Below, one piece after another: positions 1 to 42,218 of a DNA stretch of 42,218 nucleotides (within the stretch, counting starts at the first letter, position 1; every line of letters starts with the position of its first letter). Origin of the DNA: a virus. The stretch covers positions 1 through 42,218 of the IMG/VR virus record IMGVR_UViG_3300044837_000117; one strand, given 5' to 3'. The notes beneath the pieces were generated by a model. That model searched no databases. It was not told where the DNA came from and saw only the letters and a program-made list of their open reading frames with translations. A program made the translations under genes and the position numbers.

Positions 1-415
1 CTTCGCTGGTACCGGTCACAGCCACATTGTTGCCTTCAACAGCGACAGTCCGCACCTGCCGGTCACCGTGCTTGAGAGCGCGTTCAATGCGCTTGCCAAA
101 TACGACGTTGTAATCGGTCCTACCGAGGACGGCGGCTATTATCTCGTTGGTGCCACGGCTTCCCATCCGGGGCTTTTCACCGGAGACGTGATGGGAACGA
201 CTAGCGCGTTTGAGACACTGCTTGCTAGGGCCCGTGAAAAGCGTCTCTCAGTACATCTCACCGAACCGTTCTATGACATCGATGAGGCGGCCGACCTTGG
301 TCGGCTTGCCGCGGAACTCGAGCGTACTCCCGGTAAGGCGTCAAAAACAGCGGAGTGGCTGCTGGCTTGGAAGAGCGCAGTGCCTCAGACGGTGCAGAAC
401 GGCAGAGTCGAGTGA
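1..415 (+). CDS. DUF2064 / TIGR04282-type glycosyltransferase, 5' end missing
   Basis: The frame is open from base 2, so the gene enters from outside the window and only its C-terminal ~137 residues are seen. The visible part has the family's NSDSPHLP segment, close to the GSDSP motif of this GT-A-like family, and the block GPTEDGGYYLVGA with the conserved EDGGYYL core. These proteins resemble nucleotide-sugar transferases of the TIGR04282/DUF2064 group, whose substrates are poorly known. Its stop overlaps the GTG start of the next gene by four bases (GTGA), indicating an operon with the membrane glycosyltransferase. This is host sequence left of the prophage. Confidence 0.85.
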   Translation, partial: FAGTGHSHIVAFNSDSPHLPVTVLESAFNALAKYDVVIGPTEDGGYYLVGATASHPGLFTGDVMGTTSAFETLLARAREKRLSVHLTEPFYDIDEAADLGRLAAELERTPGKASKTAEWLLAWKSAVPQTVQNGRVE

Positions 416-1698
416 GGTTAACGCCGTCTCGCAGGCTGTACGGGCTCGGGGCCATCATGTTTGTCGCGCTAGTCGTTTGTTCCCGCAGCCCGGGGGGTAA
501 AGCAGGTCCATCTTTTCTCATTCCACTAGCCGTTGCCGGGCTTACCTACCTTGTCGCTATCCGCGAGATTTTTCAAACTCCAGCGTATGCGCGACACGTC
601 ATCTTCGTTTGCCTCGCGCTGGCCGCCTTGTGGCGGATTGCGTTCGTGATGATGCCGCCAGATTCAGATGACGACATCCACCGATACCTATGGGATGGAC
701 GTGTGCAGCGCTTCGGTTATAACCCTTACACTGTGATTCCCGCGGATCCCGCACTGGCTCGGCTACACACTGCTGAGACGCGTGGGCTGAACAACCCAGA
801 GGTGCCGAGTCCCTATCCAGCCGGTGCGCAGCTTTTTTTTCGGGGTGTCACGGCCATCAGCGAGTCCATCTTTGCATTCAAAGTTGCCTTCGTGACGTGC
901 GATCTAGCGATAGTTCTTGTGCTGCTGGACATCCTGCGTCGAACCGGCCAAAAGGAACACTGGATTTTGGCATATGCCTGGCATCCATTGCTCGCCACTG
1001 ACGTGGCAGGCAGTGGCCACATTGATATTGTGGGCGCTCTTCTGCTTCTCGTCTCCGTTGCGGCGCTGGCGCGCCGCTGGCGGATATCTGCCGCGATTGC
1101 CTTCGGCTTGGCTGTCGCTGTCAAATTTCTTCCCGTTGTATTGGCACCGCTCTATTGGCGGCGGGTGCGCATCCGTGACGCGCTGATCGCAGCGCTGGTC
1201 GTCGTAATGTTGTACGTGCCATTTCTCGAGCACTTTCGCATCCCGATTGGATCGATCGGTGTCTACCTGGAACGGTTTCGGTTCAACGATCCCGTTTTCG
1301 CCACGCTAGAGCGAGTAGTGAGTCCCCAGATCGGAGCGGGTCTGGCGGTGCTTGTCGGGCTACTTACCGCCGCATGGCTTCGACGCAAGCCGCCGGCGTG
1401 CTGTGCGGACAGGTGGGCATGGCCTATGGCCGCGTCTCTTGCGTGTGCGCCGGTCGTGTATCCCTGGTACCTCCTCTGGCTGCTGCCGTTCCTTCGCTCG
1501 ACATCGACGCTGCCGCTCATGGTTTGGACTGTCAGTATTTTGCCAACTTACTTTGTTTGGCACTTGCGGTCGCTCGGACAAGCGTGGAAGGTCCCCGGCT
1601 GGGTTCTACTGCTGGAGTATGGATCCGCTGCTATAGCCGCCGCGCTATGCGCCCCGGCATTGAAATTTAAGTACTTGCGCTCCCACGGCGGGAGTTGA
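412..1698 (+). CDS. Multi-pass GT-C type membrane glycosyltransferase (mannosyltransferase-like), carries attL
   Basis: 428 residues with about ten hydrophobic segments. After the first helices comes DSDDDIHRYLWDGR, then a GYNPYT block and later PEVPSPYPAGAQ. This is the pattern of polyprenyl-phosphate-mannose-dependent GT-C enzymes (GT87/DUF2029-like), which use an acidic loop after the first helix. The GTG at 412 is chosen because it overlaps the upstream stop (GTGA) and removes a 57-nt in-frame overlap; a GTG at 355 is also in frame. The last ~28 codons lie in and beyond the attL core, so in this lysogen the C-terminal tail after residue ~412 is encoded by phage DNA. Acceptor and sugar cannot be told. 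Confidence 0.8.
   Translation: MRLTPSRRLYGLGAIMFVALVVCSRSPGGKAGPSFLIPLAVAGLTYLVAIREIFQTPAYARHVIFVCLALAALWRIAFVMMPPDSDDDIHRYLWDGRVQRFGYNPYTVIPADPALARLHTAETRGLNNPEVPSPYPAGAQLFFRGVTAISESIFAFKVAFVTCDLAIVLVLLDILRRTGQKEHWILAYAWHPLLATDVAGSGHIDIVGALLLLVSVAALARRWRISAAIAFGLAVAVKFLPVVLAPLYWRRVRIRDALIAALVVVMLYVPFLEHFRIPIGSIGVYLERFRFNDPVFATLERVVSPQIGAGLAVLVGLLTAAWLRRKPPACCADRWAWPMAASLACAPVVYPWYLLWLLPFLRSTSTLPLMVWTVSILPTYFVWHLRSLGQAWKVPGWVLLLEYGSAAIAAALCAPALKFKYLRSHGGS
1614..1648. repeat. attL core, 35-bp direct repeat
   Basis: This is identical over 35 bases to 42184-42218 at the right window edge. It lies in the 3' coding end of the membrane glycosyltransferase and includes the stop codon of Int1 (1645-1647 on the minus strand). 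Position beside the integrase 3' end is typical of attachment sites. Confidence 0.9.
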
Positions 1699-2775
1699 TT
1701 GTGGGTCGGTGCCATCCTGGTGCCCGGCGATCGGCCGCACAATCCGCTCGACGTTGGCTTGCTGGTGATCGGGCGACAGATGCGCGTAGCGCATCGTAGT
1801 CACGATCGAACGATGACCGAGGAGCTGCTGCACACTGCGCAGATTCACCCCGGCCATAACCATGCGCGAAGCAAAGGTGTGACGGAGATCGTGGAACCTG
1901 AAGTTCAGGATCTTGGCTTTCGTGACCGCGTCCTCAAACCAGCGGCTCCAATCGAGCTGCTCGGATTTCTCTTTGCCAGGGCAGACGTACGCCGATCCGT
2001 TCGAGATGCAACGAAGTTTCTCGAGCGCCGACTTGGCGATCGAATTTATCTGCACATGCCGGCGGCCGCCCTTGCCTCGTACGGTGAGAATGGAACGTTC
2101 GAGATCTACGTCTTCCCATTTAAGGGAGAATTTTTCTCCGCGCCGGATGCCGGTATAAAGCGCCAGGTCGAACTCCGCTTCACGATCTGGGTTATCACGG
2201 CGAATGACTTCCCGAATTGAGCTTTCCTCTTCCTCTCGCAGATAGCGGATGCGCTCCTCGCTTTCCTTGAAGCGTTTCACACGCGCGACCGGATTCTTCG
2301 AGATCTGGTTACGTTCGACGGCCAGGGAAAATATGCTGCTCAAAAGCGACCGGTACCGGTTGGCGGTAGGTCCCTTGACGGGCCTTTTACCCGTTATACC
2401 CTCGTCAATTATGCGCGCTAACACCTGTTCAATGCGTTCTGGGCTGATTCTGGCCGCTGGACTCGTGCCGAGCTCCTTTACGAGGAAGGGCAGCCGTAAT
2501 TCGTCGGTACGGTAAGACCGCGGCGCGAGTCTCAGTTTCTTGTACTCCATGCGCTGGTCCGCGATTTGCTTGAAGGAAAGCGAAAATCTGGGCTTTATAA
2601 AACGACCTTCGTGGACTTCGCGTTTGCGCAGGCTATAGGCTTCGAGAGCTACCTCGAGCCGGCCGATCCGCTCGCGATGGCGCTTCCCGTCAGTGTCGTA
2701 GTAATTGATCCACCAGACACCTGAGTCGGGGGGTCTTTGAAAAACGCCAGGAATGCACTTAGGCAGGACCTTCAT
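1645..2775 (-). CDS. int: Tyrosine-type integrase (Int1) beside attL
   Basis: 376-residue tyrosine recombinase. An N-terminal arm-binding-type segment (about 10-60, with WINYYDTDGKRHRERIG) is followed by a core-binding SAM-like domain (about 65-165) and the catalytic domain. Catalytic residues seen: R211 in TGIRRGE, H295 and R298 in HDLRH, H321 in LLGHRS and nucleophile Y330 in TTMRYAHLS. It should catalyse integration and, with the HTH protein at 3358, excision at the att sites, which its own 3' end overlaps. It is downstream of, and probably co-transcribed with, the RHH gene at 2788-3027 (12-bp gap). A paralogue, Int2, lies at 40126-41157. Confidence 0.95.
   Translation of the reverse strand: MKVLPKCIPGVFQRPPDSGVWWINYYDTDGKRHRERIGRLEVALEAYSLRKREVHEGRFIKPRFSLSFKQIADQRMEYKKLRLAPRSYRTDELRLPFLVKELGTSPAARISPERIEQVLARIIDEGITGKRPVKGPTANRYRSLLSSIFSLAVERNQISKNPVARVKRFKESEERIRYLREEEESSIREVIRRDNPDREAEFDLALYTGIRRGEKFSLKWEDVDLERSILTVRGKGGRRHVQINSIAKSALEKLRCISNGSAYVCPGKEKSEQLDWSRWFEDAVTKAKILNFRFHDLRHTFASRMVMAGVNLRSVQQLLGHRSIVTTMRYAHLSPDHQQANVERIVRPIAGHQDGTDPQSTPAVGAQVLKFQCRGA
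1708..1724. repeat. 17-bp repeat near attL, possible integrase arm-type site
   Basis: GGTGCCATCCTGGTGCC occurs here, 60 bp inside the left core, and again at 42063-42079, 104 bp inside the right core. It contains two GGTGCC units. Repeats inside both att cores would suit integrase arm-binding sites, but this copy is also coding (HQDGT in the Int1 tail), so conserved coding sequence is an alternative. Confidence 0.4.
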
Positions 2776-2787
2776 TTCGTTATTTCG

Positions 2788-3027
2788 TTACGCAGATTTG
2801 CGTTTGTTGGCCGTTTGAGACGCAGGACGCTCGTACGATTCAGCGTCACGCGCGCGGAGGACGGCGAGAGATCCGGCCGCCTTATAGTCGCGCCATGTGT
2901 AACGGAAGATTATGCGTACGAAATCGGCCACAGAGCGTTCTTCGAACTTAGCTGCGGTCTCGATTTCCTCCGCCAGTGGGACCTCCGCCCGAAAACTGAT
3001 CTGGCGAGTCTTTTCCCTCTTTTTCAT
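2788..3027 (-). CDS. Ribbon-helix-helix DNA-binding protein
   Basis: 79 residues. The segment RQISFRAEVPLAEEIETAAK followed by FEERSVADFVRIIFRYTW fits the strand-helix-helix layout of Arc/CopG-type RHH dimers, with a beta strand at about 7-13 and helices at about 16-28 and 32-46. The remaining basic tail is probably disordered. It is the first gene of the leftward int transcription unit and faces a second RHH gene (3170-3361) across a short control region with a 15-bp palindrome, a natural operator for one or both. A role in the lysogeny/integration switch is inferred from position only. Confidence 0.65.
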   Translation of the reverse strand: MKKREKTRQISFRAEVPLAEEIETAAKFEERSVADFVRIIFRYTWRDYKAAGSLAVLRARDAESYERPASQTANKRKSA

Positions 3028-3107
3028 TTATCGCCCTTCGGATTGATTAGGCTCCGCTCACGCCGAGCGGTGCGAGTGTCCCACGAAAAGTCAATTCCAG
3101 CAACTTA

Positions 3108-3126
3108 AACTAAAGTTTAGTTGACA
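3108..3126. promoter_or_regulatory. Palindromic operator overlapping a rightward -35-like box
   Basis: AACTAAA-G-TTTAGTT (3108-3122) is a perfect 7+1+7 palindrome in the divergent region between the two RHH genes. Its last two bases begin TTGACA (3121-3126), a consensus -35 hexamer for rightward transcription; the -10 (TACCTT at 3144 with 17-bp spacing) is weak. Repressor binding here would block the rightward early promoter. The arrangement is seen; the function is inferred. Confidence 0.5.
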
Positions 3127-3169
3127 GGCTGGAGTGGTCCTTGTACCTTACCTCCAGGAGGTACTTGGA

Positions 3170-3361
3170 GTGATTACCAAACATGGCTCCACGCGCCCGC
3201 GGGTGTTCGACGTAAACCGAACGCTTTCAGTCCAGTTAGATCCGGCCCTCAAGCGGAAACTGACCAAGGTCGCGCGAGCGCAACGTCGATCGATTAGCTC
3301 TGTCATGAGGATTGCCGCGGAACGATACGTCGCCACGGAACTACAAGAAGCCGCGGCATGA
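3170..3361 (+). CDS. Small ribbon-helix-helix protein, first rightward gene
   Basis: 63 residues with DVNRTLSVQLDPALKRKLTK and then QRRSISSVMRIAAERYVATE, the strand plus two helices of an RHH/CopG-type DNA-binding domain. The GTG at 3170 is chosen because a consensus AGGAGG (3156-3161) sits eight bases before it; an in-frame GTG at 3134 lacks such a site. The stop overlaps the next ATG (ATGA), so it is co-translated with the excisionase-like gene. It may autoregulate through the palindrome at 3108-3122 and oppose the leftward RHH protein. Confidence 0.65.
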   Translation: MITKHGSTRPRVFDVNRTLSVQLDPALKRKLTKVARAQRRSISSVMRIAAERYVATELQEAAA

Positions 3362-3600
3362 ACAATCCAGACCGCGCTCTCTACTCGAGAAGGGAAGCTG
3401 CTCATTACGTCGGCGTGTCGCTGTCGACCATAGACGTCATCGTCTCTCGCGGCTTGCTTCGCGTGCGTCGTATCGGCCGGCGCGTGCTTATCCCTCAAGC
3501 CGAACTAGATCGCTTTGTTCGCGCTGACCACATCTGTATCTGGCCACCGAAGTTGAATGGAAAGACCTCTAGGACAGAGCTCCCCGCCTCGTCCAGCTAA
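3358..3600 (+). CDS. Excisionase-like HTH (helix-turn-helix 17 / MerR-type) protein
   Basis: 80 residues. The core reads YSRREAAHYVGVSLSTIDVI and then LLRVRRIGRRVLIPQAELDRF, the winged-helix pattern of the excisionase/MerR superfamily: HTH at about 10-28, then a wing with RRIGRR and the closing PQAELDRF helix. Such proteins act as directionality factors for tyrosine integrases or as small regulators. Location just after the control region and about 0.6 kb from int supports excisionase. It is ATGA-coupled to the RHH gene upstream. The C-terminal ~25 residues are not conserved-looking. Confidence 0.7.
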   Translation: MNNPDRALYSRREAAHYVGVSLSTIDVIVSRGLLRVRRIGRRVLIPQAELDRFVRADHICIWPPKLNGKTSRTELPASSS

Positions 3601-3616
3601 GAAAAGGAAAGAGAAA

Positions 3617-3754
3617 ATGAAGCTCTGCCCTAATTGCACAAACCTAGTCCCGCGACACTATCTCCCCACGATGGTGTGTTGCATGTGCCTAAAATACGGA
3701 CCTCCATCCGTGAGAATTCCGAAACGCATCATTACCCCAAGCAAGGCCGCTTGA
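3617..3754 (+). CDS. Short zinc-ribbon-like protein
   Basis: 45 residues, beginning MKLCPNC and containing a second pair, CCMC, 14-17 residues later, so a C-x2-C ... C-x2-C zinc knuckle is likely. The ATG at 3617 follows a purine-rich GGAAAGAGAAA stretch; an in-frame ATG at 3557 would overlap the previous gene. Function unknown; it is one of many small Cys-rich proteins encoded by this phage. Confidence 0.5.
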   Translation: MKLCPNCTNLVPRHYLPTMVCCMCLKYGPPSVRIPKRIITPSKAA

Positions 3755-3779
3755 TTTCTCTGCTCGGATCGGCGCGAGC

Positions 3780-4160
3780 ATGCCAGGGCCAGATTTTAAT
3801 TACATTCCTCCGTCGGAGGTGATCCCCATAGACGGCCGGACTATTCACCAAATGGGGATGGCGGTTTTCCTTTGGTTATTTTTGCGGTCGTATCAAACGG
3901 CTGCAAGCGGTGTTGTTTTTTGGGAGAGGCCGATCGATATCGATTGGATTTTCGCGCGCATTCCTAACTCTCCTCCGAAGAGCACTCTGCGGCTTTGGAT
4001 GGCTTCGCTGCGCGCGAATGGCTACATCAACTGCGTTGAAACACCGCTCGGTATGAAAATCACCGTGGTTGATCCGCGTGATTGGCCGAGCCTTCGCTCG
4101 AAAAAACTAATCTCGATCGACGAGATCCGATTGACTGAGCCAGAGCTCAGAGAACGCTAG
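3780..4160 (+). CDS. Hypothetical early protein, winged-helix-like
   Basis: 126 residues, no family recognised with confidence. The stretch from STLRLWMASLRANGYINCVE resembles the recognition helix and wing of a winged HTH. The same layout (helix with LRRWVARLREDAYI) occurs in the replication initiator encoded next, so the two may be related DNA-binding modules. It lies immediately before the initiator gene. The start has no strong ribosome-binding site. Confidence 0.45.
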   Translation: MPGPDFNYIPPSEVIPIDGRTIHQMGMAVFLWLFLRSYQTAASGVVFWERPIDIDWIFARIPNSPPKSTLRLWMASLRANGYINCVETPLGMKITVVDPRDWPSLRSKKLISIDEIRLTEPELRER

Positions 4161-4191
4161 GAAAAATCTCTTACCTGCCCCGGGGGATCGT

Positions 4192-5058
4192 TTGAAGAGA
4201 CGTGTCAAGAATTGTCCTTACTCAGGTGTAACGGTGGAAATTATCGAAGCCAAACACATCCTCTCGCAAGGATCCGCGGCACGTCTTTTCGATTACTTTG
4301 TTTCTAACCAAACAGGCGCCGACGGGCTGGTGAAGCATGGGCGCGGTTTCACCTATCGAGAACTCGCAGATGATCTGGGCGTTGACGAGTTTGGTCTTCC
4401 CATTCCGGAGAGAACGCTGCGTCGATGGGTTGCTCGACTCCGCGAAGACGCATACATCCGCACTCAAACACTGACGGGATACGGTGGCCTGGGCATACGA
4501 GTTTGGATCCTCCGTCAGAAGAAATTTATTGAGCCCGCCGCGGAGCAACTCGATTTGTCGTTCCCGATGCAGGTAGTCGGCGGAACGGCTGTAGAGGCAG
4601 TACCGGAACGACCGAATTCTGCCGTGGGTAGCGGCCATCCAGTAGTACTGGACCGGCCAAAAATGGCCGGGGGTAGCGGCCAAAAATGGCCGCGCAATAC
4701 CTTATATAAAACAACAAGCACTTCAAACACACACCTGGCGTCCGAAAACTTCGAGATTTTCTTTGCTGCATATCCCAACAAAATTCAAAGGCAAACCGCC
4801 CTCGCAGCCTGGAGGCTGCTTGAGCTCGACCACCGTCTCGGCGAGGTACTCGCCTCGATCGACGTCTGGAAGGCCTCTGGTCGATGGGATGTAGAGCGAT
4901 ATATCCCATACGGCAAAACCTTCCTGGAAACCGGCCTTTGGAAAGAGTCTGTCCCCCCGCGAAAGGAGATCACCAGAAATGGAAACGTCACCCCTGAACA
5001 GCATGAAGAAATTTTCAAGCGAAACGTCGAAGCTTTCCTTAAACGAAATCATCGATGA
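4192..5058 (+). CDS. Phage replication initiator-like protein (winged helix plus C-terminal AYP domain)
   Basis: 288 residues. N-terminal half: a winged-helix domain with TYRELADDLGV and RTLRRWVARLREDAYIRTQT (about 58-105). A low-complexity linker follows at about 135-180. The C-terminal domain opens FEIFFAAYPNKIQRQTALAAW and ends YIPYGKTFLETGLWKE, matching the 'F..AYP.K....A..AW ... Y.P...TFL....W' pattern of many phage replication proteins. The linker is encoded by repeat-rich DNA followed by an AT-rich stretch, as in lambda O. It probably binds the origin and recruits the helicase loader encoded by the overlapping next gene. The start is TTG after GGGGGATCG. Confidence 0.7.
   Translation: MKRRVKNCPYSGVTVEIIEAKHILSQGSAARLFDYFVSNQTGADGLVKHGRGFTYRELADDLGVDEFGLPIPERTLRRWVARLREDAYIRTQTLTGYGGLGIRVWILRQKKFIEPAAEQLDLSFPMQVVGGTAVEAVPERPNSAVGSGHPVVLDRPKMAGGSGQKWPRNTLYKTTSTSNTHLASENFEIFFAAYPNKIQRQTALAAWRLLELDHRLGEVLASIDVWKASGRWDVERYIPYGKTFLETGLWKESVPPRKEITRNGNVTPEQHEEIFKRNVEAFLKRNHR
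4626..4730. other. Candidate replication origin inside the initiator gene
   Basis: Two copies of CGGCCAAAAATGGCCG (4654-4669 and 4677-4692), two copies of GGGTAGCGGCCA (4626-4637 and 4671-4682) and a perfect palindrome CCAGTA-G-TACTGG (4639-4651) lie within 70 bp. An AT-rich run follows (CTTATATAAAACAACAAG, from 4701), suitable as an unwinding element. The encoded peptide is a low-complexity linker, so the DNA rather than the protein may be under selection. Lambda and other lambdoid phages keep their origin at the same place in gene O. Confidence 0.55.
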
Positions 5059-5782
5059 AAACTTAACCGCGATGGTTGCTCTCTGGCCTAGAGATCTATC
5101 CGGGCCAACTGGGAATACGTTGATAAAAATATGGCACGAAGCTTTGTCAGATCTTTCGCTCGAGCAAGCGATCGCGGCCTTCGCTCGCTTAAGGAAGGAA
5201 TTCAAACCCACGAGCGCGGCACCATTCCCATCGCCAGCTCACCTACTGGATTTTATTGAAGATGCCAACCATGGAACGTTACTGGTTGAGGCGAATTCGG
5301 CCTGGGACAATCTCCTCAACTGGATCCGGCGCTTTTACTCCGTGGACATCGGGATCACCAGGAGAGCGACGGAATTGGACGCAAAAACATGGGCAGCATC
5401 GAAGGTGGCAGGTGGGCTCTCGTTGTTAGCCACATGTCCGACCGAGGACTTAGTCTGGCGAAAAAAGGAATTCATCGAGTTTTACACAACCCTTCACGAT
5501 ACGGGCAGAGCAGCTTTTCTTGCGACGGATAGCGAAGCCAAAATTTTCCTTCGTCAACTGGCTGGTGGAGAAATCAAGGGATTCGTTCCGTCTAAACCCG
5601 CGCGCGAAACCGAATTAAAGCTGGCAGGTGAAATCATCGAGGAAGCGCGCGAGGACCCACCATCTGCGCCGGTAACTCCCCCACCAGCTCTTGCTAAGCG
5701 TCCATATTTCAAAGTCAAAACATCCACCATGTCGCTCGAGGAGCAAAAAGCAGAGCTCCGCAAACGCGGATTTATTGCATAG
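4979..5782 (+). CDS. Replication protein, probable helicase loader-like
   Basis: 267 residues. The ATG at 4979 is supported by AAAGGAG about ten bases upstream, giving an 80-bp out-of-frame overlap with the initiator gene. The N-terminal half (MVALWPRDLSG, then a helical stretch with SLEQAIAAFARLRKE and PFPSPAHLLDFI) resembles the W...L...AL..L......FPP...F arrangement of lambda P/P22-type helicase loaders; no P-loop is present. The C-terminal third is acidic and proline-rich, ending in a short basic helix. Position after the initiator is the best support. The assignment is tentative. Confidence 0.45.
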   Translation: METSPLNSMKKFSSETSKLSLNEIIDENLTAMVALWPRDLSGPTGNTLIKIWHEALSDLSLEQAIAAFARLRKEFKPTSAAPFPSPAHLLDFIEDANHGTLLVEANSAWDNLLNWIRRFYSVDIGITRRATELDAKTWAASKVAGGLSLLATCPTEDLVWRKKEFIEFYTTLHDTGRAAFLATDSEAKIFLRQLAGGEIKGFVPSKPARETELKLAGEIIEEAREDPPSAPVTPPPALAKRPYFKVKTSTMSLEEQKAELRKRGFIA

Positions 5783-5799
5783 GAACGGAGACATACCCG

Positions 5800-6255
5800 A
5801 TGAGCGGCAACAATCTGCAGATCGACCAAAAACTTATCGACGACTTCGCCTCGAACCGCGCACTCGCAAAGAAGCTTGAGGAGTGGATCGAGGCAGCACG
5901 CGAAATGGTGCTCGAACTTTTGAAAGGCGGGTACAAGTGTCCGGACAAAGGACCGTATCTGCTCGTCATCGAGCACGCGACTAGATTGTCCGTCGACTGG
6001 AAGGCCGCGACATTCGACACGGCCGTCGAAATGTATCTCTACAACGGCAAGAAACCTGAAGAGGCGCGGAAAGCCGCGACCAAGTTAATCGCCAATGTCG
6101 AAAAAAAGGGCAAGAAACAAAAACAGGATCGCCTCGTCGTTAAGCCCAATCCATTTTTCCCCGTTCTTACCGACGAAGCTCGCAAAGCAATTCCCTGGGA
6201 CGGCGTAGAGCGGCGCCTGGGCGAGAAACTGCGCGAGTCGAAACGAGGAAAGTAA
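5800..6255 (+). CDS. Hypothetical protein, early region
   Basis: 151 residues, helical and charged, no recognised family. The middle, roughly 45-105, alternates hydrophobic and charged residues; the tail is basic (KKGKKQKQDR and KLRESKRGK), compatible with nucleic-acid contact. The start follows ACGGAG, and its TAA overlaps the next ATG (TAATG). Confidence 0.55.
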   Translation: MSGNNLQIDQKLIDDFASNRALAKKLEEWIEAAREMVLELLKGGYKCPDKGPYLLVIEHATRLSVDWKAATFDTAVEMYLYNGKKPEEARKAATKLIANVEKKGKKQKQDRLVVKPNPFFPVLTDEARKAIPWDGVERRLGEKLRESKRGK

Positions 6256-6539
6256 TGTGGATCAAAGTCGAGGAACGAGTGATTCATCCAGGCTGGCTTA
6301 CGTCGCTATTTGAAGAAAGTCCGGACGGGGACTTTTTTGTCATTCATAAATGTGTGACCTGCGGGCATGTTTTTACTGGTCCGCCTGGCGATCGATTGCT
6401 GTCACACACCATCGAAAAACACAGAAGTCAGAGTTTCAGCCTGCAGCTCTACAACTTCAAATCCGAAGTACACCAACGCCACTTCTTTTTCGGATTGAAA
6501 GCTTTTATCTGGCCGGACAAAGCAACAAGGGGATTCTAA
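6255..6539 (+). CDS. Small protein with C2H2-like zinc motif
   Basis: 94 residues. It contains CVTCGHVF and, about 15 residues on, SHTIEKH, so a C-x2-C ... H-x4-H zinc site is likely. The rest is aromatic-rich and not recognised. It overlaps the preceding gene by one base (TAATG), implying translational coupling. Function unknown. Confidence 0.5.
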   Translation: MWIKVEERVIHPGWLTSLFEESPDGDFFVIHKCVTCGHVFTGPPGDRLLSHTIEKHRSQSFSLQLYNFKSEVHQRHFFFGLKAFIWPDKATRGF

Positions 6540-6564
6540 AAAAATTGATTCGGGGGAAAAAGAC

Positions 6565-7296
6565 ATGCAAGCATTCCTTGGTAAGGCTGAGATAAAAGAA
6601 AAATTCCTCGCGAGAGTGCGGGCTCACCGCGCTGCAGACGAATTGATTAAGGGCACGTATTGGGAGAACGGCAAAGGGTGCGCTGTGGGCTGCACGGTTC
6701 ACAGCGGCAATCACGCTACTTACGAGACTCAGCTCGGAATACCGCGGATCCTCGCGCGACTCGAGGATGGGATATTCGAAGCGCTTCCGAACGGTTCCGC
6801 AATGTTGTGGCCGGAACAATTCCTATCCGCGATAGAACCGGGCGCGGATCTTTCGATGGTTTGGCCACGCTTCGCTGTGTGGATGTTGGTCGACAAAGAG
6901 TGGGGAGTGCTGCAGTTCGCGAAAACTGACAAGTCCAAGAAAGCAATCCAGGACGTGGCCGCCGCGTACCAGTCCGTCGTGGACGGAAATAAAACAAAAC
7001 CAGATTGGGCCACAGTGCGTAGCGCCGCCGACGCCGCCGACGCCGCCGACGCCGCCGCCGACGCCGCCTACGCCGCCGCCGCCTACGCCGCCGCCGCCTA
7101 CGCCGACGCCGACGCCGCCGCCGACGCCGCCGCCTACGCCGCCTACGCCGCCGCCGCCTACGCCGCCGCCGCCTACGCCGACGCCGACGCCGCCGCCGAC
7201 GCCGCCGCCTACGCCGCCTACGCCGCCGCCGCTCGAAGAACCGAGTGGCGCTACGCGCAGGCGAAAAAACTCATTGAGTTACTCGGAGAAAAATAA
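6565..7296 (+). CDS. Hypothetical protein with long Ala/Asp/Tyr repeat
   Basis: 243 residues. The N-terminal ~150 form a globular-looking part (YWENGKGCAVGCTVHSG, then RFAVWMLVDKEWGVLQF) that resembles Imm-5-like/phage hypothetical proteins, which often carry Ala-rich tails. Residues ~153-223 consist almost only of Ala with regularly spaced Tyr and Asp, then a short basic helix. The repeat contains a 25-residue unit twice. Every codon in it is GCC, GAC or TAC. Alternating Ala with Asp/Tyr would make a long amphipathic helix. The start is preceded by GGGGGA. Confidence 0.6.
   Translation: MQAFLGKAEIKEKFLARVRAHRAADELIKGTYWENGKGCAVGCTVHSGNHATYETQLGIPRILARLEDGIFEALPNGSAMLWPEQFLSAIEPGADLSMVWPRFAVWMLVDKEWGVLQFAKTDKSKKAIQDVAAAYQSVVDGNKTKPDWATVRSAADAADAADAAADAAYAAAAYAAAAYADADAAADAAAYAAYAAAAYAAAAYADADAAADAAAYAAYAAAARRTEWRYAQAKKLIELLGEK
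7069..7218 (+). repeat. Tandem 75-bp coding repeat in a GCC/GAC/TAC tract
   Basis: Two exact copies of a 75-bp unit (7069-7143 and 7144-7218) plus a partial third lie inside a codon-homogeneous tract running about 7022-7232. The whole tract uses one codon per amino acid, pointing to recent slippage or unequal recombination. Confidence 0.9.
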
Positions 7297-7297
7297 A

Positions 7298-7561
7298 ATG
7301 GAACATCCGCTAACAGCAAACGAGCTCGTTGATCGCGCCGAGCTGCGAGAGCTCGAGGATTCGATCGAGGCCGTGTCCGACGATTGCATCTGTGTTGGTT
7401 GCGGATGCTCGAATCGCCACGCTTGCCCCGAAGGCTGCACCTGGATTGCCTGGCACGACACCCTAGGGATCTGCTCGCGATGTGTCGTTCTTTCGGTAGA
7501 CGAGCTGGTACGTCGCCAAAAGGGACGTGTTCAGCGCGCTGTCATGACAGCGAGGGCGTGA
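7298..7561 (+). CDS. Cys-rich zinc-binding phage protein
   Basis: 87 residues. The core CICVGCGCSNRHACPEGCTW followed by ICSRC gives at least seven Cys in the C-x2-C-x-C...C...C arrangement found in many small phage proteins; it is probably a zinc-binding fold. The ATG at 7298 follows GGAG and the upstream stop; an in-frame GTG at 7274 would overlap the repeat-protein gene. Its TGA shares a base with the next ATG (TGATG). Function unknown. Confidence 0.6.
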   Translation: MEHPLTANELVDRAELRELEDSIEAVSDDCICVGCGCSNRHACPEGCTWIAWHDTLGICSRCVVLSVDELVRRQKGRVQRAVMTARA

Positions 7562-7794
7562 TGTGGAGAGTCTGGAATTTCTTCAAAGGATTGTCGGACT
7601 TCGAGCGCGCGCAGATCCGACACGACGCGATGCACGAAGCCGCGGACTATGTCGAGAAGTGGAGGAGATGCGATTGCGGCCAAACCCACGGACTAAAGAC
7701 CTACAGCACTTTCTGTGGACACGCCGTCAATTGCCCGCGCTACATAACCGCATCGATCCGCGAGCTCGCGGATTTTCCAAGGCAAACGTCATGA
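7561..7794 (+). CDS. Hypothetical protein with paired cysteines
   Basis: 77 residues. It has CDCGQTH and later FCGHAVNCP, which could form one zinc site. The start at 7561 overlaps the preceding stop by one base, and its own stop overlaps the next ATG (ATGA), so it sits in a translationally coupled string of small genes. No family recognised. Confidence 0.5.
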   Translation: MWRVWNFFKGLSDFERAQIRHDAMHEAADYVEKWRRCDCGQTHGLKTYSTFCGHAVNCPRYITASIRELADFPRQTS

Positions 7795-7889
7795 ACGGGA
7801 TCCGAAGAGCGACGATCATCTCGTACTGGTTACTTGCGGGATGGATAGTTTTCTTCGCGGCCTTCGCGCTCTTGTGGGATCTCCGATGA
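7791..7889 (+). CDS. Single-helix membrane peptide
   Basis: 32 residues: a short basic N-terminus (MNGIRRA) and one hydrophobic helix (YWLLAGWIVFFAAFALLW). Both ends overlap neighbours by ATGA, which is the main support for so short a gene. Probably an inner-membrane peptide of unknown role. Confidence 0.45.
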   Translation: MNGIRRATIISYWLLAGWIVFFAAFALLWDLR

Positions 7890-8038
7890 CTGGGATCCGG
7901 CGAACGATGGAGATCTATGGCATCCGGGCGATTCTCAAGGTGCTCCGCCCCGTCAGCAGCTTACTTGCTGCCGCTGTAGACGGCGAGAGCTGGCTAATTA
8001 CCCGACTGAGACAGCGTATCGAGCGCTATCTCCAATGA
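7886..8038 (+). CDS. Small amphipathic hypothetical protein
   Basis: 50 residues, basic and helical, with a moderately hydrophobic middle (AILKVLRPVSSLLAAAV). The start at 7886 overlaps the previous stop and the end overlaps the next ATG by ATGA; an in-frame ATG at 7841 is possible but would overlap more. No family recognised. Confidence 0.4.
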   Translation: MTGIRRTMEIYGIRAILKVLRPVSSLLAAAVDGESWLITRLRQRIERYLQ

Positions 8039-8388
8039 GCCCGGTTAGATTCTCGGAGAAAGAGACGAAGCAATTTATGCGGAATGGTGGAAGCGGCACG
8101 CCGGGCCGGGACACGGTCCAGAAAAGCAAAGGGGGAAAAGTCATGAGCAAGGTTAATCAAAAGCCGGCCGGCTACTGGCTTCCGGAAGATGTCGAGCTCC
8201 GCCTCAACACTTTTACGACAGGCGGCCTGATGAGGATCTTGCGCGAAGCGAAGTATCGCGGCATAGGAACCGAGCAGCTCATAAATAAACGTCTTTCAAA
8301 TGATGAACCGATGCCCATGCCTTTAGTCGACCTGTTAATCGAGAAGCTTGAAACCAGCATCGCAGAGTATTTTTCGAAAACAACATGA
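8035..8388 (+). CDS. Hypothetical early protein
   Basis: 117 residues from the ATGA-coupled start. A second candidate start, ATG at 8143, has a better ribosome-binding site (AAAGGGGGAAAAG) and would give 81 residues starting MSKVNQKPAGYW; the region between is low in hydrophobics, so the shorter form may be real. The C-terminal part (ELRLNTFTTGGLMRILREAK, then IEKLETSIAEYF) is helical. Function unknown. Confidence 0.5.
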   Translation: MSPVRFSEKETKQFMRNGGSGTPGRDTVQKSKGGKVMSKVNQKPAGYWLPEDVELRLNTFTTGGLMRILREAKYRGIGTEQLINKRLSNDEPMPMPLVDLLIEKLETSIAEYFSKTT

Positions 8389-8672
8389 GCGCCGATCACG
8401 TGGTCTACGACAGGAAGACGCAATCGTTCGTTTGCCACGTCTGCGAGACGACGGAGTCACTTGCTCTCCCGAAACCAATCAAAAGCTTTTGCCTGCGCGC
8501 GCGGGCGTTCATGAACGAGCACAAGAATTGCGTGAGGAAGCTAAACCATGTGCGAGCGCCTCGATCGTTCCGGTTGTTCGTCAATTCCGCAGGCGCTTTC
8601 CGAATTCCGGATTCGGTGTCGAGACACGAATCGCTCTCAAAAGCGAACAGGCCGCGGCATATATCGCGCTGA
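8385..8672 (+). CDS. Small zinc-motif protein; C-terminal part uncertain
   Basis: 95 residues, ATGA-coupled to the gene before. The first ~50 residues look real: FVCHVCETTE and then FMNEHKNC give C-x2-C ... H-x3-C, a probable zinc site. After residue ~50 the sequence is less protein-like, and the other two forward frames are also open (8528-8722 and 8548-8739). A frameshift or an overlapping gene is possible. Confidence 0.45.
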   Translation: MSADHVVYDRKTQSFVCHVCETTESLALPKPIKSFCLRARAFMNEHKNCVRKLNHVRAPRSFRLFVNSAGAFRIPDSVSRHESLSKANRPRHISR

Positions 8673-8722
8673 TTCGACGGCAACAAAGCGAGAAGAGCTA
8701 TGGCGTGGCAAGCGGATCATAA
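8528..8722 (+). CDS. Possible overlapping small gene
   Basis: 64 residues from a TTG at 8528. The frame reads SIVPVVRQFRRRFPNSGFG and then ALKSEQAAAYIALIRRQQ, the most protein-like of the three open frames here. The start is weak and it would overlap the zinc-motif gene by about 145 bp, so it may instead be that gene's true C-terminus joined by a frameshift. A third frame (8548-8739) has a good GAGGAAG site. Listed so the ambiguity is not lost. Confidence 0.25.
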   Translation: MREEAKPCASASIVPVVRQFRRRFPNSGFGVETRIALKSEQAAAYIALIRRQQSEKSYGVASGS

Positions 8723-8891
8723 ATGTGTCTCGAGCCTAAAGCGTTTGAATCACCCTCTGTCCATCTGGGAGGCGGTAAAGCGGTCTCGTCCGGACGCAGA
8801 TCGAAAGGCCGTTAAGAAGCTCGTCGACGCGATCAACGAATCAATGGGCTTCGAGATCTTAGACATAGACGATAAGTATCGGGGCGAATGA
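8700..8891 (+). CDS. Hypothetical early protein
   Basis: 63 residues, helical, with a conserved-looking end (KLVDAINESMGFEILDIDD). The start follows GAGAAGAG, and the stop overlaps the next gene by ATGA. No family recognised. Confidence 0.45.
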   Translation: MAWQADHKCVSSLKRLNHPLSIWEAVKRSRPDADRKAVKKLVDAINESMGFEILDIDDKYRGE

Positions 8892-9070
8892 AAAATAATC
8901 CGACGATTGTACGCAAAAAGAAGGGAGGAGCGAAGGCGCGGCGAGGAGCTTCTGGCGGAGCTCCTCCCGTTTATCTTCTTTGCCCGATGTGCGGGACGAC
9001 GATCTCGATCTGCAAGCTCCTCGATTGTGTGGAACGAGCGCGAGAGAAAGCGGAAAGAGGTAAAGGGTGA
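8888..9070 (+). CDS. Short CxxC zinc-ribbon-like protein
   Basis: 60 residues: a strongly basic N-terminus (RKKKGGAKARRG), then LLCPMCGTTI and a Cys a few residues on. It overlaps the ATPase gene by GTGA and the preceding gene by ATGA. Possibly a DNA-binding accessory of the ATPase encoded next; this is position only. Confidence 0.45.
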   Translation: MKNNPTIVRKKKGGAKARRGASGGAPPVYLLCPMCGTTISICKLLDCVERAREKAERGKG

Positions 9071-10899
9071 AGTCGATCGAGATCGGACTTCGAGTAATCG
9101 AGGCGAAGGATGAGCAGATCCCAGTCGGCCGGCCGCTAAAGCTCGACGTCGACGTCTTCCTCCGGACGCGAATGCTCGTCCAGGCCGCGAGCGGAGCAGG
9201 AAAATCACACTGGTTACGCCGGCTCTGCGAGCAGCTCTACGGCGCAGTGCAGATCTTCATCATCGATCACGAGGGAGAATTCGCGACACTCCGCAAAGAT
9301 GACGCCTTCGACTTCGTGATCGCCGGCGAGGGAGGCGATACGCCTCTCGATCTCCGCTCGGCCGGCTCACTAGCGAATAGATTGCTCGAGCTCAATGCGT
9401 CGACTGTCTTTGATCTCTCCGAAGCTTTTCGCAAGCATCCACGCGATCGCCACACGTGGGTAAAGCTTTTTCTAAACGCCATGATGGAAGCGCCGAAGCG
9501 TCTATGGCATCCGGTTGTCGTCGTCGTCGACGAAGCTCATAAATTCGCGCCGGAGAAAGGCGAGAGCGAAGCACTCGACTCGATGATCGCTCTCGCTACG
9601 GACGGCCGTAAGCGCCAGTTTTGCGCTGTATTCGCTACGCAACGCCTGGGCAAACTATCGAAGGACGCCGCGGCCGAGCTTTTGAATGTGATGATTGGCG
9701 GAACGGTTCTCGATCTGGACCGTAAACGCGCGGCCGATGCACTCGGCGTCTATGGTCCGGAGCTCCGGCCGTTCAACGATCAAATCAAAACGATCGAGCG
9801 CGGTAACTTCTGGTCTCTAGGGCCGGCGATCGCGAACGAGCGGACACTTGTACATGTCGGGCCCACTGCGACACAACCTCCGCGGCCGGGATCCGCGTCT
9901 GCAGCTCCGCCTCCGCCGACGTCGCGAATCAAAGCGATGCTACCGAAGCTCGAGGATCTGCCGAAGGAAGCGGCGACTAAAGCGCAAACCGAAGCGGATC
10001 TCCAGAAGCGGATCCGCGCGCTCGAGCAGGAGCTCCGCCAGGCGTCAAAAGTGCAGCCGGCCACTGCACAACCTGCAGCCGTTCGCAGCAAGATCACGAT
10101 CGACTATCTCCGCCAAGCGATCGAGCCCATCATGGCGATGGCGGATGCGAGATGGTCTCCGGAACTGCTAGATCGATTCCGCAATAGGTTAGTTGCTGTA
10201 ATCAATGAGCCGCAAAAGACTCCAAAAATAAATTGGAAACCGGCGTTGCGCGAAGCCGCTGGCGTGTTAAACAGGAGTGCGGGATCGGATCCTAAACAAC
10301 CGTCTTCTAGCATCGCGGATATCGCTGGTAGCCGGAAGGCAGTAACTAGGGCGCATCCGGTCCCATCATCGCGGCCGAAAGCCGATATCGCAGCATCGAA
10401 CGGCGAGCTCGGCGACGATCTTTCAAAACCTCAAATCAAGATCCTTCGTTCGCTTACCGAGCTCGAGCAAGTTGGGCAGGTCAAGCCAACGCGCGCGGCC
10501 GTAGCGTTCTGGTCTGCACAGTCAGTAACCAGCTCCGCATTCGAAAAGAATCTTTCCAGGTTGCGAACTGAGGGATATGTCCAATATCCGGACCAGGGCC
10601 ACGTAGCACTAGACGATCTCGGCCGCCACGTCATGCCGGCCGTCGAGCCTCCCAGTACGGAAGACGTGTATCGCCGCGGTCTATCGATTCTCTCCGCTCC
10701 TCAACAAAAGCTCTTTCAGCAAATCTATGAAGCCTACCCCGAGGAGCTCTCGAGGCCGGAGCTCGCAGAGCGCGCCGAAGTGCAATTCACCAGCTCCGCG
10801 TTTGAAAAGAATGTTTCTGCTTTACGTACAGCCGGACTCATTGACTATCCGTCGCCGCGGGTCGTCAAAGCGTCGGCTTGGTTATTCCTGGAGGACTAG
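9067..10899 (+). CDS. HerA/DUF87-like ATPase with two C-terminal winged-helix repeats
   Basis: 610 residues. Walker A is ASGAGKSH (41-48) and Walker B is VVVVVDEAH (150-158), with HEGEF at 68-72 as in HerA/FtsK-like DUF87 ATPases and ATQRLGKLSKDA as the sensor/arginine-finger region. A Pro/Ala-rich linker and a short coiled coil (about 310-350) follow. Two similar C-terminal domains each contain TSSAFEKN(L/V)S.LRT.G, probably duplicated winged helices for DNA binding (about 460-540 and 545-608). HerA proteins are hexameric DNA translocases in end processing and defence; the role here is unknown. The GTG start overlaps the upstream stop (GTGA). Confidence 0.8.
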   Translation: MKSIEIGLRVIEAKDEQIPVGRPLKLDVDVFLRTRMLVQAASGAGKSHWLRRLCEQLYGAVQIFIIDHEGEFATLRKDDAFDFVIAGEGGDTPLDLRSAGSLANRLLELNASTVFDLSEAFRKHPRDRHTWVKLFLNAMMEAPKRLWHPVVVVVDEAHKFAPEKGESEALDSMIALATDGRKRQFCAVFATQRLGKLSKDAAAELLNVMIGGTVLDLDRKRAADALGVYGPELRPFNDQIKTIERGNFWSLGPAIANERTLVHVGPTATQPPRPGSASAAPPPPTSRIKAMLPKLEDLPKEAATKAQTEADLQKRIRALEQELRQASKVQPATAQPAAVRSKITIDYLRQAIEPIMAMADARWSPELLDRFRNRLVAVINEPQKTPKINWKPALREAAGVLNRSAGSDPKQPSSSIADIAGSRKAVTRAHPVPSSRPKADIAASNGELGDDLSKPQIKILRSLTELEQVGQVKPTRAAVAFWSAQSVTSSAFEKNLSRLRTEGYVQYPDQGHVALDDLGRHVMPAVEPPSTEDVYRRGLSILSAPQQKLFQQIYEAYPEELSRPELAERAEVQFTSSAFEKNVSALRTAGLIDYPSPRVVKASAWLFLED

Positions 10900-11205
10900 A
10901 TGACAAGTGATGCGAAGCTCGAAGGTTTAATTGAGACAGCAAGTCGCGCGGCAATCGTACTTCGCGAAAACGGACGGTATGAGTTAGCCCGAGAATTGGA
11001 GCACGACATCTCTACCGTTCTTGATGAGAAGGAGTCGCGGCCGATCGTCGGCGATCGCGTCAAGATCTCCGGAGGGGAATACATTGGCTTCGTCGGAACC
11101 TATGTAGCCGATCGCGATAACGGAACCGCGCGCTATCCAGTAATCAGGCTCGCAGACGGCCGAGAGACGTTTGTGCCGGATCCGATGCATTTGAGGAAGT
11201 TGTGA
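10900..11205 (+). CDS. Hypothetical protein with KOW/SH3-like C-terminus
   Basis: 101 residues. The N-terminal half is helical. The second half (VGDRVKISGGEYIGFVGTYV, then YPVIRLADGRETFVPD) has the GD.V.I..G...G..G spacing of KOW/SH3-like barrels. It begins directly after the ATPase stop, following CTGGAGGAC. Function unknown; nucleic-acid or protein binding is possible. Confidence 0.5.
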   Translation: MTSDAKLEGLIETASRAAIVLRENGRYELARELEHDISTVLDEKESRPIVGDRVKISGGEYIGFVGTYVADRDNGTARYPVIRLADGRETFVPDPMHLRKL

Positions 11206-11516
11206 GAACGATCTGGAAGTACAAGCTGCAGGAAACCGCGAACATCCAGCAATTTGACATACCTTTTCCTGCCACGGTTTGCCATGTTGGAATCGATGCA
11301 GACGGATTGTTGTGTGTGTGGGTAGAAATTAAAGACACCGATTCCGTTCACGTGCGTCAGTGGCAATTACGCATACATGGGACGGGAAGTGCAATCGAGC
11401 CGGACGATTCGTTCCTCGCGAGCGTCCGGCAAGGAAGTTATATTTGGCACGTGTTTATTGTGAAAGTGATATTCACTGATAAAGACGGGCAAAAATGGAG
11501 AGAACCGCGAAGGTGA
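11202..11516 (+). CDS. DUF7352-type phage protein
   Basis: 104 residues. It starts MRTIWKYKLQ and has FDIPFPATVCHVGIDADGLL, then VWVEIKD and a late LRIHGTG. This matches the small phage family in which ..IYKYPL...Q.I..P.GA..LHV..Q.G.L.LWA.V....R.F...GTG is conserved. Function unknown. It is GTGA-coupled to the gene before. Confidence 0.65.
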   Translation: MRTIWKYKLQETANIQQFDIPFPATVCHVGIDADGLLCVWVEIKDTDSVHVRQWQLRIHGTGSAIEPDDSFLASVRQGSYIWHVFIVKVIFTDKDGQKWREPRR

Positions 11517-11719
11517 TGACAAACGATCCCAGACATAAGCCTCGATGGAAAAAGGGCGACCTCGTCCGCTTCGCGCATCAACCCGACGGTCCGGATCGTA
11601 TCGTTACGGCGATACAACTACCGTTCAAGTGGGGCGACTGGATGGTCGAAATCGAAGGTATGTCTGGCAGTTTCGACCAGCAAATATTCATTCCTTCACC
11701 AAAAAATAGTGAGACCTAA
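11516..11719 (+). CDS. Small SH3-like hypothetical protein
   Basis: 67 residues. KKGDLVRFAHQPDGPDRIVT and WMVEIEGM suggest a small beta barrel of the 'hypothetical phage DUF' kind. The ATG at 11516 is preferred because it overlaps the previous stop (TGATG) after GAAGG; ATG 11495 in the same frame is an alternative. Confidence 0.45.
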   Translation: MTNDPRHKPRWKKGDLVRFAHQPDGPDRIVTAIQLPFKWGDWMVEIEGMSGSFDQQIFIPSPKNSET

Positions 11720-11808
11720 GGACAGGTCAAGAACACTGCTACTGTGTCCAGTTACATAAGAACGACTTCTCAACGTACTGTTCTAACCGTCGGGAAGGAA
11801 AACATGCC

Positions 11809-12120
11809 TTGTTTAACCTCACTGAGAAGTACCGCATCGGCCTCGCTCTCGAAGTAGTCGGTTTTACGATAATCCTCATCGCCGCGATCGTCGCGGTGAA
11901 TGTCCATCTACATATCTACTTCGCTTTGATCGTCGCCGCGGCTTTTTTGCTTATTGGTCGAAAGCTCGTAGCCGGCAAACGAGATTTGCTGCAGATCGGC
12001 CGCGACGAAGCTCACACGATCGCTAACCGCCTGGCATTCGCGGCGAACAAGGACGAGATCTTCCTACGCGACGAAGCTCGCAAAATCGCAATGGCAATCA
12101 AGCTCAAACTCCTGTCGTAA
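11809..12120 (+). CDS. Two-helix membrane protein
   Basis: 103 residues from a TTG start ten bases after GGGAAGGA. Two adjacent hydrophobic segments (VVGFTIILIAAIVAVNV and IYFALIVAAAFLLIG) are followed by a basic, helical cytoplasmic tail. The 89 bp before it hold no gene and probably a new promoter, as the string of coupled genes stops at 11719. A holin role is possible but unproven. Confidence 0.5.
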   Translation: MFNLTEKYRIGLALEVVGFTIILIAAIVAVNVHLHIYFALIVAAAFLLIGRKLVAGKRDLLQIGRDEAHTIANRLAFAANKDEIFLRDEARKIAMAIKLKLLS

Positions 12121-12125
12121 AAACC

Positions 12126-12374
12126 GTGACATTCCATAACCCAATTAAAGCGGTGATCGACTGGTGCCGCGGCCGACACACGTTTTTCTGCTTTTGCTTT
12201 TTCATATCCGGCCACGTGCTGCACCTATTGGGAAAGCTCTCGCACACGTACATCGAATACATGGTGGCTATGATGTCCTTCGTACTCGGACACTCCATCA
12301 AGGACGACTACTTCGAAGCCAAGGCAGCGACGGCCTCACCGACACCAACGCCGCAAGGCGCCGAGGCCGGCTAA
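12126..12374 (+). CDS. Small membrane protein, holin-like by position
   Basis: 82 residues from GTG. The hydrophobic stretch FFCFCFFISGHVLHLLG and a second, MVAMMSFVLG, are followed by an acidic and Pro/Thr/Ala-rich tail. The stop overlaps the next ATG by one base. Together with the preceding two-helix protein and the lysozyme-like gene at 12906 it may belong to a lysis set; sequence alone does not prove it. Confidence 0.45.
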   Translation: MTFHNPIKAVIDWCRGRHTFFCFCFFISGHVLHLLGKLSHTYIEYMVAMMSFVLGHSIKDDYFEAKAATASPTPTPQGAEAG

Positions 12375-12799
12375 TGCCTACGCGCGCCATGCAACGATGC
12401 GAGGCACCAGGTTGCGGGATCCCGTCGCCTGGTCGCTATTGCGCTAAACACAAAAAGGAAACCACGCGAACCGCGAGGATCTACGACGTTCATCGCGGCT
12501 CGTCGCACGCGCGCGGATACGGATCACGCGGCCGATGGATGAAGCTCCGCGGCCTGGTGATTGCTAACCATCCGCTGTGCCAGATCAAGCGCGCCGATTT
12601 GTGTACGCACATCTCCACGCTCGCCGATCACGCGATCCCTAAGGCCGCCGGCGGCGACGACTCTATGGACAACCTGCAGGGACTCTGCGCGCCGTGCCAC
12701 GGATGGAAGACGAGGACGATCGATCCGGGACTCATCGCAGAGTATCGAAAGATGTTGTCACGTGTCGCTGTGGTAACTGGTTACAGCGAGAGGGGATAG
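12374..12799 (+). CDS. HNH endonuclease
   Basis: 141 residues. An N-terminal zinc-binding CEAPGCG...YCAKHKK segment is followed by the HNH core LADHAIPKAAGGDDSMDNLQ and then GLCAPCHGWKT, giving DH, N and CxxCH. The family acts with the terminase in HK97-type phages, nicking DNA for packaging at cos, and its gene typically sits just before the small terminase gene, as here. ATG 12374 overlaps the previous stop by one base. Confidence 0.88.
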   Translation: MPTRAMQRCEAPGCGIPSPGRYCAKHKKETTRTARIYDVHRGSSHARGYGSRGRWMKLRGLVIANHPLCQIKRADLCTHISTLADHAIPKAAGGDDSMDNLQGLCAPCHGWKTRTIDPGLIAEYRKMLSRVAVVTGYSERG

Positions 12800-12905
12800 G
12801 GGGGTATTTTTCCCCGCGGCCTGGCGCCGGCAGACCGTCGCGCCAGTCCACACACACACCCGCGAAATTGAAAAATTCAGTTAGAACGTCTAGGGGTAAA
12901 CCGAT

Positions 12906-13325
12906 ATGGTCGTATCACAACAGTTAATCGAGAAACTGGCAAAGGCGATCGCCGCGGCCGAGGGCTTCGGCGTACCTGGCGCGATTCCCACGAAGGCAAA
13001 TAATCCCGGCGACATAACCGACGACGGAGATCTCGGTTACGGAGTGATCCAGAGCTCCGGTCCGCACGGCGCCGCGATCACGATCTATCCAACAGCCGAA
13101 GAAGGCTGGCACGCGCTGTATAAAAAACTGCATCGCGCTCTCGCCGGCGCTTCGCGCGTGTATCGATCGGACATGACACTTGCGCAGGTCGGAATCAAAT
13201 GGTCGGGAGATCCAGCCTGGGCTCGCAATGTCGCGCGCACGCTCGGATGTGATTGCAACTTCACGCTTGCGCAGCTCGTTGCCGCGGATCACGTCGAGAC
13301 CGAAGGCGGCCAGGTGCCTGCATAA
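12906..13325 (+). CDS. Lysozyme/transglycosylase-like protein (candidate endolysin)
   Basis: 139 residues. IAAAEGFGVPGAIPTKANNPGDI contains the family's 'E ... NNPG' segment, and later YPTAEEGWHALYKKL and MTLAQVGIKWSGDPAWARNVAR follow, as in phage and Actinobacterial lysozyme-like proteins that cleave peptidoglycan. The likely catalytic acid is the early Glu of AAEGF. It lacks a signal peptide, so a holin or internal release is needed. It lies between the HNH gene and TerS. Confidence 0.65.
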   Translation: MVVSQQLIEKLAKAIAAAEGFGVPGAIPTKANNPGDITDDGDLGYGVIQSSGPHGAAITIYPTAEEGWHALYKKLHRALAGASRVYRSDMTLAQVGIKWSGDPAWARNVARTLGCDCNFTLAQLVAADHVETEGGQVPA

Positions 13326-13327
13326 AC

Positions 13328-13894
13328 ATGGGAAAAGGCCGACGTCCATTACCGAAGTCCGTAAAACAACTCCGCGGTAATCCAGGTCACCGCGCGGTTA
13401 ACGAGAGCGAGCCGATCCTCGGCGACGGCGATCCCGTTTGTCCGGAAGGCCTGCACGCCGATGCAAAAAAAGAGTGGTACGAAATTCTTCCGATTCTGAA
13501 ACGCATGAAGGTTGTCACCGCGGCAGATTCAAAAGCCCTGGCCGGATACTGTCACGCTTTCCATAGATGGCAGCAAGCCGAGCGAAATATCGAAGAGCTC
13601 GGGATCGTACTCGTCGAGTGTTACATTCCGAAGCTTTCCGAAGGCTTTGCCGATCCGCGGTTCATCGATCCAGAAACAAGCCTTCCTGTTATTGGAAAGA
13701 AGTACAAAAAGAATCCGGCCGTCAGCATATCCTTCGAAGCGATGAAGACCATGAAGAGCTATCTCATCGAGTTCGGACTCACGCCGGCGTCGCGCGGGAA
13801 GCTGCACGTCGAAAAAGAAAAAGAGATCGATCCGATGGATCAGTGGATCAAGGACAAGGCTGCGCGCAACGCCGCAGCTACTCAGCCCAACTAA
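13328..13894 (+). CDS. terS: Terminase small subunit, P27 family
   Basis: 188 residues. The N-terminus MGKGRRPLPKSVKQLRGNPG is the signature of the P27/HK97-type small terminase (PF05119-like), followed by the helical core with WYEILPILKRM and ALAGYCHAFHRW. It recognises packaging DNA and regulates the large subunit. ATG 13328 is chosen because the signature starts there; the open frame extends upstream. TerL begins at the base after its stop. Confidence 0.92.
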   Translation: MGKGRRPLPKSVKQLRGNPGHRAVNESEPILGDGDPVCPEGLHADAKKEWYEILPILKRMKVVTAADSKALAGYCHAFHRWQQAERNIEELGIVLVECYIPKLSEGFADPRFIDPETSLPVIGKKYKKNPAVSISFEAMKTMKSYLIEFGLTPASRGKLHVEKEKEIDPMDQWIKDKAARNAAATQPN

Positions 13895-15610
13895 ATGAAA
13901 CCCTCCGTCGTCGATAAGAAGCATCCGGCGGAGAAATATTGCCGGGACATTGTCGCCGGCGTAATTCCCTCGAACCGACTTACGAAGCTTGCATGTGAGC
14001 GCCACGTGCGCGATCTCGCCGAAGGCTGGAAGCGCGGCCTCTGGTTTGATCCGATCGAGGCGCAAGACCACATCGATTTTTTCCAGTTCCTAAAACACTC
14101 GAAGGGCGAATGGTCTGGAACGTCTTTCAAGCTCGAGCCGTGGCAGCAATTCATAATCTATTGCCTGTTCGGATGGAAGCGCGCCGACGGGCTTCGCCGC
14201 TTTCGCGAGGCCTACGTCGAGGTCCCGCGCAAGAATGGCAAGAGCACTCTCGCCGCGGGGATCGGTCTCGATCTCTTCATCGCCGACGGTGAGCCCGGAG
14301 CGGAAGTCTATTGCGCGGCCACAAAAAAAGACCAGGCGCGTATCGTCTATAAAGAAGCCGAACGGATGCGCGCGGCCTCGCCGTCGCTCTCGAGGCGTAT
14401 CGAAAAGTTTCGCGACAACATGTCGATACCTGGAACGGCTTCGAAGTTCGAGCCGCTCGGCGCCGACGAAGACACACTCGACGGTTTGAATATACATGGG
14501 GCAATTATTGACGAGTACCACGCGCACAAAACCGCGAAAGTCGCCGAAGTAATCGACACCGCGACGAGCGCCAGGCGCCAGCCGATGTCGTTCACGATCA
14601 CGACGGCCGGCTCGGATCGGCAGTCTCCCTGTTACAAACAACATCACTACTGCGAGCAGGTCCTAGAGCAGATCCTCGACGACGATCGACTCTTCGCGAT
14701 CATCTATGCGCTCGATCTCGACGACGACTGGACCGATTCCAAAAACTGGACGAAGTCGAATCCGAATCTCAATGTCTCCTGTAAGCAGGACGATCTGCAG
14801 GGCAAGGCTCTTAAGGCACAGAACAAGCCGAGCTATCAGAATGCGTACCTCCGGCTTCACCACAACATCTGGACTGAACAGGAAACTCGCTGGCTATCGA
14901 TCGAGAAGTGGAAGGAATGTGTGGGCTACTCACTCGAGGCGCGCGATCCCTGGATCCTCCGCCAGGAGATGCTCGAGAAGCTTCTCGGCCGCAGATGCAT
15001 GGGCGCATTGGATCTCTCTTCAAAAAACGATCTAACCTGCTACATGAAATTGTTTTTTCCAACGGAGGAGGATCCGCTCTGGATTCTTATTCCGGAGTTT
15101 TACGTTCCGGCCGAGAACGTGAAGGAGAGAGTCGCGCGCGATCGCGTTGGATATGACGTCTGGATCCGCGAAAAGTTTCTGACCGCGACACCCGGAAACG
15201 TAATCGATTACGACTTCATCAAGGCGCAAATTCTCAGGGACAAAAGCTCGTACGAGCTCGAGAGAGTCGCCTTCGATCCGTGGAACGCGACGCAACTCGC
15301 GACGCAGCTCGTCGGCGAAGGCGTGGAGATGGTCGAGTTTCGCCAGGGCTATGCATCGCTTTCCGAGCCCACCAAGAACCTCGAAACACTGGTGCTGGGG
15401 CACAAATTGGCGCACCTGGGTAACCCAGTTCTTACTTGGAACGCTTCGAACATAGTTATCAAAGAGGACGAAGCCGGAAATATAAAGCCTGACAAGAGCA
15501 AAAAAACAGAGAAGATCGACGGCATAGTCGCTCTGATTATGGCGATAGGACTCGCGCAGTCCGCTCCCGCGGATAGTGTGTCCGATTCCGGAGGCATTAC
15601 CCTACTGTGA
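13895..15610 (+). CDS. terL: Terminase large subunit, HK97 type
   Basis: 571 residues, a typical length. ATPase domain: Walker A-like PRKNGKST (111-118), Walker B AIIDEY (203-208). The C-terminal RNase H-like nuclease has MGALDLSSKNDLT, a central VAFDPWNATQLATQL, and the final acidic region with KTEKIDGIVALIMAIGLA. It pumps DNA into the prohead and cuts it. Its stop overlaps the portal GTG start (GTGA). Confidence 0.95.
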   Translation: MKPSVVDKKHPAEKYCRDIVAGVIPSNRLTKLACERHVRDLAEGWKRGLWFDPIEAQDHIDFFQFLKHSKGEWSGTSFKLEPWQQFIIYCLFGWKRADGLRRFREAYVEVPRKNGKSTLAAGIGLDLFIADGEPGAEVYCAATKKDQARIVYKEAERMRAASPSLSRRIEKFRDNMSIPGTASKFEPLGADEDTLDGLNIHGAIIDEYHAHKTAKVAEVIDTATSARRQPMSFTITTAGSDRQSPCYKQHHYCEQVLEQILDDDRLFAIIYALDLDDDWTDSKNWTKSNPNLNVSCKQDDLQGKALKAQNKPSYQNAYLRLHHNIWTEQETRWLSIEKWKECVGYSLEARDPWILRQEMLEKLLGRRCMGALDLSSKNDLTCYMKLFFPTEEDPLWILIPEFYVPAENVKERVARDRVGYDVWIREKFLTATPGNVIDYDFIKAQILRDKSSYELERVAFDPWNATQLATQLVGEGVEMVEFRQGYASLSEPTKNLETLVLGHKLAHLGNPVLTWNASNIVIKEDEAGNIKPDKSKKTEKIDGIVALIMAIGLAQSAPADSVSDSGGITLL

Positions 15611-17463
15611 GCTCTACCTCTACCGCTCTGACAAACATATTCAGCGAAGCGAGAGGCACGGAAATTGTTAGAAGAGCATCGGCGGAAGCGGAGATGATCC
15701 GCTCCGCGCTCCTCGGCGAGACAGAAAAGCTCCGCGCGGAGATGGCCGAGTACAGATCCTCCCTCGAGAATCCGCAAACAGTTTTGTCCTTCCCGGCGGA
15801 ATGGCTTCTCGACGCCTGGGCCGGCGGAGCTACCGATTCCGGCGTCCGCGTCTCGGAGATGACGGCCTTACAAGTCTCGACCGTCTTCGCATGCGTACAG
15901 CTCATCTCGAGCGCGAAAGCCAGTCTCGATCTCCTCGTCCTTGAGCGGTTCACATCAAAGAAGAAACGTGTCGGCCGGCGCCTGGCTTACGATCATTACC
16001 TCTTCGATCTCCTGGGGAGTGAACCTAATCACGAAATGACGTCCTTCACCTGGCGCAAGTCGTCGATGCTCCACGCTCTGCTATGGGGAAACCTTTACAC
16101 CGAGATCGAGCGCAACGGCGGCGGCCAGGCGATCGGCTTATGGCCGCGCAATCCCGCGAAGACGCGGCCGCATAGAGTTTTGAAGTCCGGGATGCTGGTC
16201 TACAAAACTAGCGACGGGCTCGACGACGTGCAGATTCCCGGGCAAGAAACCAAGATCGACGGGCCGGAGCGTACCATCTTCGCCGAGGACATGATCCACG
16301 TTCCAGGCCTCGCGATCGACGCTCGCCTCGGACAATCCGTCTCCTGGTTATCCAGGCAAGTGATCGGCCTCGCGATGGCGACGGAGAAATTCGGCGCGAA
16401 GCTGTTTGCTAACGGCGCTCGGCCTGGAGGCGTACTCACGCATCCGGGCAAGCTCACCGATAAGGCGCGCGCGACAATGCGCGAGACGTGGCACCAGGCG
16501 CAAGGCGGAGAGAATCAACACAAAGTTGCCGTCCTCGAGGACGGAATAAAATTCGAGAAGATAGCGGCTACGGCCGAAGAAGCGCAATTCTTGGGAACGC
16601 GCGATCACCAGAAGCTTGAGATCTGTTCGATCTTCGCCGTCCCTCCTCACATGATCGGAGCCGATCGCGCCGGCGGAAAGAATAACCTCGAGCAGATCGG
16701 CGGAGAGTTTGTAACCTTCACTCTCACTCCCTGGCTAAAGGCCTGGCAACAAGAGCTTGATCGCAAACTCTTCCCGAAGACGGGGCAGAACGCGAAAAAG
16801 TTTTTTCCGCACTTCGAGACGCGGCCGCTCATCATGCCGGACGCCTCGAGCAGACAAGCTTTTTATAGCGCCGGCAAGCAATGGGGCTTCCTCTCTACGG
16901 ACGACATCCTCGAGATGGAGCATCTCAATCCGACGGATCAAGAGGGATCCGATCTGTACTGGATGCCTACAAACGTCGGCGTGATGAGCAAAGACGGCGC
17001 GCAGATCCCTACGTCGCCGACGGATGCCGGCGATCCGCAAACCGATCCGACCGCAGATCCGAAGGCGAAGGACAAAGCTCCCGCGGCAACAAAGATCGGT
17101 AAACGCCTGGCGCGGACGTATTCCGGGCTATTTGAGGACGCCTTCCGGCGTATTCAGGCCAGGCGCGACGCCAATTCCGAGGCCTATAAACGCGCTCTAC
17201 TTCCCATCTTTTTGACCGTCGCGCGCCAGATCCAGGCCGGCGTCGCCGATGAATTTAACCTGGAGTTAGATTCGCCGGTCGAAGAGTCGCGCTTCCTGGT
17301 CGATCTCATCGAAGGCCTACACAAGCGCCACGCCGAGGGAGAGTCGGCCGAGCAAGTTGCTGAGAGAGAACTTCCGCGCGTGATTCGCGCGATCGCGATC
17401 GATGTCTATCGCAACATGGCGATAGCCGTCGCGAAAGAACGGACGGAGGATGTCACCACATGA
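15607..17463 (+). CDS. Portal protein, HK97 type, long form
   Basis: 618 residues, well over the usual 400-450. The core starts near residue 65 (FPAEWLLDAWAGG, then SEMTALQVSTVFACVQLIS), with LWGNLYTEIERNGGGQ and PHMIGADRAGGKNNLEQ, the PF04860 signature. There is an extra N-terminal coiled coil (about 5-55) and a long C-terminal helical extension (about 495-618). It forms the dodecameric portal at the capsid vertex. The protease gene overlaps by ATGA. Confidence 0.93.
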   Translation: MSSTSTALTNIFSEARGTEIVRRASAEAEMIRSALLGETEKLRAEMAEYRSSLENPQTVLSFPAEWLLDAWAGGATDSGVRVSEMTALQVSTVFACVQLISSAKASLDLLVLERFTSKKKRVGRRLAYDHYLFDLLGSEPNHEMTSFTWRKSSMLHALLWGNLYTEIERNGGGQAIGLWPRNPAKTRPHRVLKSGMLVYKTSDGLDDVQIPGQETKIDGPERTIFAEDMIHVPGLAIDARLGQSVSWLSRQVIGLAMATEKFGAKLFANGARPGGVLTHPGKLTDKARATMRETWHQAQGGENQHKVAVLEDGIKFEKIAATAEEAQFLGTRDHQKLEICSIFAVPPHMIGADRAGGKNNLEQIGGEFVTFTLTPWLKAWQQELDRKLFPKTGQNAKKFFPHFETRPLIMPDASSRQAFYSAGKQWGFLSTDDILEMEHLNPTDQEGSDLYWMPTNVGVMSKDGAQIPTSPTDAGDPQTDPTADPKAKDKAPAATKIGKRLARTYSGLFEDAFRRIQARRDANSEAYKRALLPIFLTVARQIQAGVADEFNLELDSPVEESRFLVDLIEGLHKRHAEGESAEQVAERELPRVIRAIAIDVYRNMAIAVAKERTEDVTT

Positions 17464-18308
17464 AAAGAGAGATCCGTATTTTTAAAGGCTCCGAGCTCCG
17501 CGCCAAAAAAGACGGGAAAGGAATCGATGGACACGCGGCCGTTTTTAACGAGCTCTCCCAGGATCTCGGCGGCTTCCGCGAAAGAGTTATGCCTGGAGCT
17601 TTCGCCGACGATCTGGCCGCGAAGCCGGACGTCCGCGCTCTGTTTAATCACGATCCGAATATCATCTTCGGCCGGACGATTAGCGGGACGCTACGCCTCG
17701 CGGAAGATCATGCCGGCCTCGCGTTCGACTGCGACATGCCGGACACACAGCAAGCGCGCGACGTGCAAACGTCGATCGCGCGCGGCGATATCACACAATG
17801 CTCTTTCGGTTTTTTTGTCGTCTCGCAGAAGTGGAGCGAGGAGCCGGATCCCGCGGACGCGACGGGCCAACGGAAGATGCTCATCCGCGAGCTTCACAAA
17901 GTAAAAACGTTTGACGTCTCCCCTGTAACTTTCCCCGCGTACACCGGTACCGACGTCGATACCCGGACACTCTTCCCCGAAGGGGTACCAGGCGAGATCC
18001 GCTCGCATGTCTCTGCTTACGATCGCCGCGGGACGGCGAAGCGCGCGAAGGACGCAAAAGAGAAGCGCGTGGAATGTATGTGTCAATGCGATGAGTGTTT
18101 GGACGGCAATTGCGCGGATTGTACGGAAGGTACGAATTGTACAGATGAGAATTGCATGCACGCCGGCGAAAACGCAGATCCGAAAGTGAGAGCGGCCAGG
18201 CGGGCGGAAGAGCGCAAAGAGAAGCCGGCCGGCGAGCTCGTCACCGGCGAAGAGTTTGAAGTCCTCATGCTGGGCGCGCAATTGAAGATGCGCGAAGCGC
18301 AGGACTAA
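17460..18308 (+). CDS. Prohead protease, HK97 type, with Cys-rich tail
   Basis: 282 residues. The S78/U35-type core is residues 1-~175: GHAAVFN, VMPGAF, LFNHD (H64), ITQCSFGF (S115) and VKTFDVSPVTFPAY. H64 and S115 are the likely catalytic pair. Residues ~200-235 add eight Cys in CMCQCDEC...CADC...C...C, likely metal-binding, then a basic tail. It matures the capsid. It is ATGA-coupled to the portal gene. The 130 bp downstream hold no gene. Confidence 0.9.
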   Translation: MKREIRIFKGSELRAKKDGKGIDGHAAVFNELSQDLGGFRERVMPGAFADDLAAKPDVRALFNHDPNIIFGRTISGTLRLAEDHAGLAFDCDMPDTQQARDVQTSIARGDITQCSFGFFVVSQKWSEEPDPADATGQRKMLIRELHKVKTFDVSPVTFPAYTGTDVDTRTLFPEGVPGEIRSHVSAYDRRGTAKRAKDAKEKRVECMCQCDECLDGNCADCTEGTNCTDENCMHAGENADPKVRAARRAEERKEKPAGELVTGEEFEVLMLGAQLKMREAQD

Positions 18309-18438
18309 CCGGAATTATCTCGAGAGCTTCTCGCCGGATGCGGCTCGGCGTGATAGCCGACAGAGATCTCTCGAGCGATGCTCCGCGGAGCGGGGCGCCG
18401 GCGGTAGAAGTCAAATCTAAAAATCGAAGGACACAACT

Positions 18439-19863
18439 ATGTCTGATAAAGCGAAAGCTCTTGAGCTCCGCGGGCAGCGCGCACAGCTCATCAAAGATGC
18501 ACAAAAAATTCTTTCCGATAATCCGAAGGGACTTACGCCAGAGCAACGAACGCAATTCGACAAAATGTTTGCAGATGCGGATCTGCTCAAAGCGGACATC
18601 GATCGACACGAACGATCCGCGGCTCTGCAAGCCGAGATCGACGGGCCGGCCGGTCCTGGCGCGGGGGATCCCGATCCGAAGCAATTCCGGAAGGAAGCGC
18701 CGATCGGCGATGGGAAGGAACTGGAAGAGAAGCGCGTTACGACGGCCGTCCAGGAATACCGCACGGCTTACCGTCGCGCGCGGCCTGGCCAGGATCCGCT
18801 CGGGAATCTCCGGCCGGAGACACGCTCGGTCATCGATGCGCTGAATGAGAAGTACTGGGATGCCATGAAAGCGCAGCTCGCTTCCTGGGCTCGCCGCGAT
18901 TCATTGGACAACGCGGAACAGCGCGCGATTCTCGCCGGCGCGAAGCCGGAGTATCGCGACATGGGGATCGCTACGAGCGCGCTCGGCGGCTTCCTAGTCC
19001 CGCAAGGCTTCGTCTTCGACATCGAGCAGGCGCTAAAGTTTTACGGCGACATGGTAAACGAAGGCGTGGTTTCGATGTTGAATACCGCGACGGGAAACCC
19101 GATGCCGTACCCGACGGATAACGACACGACCAACACCGGCGAGCTCATCGGCGAAGCGGCTCAAGTTACCGAGACGGATGTAACCATCGGCTCGATCACT
19201 TTCGGCGCGTATAAATACTCGACGAAGATGGTCAAGCTCTCGATCGAACTGTTGCAGGATGCCGGCTTCGATCTCGAGTCGTATCTCAAAGCAAAGTTTG
19301 CGACGCGCCTCGGCCGCATTCTTAACACACATTTTACCGTCGGTACTGGCAGCGCGCAGCCAAACGGCGTGCTCACCGCGGCGACTGCGGGGCCGACGGC
19401 CGTAGGATCCGCGACGAACACCGGCGGAGCCGAAACCGGCGGAACGACGATCGGCTCGAAGGATTTTACAGAGCTCGAGCACTCCGTCGACAAGGCGTAT
19501 CGCGTCGGCGCGCGCTACATGATGCACGACTCTGTCTTAAAGCTCGTTAAGGAAGTCCTGGACAAATACGGAAGGCCGCTCTTCCAGCCTGGTATGACGG
19601 TCGGAGCTCCCGACACGATCAACGGCTATCCATATTCCATCAATAACGATCTGCCAGTAATGGCACTCAATGCGAAGACGGTTCTCTTCGGGCAGTTCTC
19701 GAAGTACACCGTTCGGCGCGTGCGCGAGCTCGCGATCGTCAAGCTCTCCGAGCGATACGCGGACTACGGACAAGTCGCGTTTATCGGCTTCGCGAGATAC
19801 GACGGTCAGCTCATGGACGCCGGAACGCATCCCGTTAAATACCTGGTACAAGCGGCGAGCTAA
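18439..19863 (+). CDS. Major capsid protein, HK97 fold
   Basis: 474 residues. The N-terminal ~120 are a charged coiled-coil delta (scaffold) domain that the protease probably removes. The capsid fold follows, with GGFLVPQGFVFDIEQ, TNTGELIGEAAQVTETD, FGAYKYSTKMVKLSIELLQD and late INGYPYSINNDLP...KTVLFGQF. These are the classic PF05065 features. The start follows GAAGGAC. A strong hairpin lies just after the stop. Confidence 0.94.
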   Translation: MSDKAKALELRGQRAQLIKDAQKILSDNPKGLTPEQRTQFDKMFADADLLKADIDRHERSAALQAEIDGPAGPGAGDPDPKQFRKEAPIGDGKELEEKRVTTAVQEYRTAYRRARPGQDPLGNLRPETRSVIDALNEKYWDAMKAQLASWARRDSLDNAEQRAILAGAKPEYRDMGIATSALGGFLVPQGFVFDIEQALKFYGDMVNEGVVSMLNTATGNPMPYPTDNDTTNTGELIGEAAQVTETDVTIGSITFGAYKYSTKMVKLSIELLQDAGFDLESYLKAKFATRLGRILNTHFTVGTGSAQPNGVLTAATAGPTAVGSATNTGGAETGGTTIGSKDFTELEHSVDKAYRVGARYMMHDSVLKLVKEVLDKYGRPLFQPGMTVGAPDTINGYPYSINNDLPVMALNAKTVLFGQFSKYTVRRVRELAIVKLSERYADYGQVAFIGFARYDGQLMDAGTHPVKYLVQAAS

Positions 19864-19889
19864 AACGTCGCGCAATGAGGCCGAAGACT

Positions 19890-19917
19890 CGAGGATCCGC
19901 TTTCGCGCGGATCCTCG
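19890..19917 (+). terminator. Hairpin after the capsid gene
   Basis: An 11-bp perfect stem (19890-19900 with 19907-19917, CGAGGATCCGC / GCGGATCCTCG) and six-base loop lie 27 bp after the capsid stop. No immediate T-run, but GTTTTAAAG follows about eight bases later. Probably partial termination or an RNA-stability element separating the abundant capsid mRNA from later genes. Confidence 0.5.
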
Positions 19918-19943
19918 GCTTCGCAGTTTTAAAGGGAGTGTGT

Positions 19944-20180
19944 ATGCCTGGACTCGTAAAGATCCGACTCCGCGGGAGCCGTCGCGTGATCGAAGTTATT
20001 CCACCAGTCGCGGCCGCGCGCGTCGCCGGCGGGACGGCCGATTATCTGGAGGAAGAGGAAACCAAGCCGGCGATCTCGCAAGCTTCGCTCGAGGGAGCGC
20101 AGTCGGCCAAGCTCGCGGGAGCTCCGGAACGCGCAGTAAGCCGCGCACAAAATCCGCCGGCGAGAGGCAAGGGTAAGTAA
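19944..20180 (+). CDS. Small hypothetical structural-region protein
   Basis: 78 residues. ATG 19944 follows AAGGGAGTG; the frame is open from further upstream, through the hairpin, but that part is unlikely to be translated. It has a short beta-like N-terminus (VKIRLRGSRRVIEVIP) then an acidic and Ala/Pro-rich tail. Position between capsid and connector genes is usual for a head-tail or decoration protein; function unknown. Confidence 0.5.
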   Translation: MPGLVKIRLRGSRRVIEVIPPVAAARVAGGTADYLEEEETKPAISQASLEGAQSAKLAGAPERAVSRAQNPPARGKGK

Positions 20181-21077
20181 ATGGCCGCAAGTCTACAAAT
20201 CGAAGTAGCGCCGGCCGTCGAGCCCGTCTCGCTCACTCTCGCGAAGTCGCACTTGCGAGTCAACATCTCGACAGATGACGCTTTAATTACGCTCTATATA
20301 CAGGCCGCGCGGGAGCTCGTCGAAGGTTACGTTAGCCGCTCGTTTGTGAATAAAGGCTATCGCCAGGATCTCGACGCCTTCCCGTACTACATCGACACGG
20401 CGAATACAGCGATAGCCGCGCCTCCATCCTATGCGTCGCTCCCGCGGTATGCGACGACGCAATGGAACTACTCGCAGCTCATAAAATTATTGATCTCGCC
20501 GCTCGTCTCCGTCGAGTCCATCGACTACACGAAGCCGGACGGAACGATCGGAACGTTAAAGCCGGCGCTCGTACCCTGGCGCGCCGGGACGATCTACGCC
20601 GTCGGCGCCGTGATCCAGGATCCCAACGGCAACGCTCAAAAAGTTACGGCCGCGGTCCCGTCGGCGATCGATGGATCCTCGAAGAGCGGCCTCGCCGTCC
20701 CGACGTGGAACATTACGCTCGGCCAAGCAACGACGGACGGAGATCTCACCTGGACAAACCAGGGAGCCGCGCCGGCCGGCGACTTTGTCGTCGACATCGA
20801 CTCCGAGCCTCCGCGGATCTTCCCCATGCCGGGAAAGAATTGGCCGGCTTGCCAGTATTCATCCCACGCCGTCCGGATCCACTTTACGGCCGGCTATGGC
20901 AACGCCGCGGCCGCGGCTTTTCCGGCCGTGGCCAAGCTCGCGATGCTCCAGGCCGTCGCGAACTGGTACGAGAATCGCGAGAGCGTAACGGACGCGACTC
21001 TAAAACAGATCCCGCTTCACTTCGAGGCGATGCTCTGGTCGATCCGCGTGCTCGATTTTTCGCCGACGCCTGGGTAA
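20181..21077 (+). CDS. Head-tail connector (gp6-like) with inserted beta domain
   Basis: 298 residues. Residues 1-130 and 200-298 form the gp6-like connector: SLTLAKSHLRVNISTDDALI, then EGYVSRSF, RIFPMPGKNWP, VRIHFTAGYG and a final WYENRES. Between them (132-195) is an insertion with YAVGAVIQDPNGNAQKV and PTWNITLGQATTDGDLTW, not part of the connector core, and a related copy occurs in the tail tip protein at 31474-35307. It stacks on the portal. The ATG follows the previous stop directly. Confidence 0.88.
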   Translation: MAASLQIEVAPAVEPVSLTLAKSHLRVNISTDDALITLYIQAARELVEGYVSRSFVNKGYRQDLDAFPYYIDTANTAIAAPPSYASLPRYATTQWNYSQLIKLLISPLVSVESIDYTKPDGTIGTLKPALVPWRAGTIYAVGAVIQDPNGNAQKVTAAVPSAIDGSSKSGLAVPTWNITLGQATTDGDLTWTNQGAAPAGDFVVDIDSEPPRIFPMPGKNWPACQYSSHAVRIHFTAGYGNAAAAAFPAVAKLAMLQAVANWYENRESVTDATLKQIPLHFEAMLWSIRVLDFSPTPG

Positions 21078-21120
21078 ATGTTTTCGAGAATCAAAATCTA
21101 AATCGAGGAGAAAGTTTTCT

Positions 21121-21492
21121 ATGGCTCAAACACCGATCAATGCACAAGTACCAGTCGGGCCGTTCATCTCGGGACAGCCGGTCGCAGCCGCGCTTGATCT
21201 CGTATGGGTGGCCGCGGACGTCGCCAACGGGAACAAGTTCCAATTGACGGGACACGAAGTCCTACTCGTTTGGAATACCCACGCGACTATCGCCTATACC
21301 CTCACGATCTCATCCGTTCCAGATCGCGACAATCGCTCGCAAGACGTAACCGCTTATTCGATTCTTGCCGCTACGATCTCGGCCTTCTCTTTCCTCGGAG
21401 CTACCGAAGGATGGGCGCAATCCGGCGGAGCCGTGAACTTTAGCGGATCGAACGCCTCTCTAAAATTCGCAATCTTGAACGTTAACCGATAA
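21121..21492 (+). CDS. Hypothetical virion protein
   Basis: 123 residues, beta-rich. AAALDLVWVAADVANGNKFQ and LLVWNTHATIAYTLTISS fit small structural/decoration proteins encoded at this place in phages. A good AGGAG lies before the start. Exact role unknown. Confidence 0.5.
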   Translation: MAQTPINAQVPVGPFISGQPVAAALDLVWVAADVANGNKFQLTGHEVLLVWNTHATIAYTLTISSVPDRDNRSQDVTAYSILAATISAFSFLGATEGWAQSGGAVNFSGSNASLKFAILNVNR

Positions 21493-21510
21493 CCCAGGAG
21501 CCGAGGATCG

Positions 21511-22176
21511 ATGTCGAAGTCGCGAATATCAATCGGGCGCTTTAGATTCCGGGTCAACATCCTGGATCTCTCTAATGCGCAAGATGCATCCGGCGGCATC
21601 GATCCTCGTCTTGTGACTCTCTTTTTGCAGACGTGGGCCGCGGTCGACACTTTGAACGGCCGCGAGCTCTACTCCGCGCAACAACAAAACTCCGAAGTAA
21701 CTCACAAAGTCTCGATCCGTTACGCGCCGGGGATCCTCTCGCGGCAAGTCGTCGGGAATGCTGGCCGATACTACACGATCCAGTACATCTCGGATCCGGA
21801 CGGCCGCGGTAAGCTCCTCGAGCTTTTCTGTAGCGAGAGAAACGATTCCGCGCGCCTGGCGAATATAACGCCGGCCACGCCGACGCCTCCGCAGGATCCG
21901 CGCGTCGTCACCATCACGGCCAACTATGCGGCCGTCGCCGGCGATTTTATTCTCGTCGACACTACCGCCGGGCCGATCACCGTCACGATCCCGCTCTCCG
22001 CCGGCAATGGCGGAAAAGTTATCAGCGTAAAAAAGATCTCCGCGGACGCGAATCTCGTCACGTGTGCGCGCTCCGGAGCCGATCTTCTCGAGTTCGATAC
22101 CTCGATCACTTTCGACGCTAAAGGCGTTTCCGCAGAACTGGAAGCCGACGGCGTCGCGGCGTGGGTGCTCAATTGA
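21511..22176 (+). CDS. Head-tail adaptor (gp16/gp7-like) fused to a beta domain
   Basis: 221 residues. Residues 1-~115 match the head-tail joining family (PF05521-like): FRFRVNILDLSNAQDASGG, WAAVDTLNGRELYSAQQ and YTIQYISDPDGRGKLLELFC. The remainder, after a PATPTPPQD linker, is a separate beta domain of the type ITANYAAVAGDFILVDTTAG, often seen in phage tail/decoration proteins. It closes the portal channel; the added domain is probably surface-exposed. Confidence 0.82.
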   Translation: MSKSRISIGRFRFRVNILDLSNAQDASGGIDPRLVTLFLQTWAAVDTLNGRELYSAQQQNSEVTHKVSIRYAPGILSRQVVGNAGRYYTIQYISDPDGRGKLLELFCSERNDSARLANITPATPTPPQDPRVVTITANYAAVAGDFILVDTTAGPITVTIPLSAGNGGKVISVKKISADANLVTCARSGADLLEFDTSITFDAKGVSAELEADGVAAWVLN

Positions 22177-22949
22177 CATATTTACCAGGCGGAGCAACGG
22201 CTCCAAAGCAAGACGTCGGGAACGCTTCTCTCGCTTCGATCGATACGAAGACGCCGGCGCTCGTCGGCGGCAAAGTTCCAGTCGACATCGGCGGCGAAAC
22301 CGTCGTTATCGCGATCCCGGCCGGCGCGGCTACGGCCGCAAAACAAGACACCGGGAATACTTCTCTCGGCTCGATCGATACCAAAATTCCAGCGCAAGTC
22401 TCCGGCCGGATCCCCGTCGATCCTTCCGGCGTTACTTCGCCAATGTCCGCGGCCGCTCTTCCGCTTCCCGCCGGCGCGTCGACGTCGGCCGCGCAAACTA
22501 CCGGGAACGCTTCTCTCGCCTCGATCGACACCAAACATCCGGCGCTCGTCTCCGGCCGGATCCCCGTCGATCCCTCCGGCGTTACTTCGCCAGTCGCGGC
22601 CTCGGCCGAGACGGGAACGGTTTACAACGGCGCGACGGCGCTAACTCCGCTATTCGCGACGATCGTCGCCTCGGCTTCCGGCGCTTCGCAAGTCGTCGCG
22701 GCCGTAACGAGCAAAAAAATTCGCGTGCTCGCTTTGCAGCTCACCGCGAGCGCGGCCGTTAACGTGAAGTGGCAATCGCACGTAACGCCGACAGATAAAA
22801 CAGGGCTCGCCTACCTGGCCGCAAATGGAGGCTATGTCTTACCGTTCAATCCCGCGGGATGGTTCGAGACGATCGCCGGCGAGGCGCTCGATATAAATCT
22901 CTCGGCCGCGATCGCCGTCGGCGGCTCGCTTACCTACGTGACTGTATGA
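22173..22949 (+). CDS. Repeat-containing virion protein
   Basis: 258 residues from a TTG that overlaps the previous stop (TTGA); GTG 22161 is also in frame. The N-terminal ~150 residues contain three imperfect repeats built around GN(A/T)SL.SIDTK ... VPVD.G, two of them almost identical in DNA with a 150-bp period. The C-terminal 100 form a beta domain (KIRVLALQLTASAAVNVKWQ). Such repeats are common in phage fibre or decoration proteins. The role is inferred. Confidence 0.55.
   Translation: MTYLPGGATAPKQDVGNASLASIDTKTPALVGGKVPVDIGGETVVIAIPAGAATAAKQDTGNTSLGSIDTKIPAQVSGRIPVDPSGVTSPMSAAALPLPAGASTSAAQTTGNASLASIDTKHPALVSGRIPVDPSGVTSPVAASAETGTVYNGATALTPLFATIVASASGASQVVAAVTSKKIRVLALQLTASAAVNVKWQSHVTPTDKTGLAYLAANGGYVLPFNPAGWFETIAGEALDINLSAAIAVGGSLTYVTV
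22398..22592 (+). repeat. 150-bp period internal duplication
   Basis: The 45-bp block at 22398-22442 recurs at 22548-22592 with one base changed (CCT to CCC). It encodes VSGRIPVDPSGVTSP. The exact 150-bp spacing and near identity indicate a recent in-frame duplication of a 50-residue unit. Confidence 0.85.
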
Positions 22950-23599
22950 GCATCAACCTTATTCAACAAAATAACTTTTTCTACGGGAACACTCCCGGCG
23001 GCACGCCTGTAAATGTGGCGTACCTTTCGCCAAATGCATTGAACAAAACTTTGCTCGCCGTCGTAGGTTGGCAGCAGGGAGGGCCGACTCCAGTCGTCTT
23101 CGATTCCCAGGGAAACATTTACACTTCACTGACTTTAATGAACGTAAACGGATGGGCTCACCAAGTTTTTTATTGCCTAAAATGCAAAGCCGGCGCTAAC
23201 ACTTTCACGTCGACGATCGGCGCTCCCACTAACTACAACTCGATCGCGATCCTCGAGTATTCCGGCGTTGCTTCGGTCGGGAATGCAAAGACGAACAACG
23301 GATTAACTGGCGTCGCAATCACTACCCCCAATATCACGCTATCCAGCGTCGGCTCTAAAGTGCTCCTTACCGTCGTCGTAGGAAGTAACCCTTCGGTCAC
23401 GCCAGGCGGAAGCGCGATCACCGTCGTTCCGGCCGCTGGTGTTCCTCCCTACGTCGAAGAGTACCCGGCCGGGAATCCTGGCAACGTTATATCGCCGAGC
23501 TGCACGCTCGGATCGGGCGGCAATACCTGGAGCGCCTCCGCTTGGGAGCTCGTAGCGGAGCAATCACAATTCCGGATGCTAACAGGAGTGGGAAGGTAA
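22946..23599 (+). CDS. Hypothetical beta-rich virion protein
   Basis: 217 residues. ATG 22946 overlaps the previous stop (ATGA). Beta-sandwich-like sequence: TLLAVVGWQQGGPTPVVFDS, NGWAHQVFYCLKCKAGAN, SIAILEYSGVAS. This pattern is seen in phage structural proteins with carbohydrate-binding-like folds. Function unknown; an exposed head or neck decoration is plausible. Confidence 0.5.
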   Translation: MSINLIQQNNFFYGNTPGGTPVNVAYLSPNALNKTLLAVVGWQQGGPTPVVFDSQGNIYTSLTLMNVNGWAHQVFYCLKCKAGANTFTSTIGAPTNYNSIAILEYSGVASVGNAKTNNGLTGVAITTPNITLSSVGSKVLLTVVVGSNPSVTPGGSAITVVPAAGVPPYVEEYPAGNPGNVISPSCTLGSGGNTWSASAWELVAEQSQFRMLTGVGR

Positions 23600-23606
23600 A
23601 AAACTT

Positions 23607-23939
23607 ATGGCAAAAAAAATCGGAATAATCGGCGCGACGCAAAGCTCGCTCTGGACTTCGGTAAGCGCGGTTTTTTGGTTTCCGATCGCGTCGGGAATAA
23701 AGACGCAAACGGCGGGTAGCGCATGGGCCGGCGCGAGCGCGGCCGAGAATACCGCGATCCAAAACGGGACGGTCCTCGAGGAGCAGCAAAGTTTCAATTT
23801 TCCGTCGGGCCTCGCGACGGCAAGCATGAAGGATTATCTCGACAATTACTGGACGCGACGCAATGCGCAGATCGCCGGCGTCGGGCCAGGCCTCTACGCC
23901 GGCGTATTCGAGGATTCGATAACGGGCTGGAGCGCATGA
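23607..23939 (+). CDS. Hypothetical virion-region protein
   Basis: 110 residues, helical and small-residue rich, no family recognised. Its stop overlaps the ATG of the gp10-like gene, tying it to head-tail completion genes. Confidence 0.45.
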   Translation: MAKKIGIIGATQSSLWTSVSAVFWFPIASGIKTQTAGSAWAGASAAENTAIQNGTVLEEQQSFNFPSGLATASMKDYLDNYWTRRNAQIAGVGPGLYAGVFEDSITGWSA

Positions 23940-24406
23940 GCGAGATCGTTACATTCAAGATCGAGGGGCTCGAGGAGATCCAGGACAAGCTCGAGCGCCT
24001 CCCGAAGATCGCCGGCCGCGCGATCGTAAAAGAGGGGCTCAAACGCGCCGGTAAGATCTGGCGCGACGACATGGCGCATCGTGTCCTTAGAGGCTTCCAC
24101 GTCTTCCAGGACGGCGGAGGCAAGTACAAGGGCGTAAAGATCAAAGGCCGCTCGCGCGAGTACGGAGTTTTATCTCGATCGATCCGCGCAAAAGTCTCGA
24201 TCAAAGGCGACGAGCTCGAGGGATCCGTAGAAGTCGGGCCGAGCAAGAAAGCTTTTTGGGCTTCCTGGATCGAATTCGGCCGGAAGGCACAACACGATCG
24301 CAAATTTATCCGTCCCTCATTTGAGGAGAAAAAACAGGAAGTCCTCGAGACATTTAGCAAAGTTTGCCGCGAGGAGCTCGCGAAGGCCGGGATGCCGATC
24401 GAATGA
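23936..24406 (+). CDS. HK97 gp10-like head-tail protein
   Basis: 156 residues. It has IEGLEEIQDKLERLPKIAGR at the N-terminus, SRSIRAKVSIKG in the middle and SWIEFGRK...RKFIRPSFEEKK at the end, the pattern of the HK97 gp10 family (PF04883), which joins tail to head. It is ATGA-coupled on both sides. Length is normal. Confidence 0.85.
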   Translation: MSEIVTFKIEGLEEIQDKLERLPKIAGRAIVKEGLKRAGKIWRDDMAHRVLRGFHVFQDGGGKYKGVKIKGRSREYGVLSRSIRAKVSIKGDELEGSVEVGPSKKAFWASWIEFGRKAQHDRKFIRPSFEEKKQEVLETFSKVCREELAKAGMPIE

Positions 24407-24831
24407 TTAGCGACGGGATATTTACGCGGCTCTCCGGATCGCAGAGGATCCAGGCGCTTGTCGGGATGCCGGCGGCGCGCGCGGACAAAACCGCGGGGAG
24501 TTTTTATAACCAGGCGCCGGAGGAAGCCGACAGTCCTTTGATCGTCTTCTCGCAAGTCGCAGCCGTCGGCAATATGACGCTCGACGGAAACGAAGCTTTC
24601 ATGTATTCGCGATGGCAATTTTCCTGCTACTCGATCGTCGCGCGCGAAGCAAAGGCACTCGCTCGAGCCGTGCGACTGGAATTCGAAGGCTACCAGGGGA
24701 AGCTTTCCGACGGGACGGAAGTCGACTCGATCGCATTAGCGAGCGAAGTCGATCTCTTTGATCCCTCGCCAAAATTGCATCACGTTGCGATCGATCTCGA
24801 TTTTTATTATCGGGATGTCGGGACGATCTAA
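24403..24831 (+). CDS. Tail completion protein, DUF3168-like
   Basis: 142 residues. It begins MISDGIFTRLSG and has PLIVFSQVAAVG, WQFSCYSIVAREAKALARAV and a final HHVAIDLDFYYRD, the DUF3168/tail terminator layout. It caps the tail tube before joining the head. ATG 24403 overlaps the preceding stop. Confidence 0.8.
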   Translation: MISDGIFTRLSGSQRIQALVGMPAARADKTAGSFYNQAPEEADSPLIVFSQVAAVGNMTLDGNEAFMYSRWQFSCYSIVAREAKALARAVRLEFEGYQGKLSDGTEVDSIALASEVDLFDPSPKLHHVAIDLDFYYRDVGTI

Positions 24832-24903
24832 AAGAGTTTTCGCGGGGAGACGTTAGCTCCGCGGGAAGGCCTCAACCGGCCGAAAATTGAGAGGAGAAAA
24901 CCT

Positions 24904-25344
24904 ATGCCGTACACAGGATCCCAGGCTTTTGCAGGCCAGGGAACGCAGCTCGAAGTCGGCGACGGTGGGAGCCCGGAGACTTTTACTACCATCGCCGAGA
25001 TTACGAAGATCCAGGGAACGGGAGCAAAAACAGACATACTCGACACAACGAATATGGACTCGACGGGAGCCTATCGCGAGAAGCTCGCGACACTGCTCGA
25101 CGCCGGCGAGATTAACTTCGACGCAAACTTCGTCCCGTCAAACGTCACACAGCAAAGCTTGCAAGCCAAATTTGACGGCCGCACTAAATCAAACTGGAAG
25201 ATCGTCCTCCCTGGCGTCCGCGGTACTTGGAGCTTCGCGGCGTTTATCGGCTCGATCGACTTCGATGTCACGGTCGATAAGCAAGTCGTGCTCTCTGGGA
25301 AGCTCATCATCACCGGGCCGCGGGCGTTTACTCCAGGAGTGTAA
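24904..25344 (+). CDS. Major tail (tube) protein
   Basis: 146 residues. AGQGTQLEVGDGGSPETFTT, IAEITKIQGTGAKTDILDTT, GEINFDANFVPSN and late GKLIITGP match the tail tube family of HK97-like siphoviruses. It polymerises around the tape measure. A strong AGGAG precedes it, consistent with high expression. The 155 bp after the stop contain a hairpin (25375-25395) and no gene. Confidence 0.85.
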   Translation: MPYTGSQAFAGQGTQLEVGDGGSPETFTTIAEITKIQGTGAKTDILDTTNMDSTGAYREKLATLLDAGEINFDANFVPSNVTQQSLQAKFDGRTKSNWKIVLPGVRGTWSFAAFIGSIDFDVTVDKQVVLSGKLIITGPRAFTPGV

Positions 25345-25374
25345 CGGACGTTTCTTGGTTTGATGATCCGCGGA

Positions 25375-25395
25375 TCGCCGCTCTTTATGCGGCGA
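25375..25395 (+). terminator. Hairpin after tail tube gene
   Basis: TCGCCGC / GCGGCGA stem with a 7-base loop 30 bp after the tail tube stop; no T-run follows. Probably mRNA processing or weak termination. Confidence 0.3.
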
Positions 25396-25499
25396 CGAGG
25401 CGGATCGGGATCTCGAGGCCTCCAGCTCGCACCTGGTCGCCGCGAGTTCCTCCGGGTAACAAATGTTTCAGCGGTAAAAATCTCTCGAGGAGAAAAAGA

Positions 25500-25883
25500 A
25501 TGGCTCAAACGATTAACAGCAATTTTCGCATCCCGGCGAATTCGCCGGATGTGAATACAGTACTCGGCCAGGCTTTAAACGGCTTCGCGACGGAGCTCGA
25601 TACCACGGCCGGCGCGATCGGGATCAAAAACGGGACGGTAATCCTTAACGGAGCCGGCGCGCTCGCTATGACGCTCGCCGCGCCAGTCGCCACGACGGAC
25701 GATTTTAAAGAATTGAGAATCGTCTCCGTCGGCGCTTTCGCGCACACCGTCACCACGCCGGCCACGAAGTTAAACGGCTTGGCGATCGCGACGTTTGCAG
25801 CCGCGAAGGGTAACGCGATCATCCTCGTAGCATTCCAGGGTGTTTGGTACTCAATCGCGAGCACTGGCATCACGGTCAGCTAA
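25500..25883 (+). CDS. Hypothetical virion protein
   Basis: 127 residues. IKNGTVILNGAGALAMTLAAP and GLAIATFAAAKGNAIILVAF resemble the small beta domains found as decoration or tail-tube-associated parts in phages. A good CGAGGAGAAAAAG precedes the start. A perfect 14-bp hairpin follows it. Confidence 0.5.
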   Translation: MAQTINSNFRIPANSPDVNTVLGQALNGFATELDTTAGAIGIKNGTVILNGAGALAMTLAAPVATTDDFKELRIVSVGAFAHTVTTPATKLNGLAIATFAAAKGNAIILVAFQGVWYSIASTGITVS

Positions 25884-25896
25884 AAATCGGATCCGG

Positions 25897-25932
25897 GGCA
25901 TAAGTAAGCCGTAACTAAGGCTTACTTATGCC
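25897..25932 (+). terminator. 14-bp perfect hairpin between tail genes
   Basis: GGCATAAGTAAGCC pairs fully with GGCTTACTTATGCC around an 8-base loop (GTAACTAA), 13 bases after the previous stop. There is only a TTGATTG tail, so it may be a terminator, a processing signal or an operator. Confidence 0.5.
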
Positions 25933-25960
25933 TTGATTGATCCTCTCGGGAAGGGAACAA

Positions 25961-26449
25961 ATGGAAGAAAAGTCTCTGTTACGAAAGCGCATGTCGAAGA
26001 GTGTCCCGCTCAAGCTCGATCTCGAGGACGACGGTACGGGCGCGACGTTCACGCGAAATTTTCGGCTCTCGTTCGACTTCAATGCGATCGCGTTTTGCGA
26101 AGAGCGGACAGGCCTCGGTTTTTTGAACGGCGAGATCTGGACGAAGCTAAACGCCACAAATATCTCGATCATGCTGTACGCCGCGATCCTCGCTAACCAT
26201 CCGGAATACTGGACGGTCGACAAATTCAGAAATCCGACGCCGGAAGGCCTCGAAGTCCTTCGCTCGTACCTGGACGCGGGAAATATGGCGACCGTTATCA
26301 GCGCGCTGAACGACGCGTTTATGCAATCGCTTCCGGCCGACAAGCGAGCGGAGCTCGAAGCCAACCAAAAGGCGGAAGAGAGCAAGGGCGCAAACCCTAT
26401 TCCGCCGGCCGTGGCCGCGATCCCGGAAGCGCCGGCGCCGGCGGTTTAA
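25961..26449 (+). CDS. Tail assembly chaperone (gpG-like), zero frame
   Basis: 162 residues, start after GGGAAGGG. It has the gpG-like body FNAIAFCEERTGLGFL...AILANHPEY and ends in a Pro/Ala tail. At codons 144-146 lies A-AAC-CCT, a canonical -1 slippery heptamer, and the -1 frame continues into the next coding stretch. The short form is the main product, chaperoning the tape measure with the longer frameshift form. Confidence 0.8.
   Translation: MEEKSLLRKRMSKSVPLKLDLEDDGTGATFTRNFRLSFDFNAIAFCEERTGLGFLNGEIWTKLNATNISIMLYAAILANHPEYWTVDKFRNPTPEGLEVLRSYLDAGNMATVISALNDAFMQSLPADKRAELEANQKAEESKGANPIPPAVAAIPEAPAPAV
26392..26398 (+). promoter_or_regulatory. Programmed -1 ribosomal frameshift slippery site
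   Basis: A-AAC-CCT fits X-XXY-YYZ in the zero frame of the gpG-like gene (codons GCA AAC CCT). From here the -1 frame has no stop until 26764, while the zero frame stops at 26447. This mirrors the G/GT frameshift of lambda and most long-tailed phages. Confidence 0.8.
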
Positions 26450-26766
26450 CCTGGAGAGAGATATGGGCGATCGCGCGCTTCGACTTCGGGATCGAGGAGC
26501 GCGAGATCGGCCGGCTCACGCTCGGGGAATTTGACGAGCTCCGGAAACGGCATACGGAGCGCGATCACCGCGCGCAAATACTCGCCGGCCTCATCGCCTC
26601 CACGGTATGGAATGCGCGGCCGTTTCAGAAGGAAGGAACAAAGCCCGCAACGGTTTTGGACTTCTGTCCGGATCTTCGCGAGAAGCACACCGGCCAGCAG
26701 ACGCAGGAAGAAATGATCGAAGAGATCGTCAAGGCGCTCGGATGCGGTCCAGGGGGAGTGAATTAA
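26398..26766 (+). CDS. Frameshift extension of tail chaperone (gpGT-like part)
   Basis: 122 codons in the -1 frame: after about 17 Gly/Ala/Arg/Pro residues it reads GLTWREIWAIARFDFGIEER, typical of the second tail chaperone that binds tape measure, and ends LGCGPGGVN. There is no good start codon of its own. The frameshift product would be about 268 residues beginning at 25961. It stops immediately before the tape measure ATG. Confidence 0.78.
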   Translation, partial: YSAGRGRDPGSAGAGGLTWREIWAIARFDFGIEEREIGRLTLGEFDELRKRHTERDHRAQILAGLIASTVWNARPFQKEGTKPATVLDFCPDLREKHTGQQTQEEMIEEIVKALGCGPGGVN

Positions 26767-29253
26767 ATGTCTAACGTGCTCGGATCTATTTTTGTAGAGC
26801 TAAAGGCCAACACCACGGCTTACGTCGCTGGAATGGGCAAAGCGGGGTATGCCTCGAAGCAAGCCGGCAAAAATATACGCGAGTCGTTCGAAGGCCTCTC
26901 TGGAGTTTTGAGTTCCGTACTGGGGCCGCTCGGAGCAATTGGCCCGGCCATTGCCGAAACGTTTTCGAAAGTCGGGACGCTCTCTGGGTCCGCTGCCGCG
27001 CAGGTCGGTAACTTCGGCGGAGCCTTGGGAAGCGTCGGCGTAATTGGCGGCATCGCCCTGGGCGCGTTAGGTGGAGCGGCCGTTGCAGCGGCTACCGGGC
27101 TCGCCGAAATGGCCAAGCAGGGCGCTGAAATTGTTGAACGCTTCAGTCTCATCTCACAAAAAACGGGCATCAGCATACGTGACCTGCAGGGCTTTGAAGC
27201 GACAGGAAAAACCGTTGGTGTGTCTCTCGAAGACATGGTCACTTCGATGCGCAAATTCGACTCTGCCCTGGCGGGAGTGGGCAAGAACGCGGCAGCAGGC
27301 GCATTGCTGAGAGAACTTGGTGTCACCGCGAAGACCAACAAAGAAGCTCTTCTACAAGCAGCCGACGCTTTCAAAGCGATGGAAGACGGACCGGAGAAGG
27401 CCGCACTCGCCGTGCAGTTGTTCGGCAAGGCTGGTCTGAACATGATTCCGTTCCTCAACAAGGGCGCGGAAGGCATGAAAGAATTCAATGCCCTGGTGGA
27501 CAAATTTGGGCCAAAAATCGGCAAAGAAGCTGTTGAGGCAAACGAAAGATACAAGCAGTCCACTGTGCAACTGGACCTTGAGTGGCAGCACTTCAAAGTC
27601 ACGATCGAGCAGGGTGTTCTTCCCGTTATCACTAAGCTGAACTCAATTGACTGGAGTGAGAAGTGGGCGGGTTTCAAAGGCGCTCTCTCTGGTGGCCCTA
27701 TCGGCGCCATGAAGGCAATGCTCGACCTGCAGGCCGCCCGAGCGTTAGCTGCGGCCGAGGCTCACAAGGAAGCTGATGCCGAGGAAGCAAAACGTTCCTC
27801 ATTAGAGAAGCAAGTCGCGCTTCAGGAGGAAGTCTTTTCTAAATTGAAGGCCGGCGGCAGCGCTGCCTACGCGCTGGAACAGGCGCGCGAAAAAATGACG
27901 GCAGAGATCGCCGTGCATCATTTCGACGCCGCAACGACAATCTTCAATTCACTTCCGGGCTTGCAAAAAGCTGCCGAGCTCGAAGCGAAGCGCGCGGTTG
28001 AAGCAAAACGTGTGGCGGCCTCTTACGCGAGCGTCATAGCGTCCCTGGGCCAGCCTGTTAAACCTCTGTTGCAAATTCCCACTGCCGATCCAACGAAAGG
28101 AATCGAGTCACTGTTCGGAAAGCAGCCGGGCAAGAACATTCTGGACTCCGCTCCCGATCTCGGACAGTCCGCGGCCATCAGCAGCGTGAAAGAACTTTCC
28201 GACCTATTCAAACCTGTATTGAGCAAGGCCCAGGAGGCCATAAATTCCTTCAACGATGACTGGGATAAAAAGTCGGCCGGGACCGCAGAGAAGGTTATCG
28301 AGCAGCACAAAAAAGAGTATCTCCAATTCGCCGCCTATTTAGATTTGGGAGAAGTCAGCCAACAGCAATTTAATGACTTTCGACAGAAGAACGAAGCAGA
28401 CCTTCAAGAGAAGCTGAAACAATTGCGCAAGGACACCGGCGCGAGCACGTTCCACGATGCCTGGCAGGATATGTTCTTGACCATTGAAAACAGCGGCAGA
28501 GATTTTGCGCGCAGCATCACTTCGGATATCGGAGACGCGATTCAGGGACTGACCGAACAACTTGCGAAGTTTATCGCTACCGGCCAGGGGTTGAATTTAA
28601 AGCAACTCGGCCAGAGCCTTGAAACAAATATAGTTTCTTCCGTGCTGAAAAAAGGTGAGAGCAGTTTGTTTGGTTCGCTCGGTCTCGGCCGAGGCAAGGC
28701 CGACGGCTCGAGCTCCGCGCCGTTCTACGTTACGCCGGTCGACGGATCCGGGAAGTCGCTCCTCGGAGGCATCGGAGGCGGGGCGGGGAAATTCGCGGGG
28801 ATCCCGGCCGGCGACGGAGACGCCGCAACCGGAGGGATCACTTCCGGAATACAAAATCTCTTCTCATCGCTAACGAGCAAAATCGGGAGCATCTTCTCGA
28901 ATATCGGCTCGATGTTCTCGTCGATCTTCTCGTCGATCGCCGGAGGCCTGGGAGGGATCGGATCCTTCTTCGGGAAGATCCTCGGCTCGTTTGGCGGAGG
29001 CATGGCCAGCGGAGGCGACGTCTCTCCGGGAAAGTTTTACGTCGTCGGCGAGCAGCATCCCGAATTTTTCGCTCCGAAGACGCGCGGCTCGATCGTCCCG
29101 CAACTGAATTCCGCGCGCGGCGATCAATCCGTGGTAATGCAGCTCCATATCCACGGCGTTACGGACGTCGACTCGTTCAAACAATCTCAGCAGCAAATTT
29201 ATGCGGGGATCCACGCGACAGCGGCCGCGGCTTTCGCTCGCACTCGAGGATAA
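26767..29253 (+). CDS. Tail tape measure protein
   Basis: 828 residues. N-terminal VLGSIFVELKANTTAYVAGM is the standard tape measure opening. A hydrophobic stretch (about 80-120, VGVIGGIALGALGGAAVAAATG) is followed by long helical, coiled-coil-prone parts and a late Gly/Ser-rich segment (SLTSKIGSIFSNIGSMFSSI). It sets tail length. From roughly 26.9 to 28.68 kb its codons differ from all neighbours, so a middle part may have been exchanged. It begins with ATG one base after the frameshift stop. Confidence 0.88.
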   Translation: MSNVLGSIFVELKANTTAYVAGMGKAGYASKQAGKNIRESFEGLSGVLSSVLGPLGAIGPAIAETFSKVGTLSGSAAAQVGNFGGALGSVGVIGGIALGALGGAAVAAATGLAEMAKQGAEIVERFSLISQKTGISIRDLQGFEATGKTVGVSLEDMVTSMRKFDSALAGVGKNAAAGALLRELGVTAKTNKEALLQAADAFKAMEDGPEKAALAVQLFGKAGLNMIPFLNKGAEGMKEFNALVDKFGPKIGKEAVEANERYKQSTVQLDLEWQHFKVTIEQGVLPVITKLNSIDWSEKWAGFKGALSGGPIGAMKAMLDLQAARALAAAEAHKEADAEEAKRSSLEKQVALQEEVFSKLKAGGSAAYALEQAREKMTAEIAVHHFDAATTIFNSLPGLQKAAELEAKRAVEAKRVAASYASVIASLGQPVKPLLQIPTADPTKGIESLFGKQPGKNILDSAPDLGQSAAISSVKELSDLFKPVLSKAQEAINSFNDDWDKKSAGTAEKVIEQHKKEYLQFAAYLDLGEVSQQQFNDFRQKNEADLQEKLKQLRKDTGASTFHDAWQDMFLTIENSGRDFARSITSDIGDAIQGLTEQLAKFIATGQGLNLKQLGQSLETNIVSSVLKKGESSLFGSLGLGRGKADGSSSAPFYVTPVDGSGKSLLGGIGGGAGKFAGIPAGDGDAATGGITSGIQNLFSSLTSKIGSIFSNIGSMFSSIFSSIAGGLGGIGSFFGKILGSFGGGMASGGDVSPGKFYVVGEQHPEFFAPKTRGSIVPQLNSARGDQSVVMQLHIHGVTDVDSFKQSQQQIYAGIHATAAAAFARTRG

Positions 29254-29259
29254 ATCGCG

Positions 29260-29934
29260 ATGTCTTTTTTCGAAGTAGAATTCCCGACGACGATCTCGCT
29301 CAAAGCGAGCGGAGGGCCGACGCTTAATACTTCCGTCAATACGTCGCTCGCCGGCGCCGAGCAACGGAATCGGAACTGGGCTCTCGCGCGCTCGAAGTGG
29401 CAAGTCTCGCTTCTCACTCCGTCCGGCATCCTTGCGCAAACTTTCGTCGATCTCCTCCAGGCTTTTTTTCTCGTCGTGGGAGGCCGGGCCGACGGCTTCC
29501 GCCTGAAAGACCATAAAGACTTTCAGTTTTCAAACGAACAGATCGGAGTCGGAACGGGATCGCTAACAACCTTCCAGCTCCAGAAGACCTACACGATCGG
29601 AGGCCGCACCTATACGCGCACGATCGCGAAGCCGATCATGGGGACGGTTAGCAATTACAAAGGCGTCGCGCTCCCGAATACCGTCACGCTCACCGATAAC
29701 GGGACGCCGATCGCCGGCGGATCCTTCTCCGTAAACGCTACGACGGGGATCGCCACGATCCCGACGCCTCCGCTCGCGGGACACATTATCCGCGCCTCGG
29801 GACAGTTTCACTTCCCGGTAAGGTTCGATAGCGACGAGCTCGCGCTCCAGGTCGAGGCGATGGCCGGCGACAACATCTCGCCGATCGTTTCGCTAAACAC
29901 GATCGGCTTAATCGAGTTAAGGGCTCCGTACTGA
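29260..29934 (+). CDS. DUF2460 / TIGR02217 distal tail protein
   Basis: 224 residues. FEVEFPTTISLKASGGPTLN at the start, then RSKWQVSL, LLQAFFLVVGGRADGFRLKD, and FHFPVRFDSDELAL match the TIGR02217 family (GTA ORFg12-like), a distal tail/baseplate ring part. Its stop overlaps the next ATG. Confidence 0.88.
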   Translation: MSFFEVEFPTTISLKASGGPTLNTSVNTSLAGAEQRNRNWALARSKWQVSLLTPSGILAQTFVDLLQAFFLVVGGRADGFRLKDHKDFQFSNEQIGVGTGSLTTFQLQKTYTIGGRTYTRTIAKPIMGTVSNYKGVALPNTVTLTDNGTPIAGGSFSVNATTGIATIPTPPLAGHIIRASGQFHFPVRFDSDELALQVEAMAGDNISPIVSLNTIGLIELRAPY

Positions 29935-30788
29935 TGAAGTCCGTTAGCGTAGCTCTCGCGTCACACTTCGGCCAGGGATGCATGACAATTGCGATCCTCT
30001 GGAAAGTGAAGCGCCAAGACGGAACGATCCTCGGTTTTACAACTCACGATCAAGACATCATCTACAACGATGGAACGGACACCGTCACCTATCAAGGCGC
30101 GACGGGGATGTCGCCTTCCGCGACGGAGACGGCCGTCGGCTTTTCCGTCGACAATTTGCAGATCTCTGCTTTTCTCGACGCCGGCTCGATCTCCGAGGAC
30201 GATCTCGCCGCGGGTAAATATAGTTTCGCGGACATAGAGATCCGCGTCGTTAACTGGGCCGATCTCACGATGGGAGATATGAAGCTCCGGAAGGGAACGC
30301 TCGGACAGACCAGCGTTAAATCTGGAATGTTTAGTTCAGAGATCCGCGGCCTCTCTTACCACTTCGGAACGATCATCGGACAAACCTTCGGGCCGGTATG
30401 TCGTTACGATCTCGGCGATGCTCAATGCACGGTAAATCTCGCGCCTCTCATACAAACGGGAGCCGTCGCGTCCTTCGTCGATCCGCGACAATTCAATCCC
30501 TCCGGGCTCACCGGCGCGGCCGGCTACTTCACCGAAGGCGTACTTACCTGGACGAGCGGAGCGAATAACGGCGCGAAGATGGATGTCGGGGAGTGGGACG
30601 GAACAACGATAACGCTCTTCGAGAGCATGTTTAACGCGATCGCGATCGGAGATACGTTTACCGTCGAGCCGGGATGCAATCACTACACCAGCGACTGCTT
30701 TAACAAGTTTAATAACATCGTAAACTTCGGCGGCGAGCCGGACATGCCGGGCCTGGATAAGATCACGCAGTACCCGGATGCGCGATGA
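29934..30788 (+). CDS. Tail tip hub, DUF2163 / TIGR02218 type, probable iron-sulfur site
   Basis: 284 residues. TIAILWKVKRQDGTILGFTTHD is the family start, and GPVCRYDLGDAQC (C156, C165) and GCNHYTSDCFNKFNNIVNFG (C248, C255) the end signature. The Cys pairs are spaced x8 and x6, as in lambda gpL, which coordinates a [4Fe-4S] cluster. It is the hub between distal tail and tip, matching GTA ORFg13. The following small gene overlaps by ATGA. Confidence 0.88.
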   Translation: MKSVSVALASHFGQGCMTIAILWKVKRQDGTILGFTTHDQDIIYNDGTDTVTYQGATGMSPSATETAVGFSVDNLQISAFLDAGSISEDDLAAGKYSFADIEIRVVNWADLTMGDMKLRKGTLGQTSVKSGMFSSEIRGLSYHFGTIIGQTFGPVCRYDLGDAQCTVNLAPLIQTGAVASFVDPRQFNPSGLTGAAGYFTEGVLTWTSGANNGAKMDVGEWDGTTITLFESMFNAIAIGDTFTVEPGCNHYTSDCFNKFNNIVNFGGEPDMPGLDKITQYPDAR

Positions 30789-31012
30789 CGAAGACGCTCA
30801 AACACTGCGATAAATGCGGAGCACTTGCGACTCGAGGCGAATTCGATTACGAGGAGATTCCGGGGCTCCCTGGCGAGCATCGCGAATTCCGGCAACGCGC
30901 GCATGAGCGCCTGGGATGCAACGCTCATCCTCCGGAGTCGTGGACTTACTATCTCGACGGCCGAAAAATTGAAACCAGCAAGACGCGGCCAGAATGGATC
31001 CCGCACGCATGA
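30785..31012 (+). CDS. Small Cys-containing protein in tail tip operon
   Basis: 75 residues with HCDKCGALATRGEFD and a third Cys at RLGC; a zinc site is possible. It overlaps both neighbours (ATGA at each end), so it is co-translated with the hub and peptidase. No family recognised. Confidence 0.5.
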   Translation: MTKTLKHCDKCGALATRGEFDYEEIPGLPGEHREFRQRAHERLGCNAHPPESWTYYLDGRKIETSKTRPEWIPHA

Positions 31013-31473
31013 CTACCGCGGCCGAAGTGATCGAGCAAGCGCGCAAGTATGTGGATACGCCGTTTCTCGACAAAGGCCGGCGGATCGGCCAGGGGATCGA
31101 TTGTGTCGGGCTCGTTCTTTGCGTCGCGGAAGATCTCGCGATTCTCGATCGTCGCGGCGTCCCGCTACTCCGGACGGACTATGTCGATTACTCGCCGCAA
31201 CCGAATGACGCCTTCGTGCATGAGACGTGCATCGATCGGCTCGAGCGCCAGGCACCAGGCGCGCCGTTTTATCCCGGAGCCGTCGTATCGATGCGGATCC
31301 CGACGTATCCCTGTCACGTTGGGATCATCGCGGAGCGGCCGGAAAGTTTGTACTTGATCCACGCTTATTCGTCGCCGAATCAAAAAGTTAACAAATGTAG
31401 CGAGATCATCTTCGACGTGTCGTGGATGCGTCGCGTCGTGGGGATTTTTAAATTTACTGGAGTCGACTACTAA
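31009..31473 (+). CDS. NlpC/P60-type tail peptidase
   Basis: 154 residues. Catalytic triad visible: C32 in GIDCVGLV, H103 in PCHVGII and H118 in LYLIHAY. It fits the peptidoglycan peptidase of GTA/phage tail tips (ORFg14-like), which opens the cell wall on DNA entry. ATG 31009 overlaps the previous stop. Confidence 0.9.
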   Translation: MTTAAEVIEQARKYVDTPFLDKGRRIGQGIDCVGLVLCVAEDLAILDRRGVPLLRTDYVDYSPQPNDAFVHETCIDRLERQAPGAPFYPGAVVSMRIPTYPCHVGIIAERPESLYLIHAYSSPNQKVNKCSEIIFDVSWMRRVVGIFKFTGVDY

Positions 31474-34400
31474 ATGGCGCGGATCGCTTTAATCGTAGGA
31501 TTCGCAGCAGCCGGCGCGCTAACCGGCGGCCTTGCCTGGGCTGGTTTTTTGGGTTTTGGAATTGCCGGGTCTGCACTCGGCGCTATCGGATTAGGTGCAG
31601 CGGTAGGCGGCACCGTTGGCCAGCTCGCCGCGGCCGTGCTCTTCCCAGGCCATAGTTTCTCGAGCGGTCCGCGGCTCCAGGATACGCAAATATCGAGCTC
31701 CGCGCCTGGTATGCCGATCCCGATCCTCTACGGCTCTTCTCGCATGGGAGGGCAAATCATATGGGCGACAGGGATCCACGAAACGAAAACGACGTCGACC
31801 GTCTCCGCGAAGGGCGCGCCGTCGCAAACCTCGACGACGTACAGTTACACGACAAGCTTCGCGGCGATGTTTTGCGAAGGGCCGGCGAACGTCTTGCAAG
31901 TTTGGGGAGACGCAAAGCTCATCTACGATAAAACCGGGAAGGGCGCGATCGCGGCCGACAAGCTCGCGACTGGCATCGGAACGAATACGAAGCTCGTCGT
32001 CCCTAAAATTTATCCAGGCTCGACGACGCAACTCCCGGATCCCACCATACAAGCCGATCGCGGGATTAACTTCACACCGGGATACCGCGGACGTTGCTAT
32101 ATCGTTTATGAAAATTTCCCCCTGGCCGACTTCGGAAACCGGCTCCCGAATATCCGCGGCCTTTGTGTGAGCTCTACCGTCCAGGCCTACATCAAAGACA
32201 CCTATCCGCCGGCGGGACTCCTCGATCCGCAGACAAACACTTATCAGCCGTCAAAATGGCCGTTTATCTCGCCGCTCGCGCGCGAAGCCGTGGTCTTCGA
32301 CATCGCCTCCGGCTTCGTGGTCGAGACGATCGATCTCAATACTTCGAATACGATCGCGCTCGGATCCTGGATCGCCGCTACGGTCTTCACTCCTGGGATG
32401 CAAATCCTAGATCCAAACGGCAACGTCCAGAGTGTGTACTCGACTACCGGCGATCAAAAAACGGGCGGAAGTGTCCCGACGTTTACACACACCGAAGGCG
32501 ACACCACGACGGACAACCATGTCACCTGGATTAATGTCGGAGCCGGGCCGTCGGGGATCCCCGTCACGGCCAAAGGAATTTTAGTTTTCCCCGAAGCCGC
32601 AAACGAAACCTTTAGCGCAAATACCGGGACTATGCCGTTTACCGCGGCCGTCGATTCGCAAGGTTACATCTGGAATTGCGCGCTCGTCAGCAAGGCCGGC
32701 ATCTCGAACAATTGGTATATGTACCGATTCGATCCTCGAACGTTTGCGCCAGTCGCGCGGATCGATCTCGGGCCGAATTCCGGGCCGGTCTTGTCTTACG
32801 TTACGACGGCCGTCAATGGACGGAATGTCGTCATCGCGACGACGGCGCGGAACTACACCGATAACGGCCAGATTTATTTTATCGATGGAGCCTCCGGAGG
32901 GATCATCGCGCAAGGTCTTTGCGCCGGGACGGTCCCTAACATTCATTACGCGAACGGTCCGGGAACGCCGGCGATCGACAAGCAAGGCGTCGCCTATGTC
33001 GCCTGGTGGGAAAGCACAAGCTCACCGTGGGCTTACGCAATTTATAAATACGATGCGCGGAGCGGAGGCGTCCAGACATCCTTCTATTTTTTTAACGGCG
33101 ACGCGACGCACGGCGTCCCGCGAAGCGTGGTCTGGAACGCGGCCGACAATTCGCTAATCTGCTTTAACGATCTCGGCGCGATCGTAAAGATCGACGTCAA
33201 GACAATGACGATTCTCGCAACTAGTGCTCCGCTCATGTTTGACGGCGGAGGCAATTGGTTTGAAAAGATCGGGAAGGCTTATAACGGCCAGGCTCCGGCG
33301 TCCGGACTTATTGTCTTGCCGGCCGGCTCGGCCGTGGGTGTCGCGGGTAACACGCATTATTTGACGTTTGACTGTACGGCCTTCGCCGAAGTGTCGCGCG
33401 TTAACCAGCGGCTCTACGTCGCCAACTCCGGGAACTGGTCAGGCGTCGACTTTTTCGCCTACGACGTTCCTACGCATTCGATTGTCGCGTCTTGCATCAA
33501 CTATTTTGCCGGGACTTTCCGGATCTACCTCGAGAGACAAACCGTCGGCGGAGCTACTCTCGATCAAGTCGTCCTCGATCTTTTGAAGCGTGGCAATCTG
33601 GATCCCTCTCTCGTCGACGCTACTCAGCTCTCCTCGGATATTGTCTTCGGCTATCCGATGACGCGAAACACCGACGTTAAGAACGCTTTGACGCCGCTCG
33701 CCGCGGCCTATTTTTTCGACATCGTCGAGCGCGATTTTAAACTCTATTGTGTGAAAAAAGGCGGATCCTCGGCGATGTCGATTCCCGAAGCCGATCTCGG
33801 ACTCCTGGGCGACGGCTTCGAAGTTAAGCCGACATTCGCGCAAGAGGCGGATCTCCCGAAGTCCGTCGAGATCATGTACTCGGATCCCGCGCGGGATTAT
33901 CAACCGCAGAAACAAGGGAAGCGCCGGCATGCGCGCGTCGTCAAAACGAAAAACAAAACGATTATCGAGCTGCCGCTAACTTTAAATTCCGATGTCGCGA
34001 TGTCGATCGCCGTCAAAGCTCTGCAAGTTTTTTGGGATGAGCGGAATACTTACACCTTTAATCTCTATTCCGCGAAGTACCAGATCCTCGATCCCTCCGA
34101 TGTCGTGACCTTCACCTATCGAGGAAAGCAATACGCCGCGCGGATCACCAAGACGGTAAGCGGCCTAGATTTTTCTATTCAAATGGAAGCCGCTTCGGAA
34201 GATCCGCGGAACTATATCACCGCGCAAAAGGGATCCGGAGCGGGGAGCTACGTCTCGCCGATCCTCAATCCCGCGCCGAATACGATCCTCTTCGTACTGG
34301 ACATCGGGCTCCTGCAAGACCAAGACGCATCCGTCCAGGGCTCGACGGGCTTCTATGACGCGATGAGCACGCCGACGCTCGGATGGCCGGGAGGCGCGCT

Positions 34401-35307
34401 TTATTTGTCGACGGATAACGAGAATTATCTTCCGGTCGACTATTCAAATACGCCGATCCCTTACGGGATCGTGGGAGCCGCATTGCCGGCGCCGGCGCGG
34501 CCTTATACGACGTTCGATTACAAAACGGTAATCAATGTGCGGATGGCCGCGGGACAAACGCTATCGAGCTGCACGATGGCGCAACTATTGAACGGCGCGA
34601 ATGCTTGCCTCATCGGGACGACGCAATATATCTTCGATCCGCGATACAACCTCTTCCAGACGCATCCGGTCTATCCTTACGAGCTCCTCCAGTTTAAGAA
34701 TGCGACGCTCCTCGCGGACGGCTCATACAACCTCGACACTTTGATCCGCGGCCAGCGCGGGACGGAATGGACAGTCGGAATGCATCTCGCCGGCGAGACG
34801 TTTATTCTCCTCGGCGCCGGCGGAATGGATCGCAAGTCGGCGGCGACGTCGATCATCGGAATTAATTATCAGTATTACAAAGGCGTCACCGTGGGCGCGG
34901 ACGTGCCTTCGACGCCGACACTCGGGATCCAACATCGCGGAATGGATCTAAGGCCTTACGCGCCGTGTCAAGTCCGCGGCGTCCGCGACGGTTCTAATAA
35001 TCTTACGATCACGTGGGTCAGACGAACGCGCGTCGGCGGCGATGGCTTGCTCGACGGGATCGACACCGTCCCGCTCGCGGAAGATAACGAGCTTTATGAG
35101 ATCGATGTTTTCTTTGCCGGCTTGCTTATTCGGCCGGGAAACTCGGCTCCTTTTCTCCCGGCGTTTTTTTCGACGACGCCAAGCTTCGTCTATACGGCCG
35201 CGCAACAAACGTCCGACGGCCTTACTCCCGGCACTCCGATACATTTCAAGATTTACCAGGTTAGCGCGCAAGTCGGGCCGGGGATCCCGGCCGACGTGAC
35301 TCTCTAA
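31474..35307 (+). CDS. Tail tip / host specificity protein (gpJ-like region)
   Basis: 1277 residues. A hydrophobic N-terminus with GFAAAGALTGGLAWAGFLGF is followed by GMPIPILYGSSRMGGQIIWA, MFCEGPANVLQVWGDAKLIYD and IYPGSTTQLPDPTIQADRG, typical tail tip sequence. Residues 297-358 hold the same kind of inserted beta domain as the connector at 20181. A repeat-rich middle (about 370-670, possibly propeller-like) and a gpJ-like hub part (RNTDVKNALTPLAAAYFFDI) follow, then a C-terminal beta region. It probably recognises the host surface. Confidence 0.82.
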   Translation: MARIALIVGFAAAGALTGGLAWAGFLGFGIAGSALGAIGLGAAVGGTVGQLAAAVLFPGHSFSSGPRLQDTQISSSAPGMPIPILYGSSRMGGQIIWATGIHETKTTSTVSAKGAPSQTSTTYSYTTSFAAMFCEGPANVLQVWGDAKLIYDKTGKGAIAADKLATGIGTNTKLVVPKIYPGSTTQLPDPTIQADRGINFTPGYRGRCYIVYENFPLADFGNRLPNIRGLCVSSTVQAYIKDTYPPAGLLDPQTNTYQPSKWPFISPLAREAVVFDIASGFVVETIDLNTSNTIALGSWIAATVFTPGMQILDPNGNVQSVYSTTGDQKTGGSVPTFTHTEGDTTTDNHVTWINVGAGPSGIPVTAKGILVFPEAANETFSANTGTMPFTAAVDSQGYIWNCALVSKAGISNNWYMYRFDPRTFAPVARIDLGPNSGPVLSYVTTAVNGRNVVIATTARNYTDNGQIYFIDGASGGIIAQGLCAGTVPNIHYANGPGTPAIDKQGVAYVAWWESTSSPWAYAIYKYDARSGGVQTSFYFFNGDATHGVPRSVVWNAADNSLICFNDLGAIVKIDVKTMTILATSAPLMFDGGGNWFEKIGKAYNGQAPASGLIVLPAGSAVGVAGNTHYLTFDCTAFAEVSRVNQRLYVANSGNWSGVDFFAYDVPTHSIVASCINYFAGTFRIYLERQTVGGATLDQVVLDLLKRGNLDPSLVDATQLSSDIVFGYPMTRNTDVKNALTPLAAAYFFDIVERDFKLYCVKKGGSSAMSIPEADLGLLGDGFEVKPTFAQEADLPKSVEIMYSDPARDYQPQKQGKRRHARVVKTKNKTIIELPLTLNSDVAMSIAVKALQVFWDERNTYTFNLYSAKYQILDPSDVVTFTYRGKQYAARITKTVSGLDFSIQMEAASEDPRNYITAQKGSGAGSYVSPILNPAPNTILFVLDIGLLQDQDASVQGSTGFYDAMSTPTLGWPGGALYLSTDNENYLPVDYSNTPIPYGIVGAALPAPARPYTTFDYKTVINVRMAAGQTLSSCTMAQLLNGANACLIGTTQYIFDPRYNLFQTHPVYPYELLQFKNATLLADGSYNLDTLIRGQRGTEWTVGMHLAGETFILLGAGGMDRKSAATSIIGINYQYYKGVTVGADVPSTPTLGIQHRGMDLRPYAPCQVRGVRDGSNNLTITWVRRTRVGGDGLLDGIDTVPLAEDNELYEIDVFFAGLLIRPGNSAPFLPAFFSTTPSFVYTAAQQTSDGLTPGTPIHFKIYQVSAQVGPGIPADVTL

Positions 35308-35317
35308 AGGGGAAAAA

Positions 35318-36049
35318 ATGTCTACTCCGAATCTAGCGATCGCTCACGTCCTCCCGACACAGAATAATAAAACCGTCACGATTAACGCCGGCCTGGATCA
35401 AATCGATACCGTGATCGCCGGCTCGATTACCGAGGCGATGTCCGACGCGGACTTCACCGTCCCGACAGCCGACGCGCTCGCCTACATGGCGTTTAAATTC
35501 ACCGGCGCGTTAACGGCCGTGCGGAATGTGATCGTCCCGCTCGTCAAAAAGATCTACCTGGTACAAAACGCCACAACGGGAGGCCAAGACATACTTTTTA
35601 AAACCGTTTCCGTAGGCGGAGGAGTAATCATCTCGCCGAATACCGGGACGGCCGGCGGCTTCGTCGCGGTCTATTGCGACGGGACGTATCTCGTTCCGCT
35701 CTTCGCTCCGCAGTCATGGGACATAACGGTCTTCGCGCCTGGCGTGGGAACAAATAACCAGGTCCTCTACTACGCGAAAGTGAATCGGCCGTTTATCGCC
35801 GCGCAAGGCGCGGGACAATCGAACGCCAGCGCGAAGATCGCCGCGACGGCGAGCACTACGTTTACACTCAAAAAAAACGGCTCGGCTTTCGCGACGGTAA
35901 ACTATGCGATCGGCGCGACGGCCGGCGTCTTCACACAAGCCGCGCAGGCAACTTTCGCGGCAACCGATGCGCTTGAGATCGACGGGCCGGCCGTCGCGGA
36001 CGCTACGCTCGCCGGCGTGAGCATAAATCTAAACGTGCAACGGATCTAA
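35318..36049 (+). CDS. Phage virion protein, DUF2793-like
   Basis: 243 residues. TPNLAIAHVLPTQNNKTVTI and INAGLDQIDTVIAG, then a beta segment (LVQNATTGGQDILFKTVSVG) and QPFIAAQ-like end, fit phage tail/fibre-linked proteins common after the tip gene. A strong GGGGAAAAAA precedes the start. Possibly part of the tail fibre; not proven. Confidence 0.55.
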   Translation: MSTPNLAIAHVLPTQNNKTVTINAGLDQIDTVIAGSITEAMSDADFTVPTADALAYMAFKFTGALTAVRNVIVPLVKKIYLVQNATTGGQDILFKTVSVGGGVIISPNTGTAGGFVAVYCDGTYLVPLFAPQSWDITVFAPGVGTNNQVLYYAKVNRPFIAAQGAGQSNASAKIAATASTTFTLKKNGSAFATVNYAIGATAGVFTQAAQATFAATDALEIDGPAVADATLAGVSINLNVQRI

Positions 36050-36080
36050 AAAACTCTTGGGGCGCGATCACCGGGGATGG

Positions 36081-36470
36081 ATGAATGAGATACACGTCCA
36101 ACAAATGATGTCTCATTGCATCGGATCCGCTCCGGAAGTAGCGTGCGGAATCCTTACCGTCGATAGCGTGCTCCCTTGCGAGAATGTGGAGAAAGTTCCG
36201 CATCTCAATTGTTACAAGGTCCCGTCGGCCGTGATCTACAAGCTTCCGCGAGGCGAGCTCCGCGGATTTTTTCATTCGCACGTTAACTCTCCCGCTATCC
36301 CTACGGAGCGAGATCTTCTCGCCGCTAACTGGTTTGGGTATGTTTATTGCATCCTCGGGGTGTACGACGATACCGCGCGCGAATTCCGTCTCTATCGACT
36401 CGAGGGAACGCCGTCCGCCAAATTTTTTACGGCGATCACACTCGGCTCTATATGGGACAAGACGAGATGA
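36081..36470 (+). CDS. JAMM/MPN-type peptidase domain protein (tail protease K-like)
   Basis: 129 residues. The JAMM motif is complete: E19 in PEVACGIL, HSH (H65, H67), then T75 and D78, with the Ser position replaced by Thr. Such domains are zinc peptidases, and in lambda gpK the JAB domain is fused to NlpC/P60. Here the NlpC/P60 part is a separate gene 5 kb upstream (31009). ATG 36081 follows GGGG; an in-frame TTG exists at 36057. Confidence 0.75.
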   Translation: MNEIHVQQMMSHCIGSAPEVACGILTVDSVLPCENVEKVPHLNCYKVPSAVIYKLPRGELRGFFHSHVNSPAIPTERDLLAANWFGYVYCILGVYDDTAREFRLYRLEGTPSAKFFTAITLGSIWDKTR

Positions 36471-36751
36471 GTAGGCCGAGCTCGCTTCGTCCGACGGCCG
36501 CGGACACTCCCGAAGCCAGGCTCGCCGGCGTCGTCGGGAATCTAATCGAAAAATTTAAAAGCGAACACTCCCACTATCCCGATATTGCGGATTTTTGCGA
36601 GGCATTGCAGCCGCACATCCGCCGGGAGATCTTACTCGCGATGCTGGACGAGGCGCAGATTCCGACGATCCAGCGCGGCGATCGGATCCGGGCCATTGTC
36701 GGCGAGCTCGCCGAGCTTCTACTGATTCAAGAGATGGAGTCGGGGACTTGA
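36467..36751 (+). CDS. Hypothetical helical protein
   Basis: 94 residues, helical and charged (LAGVVGNLIEKFKSEHSHYP, RAIVGELAELLLIQEME). No family recognised. It is ATGA-coupled to the JAMM gene and TTGA-coupled to the next. Confidence 0.5.
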   Translation: MSRPSSLRPTAADTPEARLAGVVGNLIEKFKSEHSHYPDIADFCEALQPHIRREILLAMLDEAQIPTIQRGDRIRAIVGELAELLLIQEMESGT

Positions 36752-36966
36752 ATCTCGAGCCGCGCGACTATCTGGAGATAGTCGGCTCGATCTTCCTGGC
36801 CGGCGGAGCTTTTGCAGTATTTAACGAGCGGCTCCGGCGCGTCGAGCACTCGCTCCGATCGAATGTTAACGGCCTGGGAACGAAGACAAACAAGCTCGTC
36901 TTGTATATCCAGGAGTCGACGGATGATCCGGTCAAGCGCACACGCTTAACGGATCTATTTAAATAG
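36748..36966 (+). CDS. Small single-span membrane protein, holin-like
   Basis: 72 residues from TTG (TTGA overlap with previous stop). One membrane segment near the N-terminus (YLEIVGSIFLAGGAFAVF), then a basic charged helix. By position next to a spanin-like gene it may be a holin or pinholin-like protein; this is not proven. Confidence 0.45.
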   Translation: MNLEPRDYLEIVGSIFLAGGAFAVFNERLRRVEHSLRSNVNGLGTKTNKLVLYIQESTDDPVKRTRLTDLFK

Positions 36967-36970
36967 AAAA

Positions 36971-37612
36971 ATGATCCTCCCTTCCACGCGCGTCAAACTC
37001 GAGATCGCCGCGGCGATCGCCGTCCTTGCCGGCGGAGGGATCGGCTTCCATTCCTGGATCGGCGAGCACGACGCCAGGTTAACGGCCGAGACTACGGCTA
37101 AAACTTCGCAGATCGCTTTCGACAAGGCCTCCGAGCAGATCCGCATCGAACGCGCGGCCGAGCAGCTCCGGGACAAAGAGTCGGCGGAACGGATCTCCGG
37201 GATCCTGGCCGACGCGGCCAAAGCTAAAACTCCGGAGCAGATCGTTCACTATCTCCCGACTCAGCTCCCGACGAAGATCCCGATCGAGATCTCGATCCCG
37301 AAGCCGACGATCGATAATCCCACGCCAAACGCGATCGCCTCGATCCCACAGTCCGAGCTCCCGCTCTTGCGCGACACTTTCGCCAAGTGTAAAACTGACG
37401 CCGTCGCGCTGAGAACGTGTACAGCCGACATCGCCTCGCGCGATCGCGAGATGGCGCAAGCCGACATTAAAATTAAAGCGATGACGGATGAGCGCGATAC
37501 CTGGAAGAAAGCGGCCGGCGCGACGAAGTGGCAACGCGCACAGCACGTGATCGAGCTCGGCCTGGCGCTCGCCGTGGGAATCGCCGTCGATCGAGCAGCG
37601 GCGCACAAGTGA
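36971..37612 (+). CDS. Spanin (Rz)-like membrane-anchored coiled coil
   Basis: 213 residues. An N-terminal membrane helix (IAAAIAVLAGGGIGFHSW) is followed by a long coiled coil (about 30-90), a Pro-rich region (TKIPIEISIPKPTIDNPTPN) and another helical part with RDREMAQADIKIKAMTDER, then a hydrophobic C-terminus (GLALAVGIAVDRAAAHK). This resembles an i-spanin but the second hydrophobic end is unusual. Lysis role inferred. Confidence 0.5.
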   Translation: MILPSTRVKLEIAAAIAVLAGGGIGFHSWIGEHDARLTAETTAKTSQIAFDKASEQIRIERAAEQLRDKESAERISGILADAAKAKTPEQIVHYLPTQLPTKIPIEISIPKPTIDNPTPNAIASIPQSELPLLRDTFAKCKTDAVALRTCTADIASRDREMAQADIKIKAMTDERDTWKKAAGATKWQRAQHVIELGLALAVGIAVDRAAAHK

Positions 37613-37628
37613 GCAGGAGTACGCACAA

Positions 37629-37772
37629 GTGAGCATGCGAAAAAATAATAACGGGCCGCGCGCCGGCGACGTGCGACTCACCGAGCAAGCATGGTTTAAA
37701 ACTCGTCGCGATCGGCAACGCCGGCGAAATGAGATCGCGAAGGCCTCGCGCAAGCGCAACCGTAGACGATGA
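37629..37772 (+). CDS. Very basic 47-residue protein
   Basis: GTG start in AAGTGAGC after GCAGGAG; the stop overlaps the next ATG (ATGA). The sequence is almost all charged: RLTEQAWFKTRRDRQRRR, ending RKRNRRR. Its start region is a 14-bp duplicate of the end of the previous gene (37602-37615 and 37622-37635). Its high charge suggests DNA or RNA binding. Overlap with the following gene is the main support. Confidence 0.4.
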   Translation: MSMRKNNNGPRAGDVRLTEQAWFKTRRDRQRRRNEIAKASRKRNRRR

Positions 37773-38074
37773 CGATCGAATCGATGATCCTTAAGCGCAA
37801 AGACGGGAGCTCCGGATACAAGCGAATCGAGATCCGCATCTTCGGGCCGGAGAATAAAGACTCCAAACTTCACATTATCCAGGCTCAACCTGGCGCGCAT
37901 TATCCCGAAGCGCAAGTCGAGGGGATCCTCGAAAACTTCGCCGAGAAGATTGAGACGGCGGCTCCGGAGGAAGAGTACGAGATCGTCGAGATCGGGCCAG
38001 CGCGTTTTAATTTTGTTTGGCGTGGAAGAAAGCCGTCGCCGGCGGAACAGCAAATCGCCTACCAGGCGCCGTAA
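37769..38074 (+). CDS. Hypothetical protein
   Basis: 101 residues, alternating charged and hydrophobic, with YKRIEIRIFGPENKDSKLHI and EYEIVEIGPARFNFVW. No family recognised. It is coupled to the basic peptide upstream. Confidence 0.5.
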   Translation: MTIESMILKRKDGSSGYKRIEIRIFGPENKDSKLHIIQAQPGAHYPEAQVEGILENFAEKIETAAPEEEYEIVEIGPARFNFVWRGRKPSPAEQQIAYQAP

Positions 38075-38076
38075 GC

Positions 38077-38418
38077 ATGAACTCATTCAGAAAACCCGTA
38101 ACGCAACGCATGGAGCGCGATAAGTTAGTGTTTAAAACGGAGCCCCGAACTGGCGAACTAACCCCGGTTCTGGTCGACATCGATTGTCCGGTATGCAAAA
38201 CAGATCTCGAACTCAATCTCCTCGAGGAGAGCTTCGACGAAGATCGCCGCGTGCGGATCTGGATCGGAACGGGCCGATGCATTTGCGGCCGCATCGTTTG
38301 CGCTACCGGATATTACGGCCTTCGAATCCTCCGGCTTTATACCGTCGCATCGAGCGGCCGACGATCGGACTCCGTAGAATTCCTTCGACAAGTACCGCTC
38401 CCAAAACCAGGGCGATAA
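38077..38418 (+). CDS. Zinc-ribbon-like hypothetical protein
   Basis: 113 residues. IDCPVCKTDLELN and later GRCICGRIVCATGYYG give C-x2-C ... C-x-C zinc-type pairs. ATG 38077 follows the previous stop by two bases. Function unknown. It is the last rightward gene before a 718-bp non-coding stretch. Confidence 0.5.
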   Translation: MNSFRKPVTQRMERDKLVFKTEPRTGELTPVLVDIDCPVCKTDLELNLLEESFDEDRRVRIWIGTGRCICGRIVCATGYYGLRILRLYTVASSGRRSDSVEFLRQVPLPKPGR

Positions 38419-38714
38419 ATTATTTCCGCTATAGACTTTGAGCGCGGAGCGGCCGATCTCTTTTCCTTGCCCGACAAAAGGGGACATGCGTGTTGCCGAC
38501 GGAGCAGGGCTCCCGGCAAAAAGCAGTCGCTCCGTTTTTACTCCGACAACTCCAAACACTCCCGACACTCCGCGCTGGGATGGCCAGCGCCGCGATACTG
38601 GCCAGCGGAGAGCTACGATCTCGGCTCGGGTGAGTCTTCACACGGTCCCCGCTATATAAATGTTAAGTCCTCTGGAATCAGTGAAACGGGTTGGCACCAA
38701 CTCGGCATCTGCGA

Positions 38715-38741
38715 TTTACAAATGTAAATATCTTTACATTT
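38715..38741. promoter_or_regulatory. Overlapping palindromes, operator-like
   Basis: TTTACA-AA-TGTAAA (38715-38728) and AAATGTAAA ... TTTACATTT (38720-38728 with 38733-38741) overlap, giving three TTTACA/TGTAAA half-sites in 27 bp, with a further TTACA at 38744. The AT-rich block stands out from GC-rich surroundings. Probably a repressor-binding site controlling transcription in this region. Confidence 0.5.
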
Positions 38742-38837
38742 CGTTACAAACTAAAGGACTTACGGTGTAGTGGAACCGCGACGAGGGACCATCTGTCCCG
38801 CGCGTCAGCTTCCGCGCGCCGTGGTAGAATCCGATCG

Positions 38838-38940
38838 GATCGGCGAGCGCGCTCCAAAGGCGTCGAAGAGTCCGGGGAAGGTGCACCTGAACCGGATGAC
38901 AGCGGCGATGAACTGCGGGTTCGAATCCCGCCGCCGATCA
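38838..38940 (+). ncRNA. tRNA-like RNA, atypical or degenerate
   Basis: A perfect T-arm, GCGGG-TTCGAAT-CCCGC (38915-38931), is followed directly by CGCCGATC (38932-38939), which pairs with GATCGGCG at 38838-38845, giving an 8-bp acceptor-like stem, with A at the discriminator position. A further stem TCCGG/CCGGA (38871-38875 with 38892-38896) sits where the anticodon stem would be, but its loop is 16 bases with AGGTGCACCT, and the D-arm lacks GG. No CCA is encoded. It may be a decayed class II tRNA, a tRNA mimic or an old attachment-site fragment. Confidence 0.35.
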
Positions 38941-39099
38941 CTCTTCCCGACAATGCTGGTTAAATCTTCACCAGGCCGTAAAGAATTTCGCGGGGGGTTA
39001 AGAATTGAGCGGCGATGTCGTGTACTGCAAAACGCTATACAAATGCAGCCGCCGAAGGGAAGTGTCACGCTTCCGCGTTATAGGTTGAATGGGTTTGTG

Positions 39100-39121
39100 A
39101 AGTGCGCAGAACTGCGCACTT
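39100..39121. terminator. 9-bp palindrome at end of the leftward block
   Basis: AAGTGCGCA-GAAC-TGCGCACTT lies 16 bases past the stop of the last leftward small gene (39137). There is no T-run on either strand, so it may be a weak terminator or an operator. Confidence 0.4.
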
Positions 39122-39136
39122 GTGCGCTACCGCCAA

Positions 39137-39313
39137 TTACCACTCGTCGACGTCCGCCTCAGCCATCGCGCAATCTTCGCATTGCTCCGAGACGCCGGAG
39201 CCGCGACACTCCGGGCAAGTCCCGAGATCCCATCCGGACGGCTGTGTTTTGTCCTCGACTTCGACGGTCCCCTGGCCGTGGCACGTCGAGCAGGTTATGC
39301 AAGTGCAGCTCAC
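39137..39313 (-). CDS. DnaJ-type zinc-finger-like small protein
   Basis: 58 residues. CTCITCSTCHGQGTVE and LGTCPECRGSGVSEQCEDC contain CxxCHGQG and CxxCRGSG, the two DnaJ-like zinc repeats. GTG 39313 overlaps the previous stop (GTGA) as at the other junctions; ATG 39334 is also in frame. Last gene of the leftward block. Function unknown. Confidence 0.55.
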   Translation of the reverse strand: MSCTCITCSTCHGQGTVEVEDKTQPSGWDLGTCPECRGSGVSEQCEDCAMAEADVDEW

Positions 39314-39522
39314 GGCTTCGATCCTGGCTTCCATCGTTCGACAAACTCATCGCGCTGGACCAGCGCGGCGAAGTCCAAAAGCGTGCGGCGCGCGAGCGTA
39401 ATAATTCGGCTTCGTCTGCCCGGATCGATATCCTCTGCCCGCTGGTAAATTAACTCCAGCACATCGTCGGCGATGTCGCCGGCGTGATCGATTGCCATTT
39501 GTTCGAGCTGCTCGTCTGTCAC
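39310..39522 (-). CDS. Small helical protein, third in the leftward cassette block
   Basis: 70 residues, acidic (TDEQLEQMAIDHAGDIADDV), ending PGSKP. It starts at GTG overlapping the previous stop (GTGA). No family recognised. Its 3' end shares the GGATCGAAGCCGTGA junction. Confidence 0.5.
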   Translation of the reverse strand: MTDEQLEQMAIDHAGDIADDVLELIYQRAEDIDPGRRSRIITLARRTLLDFAALVQRDEFVERWKPGSKP

Positions 39523-39863
39523 GGCTTCGATCCGATCTCCCGAAAATCAGGGAAGACTTCGACGTGTTCGCCGACGACGTAAGGCTTCTCGGGTGCAGCA
39601 ATGAAGCCTCCGGACGCGAGCGTGCACGGCGCGTCCGTCATCGGGTTTCGATCTTCCGGGTTGAACTTCTTCTCGACCGCAATGCGGTTAGCGAGCTCGC
39701 GTGCATAAGCTTCCAAGAATTCGTTGCTGTAGACTGTCCTGAGTCCTCCGATGCATTTAGCGGATTTTTCTACGTGTTCTCTCACTATGCTTTCTACAGC
39801 GCCGGCCGGCAGATGATCCCGCAATAGCACGTACAAAAAGCTAACCATTCCTTCGTTGCTCAC
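39519..39863 (-). CDS. Hypothetical protein, second in the leftward cassette block
   Basis: 114 residues from GTG 39863 (GTGA overlap). SFLYVLLRDHLPAGAVESIV and FLEAYARELANRIAVEK are helical; after NPMTDAPC comes a short C-terminal part ending EIGSKP. An upstream ATG in frame (40013) would overlap the neighbour extensively and is less likely. No family recognised. Confidence 0.55.
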   Translation of the reverse strand: MSNEGMVSFLYVLLRDHLPAGAVESIVREHVEKSAKCIGGLRTVYSNEFLEAYARELANRIAVEKKFNPEDRNPMTDAPCTLASGGFIAAPEKPYVVGEHVEVFPDFREIGSKP

Positions 39864-40126
39864 GGCTTCGATCCGATCTTCTCGACCGCGGCATCCGCGA
39901 ATCTCACAAAGCTGTGTTTCTCTTCGTCGCTTCGTAACTTGTACCAGGGGTATTTGACAACTGATATCTTTGCCACGACTAGACGAAAATTCATTGCTCC
40001 GCATCGGTAGCAAAGGTTAGGGCGCCCAAGATGGATGTGAAAAAACGCCCGGCAATCCTGGCATTGATAATTCAGACGGAATGTTATGTCCGGCGTGGGA
40101 TCTGACATCACTGGTGGATCGTACAT
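39860..40126 (-). CDS. Zinc-ribbon-like protein, first after Int2
   Basis: 88 residues. YQCQDCRAFFHIHLG and NLCYRCGAMNF give a C-x2-C ... C-x2-C zinc ribbon. The end AAVEKIGSKP is nearly the same as the end of Int2 (AAVEKIGSKG), and the DNA under it matches over 26 bp. ATG 40126 overlaps Int2's stop (TAATG). Confidence 0.6.
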   Translation of the reverse strand: MYDPPVMSDPTPDITFRLNYQCQDCRAFFHIHLGRPNLCYRCGAMNFRLVVAKISVVKYPWYKLRSDEEKHSFVRFADAAVEKIGSKP

Positions 40127-41157
40127 TAGCCTTTCGATCCGATCTTCTCGACCGCGGCTTGGCGATGGTCGGGAGAGAGGTGAGCATAACGCATGGTCAT
40201 AAGGATCGACTTGTGGCCGAGGAGCACCTGGACGGTTCGGATGTCGACGCCGGCCATCACCAGGCGGCTCGCAAAAGTGTGACGGAGATCATGCCAGTGA
40301 AAGTCCTGGACGCCGGCGGCCTTCGCGGAATCTTCTAACCATCGGCGCCAATCGCGTTGCTCATCGTCCTTAGTGGCGCGGCAAACATAAACCGCGTCCG
40401 GCTTCTTTGCAAGCTGCAGGCGCTCGATCGCGGCGCGCGTCGACGAATTCACGACGATAAATCTCCGGCCGGTTTTTCCTTTCACTGTCAGAATCCCGCT
40501 TTCCAGGTCGACATCCTTCCACTTCAATGTGAATTGTTCGCCGCGGCGCATGCCGGTATAGAGCGCCAGGTCAAACTCCGGCTCATGATCCGAAAACTTC
40601 TTACGGATCATTCCGCGGAGCCTGGTCTCTTCGTCGTCTTTCAAATAGCGGACGCGGGAATCGTTCTCGCGAAAGCGCTTCACCCGGGCGACGGGGTTTG
40701 TACGGAGCCGGCCGGTCCGGAGCGCAAAGGAATAGATCGAAGAGATGAGCGATCGATACCGATTGACCGTGGATCCGGAGTTACCTGCATCGCGCAGATC
40801 GGAGAATAGTTTCTCGAGCTGCTCCGGAGTGATGAGCTCTGCCGGCGTCGCACCGATCCGCGGCAAGATTGTCTCCAATCGAAGACAATCTGTTTTGTAG
40901 GATTGCGGAGCGAGACGAAGTTTCTTGTGCTGCAGGGCGGCCAGCGCCAGCTCCCGGAACGAGACGGCCGCGGCGCGCGGCGACAGGTACTTTCCTTCGC
41001 GGATCTCAGCTTGTCGCCTGGCGAAGGCCTCGAGGGCTTCGGATCGACGGCCGATCTTTTCGCGATGACGCTTGCGGCCGGCGTCGTAATAGTCGATCCA
41101 GAAGACGCCGGACTTCGGAGGCCGCTCGAAGATGCCTCCGCTCTGCTTAATTTTCAT
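40126..41157 (-). CDS. int: Second tyrosine integrase (Int2)
   Basis: 343 residues, similar to Int1 throughout (for example SGVFWIDYYDAGRKRHREKIG and MRYAHLSPDH). Catalytic residues: R204 in TGMRRGE, H289 and R292 in HDLRH, H315 in LLGHKS, Y324 in TTMRYAHLS-like TMRYAHLS. It should be active. It is first in a leftward block of five genes, with no obvious att repeat of its own. Whether it serves excision, a nested element or cassette movement is unknown. Confidence 0.93.
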   Translation of the reverse strand: MKIKQSGGIFERPPKSGVFWIDYYDAGRKRHREKIGRRSEALEAFARRQAEIREGKYLSPRAAAVSFRELALAALQHKKLRLAPQSYKTDCLRLETILPRIGATPAELITPEQLEKLFSDLRDAGNSGSTVNRYRSLISSIYSFALRTGRLRTNPVARVKRFRENDSRVRYLKDDEETRLRGMIRKKFSDHEPEFDLALYTGMRRGEQFTLKWKDVDLESGILTVKGKTGRRFIVVNSSTRAAIERLQLAKKPDAVYVCRATKDDEQRDWRRWLEDSAKAAGVQDFHWHDLRHTFASRLVMAGVDIRTVQVLLGHKSILMTMRYAHLSPDHRQAAVEKIGSKG

Positions 41158-41225
41158 TTACAAACAACGTAGCACGGCTGTTATAGTGCGATCTTAACTT
41201 ACCTAATCGGCCTGACGAACACACC

Positions 41226-41260
41226 AACGCCGCGCACTCCGAATCGTGCGCGGCGTTTTT
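41226..41260 (+). terminator. Strong intrinsic terminator, + orientation
   Basis: A 12-bp stem (AACGCCGCGCAC 41226-41237 with GTGCGCGGCGTT 41246-41257) and 8-base loop are followed by a run ending TTTTT (41256-41260). The T-run orients it for rightward transcripts, yet no + strand gene precedes it. It also lies right after the stop of the leftward cargo gene, for which it may act as a hairpin terminator. Confidence 0.75.
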
Positions 41261-41911
41261 CTATTGTCCAGAAGCTTTAACTGCAACCATAGCCTCGTGC
41301 CCTTGTTTGGTTTTCCAGTCGGCTAAGATTGAGGCGCAGAACTTTTCAGATTTGTTCTTGATGCTCTGATGTATCCCGTGCGCAGCGTCCATGAGAAGTA
41401 CTTCGCCGGATGCATTCAGAATTGCCATCTGGTTGTGGTTGTTGGCTTCGTGGTTCAGCATTACGGTGTAGTCTGCACCGTCCTGCTTCATCGTGACGGT
41501 TACCGGGCAACCTGCAAAGTCTTTAGCCAACTCAAGGCTCTGGTCATGCTGACTGGTGTTTGACCACGCACCGCCAAACAAACCACGGCCAGCGGTTGTC
41601 TGCGTGTTTCCGGCGCCATTGAGAAACACAACGGGTCTATCATGAGCAACAGTGACAGGCGATGCTGGTGCAGGTTTGACCAGCTCGGCAGGCGCTACCG
41701 TCACAGCCCGCGGTGCGGTAGGTTCCGACGTTACTTTCTCCTTAACGATTGAGCAGACCTGAGTGTCTGCCCCACTCCCAACGATTGACTCGCTAGGGCC
41801 GATATTGTCGCCCGGCGTCAGTGGTCGGCATTTGACTTCTGTTTTGGTTCCCTGTGCAAACGCGGGTGCAGCAAACAGTAGACTGATGGACAGAAGGCGG
41901 GCGATTTTCAT
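41261..41911 (-). CDS. Secreted protein of unknown function, prophage cargo
   Basis: 216 residues with a clear signal peptide (KIARLLSISLLFAAPAFAQG, cleavage probably after AFA). A Pro/Ala/Thr-rich segment follows (about 60-90), then a compact C-terminal domain with LELAKDFAGCPVTVTMKQDG, NHEANNHNQMAIL and KFCASILADW. Cysteines at C28-like and C-terminal places may form disulfides. AAGGAG lies nine bases before the ATG. It is a typical lysogenic-conversion (moron) position beside attR. No family recognised. Confidence 0.65.
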   Translation of the reverse strand: MKIARLLSISLLFAAPAFAQGTKTEVKCRPLTPGDNIGPSESIVGSGADTQVCSIVKEKVTSEPTAPRAVTVAPAELVKPAPASPVTVAHDRPVVFLNGAGNTQTTAGRGLFGGAWSNTSQHDQSLELAKDFAGCPVTVTMKQDGADYTVMLNHEANNHNQMAILNASGEVLLMDAAHGIHQSIKNKSEKFCASILADWKTKQGHEAMVAVKASGQ

Positions 41912-42183
41912 TGGCGTTGCTCCTTTTTGTTCCGCAGGCCAATAGTAGTCACTAAGGCTTAGTTACGGGAATAGTACGTCTGTACCTTGTAACCTTTTGG
42001 GCAAGATCAGCGGATAGACCGGCGGATAAATCGAGCAACGCGCGCGTGCGCCTGGTGCCGCTGGTGCCATCCTGGTGCCAGCGACTCACGTTTTCCCACA
42101 ACTCACCGCAGATGCTTTTACTGAAAAACAAGCGTTTAACGGGAAACCAATTCGTCCCACAACCCGCCGCGACTGGCTACGAC
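41912..42183. other. 272-bp non-coding segment before attR
   Basis: It holds the promoter region of the leftward cargo gene and three CTGGTGCC repeats, and no gene that can be supported. On the minus strand the frame around the repeats could encode a short RWHQDGT-like stretch, similar to the Int1 tail, perhaps a leftover of an integrase end. Confidence 0.5.
42052..42079. repeat. Three CTGGTGCC repeats near attR
   Basis: CTGGTGCC occurs at 42052-42059, 42061-42068 and 42072-42079; the 17-bp block 42063-42079 equals 1708-1724 near attL. Possible integrase arm-binding sites on the right arm. Confidence 0.45.
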
Positions 42184-42218
42184 GGAGTATGGATCCGCTG
42201 CTATAGCCGCCGCGCTAT
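42184..42218. repeat. attR core, 35-bp direct repeat
   Basis: Identical to 1614-1648. It runs to the last base of the window, so its real length may exceed 35 bp; the remaining 3' end of the host glycosyltransferase gene should follow outside the window. Confidence 0.88.

Follow-up and report, generated by a model that had tools for sequence, protein, structure and literature searches.

Junction repeats around single small genes suggest stepwise gene acquisition in an integrase-led operon of soil phages

The way in which temperate phages accumulate their many orphan small genes has yet to be explained, since the joins can seldom be read. Brief border sequences between genes, such as the boundary or linker sequences of lambdoid phages and the PeSL of T4-type phages, are thought to promote gene shuffling; different phages have them conserved at matching positions, or they bring promoters or terminators, whereas the repeats described here are young local duplications. 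Where PMC4503421 cites them, PeSL are mobile regulatory cassettes of T4-type phages.

The closest precedent comes from mycobacteriophages of cluster I1. In Island3, gene 68 is a small orphan that closes with 18 codons (about 50-60 bp) repeated from the end of gene 67, while its near relative Brujita, of the same cluster, is without gene 68 and carries a single recombinant copy; the proposed cause was general recombination at short boundary sequences (PMC3029335). The locus analysed here resembles this case in that adjacent unrelated genes have 3′ terminal DNA in common, both in our prophage and in its relatives; in one pair of those relatives, G007 and G424, the phage without the gene has a single repeat copy. 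Island3 offers one event, however, whereas our prophage has three in a row, starting from the 3′ end of an integrase gene; the repeats here are also shorter (15-34 bp), span stop and start codons, and vary in sequence across the phage group.

The start-associated sequences (SAS) of cluster K mycobacteriophages are a second point of comparison. SAS are one conserved 13-bp sequence, GGGATAGGAGCCC, with a Shine-Dalgarno (SD) element; it occurs in 11-19 copies, each lying a few bp ahead of a start and most of them in the wider intergenic gaps (PMC3203893). Both kinds are short directional repeats at the starts of small non-structural genes, with unrelated genes behind them. In contrast to SAS, the repeats of our group are private to each phage, local, and placed in overlapping stop/start junctions; that of our prophage is not the 13-bp SAS sequence, and reads GGATCGAAGCCGTGA, in 3 copies. 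The locus is also like an integron, as a tyrosine recombinase gene is followed by single-gene units in the same orientation with a repeat at each 3′ end, but there is no attI and no attC structure, and the array continues from the integrase gene in one operon. Here the joins are still visible, and they are found repeatedly in a fairly large group of soil phages whose hosts are probably Acidobacteriota.

The prophage and its att sites

The window, by which we mean the whole stretch of DNA that was analysed, is a 42,218-base provirus record of IMG/VR and a metagenomic contig. It is a complete prophage, with 35-bp att repeats at 1614 and 42184.

1614-1648, no strand assigned: attL core, 35 bp, found by direct-repeat search
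1645-2775, minus strand: int1, tyrosine recombinase gene with its stop inside the attL core; protein 54% identical to Int2
1708-1724, no strand assigned: candidate arm-type site GGTGCCATCCTGGTGCC, 17 bp, repeat on the phage side of attL
42063-42079, no strand assigned: candidate arm-type site, the same 17 bp, repeat on the phage side of attR
42184-42218, no strand assigned: attR core, 35 bp, found by direct-repeat search

Int1 is probably the integrase of this prophage, because int1 ends in the left att repeat, an argument from position. The 35-bp att core falls within the 3′ end of a host gene (355-1698), the best matches of which, among 396 genomes of the phylum of a Terriglobia/Acidobacteriota metagenome-assembled genome, are 44-46% identical. 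This temperate phage probably has an acidobacterial host (Acidobacteriota), which these matches fit and do not prove.

Two features of the right-hand part were noted in passing. The 717-bp non-coding gap between the late genes and g4, the last gene of the array described below, holds a tRNA-like stretch (38834-38942) with a perfect T-arm, GCGGGTTCGAATCCCGC, and 8-bp acceptor-like ends. We considered it as an att site of Int2 and rejected it, as it was not recognised by ARAGORN or Rfam and has no cloverleaf fold. Between int2 and attR lies a gene for a putative secreted protein (41261-41911), the product of which resembles, weakly and below the cut-off (E 0.0055), a papain-fold glutamine deamidase domain; it is possible that this gene is lysogeny cargo.

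An array of small genes behind int2

A second tyrosine recombinase gene, int2, leads four small genes in the order int2, g1, g2, g3, g4 on the minus strand.

40126-41157, minus strand: int2, tyrosine recombinase, 343 aa, first gene of the array (Pfam PF00589, 6.6e-31; phrog_1, 8e-68)
40133-40158, minus strand: junction copy X0, int2 3′ coding end, 26 bp identical to X1
39860-40126, minus strand: g1, 88 aa, zinc-ribbon-like orphan (weak Zn-ribbon matches), starts in TAATG
39860-39892, minus strand: junction copy X1, 26 bp identical to X0, last 20 bp identical to X2
39519-39863, minus strand: g2, 114-aa orphan, GTG start in X1
39519-39538, minus strand: junction copy X2, 20 bp identical to X1
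39310-39522, minus strand: g3, 70-aa orphan, GTG start in X2
39308-39324, minus strand: junction copy X3, 17 bp identical to X1
39137-39313, minus strand: g4, 58-65 aa, CXXCXGXG (DnaJ central-domain-like), GTG start in X3, alternative ATG at 39334

The common 3′ ends that the first-pass annotation had reported for Int2, g1, g2 and g3 are real. The ends of int2 and g1 share GCCGCGGTCGAGAAGATCGGATCGAA (26/26; 40133-40158 and 39867-39892), those of g1 and g2 share AGATCGGATCGAAGCCGTGA (20/20), and those of g1 and g3 share GGATCGAAGCCGTGAGC (17/17). Int2 ends in GSKG and the three small proteins in GSKP, and each junction copy contains or abuts the next start codon (TAATG once, GTGA three times), again as had been described. 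The identity between int2 and g1 stops short of the stop codon, so what these two genes share is a duplicate of the coding 3′ end of int, which is more than a common start region; the later matches include GCCGTGA, that is, stop plus start. The interval first proposed for the array, 39308-41157, takes in int2 and the junctions and omits the end of g4 (39137-39307); g4 itself does not carry the repeat at its 3′ end.

A direct-repeat search of the whole window revealed no such repeat at any further gene junction; the other direct repeats of at least 17 bp were the att repeat, the possible arm-site repeat, gene-internal repeats and one 19-bp pair 17 kb apart. A chance origin of the junction repeats in the window is excluded. 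The contig is metagenomic, which might point to an assembly artefact, but chance would not be expected to give 26 identical bp within 2 kb, and like repeats occur in independent contigs from other samples; chance or artefact is hardly credible as the source of the repeats. At the window junctions we found no inverted repeat or inverted core, no arm-like repeats around X, and no hairpin (RNA z +1.06 and +0.70; DNA z -1.6 to +1.0). X as a widespread element was rejected, as 2.9 million viral contigs gave one exact 19-mer match, in a Mu-like contig and attributable to chance.

No relatives of g1-g3 were found in viral contigs, a phage collection or the 396 genomes of the sampled phylum, and the homology search gave weak relatives, and nothing stronger, for g4. 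In Pfam, g4 matches PF00684 at 3.1e-5, below the cut-off. The GC content of g1, 0.50, is lower than that of the phage (about 0.57).

Junction repeats in related phages

We collected 49 int-like genes at >=40% identity, on metagenomic contigs. An Int2 gene heading an operon of small genes is an arrangement common to about 50 related phages, and these small genes overlap and differ in content from phage to phage. Several records have two homologous tyrosine recombinases per phage, Int1 beside att and Int2 leading the small-gene operon; the window, G001, G002 and G003 have int1, att and int2 in this order and all in one orientation, and int2 is reversed relative to int1-att in G004 and G016. A small-gene region of G005 contains an array of 51-bp tandem repeats (L007, 5511-6000).

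To look for duplicated int ends, the 3′ ends of 155 int genes were compared with the 1.5 kb behind them, upstream sequence serving as the control. The window scored 26 and G006 scored 22, against a control maximum of 13, and these two were the only cases among the 49 closer genes. The int of G006 (71% identity) is truncated by the contig start. Behind it, the first gene encodes 96 aa and has no relationship to g1; its terminal sequence, CAGGCGGCGGCCGAGAAGATCGGCGGGA, matches the G006 int 3′ end at 26/28 positions, and this independent duplication involves the same int codons as in the window (QAAxEKIG; the G006 tail reads QAAAEKIGG). Four other int-end repeats were set aside: those of L211, L060 and L219 resemble att arm sites in Int1-type tails, and that of L218 is a palindromic element of about 36 bp. 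The latter (4173-4204, 4832, 4951) has the form CGCGCCAA...TTGGCGCG and is present as two near-identical copies, of which one lies within and the other at the end of a small gene, and part of it resembles the int 3′ end.

Two homologous ints per phage are common in the group, sometimes close together, and the duplications could be relics of a second int downstream, deleted from inside g1 to the 3′ end, with the later junctions copied from its tail. We find this very improbable. It would require several in-frame deletions, the copies are 26/26 identical as against 54% in protein for Int1 and Int2, and neither g1 nor its G006 counterpart in position retains any int sequence past 26-28 bp.

Junction repeats scoring >=14 flanked a single gene in 9 of 578 cases (34 arrays, with genes called by a home-made caller that also underlies the gain and loss comparisons below), as against 4/5037 for non-neighbouring junctions and 15/19331 between arrays. 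A count independent of the caller gave 16 repeat pairs in 6/47 related arrays; the same junction pairs shifted 75 bp into genes gave 1/3919, and arrays behind more distant integrases gave 2 repeat pairs in 91 arrays. At [A/G]TGA junctions, identical runs of >=11 bp were seen in 7/876 pairs within arrays versus 2/34098 between arrays, one of these two being the same genome counted twice. The repeats mostly flank a single gene, lie up to 3 kb from int, and vary in sequence from one phage to another, and even among junctions of a single phage.

Gain and loss of single genes

The first-pass annotation had suggested comparing relatives for gene differences between repeat copies, and this comparison gave a positive result in one related phage pair. 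G007 and G424 have genes A, B and M in common. In G007, gene C lies between B and M with the 18-bp repeat CGGAGGTGCCGGCGTGAT on either side (18/18), whereas G424 has no gene C and a single repeat copy, AGGTGCCGGCGTGATG (B-R-C-R-M versus B-R-M); M is 91% identical, and homology begins exactly at the repeat. This pair is the only clean one-copy/two-copy alternative, and a gene gained or lost as a unit with one repeat was observed in relatives only, not among g1-g4; the records compared included no relative of the window itself with fewer or other genes in its array. Family C has flanking direct repeats in both its carriers in this phage group, the homologue in G003 (41%) being flanked by another repeat (31/34 bases). 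As the repeats around C differ between G007 and G003, the repeated sequence seems to be a property of the site rather than of the gene, as would be expected if the local junction was duplicated. A third homologue, in L283, has no flanking repeat.

Gene 10 of G017, between 20-bp repeats, is absent from G005, where the junction differs. About 115 other pairwise gene gains or losses (redundant across pairs) had no flanking repeat, so junction duplication is one route among others, or its traces fade. Taken alone, the association of repeats with variable genes was not significant (3/39 versus 0/35, p=0.14).

Gene 10, placed between its repeats within the int2 array of G017, also has a counterpart in our prophage: an alanine-rich repeat protein (6565-7296; 97-bp exact internal DNA repeat, 7061/7136), with 79% identity over 153 aa.

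It is possible that the repeats serve expression as translation-initiation or regulatory signals under selection, having been copied or having converged, and that they do not mark gene movement. They are located on stop-SD-start, a motif near GGAGGCGGAGATG precedes 22/578 called starts in 10 arrays (within two mismatches), a junction of G009 resembles that of the window (GGAGCGAAGCCGTGAGC), and SAS provide a precedent (PMC3203893). We nevertheless regard this as unlikely, as the int2/g1 and G006 duplications are int coding sequence that ends before the stop codon, similarity within genomes is far above that between genomes, the repeats favour neighbouring junctions, and gene C is present or absent between G007 and G424.

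Routes of gene entry

We favour, with a rough probability of 0.6, stepwise acquisition of single genes at translational junctions; the process would be general or illegitimate recombination rather than the work of an integron-like machine. Single small genes would enter the operon led by int2 step by step, each entry leaving the gene bordered on either side by a copy of the local stop/start junction, which in the window consists of the int2 3′ end and GAAGCCGTGA. With the junction copied at both ends, the newcomer would read in frame into the old junction and stay translationally coupled. Phage genomes would most likely have recombined at short sequences through strand annealing or template switching, and two copies, once present, would also permit loss or exchange of the gene in between. 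That genes were gained and not lost is our inference, as is the enzyme. Repeat identity drops with distance from int2 (26, 20 and 17 bp), which is consistent with serial entry next to int; these are three values and no proof.

The alternative of integron-like insertion catalysed by Int2 would make the int2 3′ end an att site for small circles of one gene and one site. The window and G006 duplicate the same int codons around unrelated single-gene inserts, the identity falls from int as if genes entered beside it, and Int2 retains the conserved residues that an active tyrosine recombinase should have. However, the duplication is found in just 2/49 of the closer int genes, the other junction repeats are unrelated in sequence and lie 2-3 kb from int, and the sites of the sister enzyme Int1 resemble ordinary core and arm sites. 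An integrase-driven system predicts a conserved site, sites near int, and a core or hairpin; none of these was found, so Int2 as the agent is unsupported. Nor is Int2 an integron-type integrase (IntI): it scored 54 bits with TIGR02249 (cut-off 265) and 47 with NF011946 (cut-off 435), and phage integrase families fit it far better. We therefore consider insertion by Int2 quite unlikely, although for the int-derived cases alone (the window and G006) it is possible. That the Int2-type recombinases of this phage group take up single-gene circles at their own genes' 3′ ends, a phage-borne integron-like capture that would dispense with attC hairpins, seems to us improbable. Of the cassette-like array first proposed for this locus, what holds is that repeats bound single genes that come and go (G007/G424; G006); serial insertion by the recombinase is not supported.

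With stepwise acquisition at junctions as the favoured reading, these arrays form a test set in which single-gene gains can be dated, compared and reproduced. C-terminal tails common to unrelated phage proteins can, moreover, be scars of insertion and not functional tags.

A stop codon followed by GGAGGCGGAGATG stands ahead of unrelated small genes in the arrays of G004, G005, G006, G007, G017 and G426, and this start motif may be akin to the SAS of cluster K mycobacteriophages.
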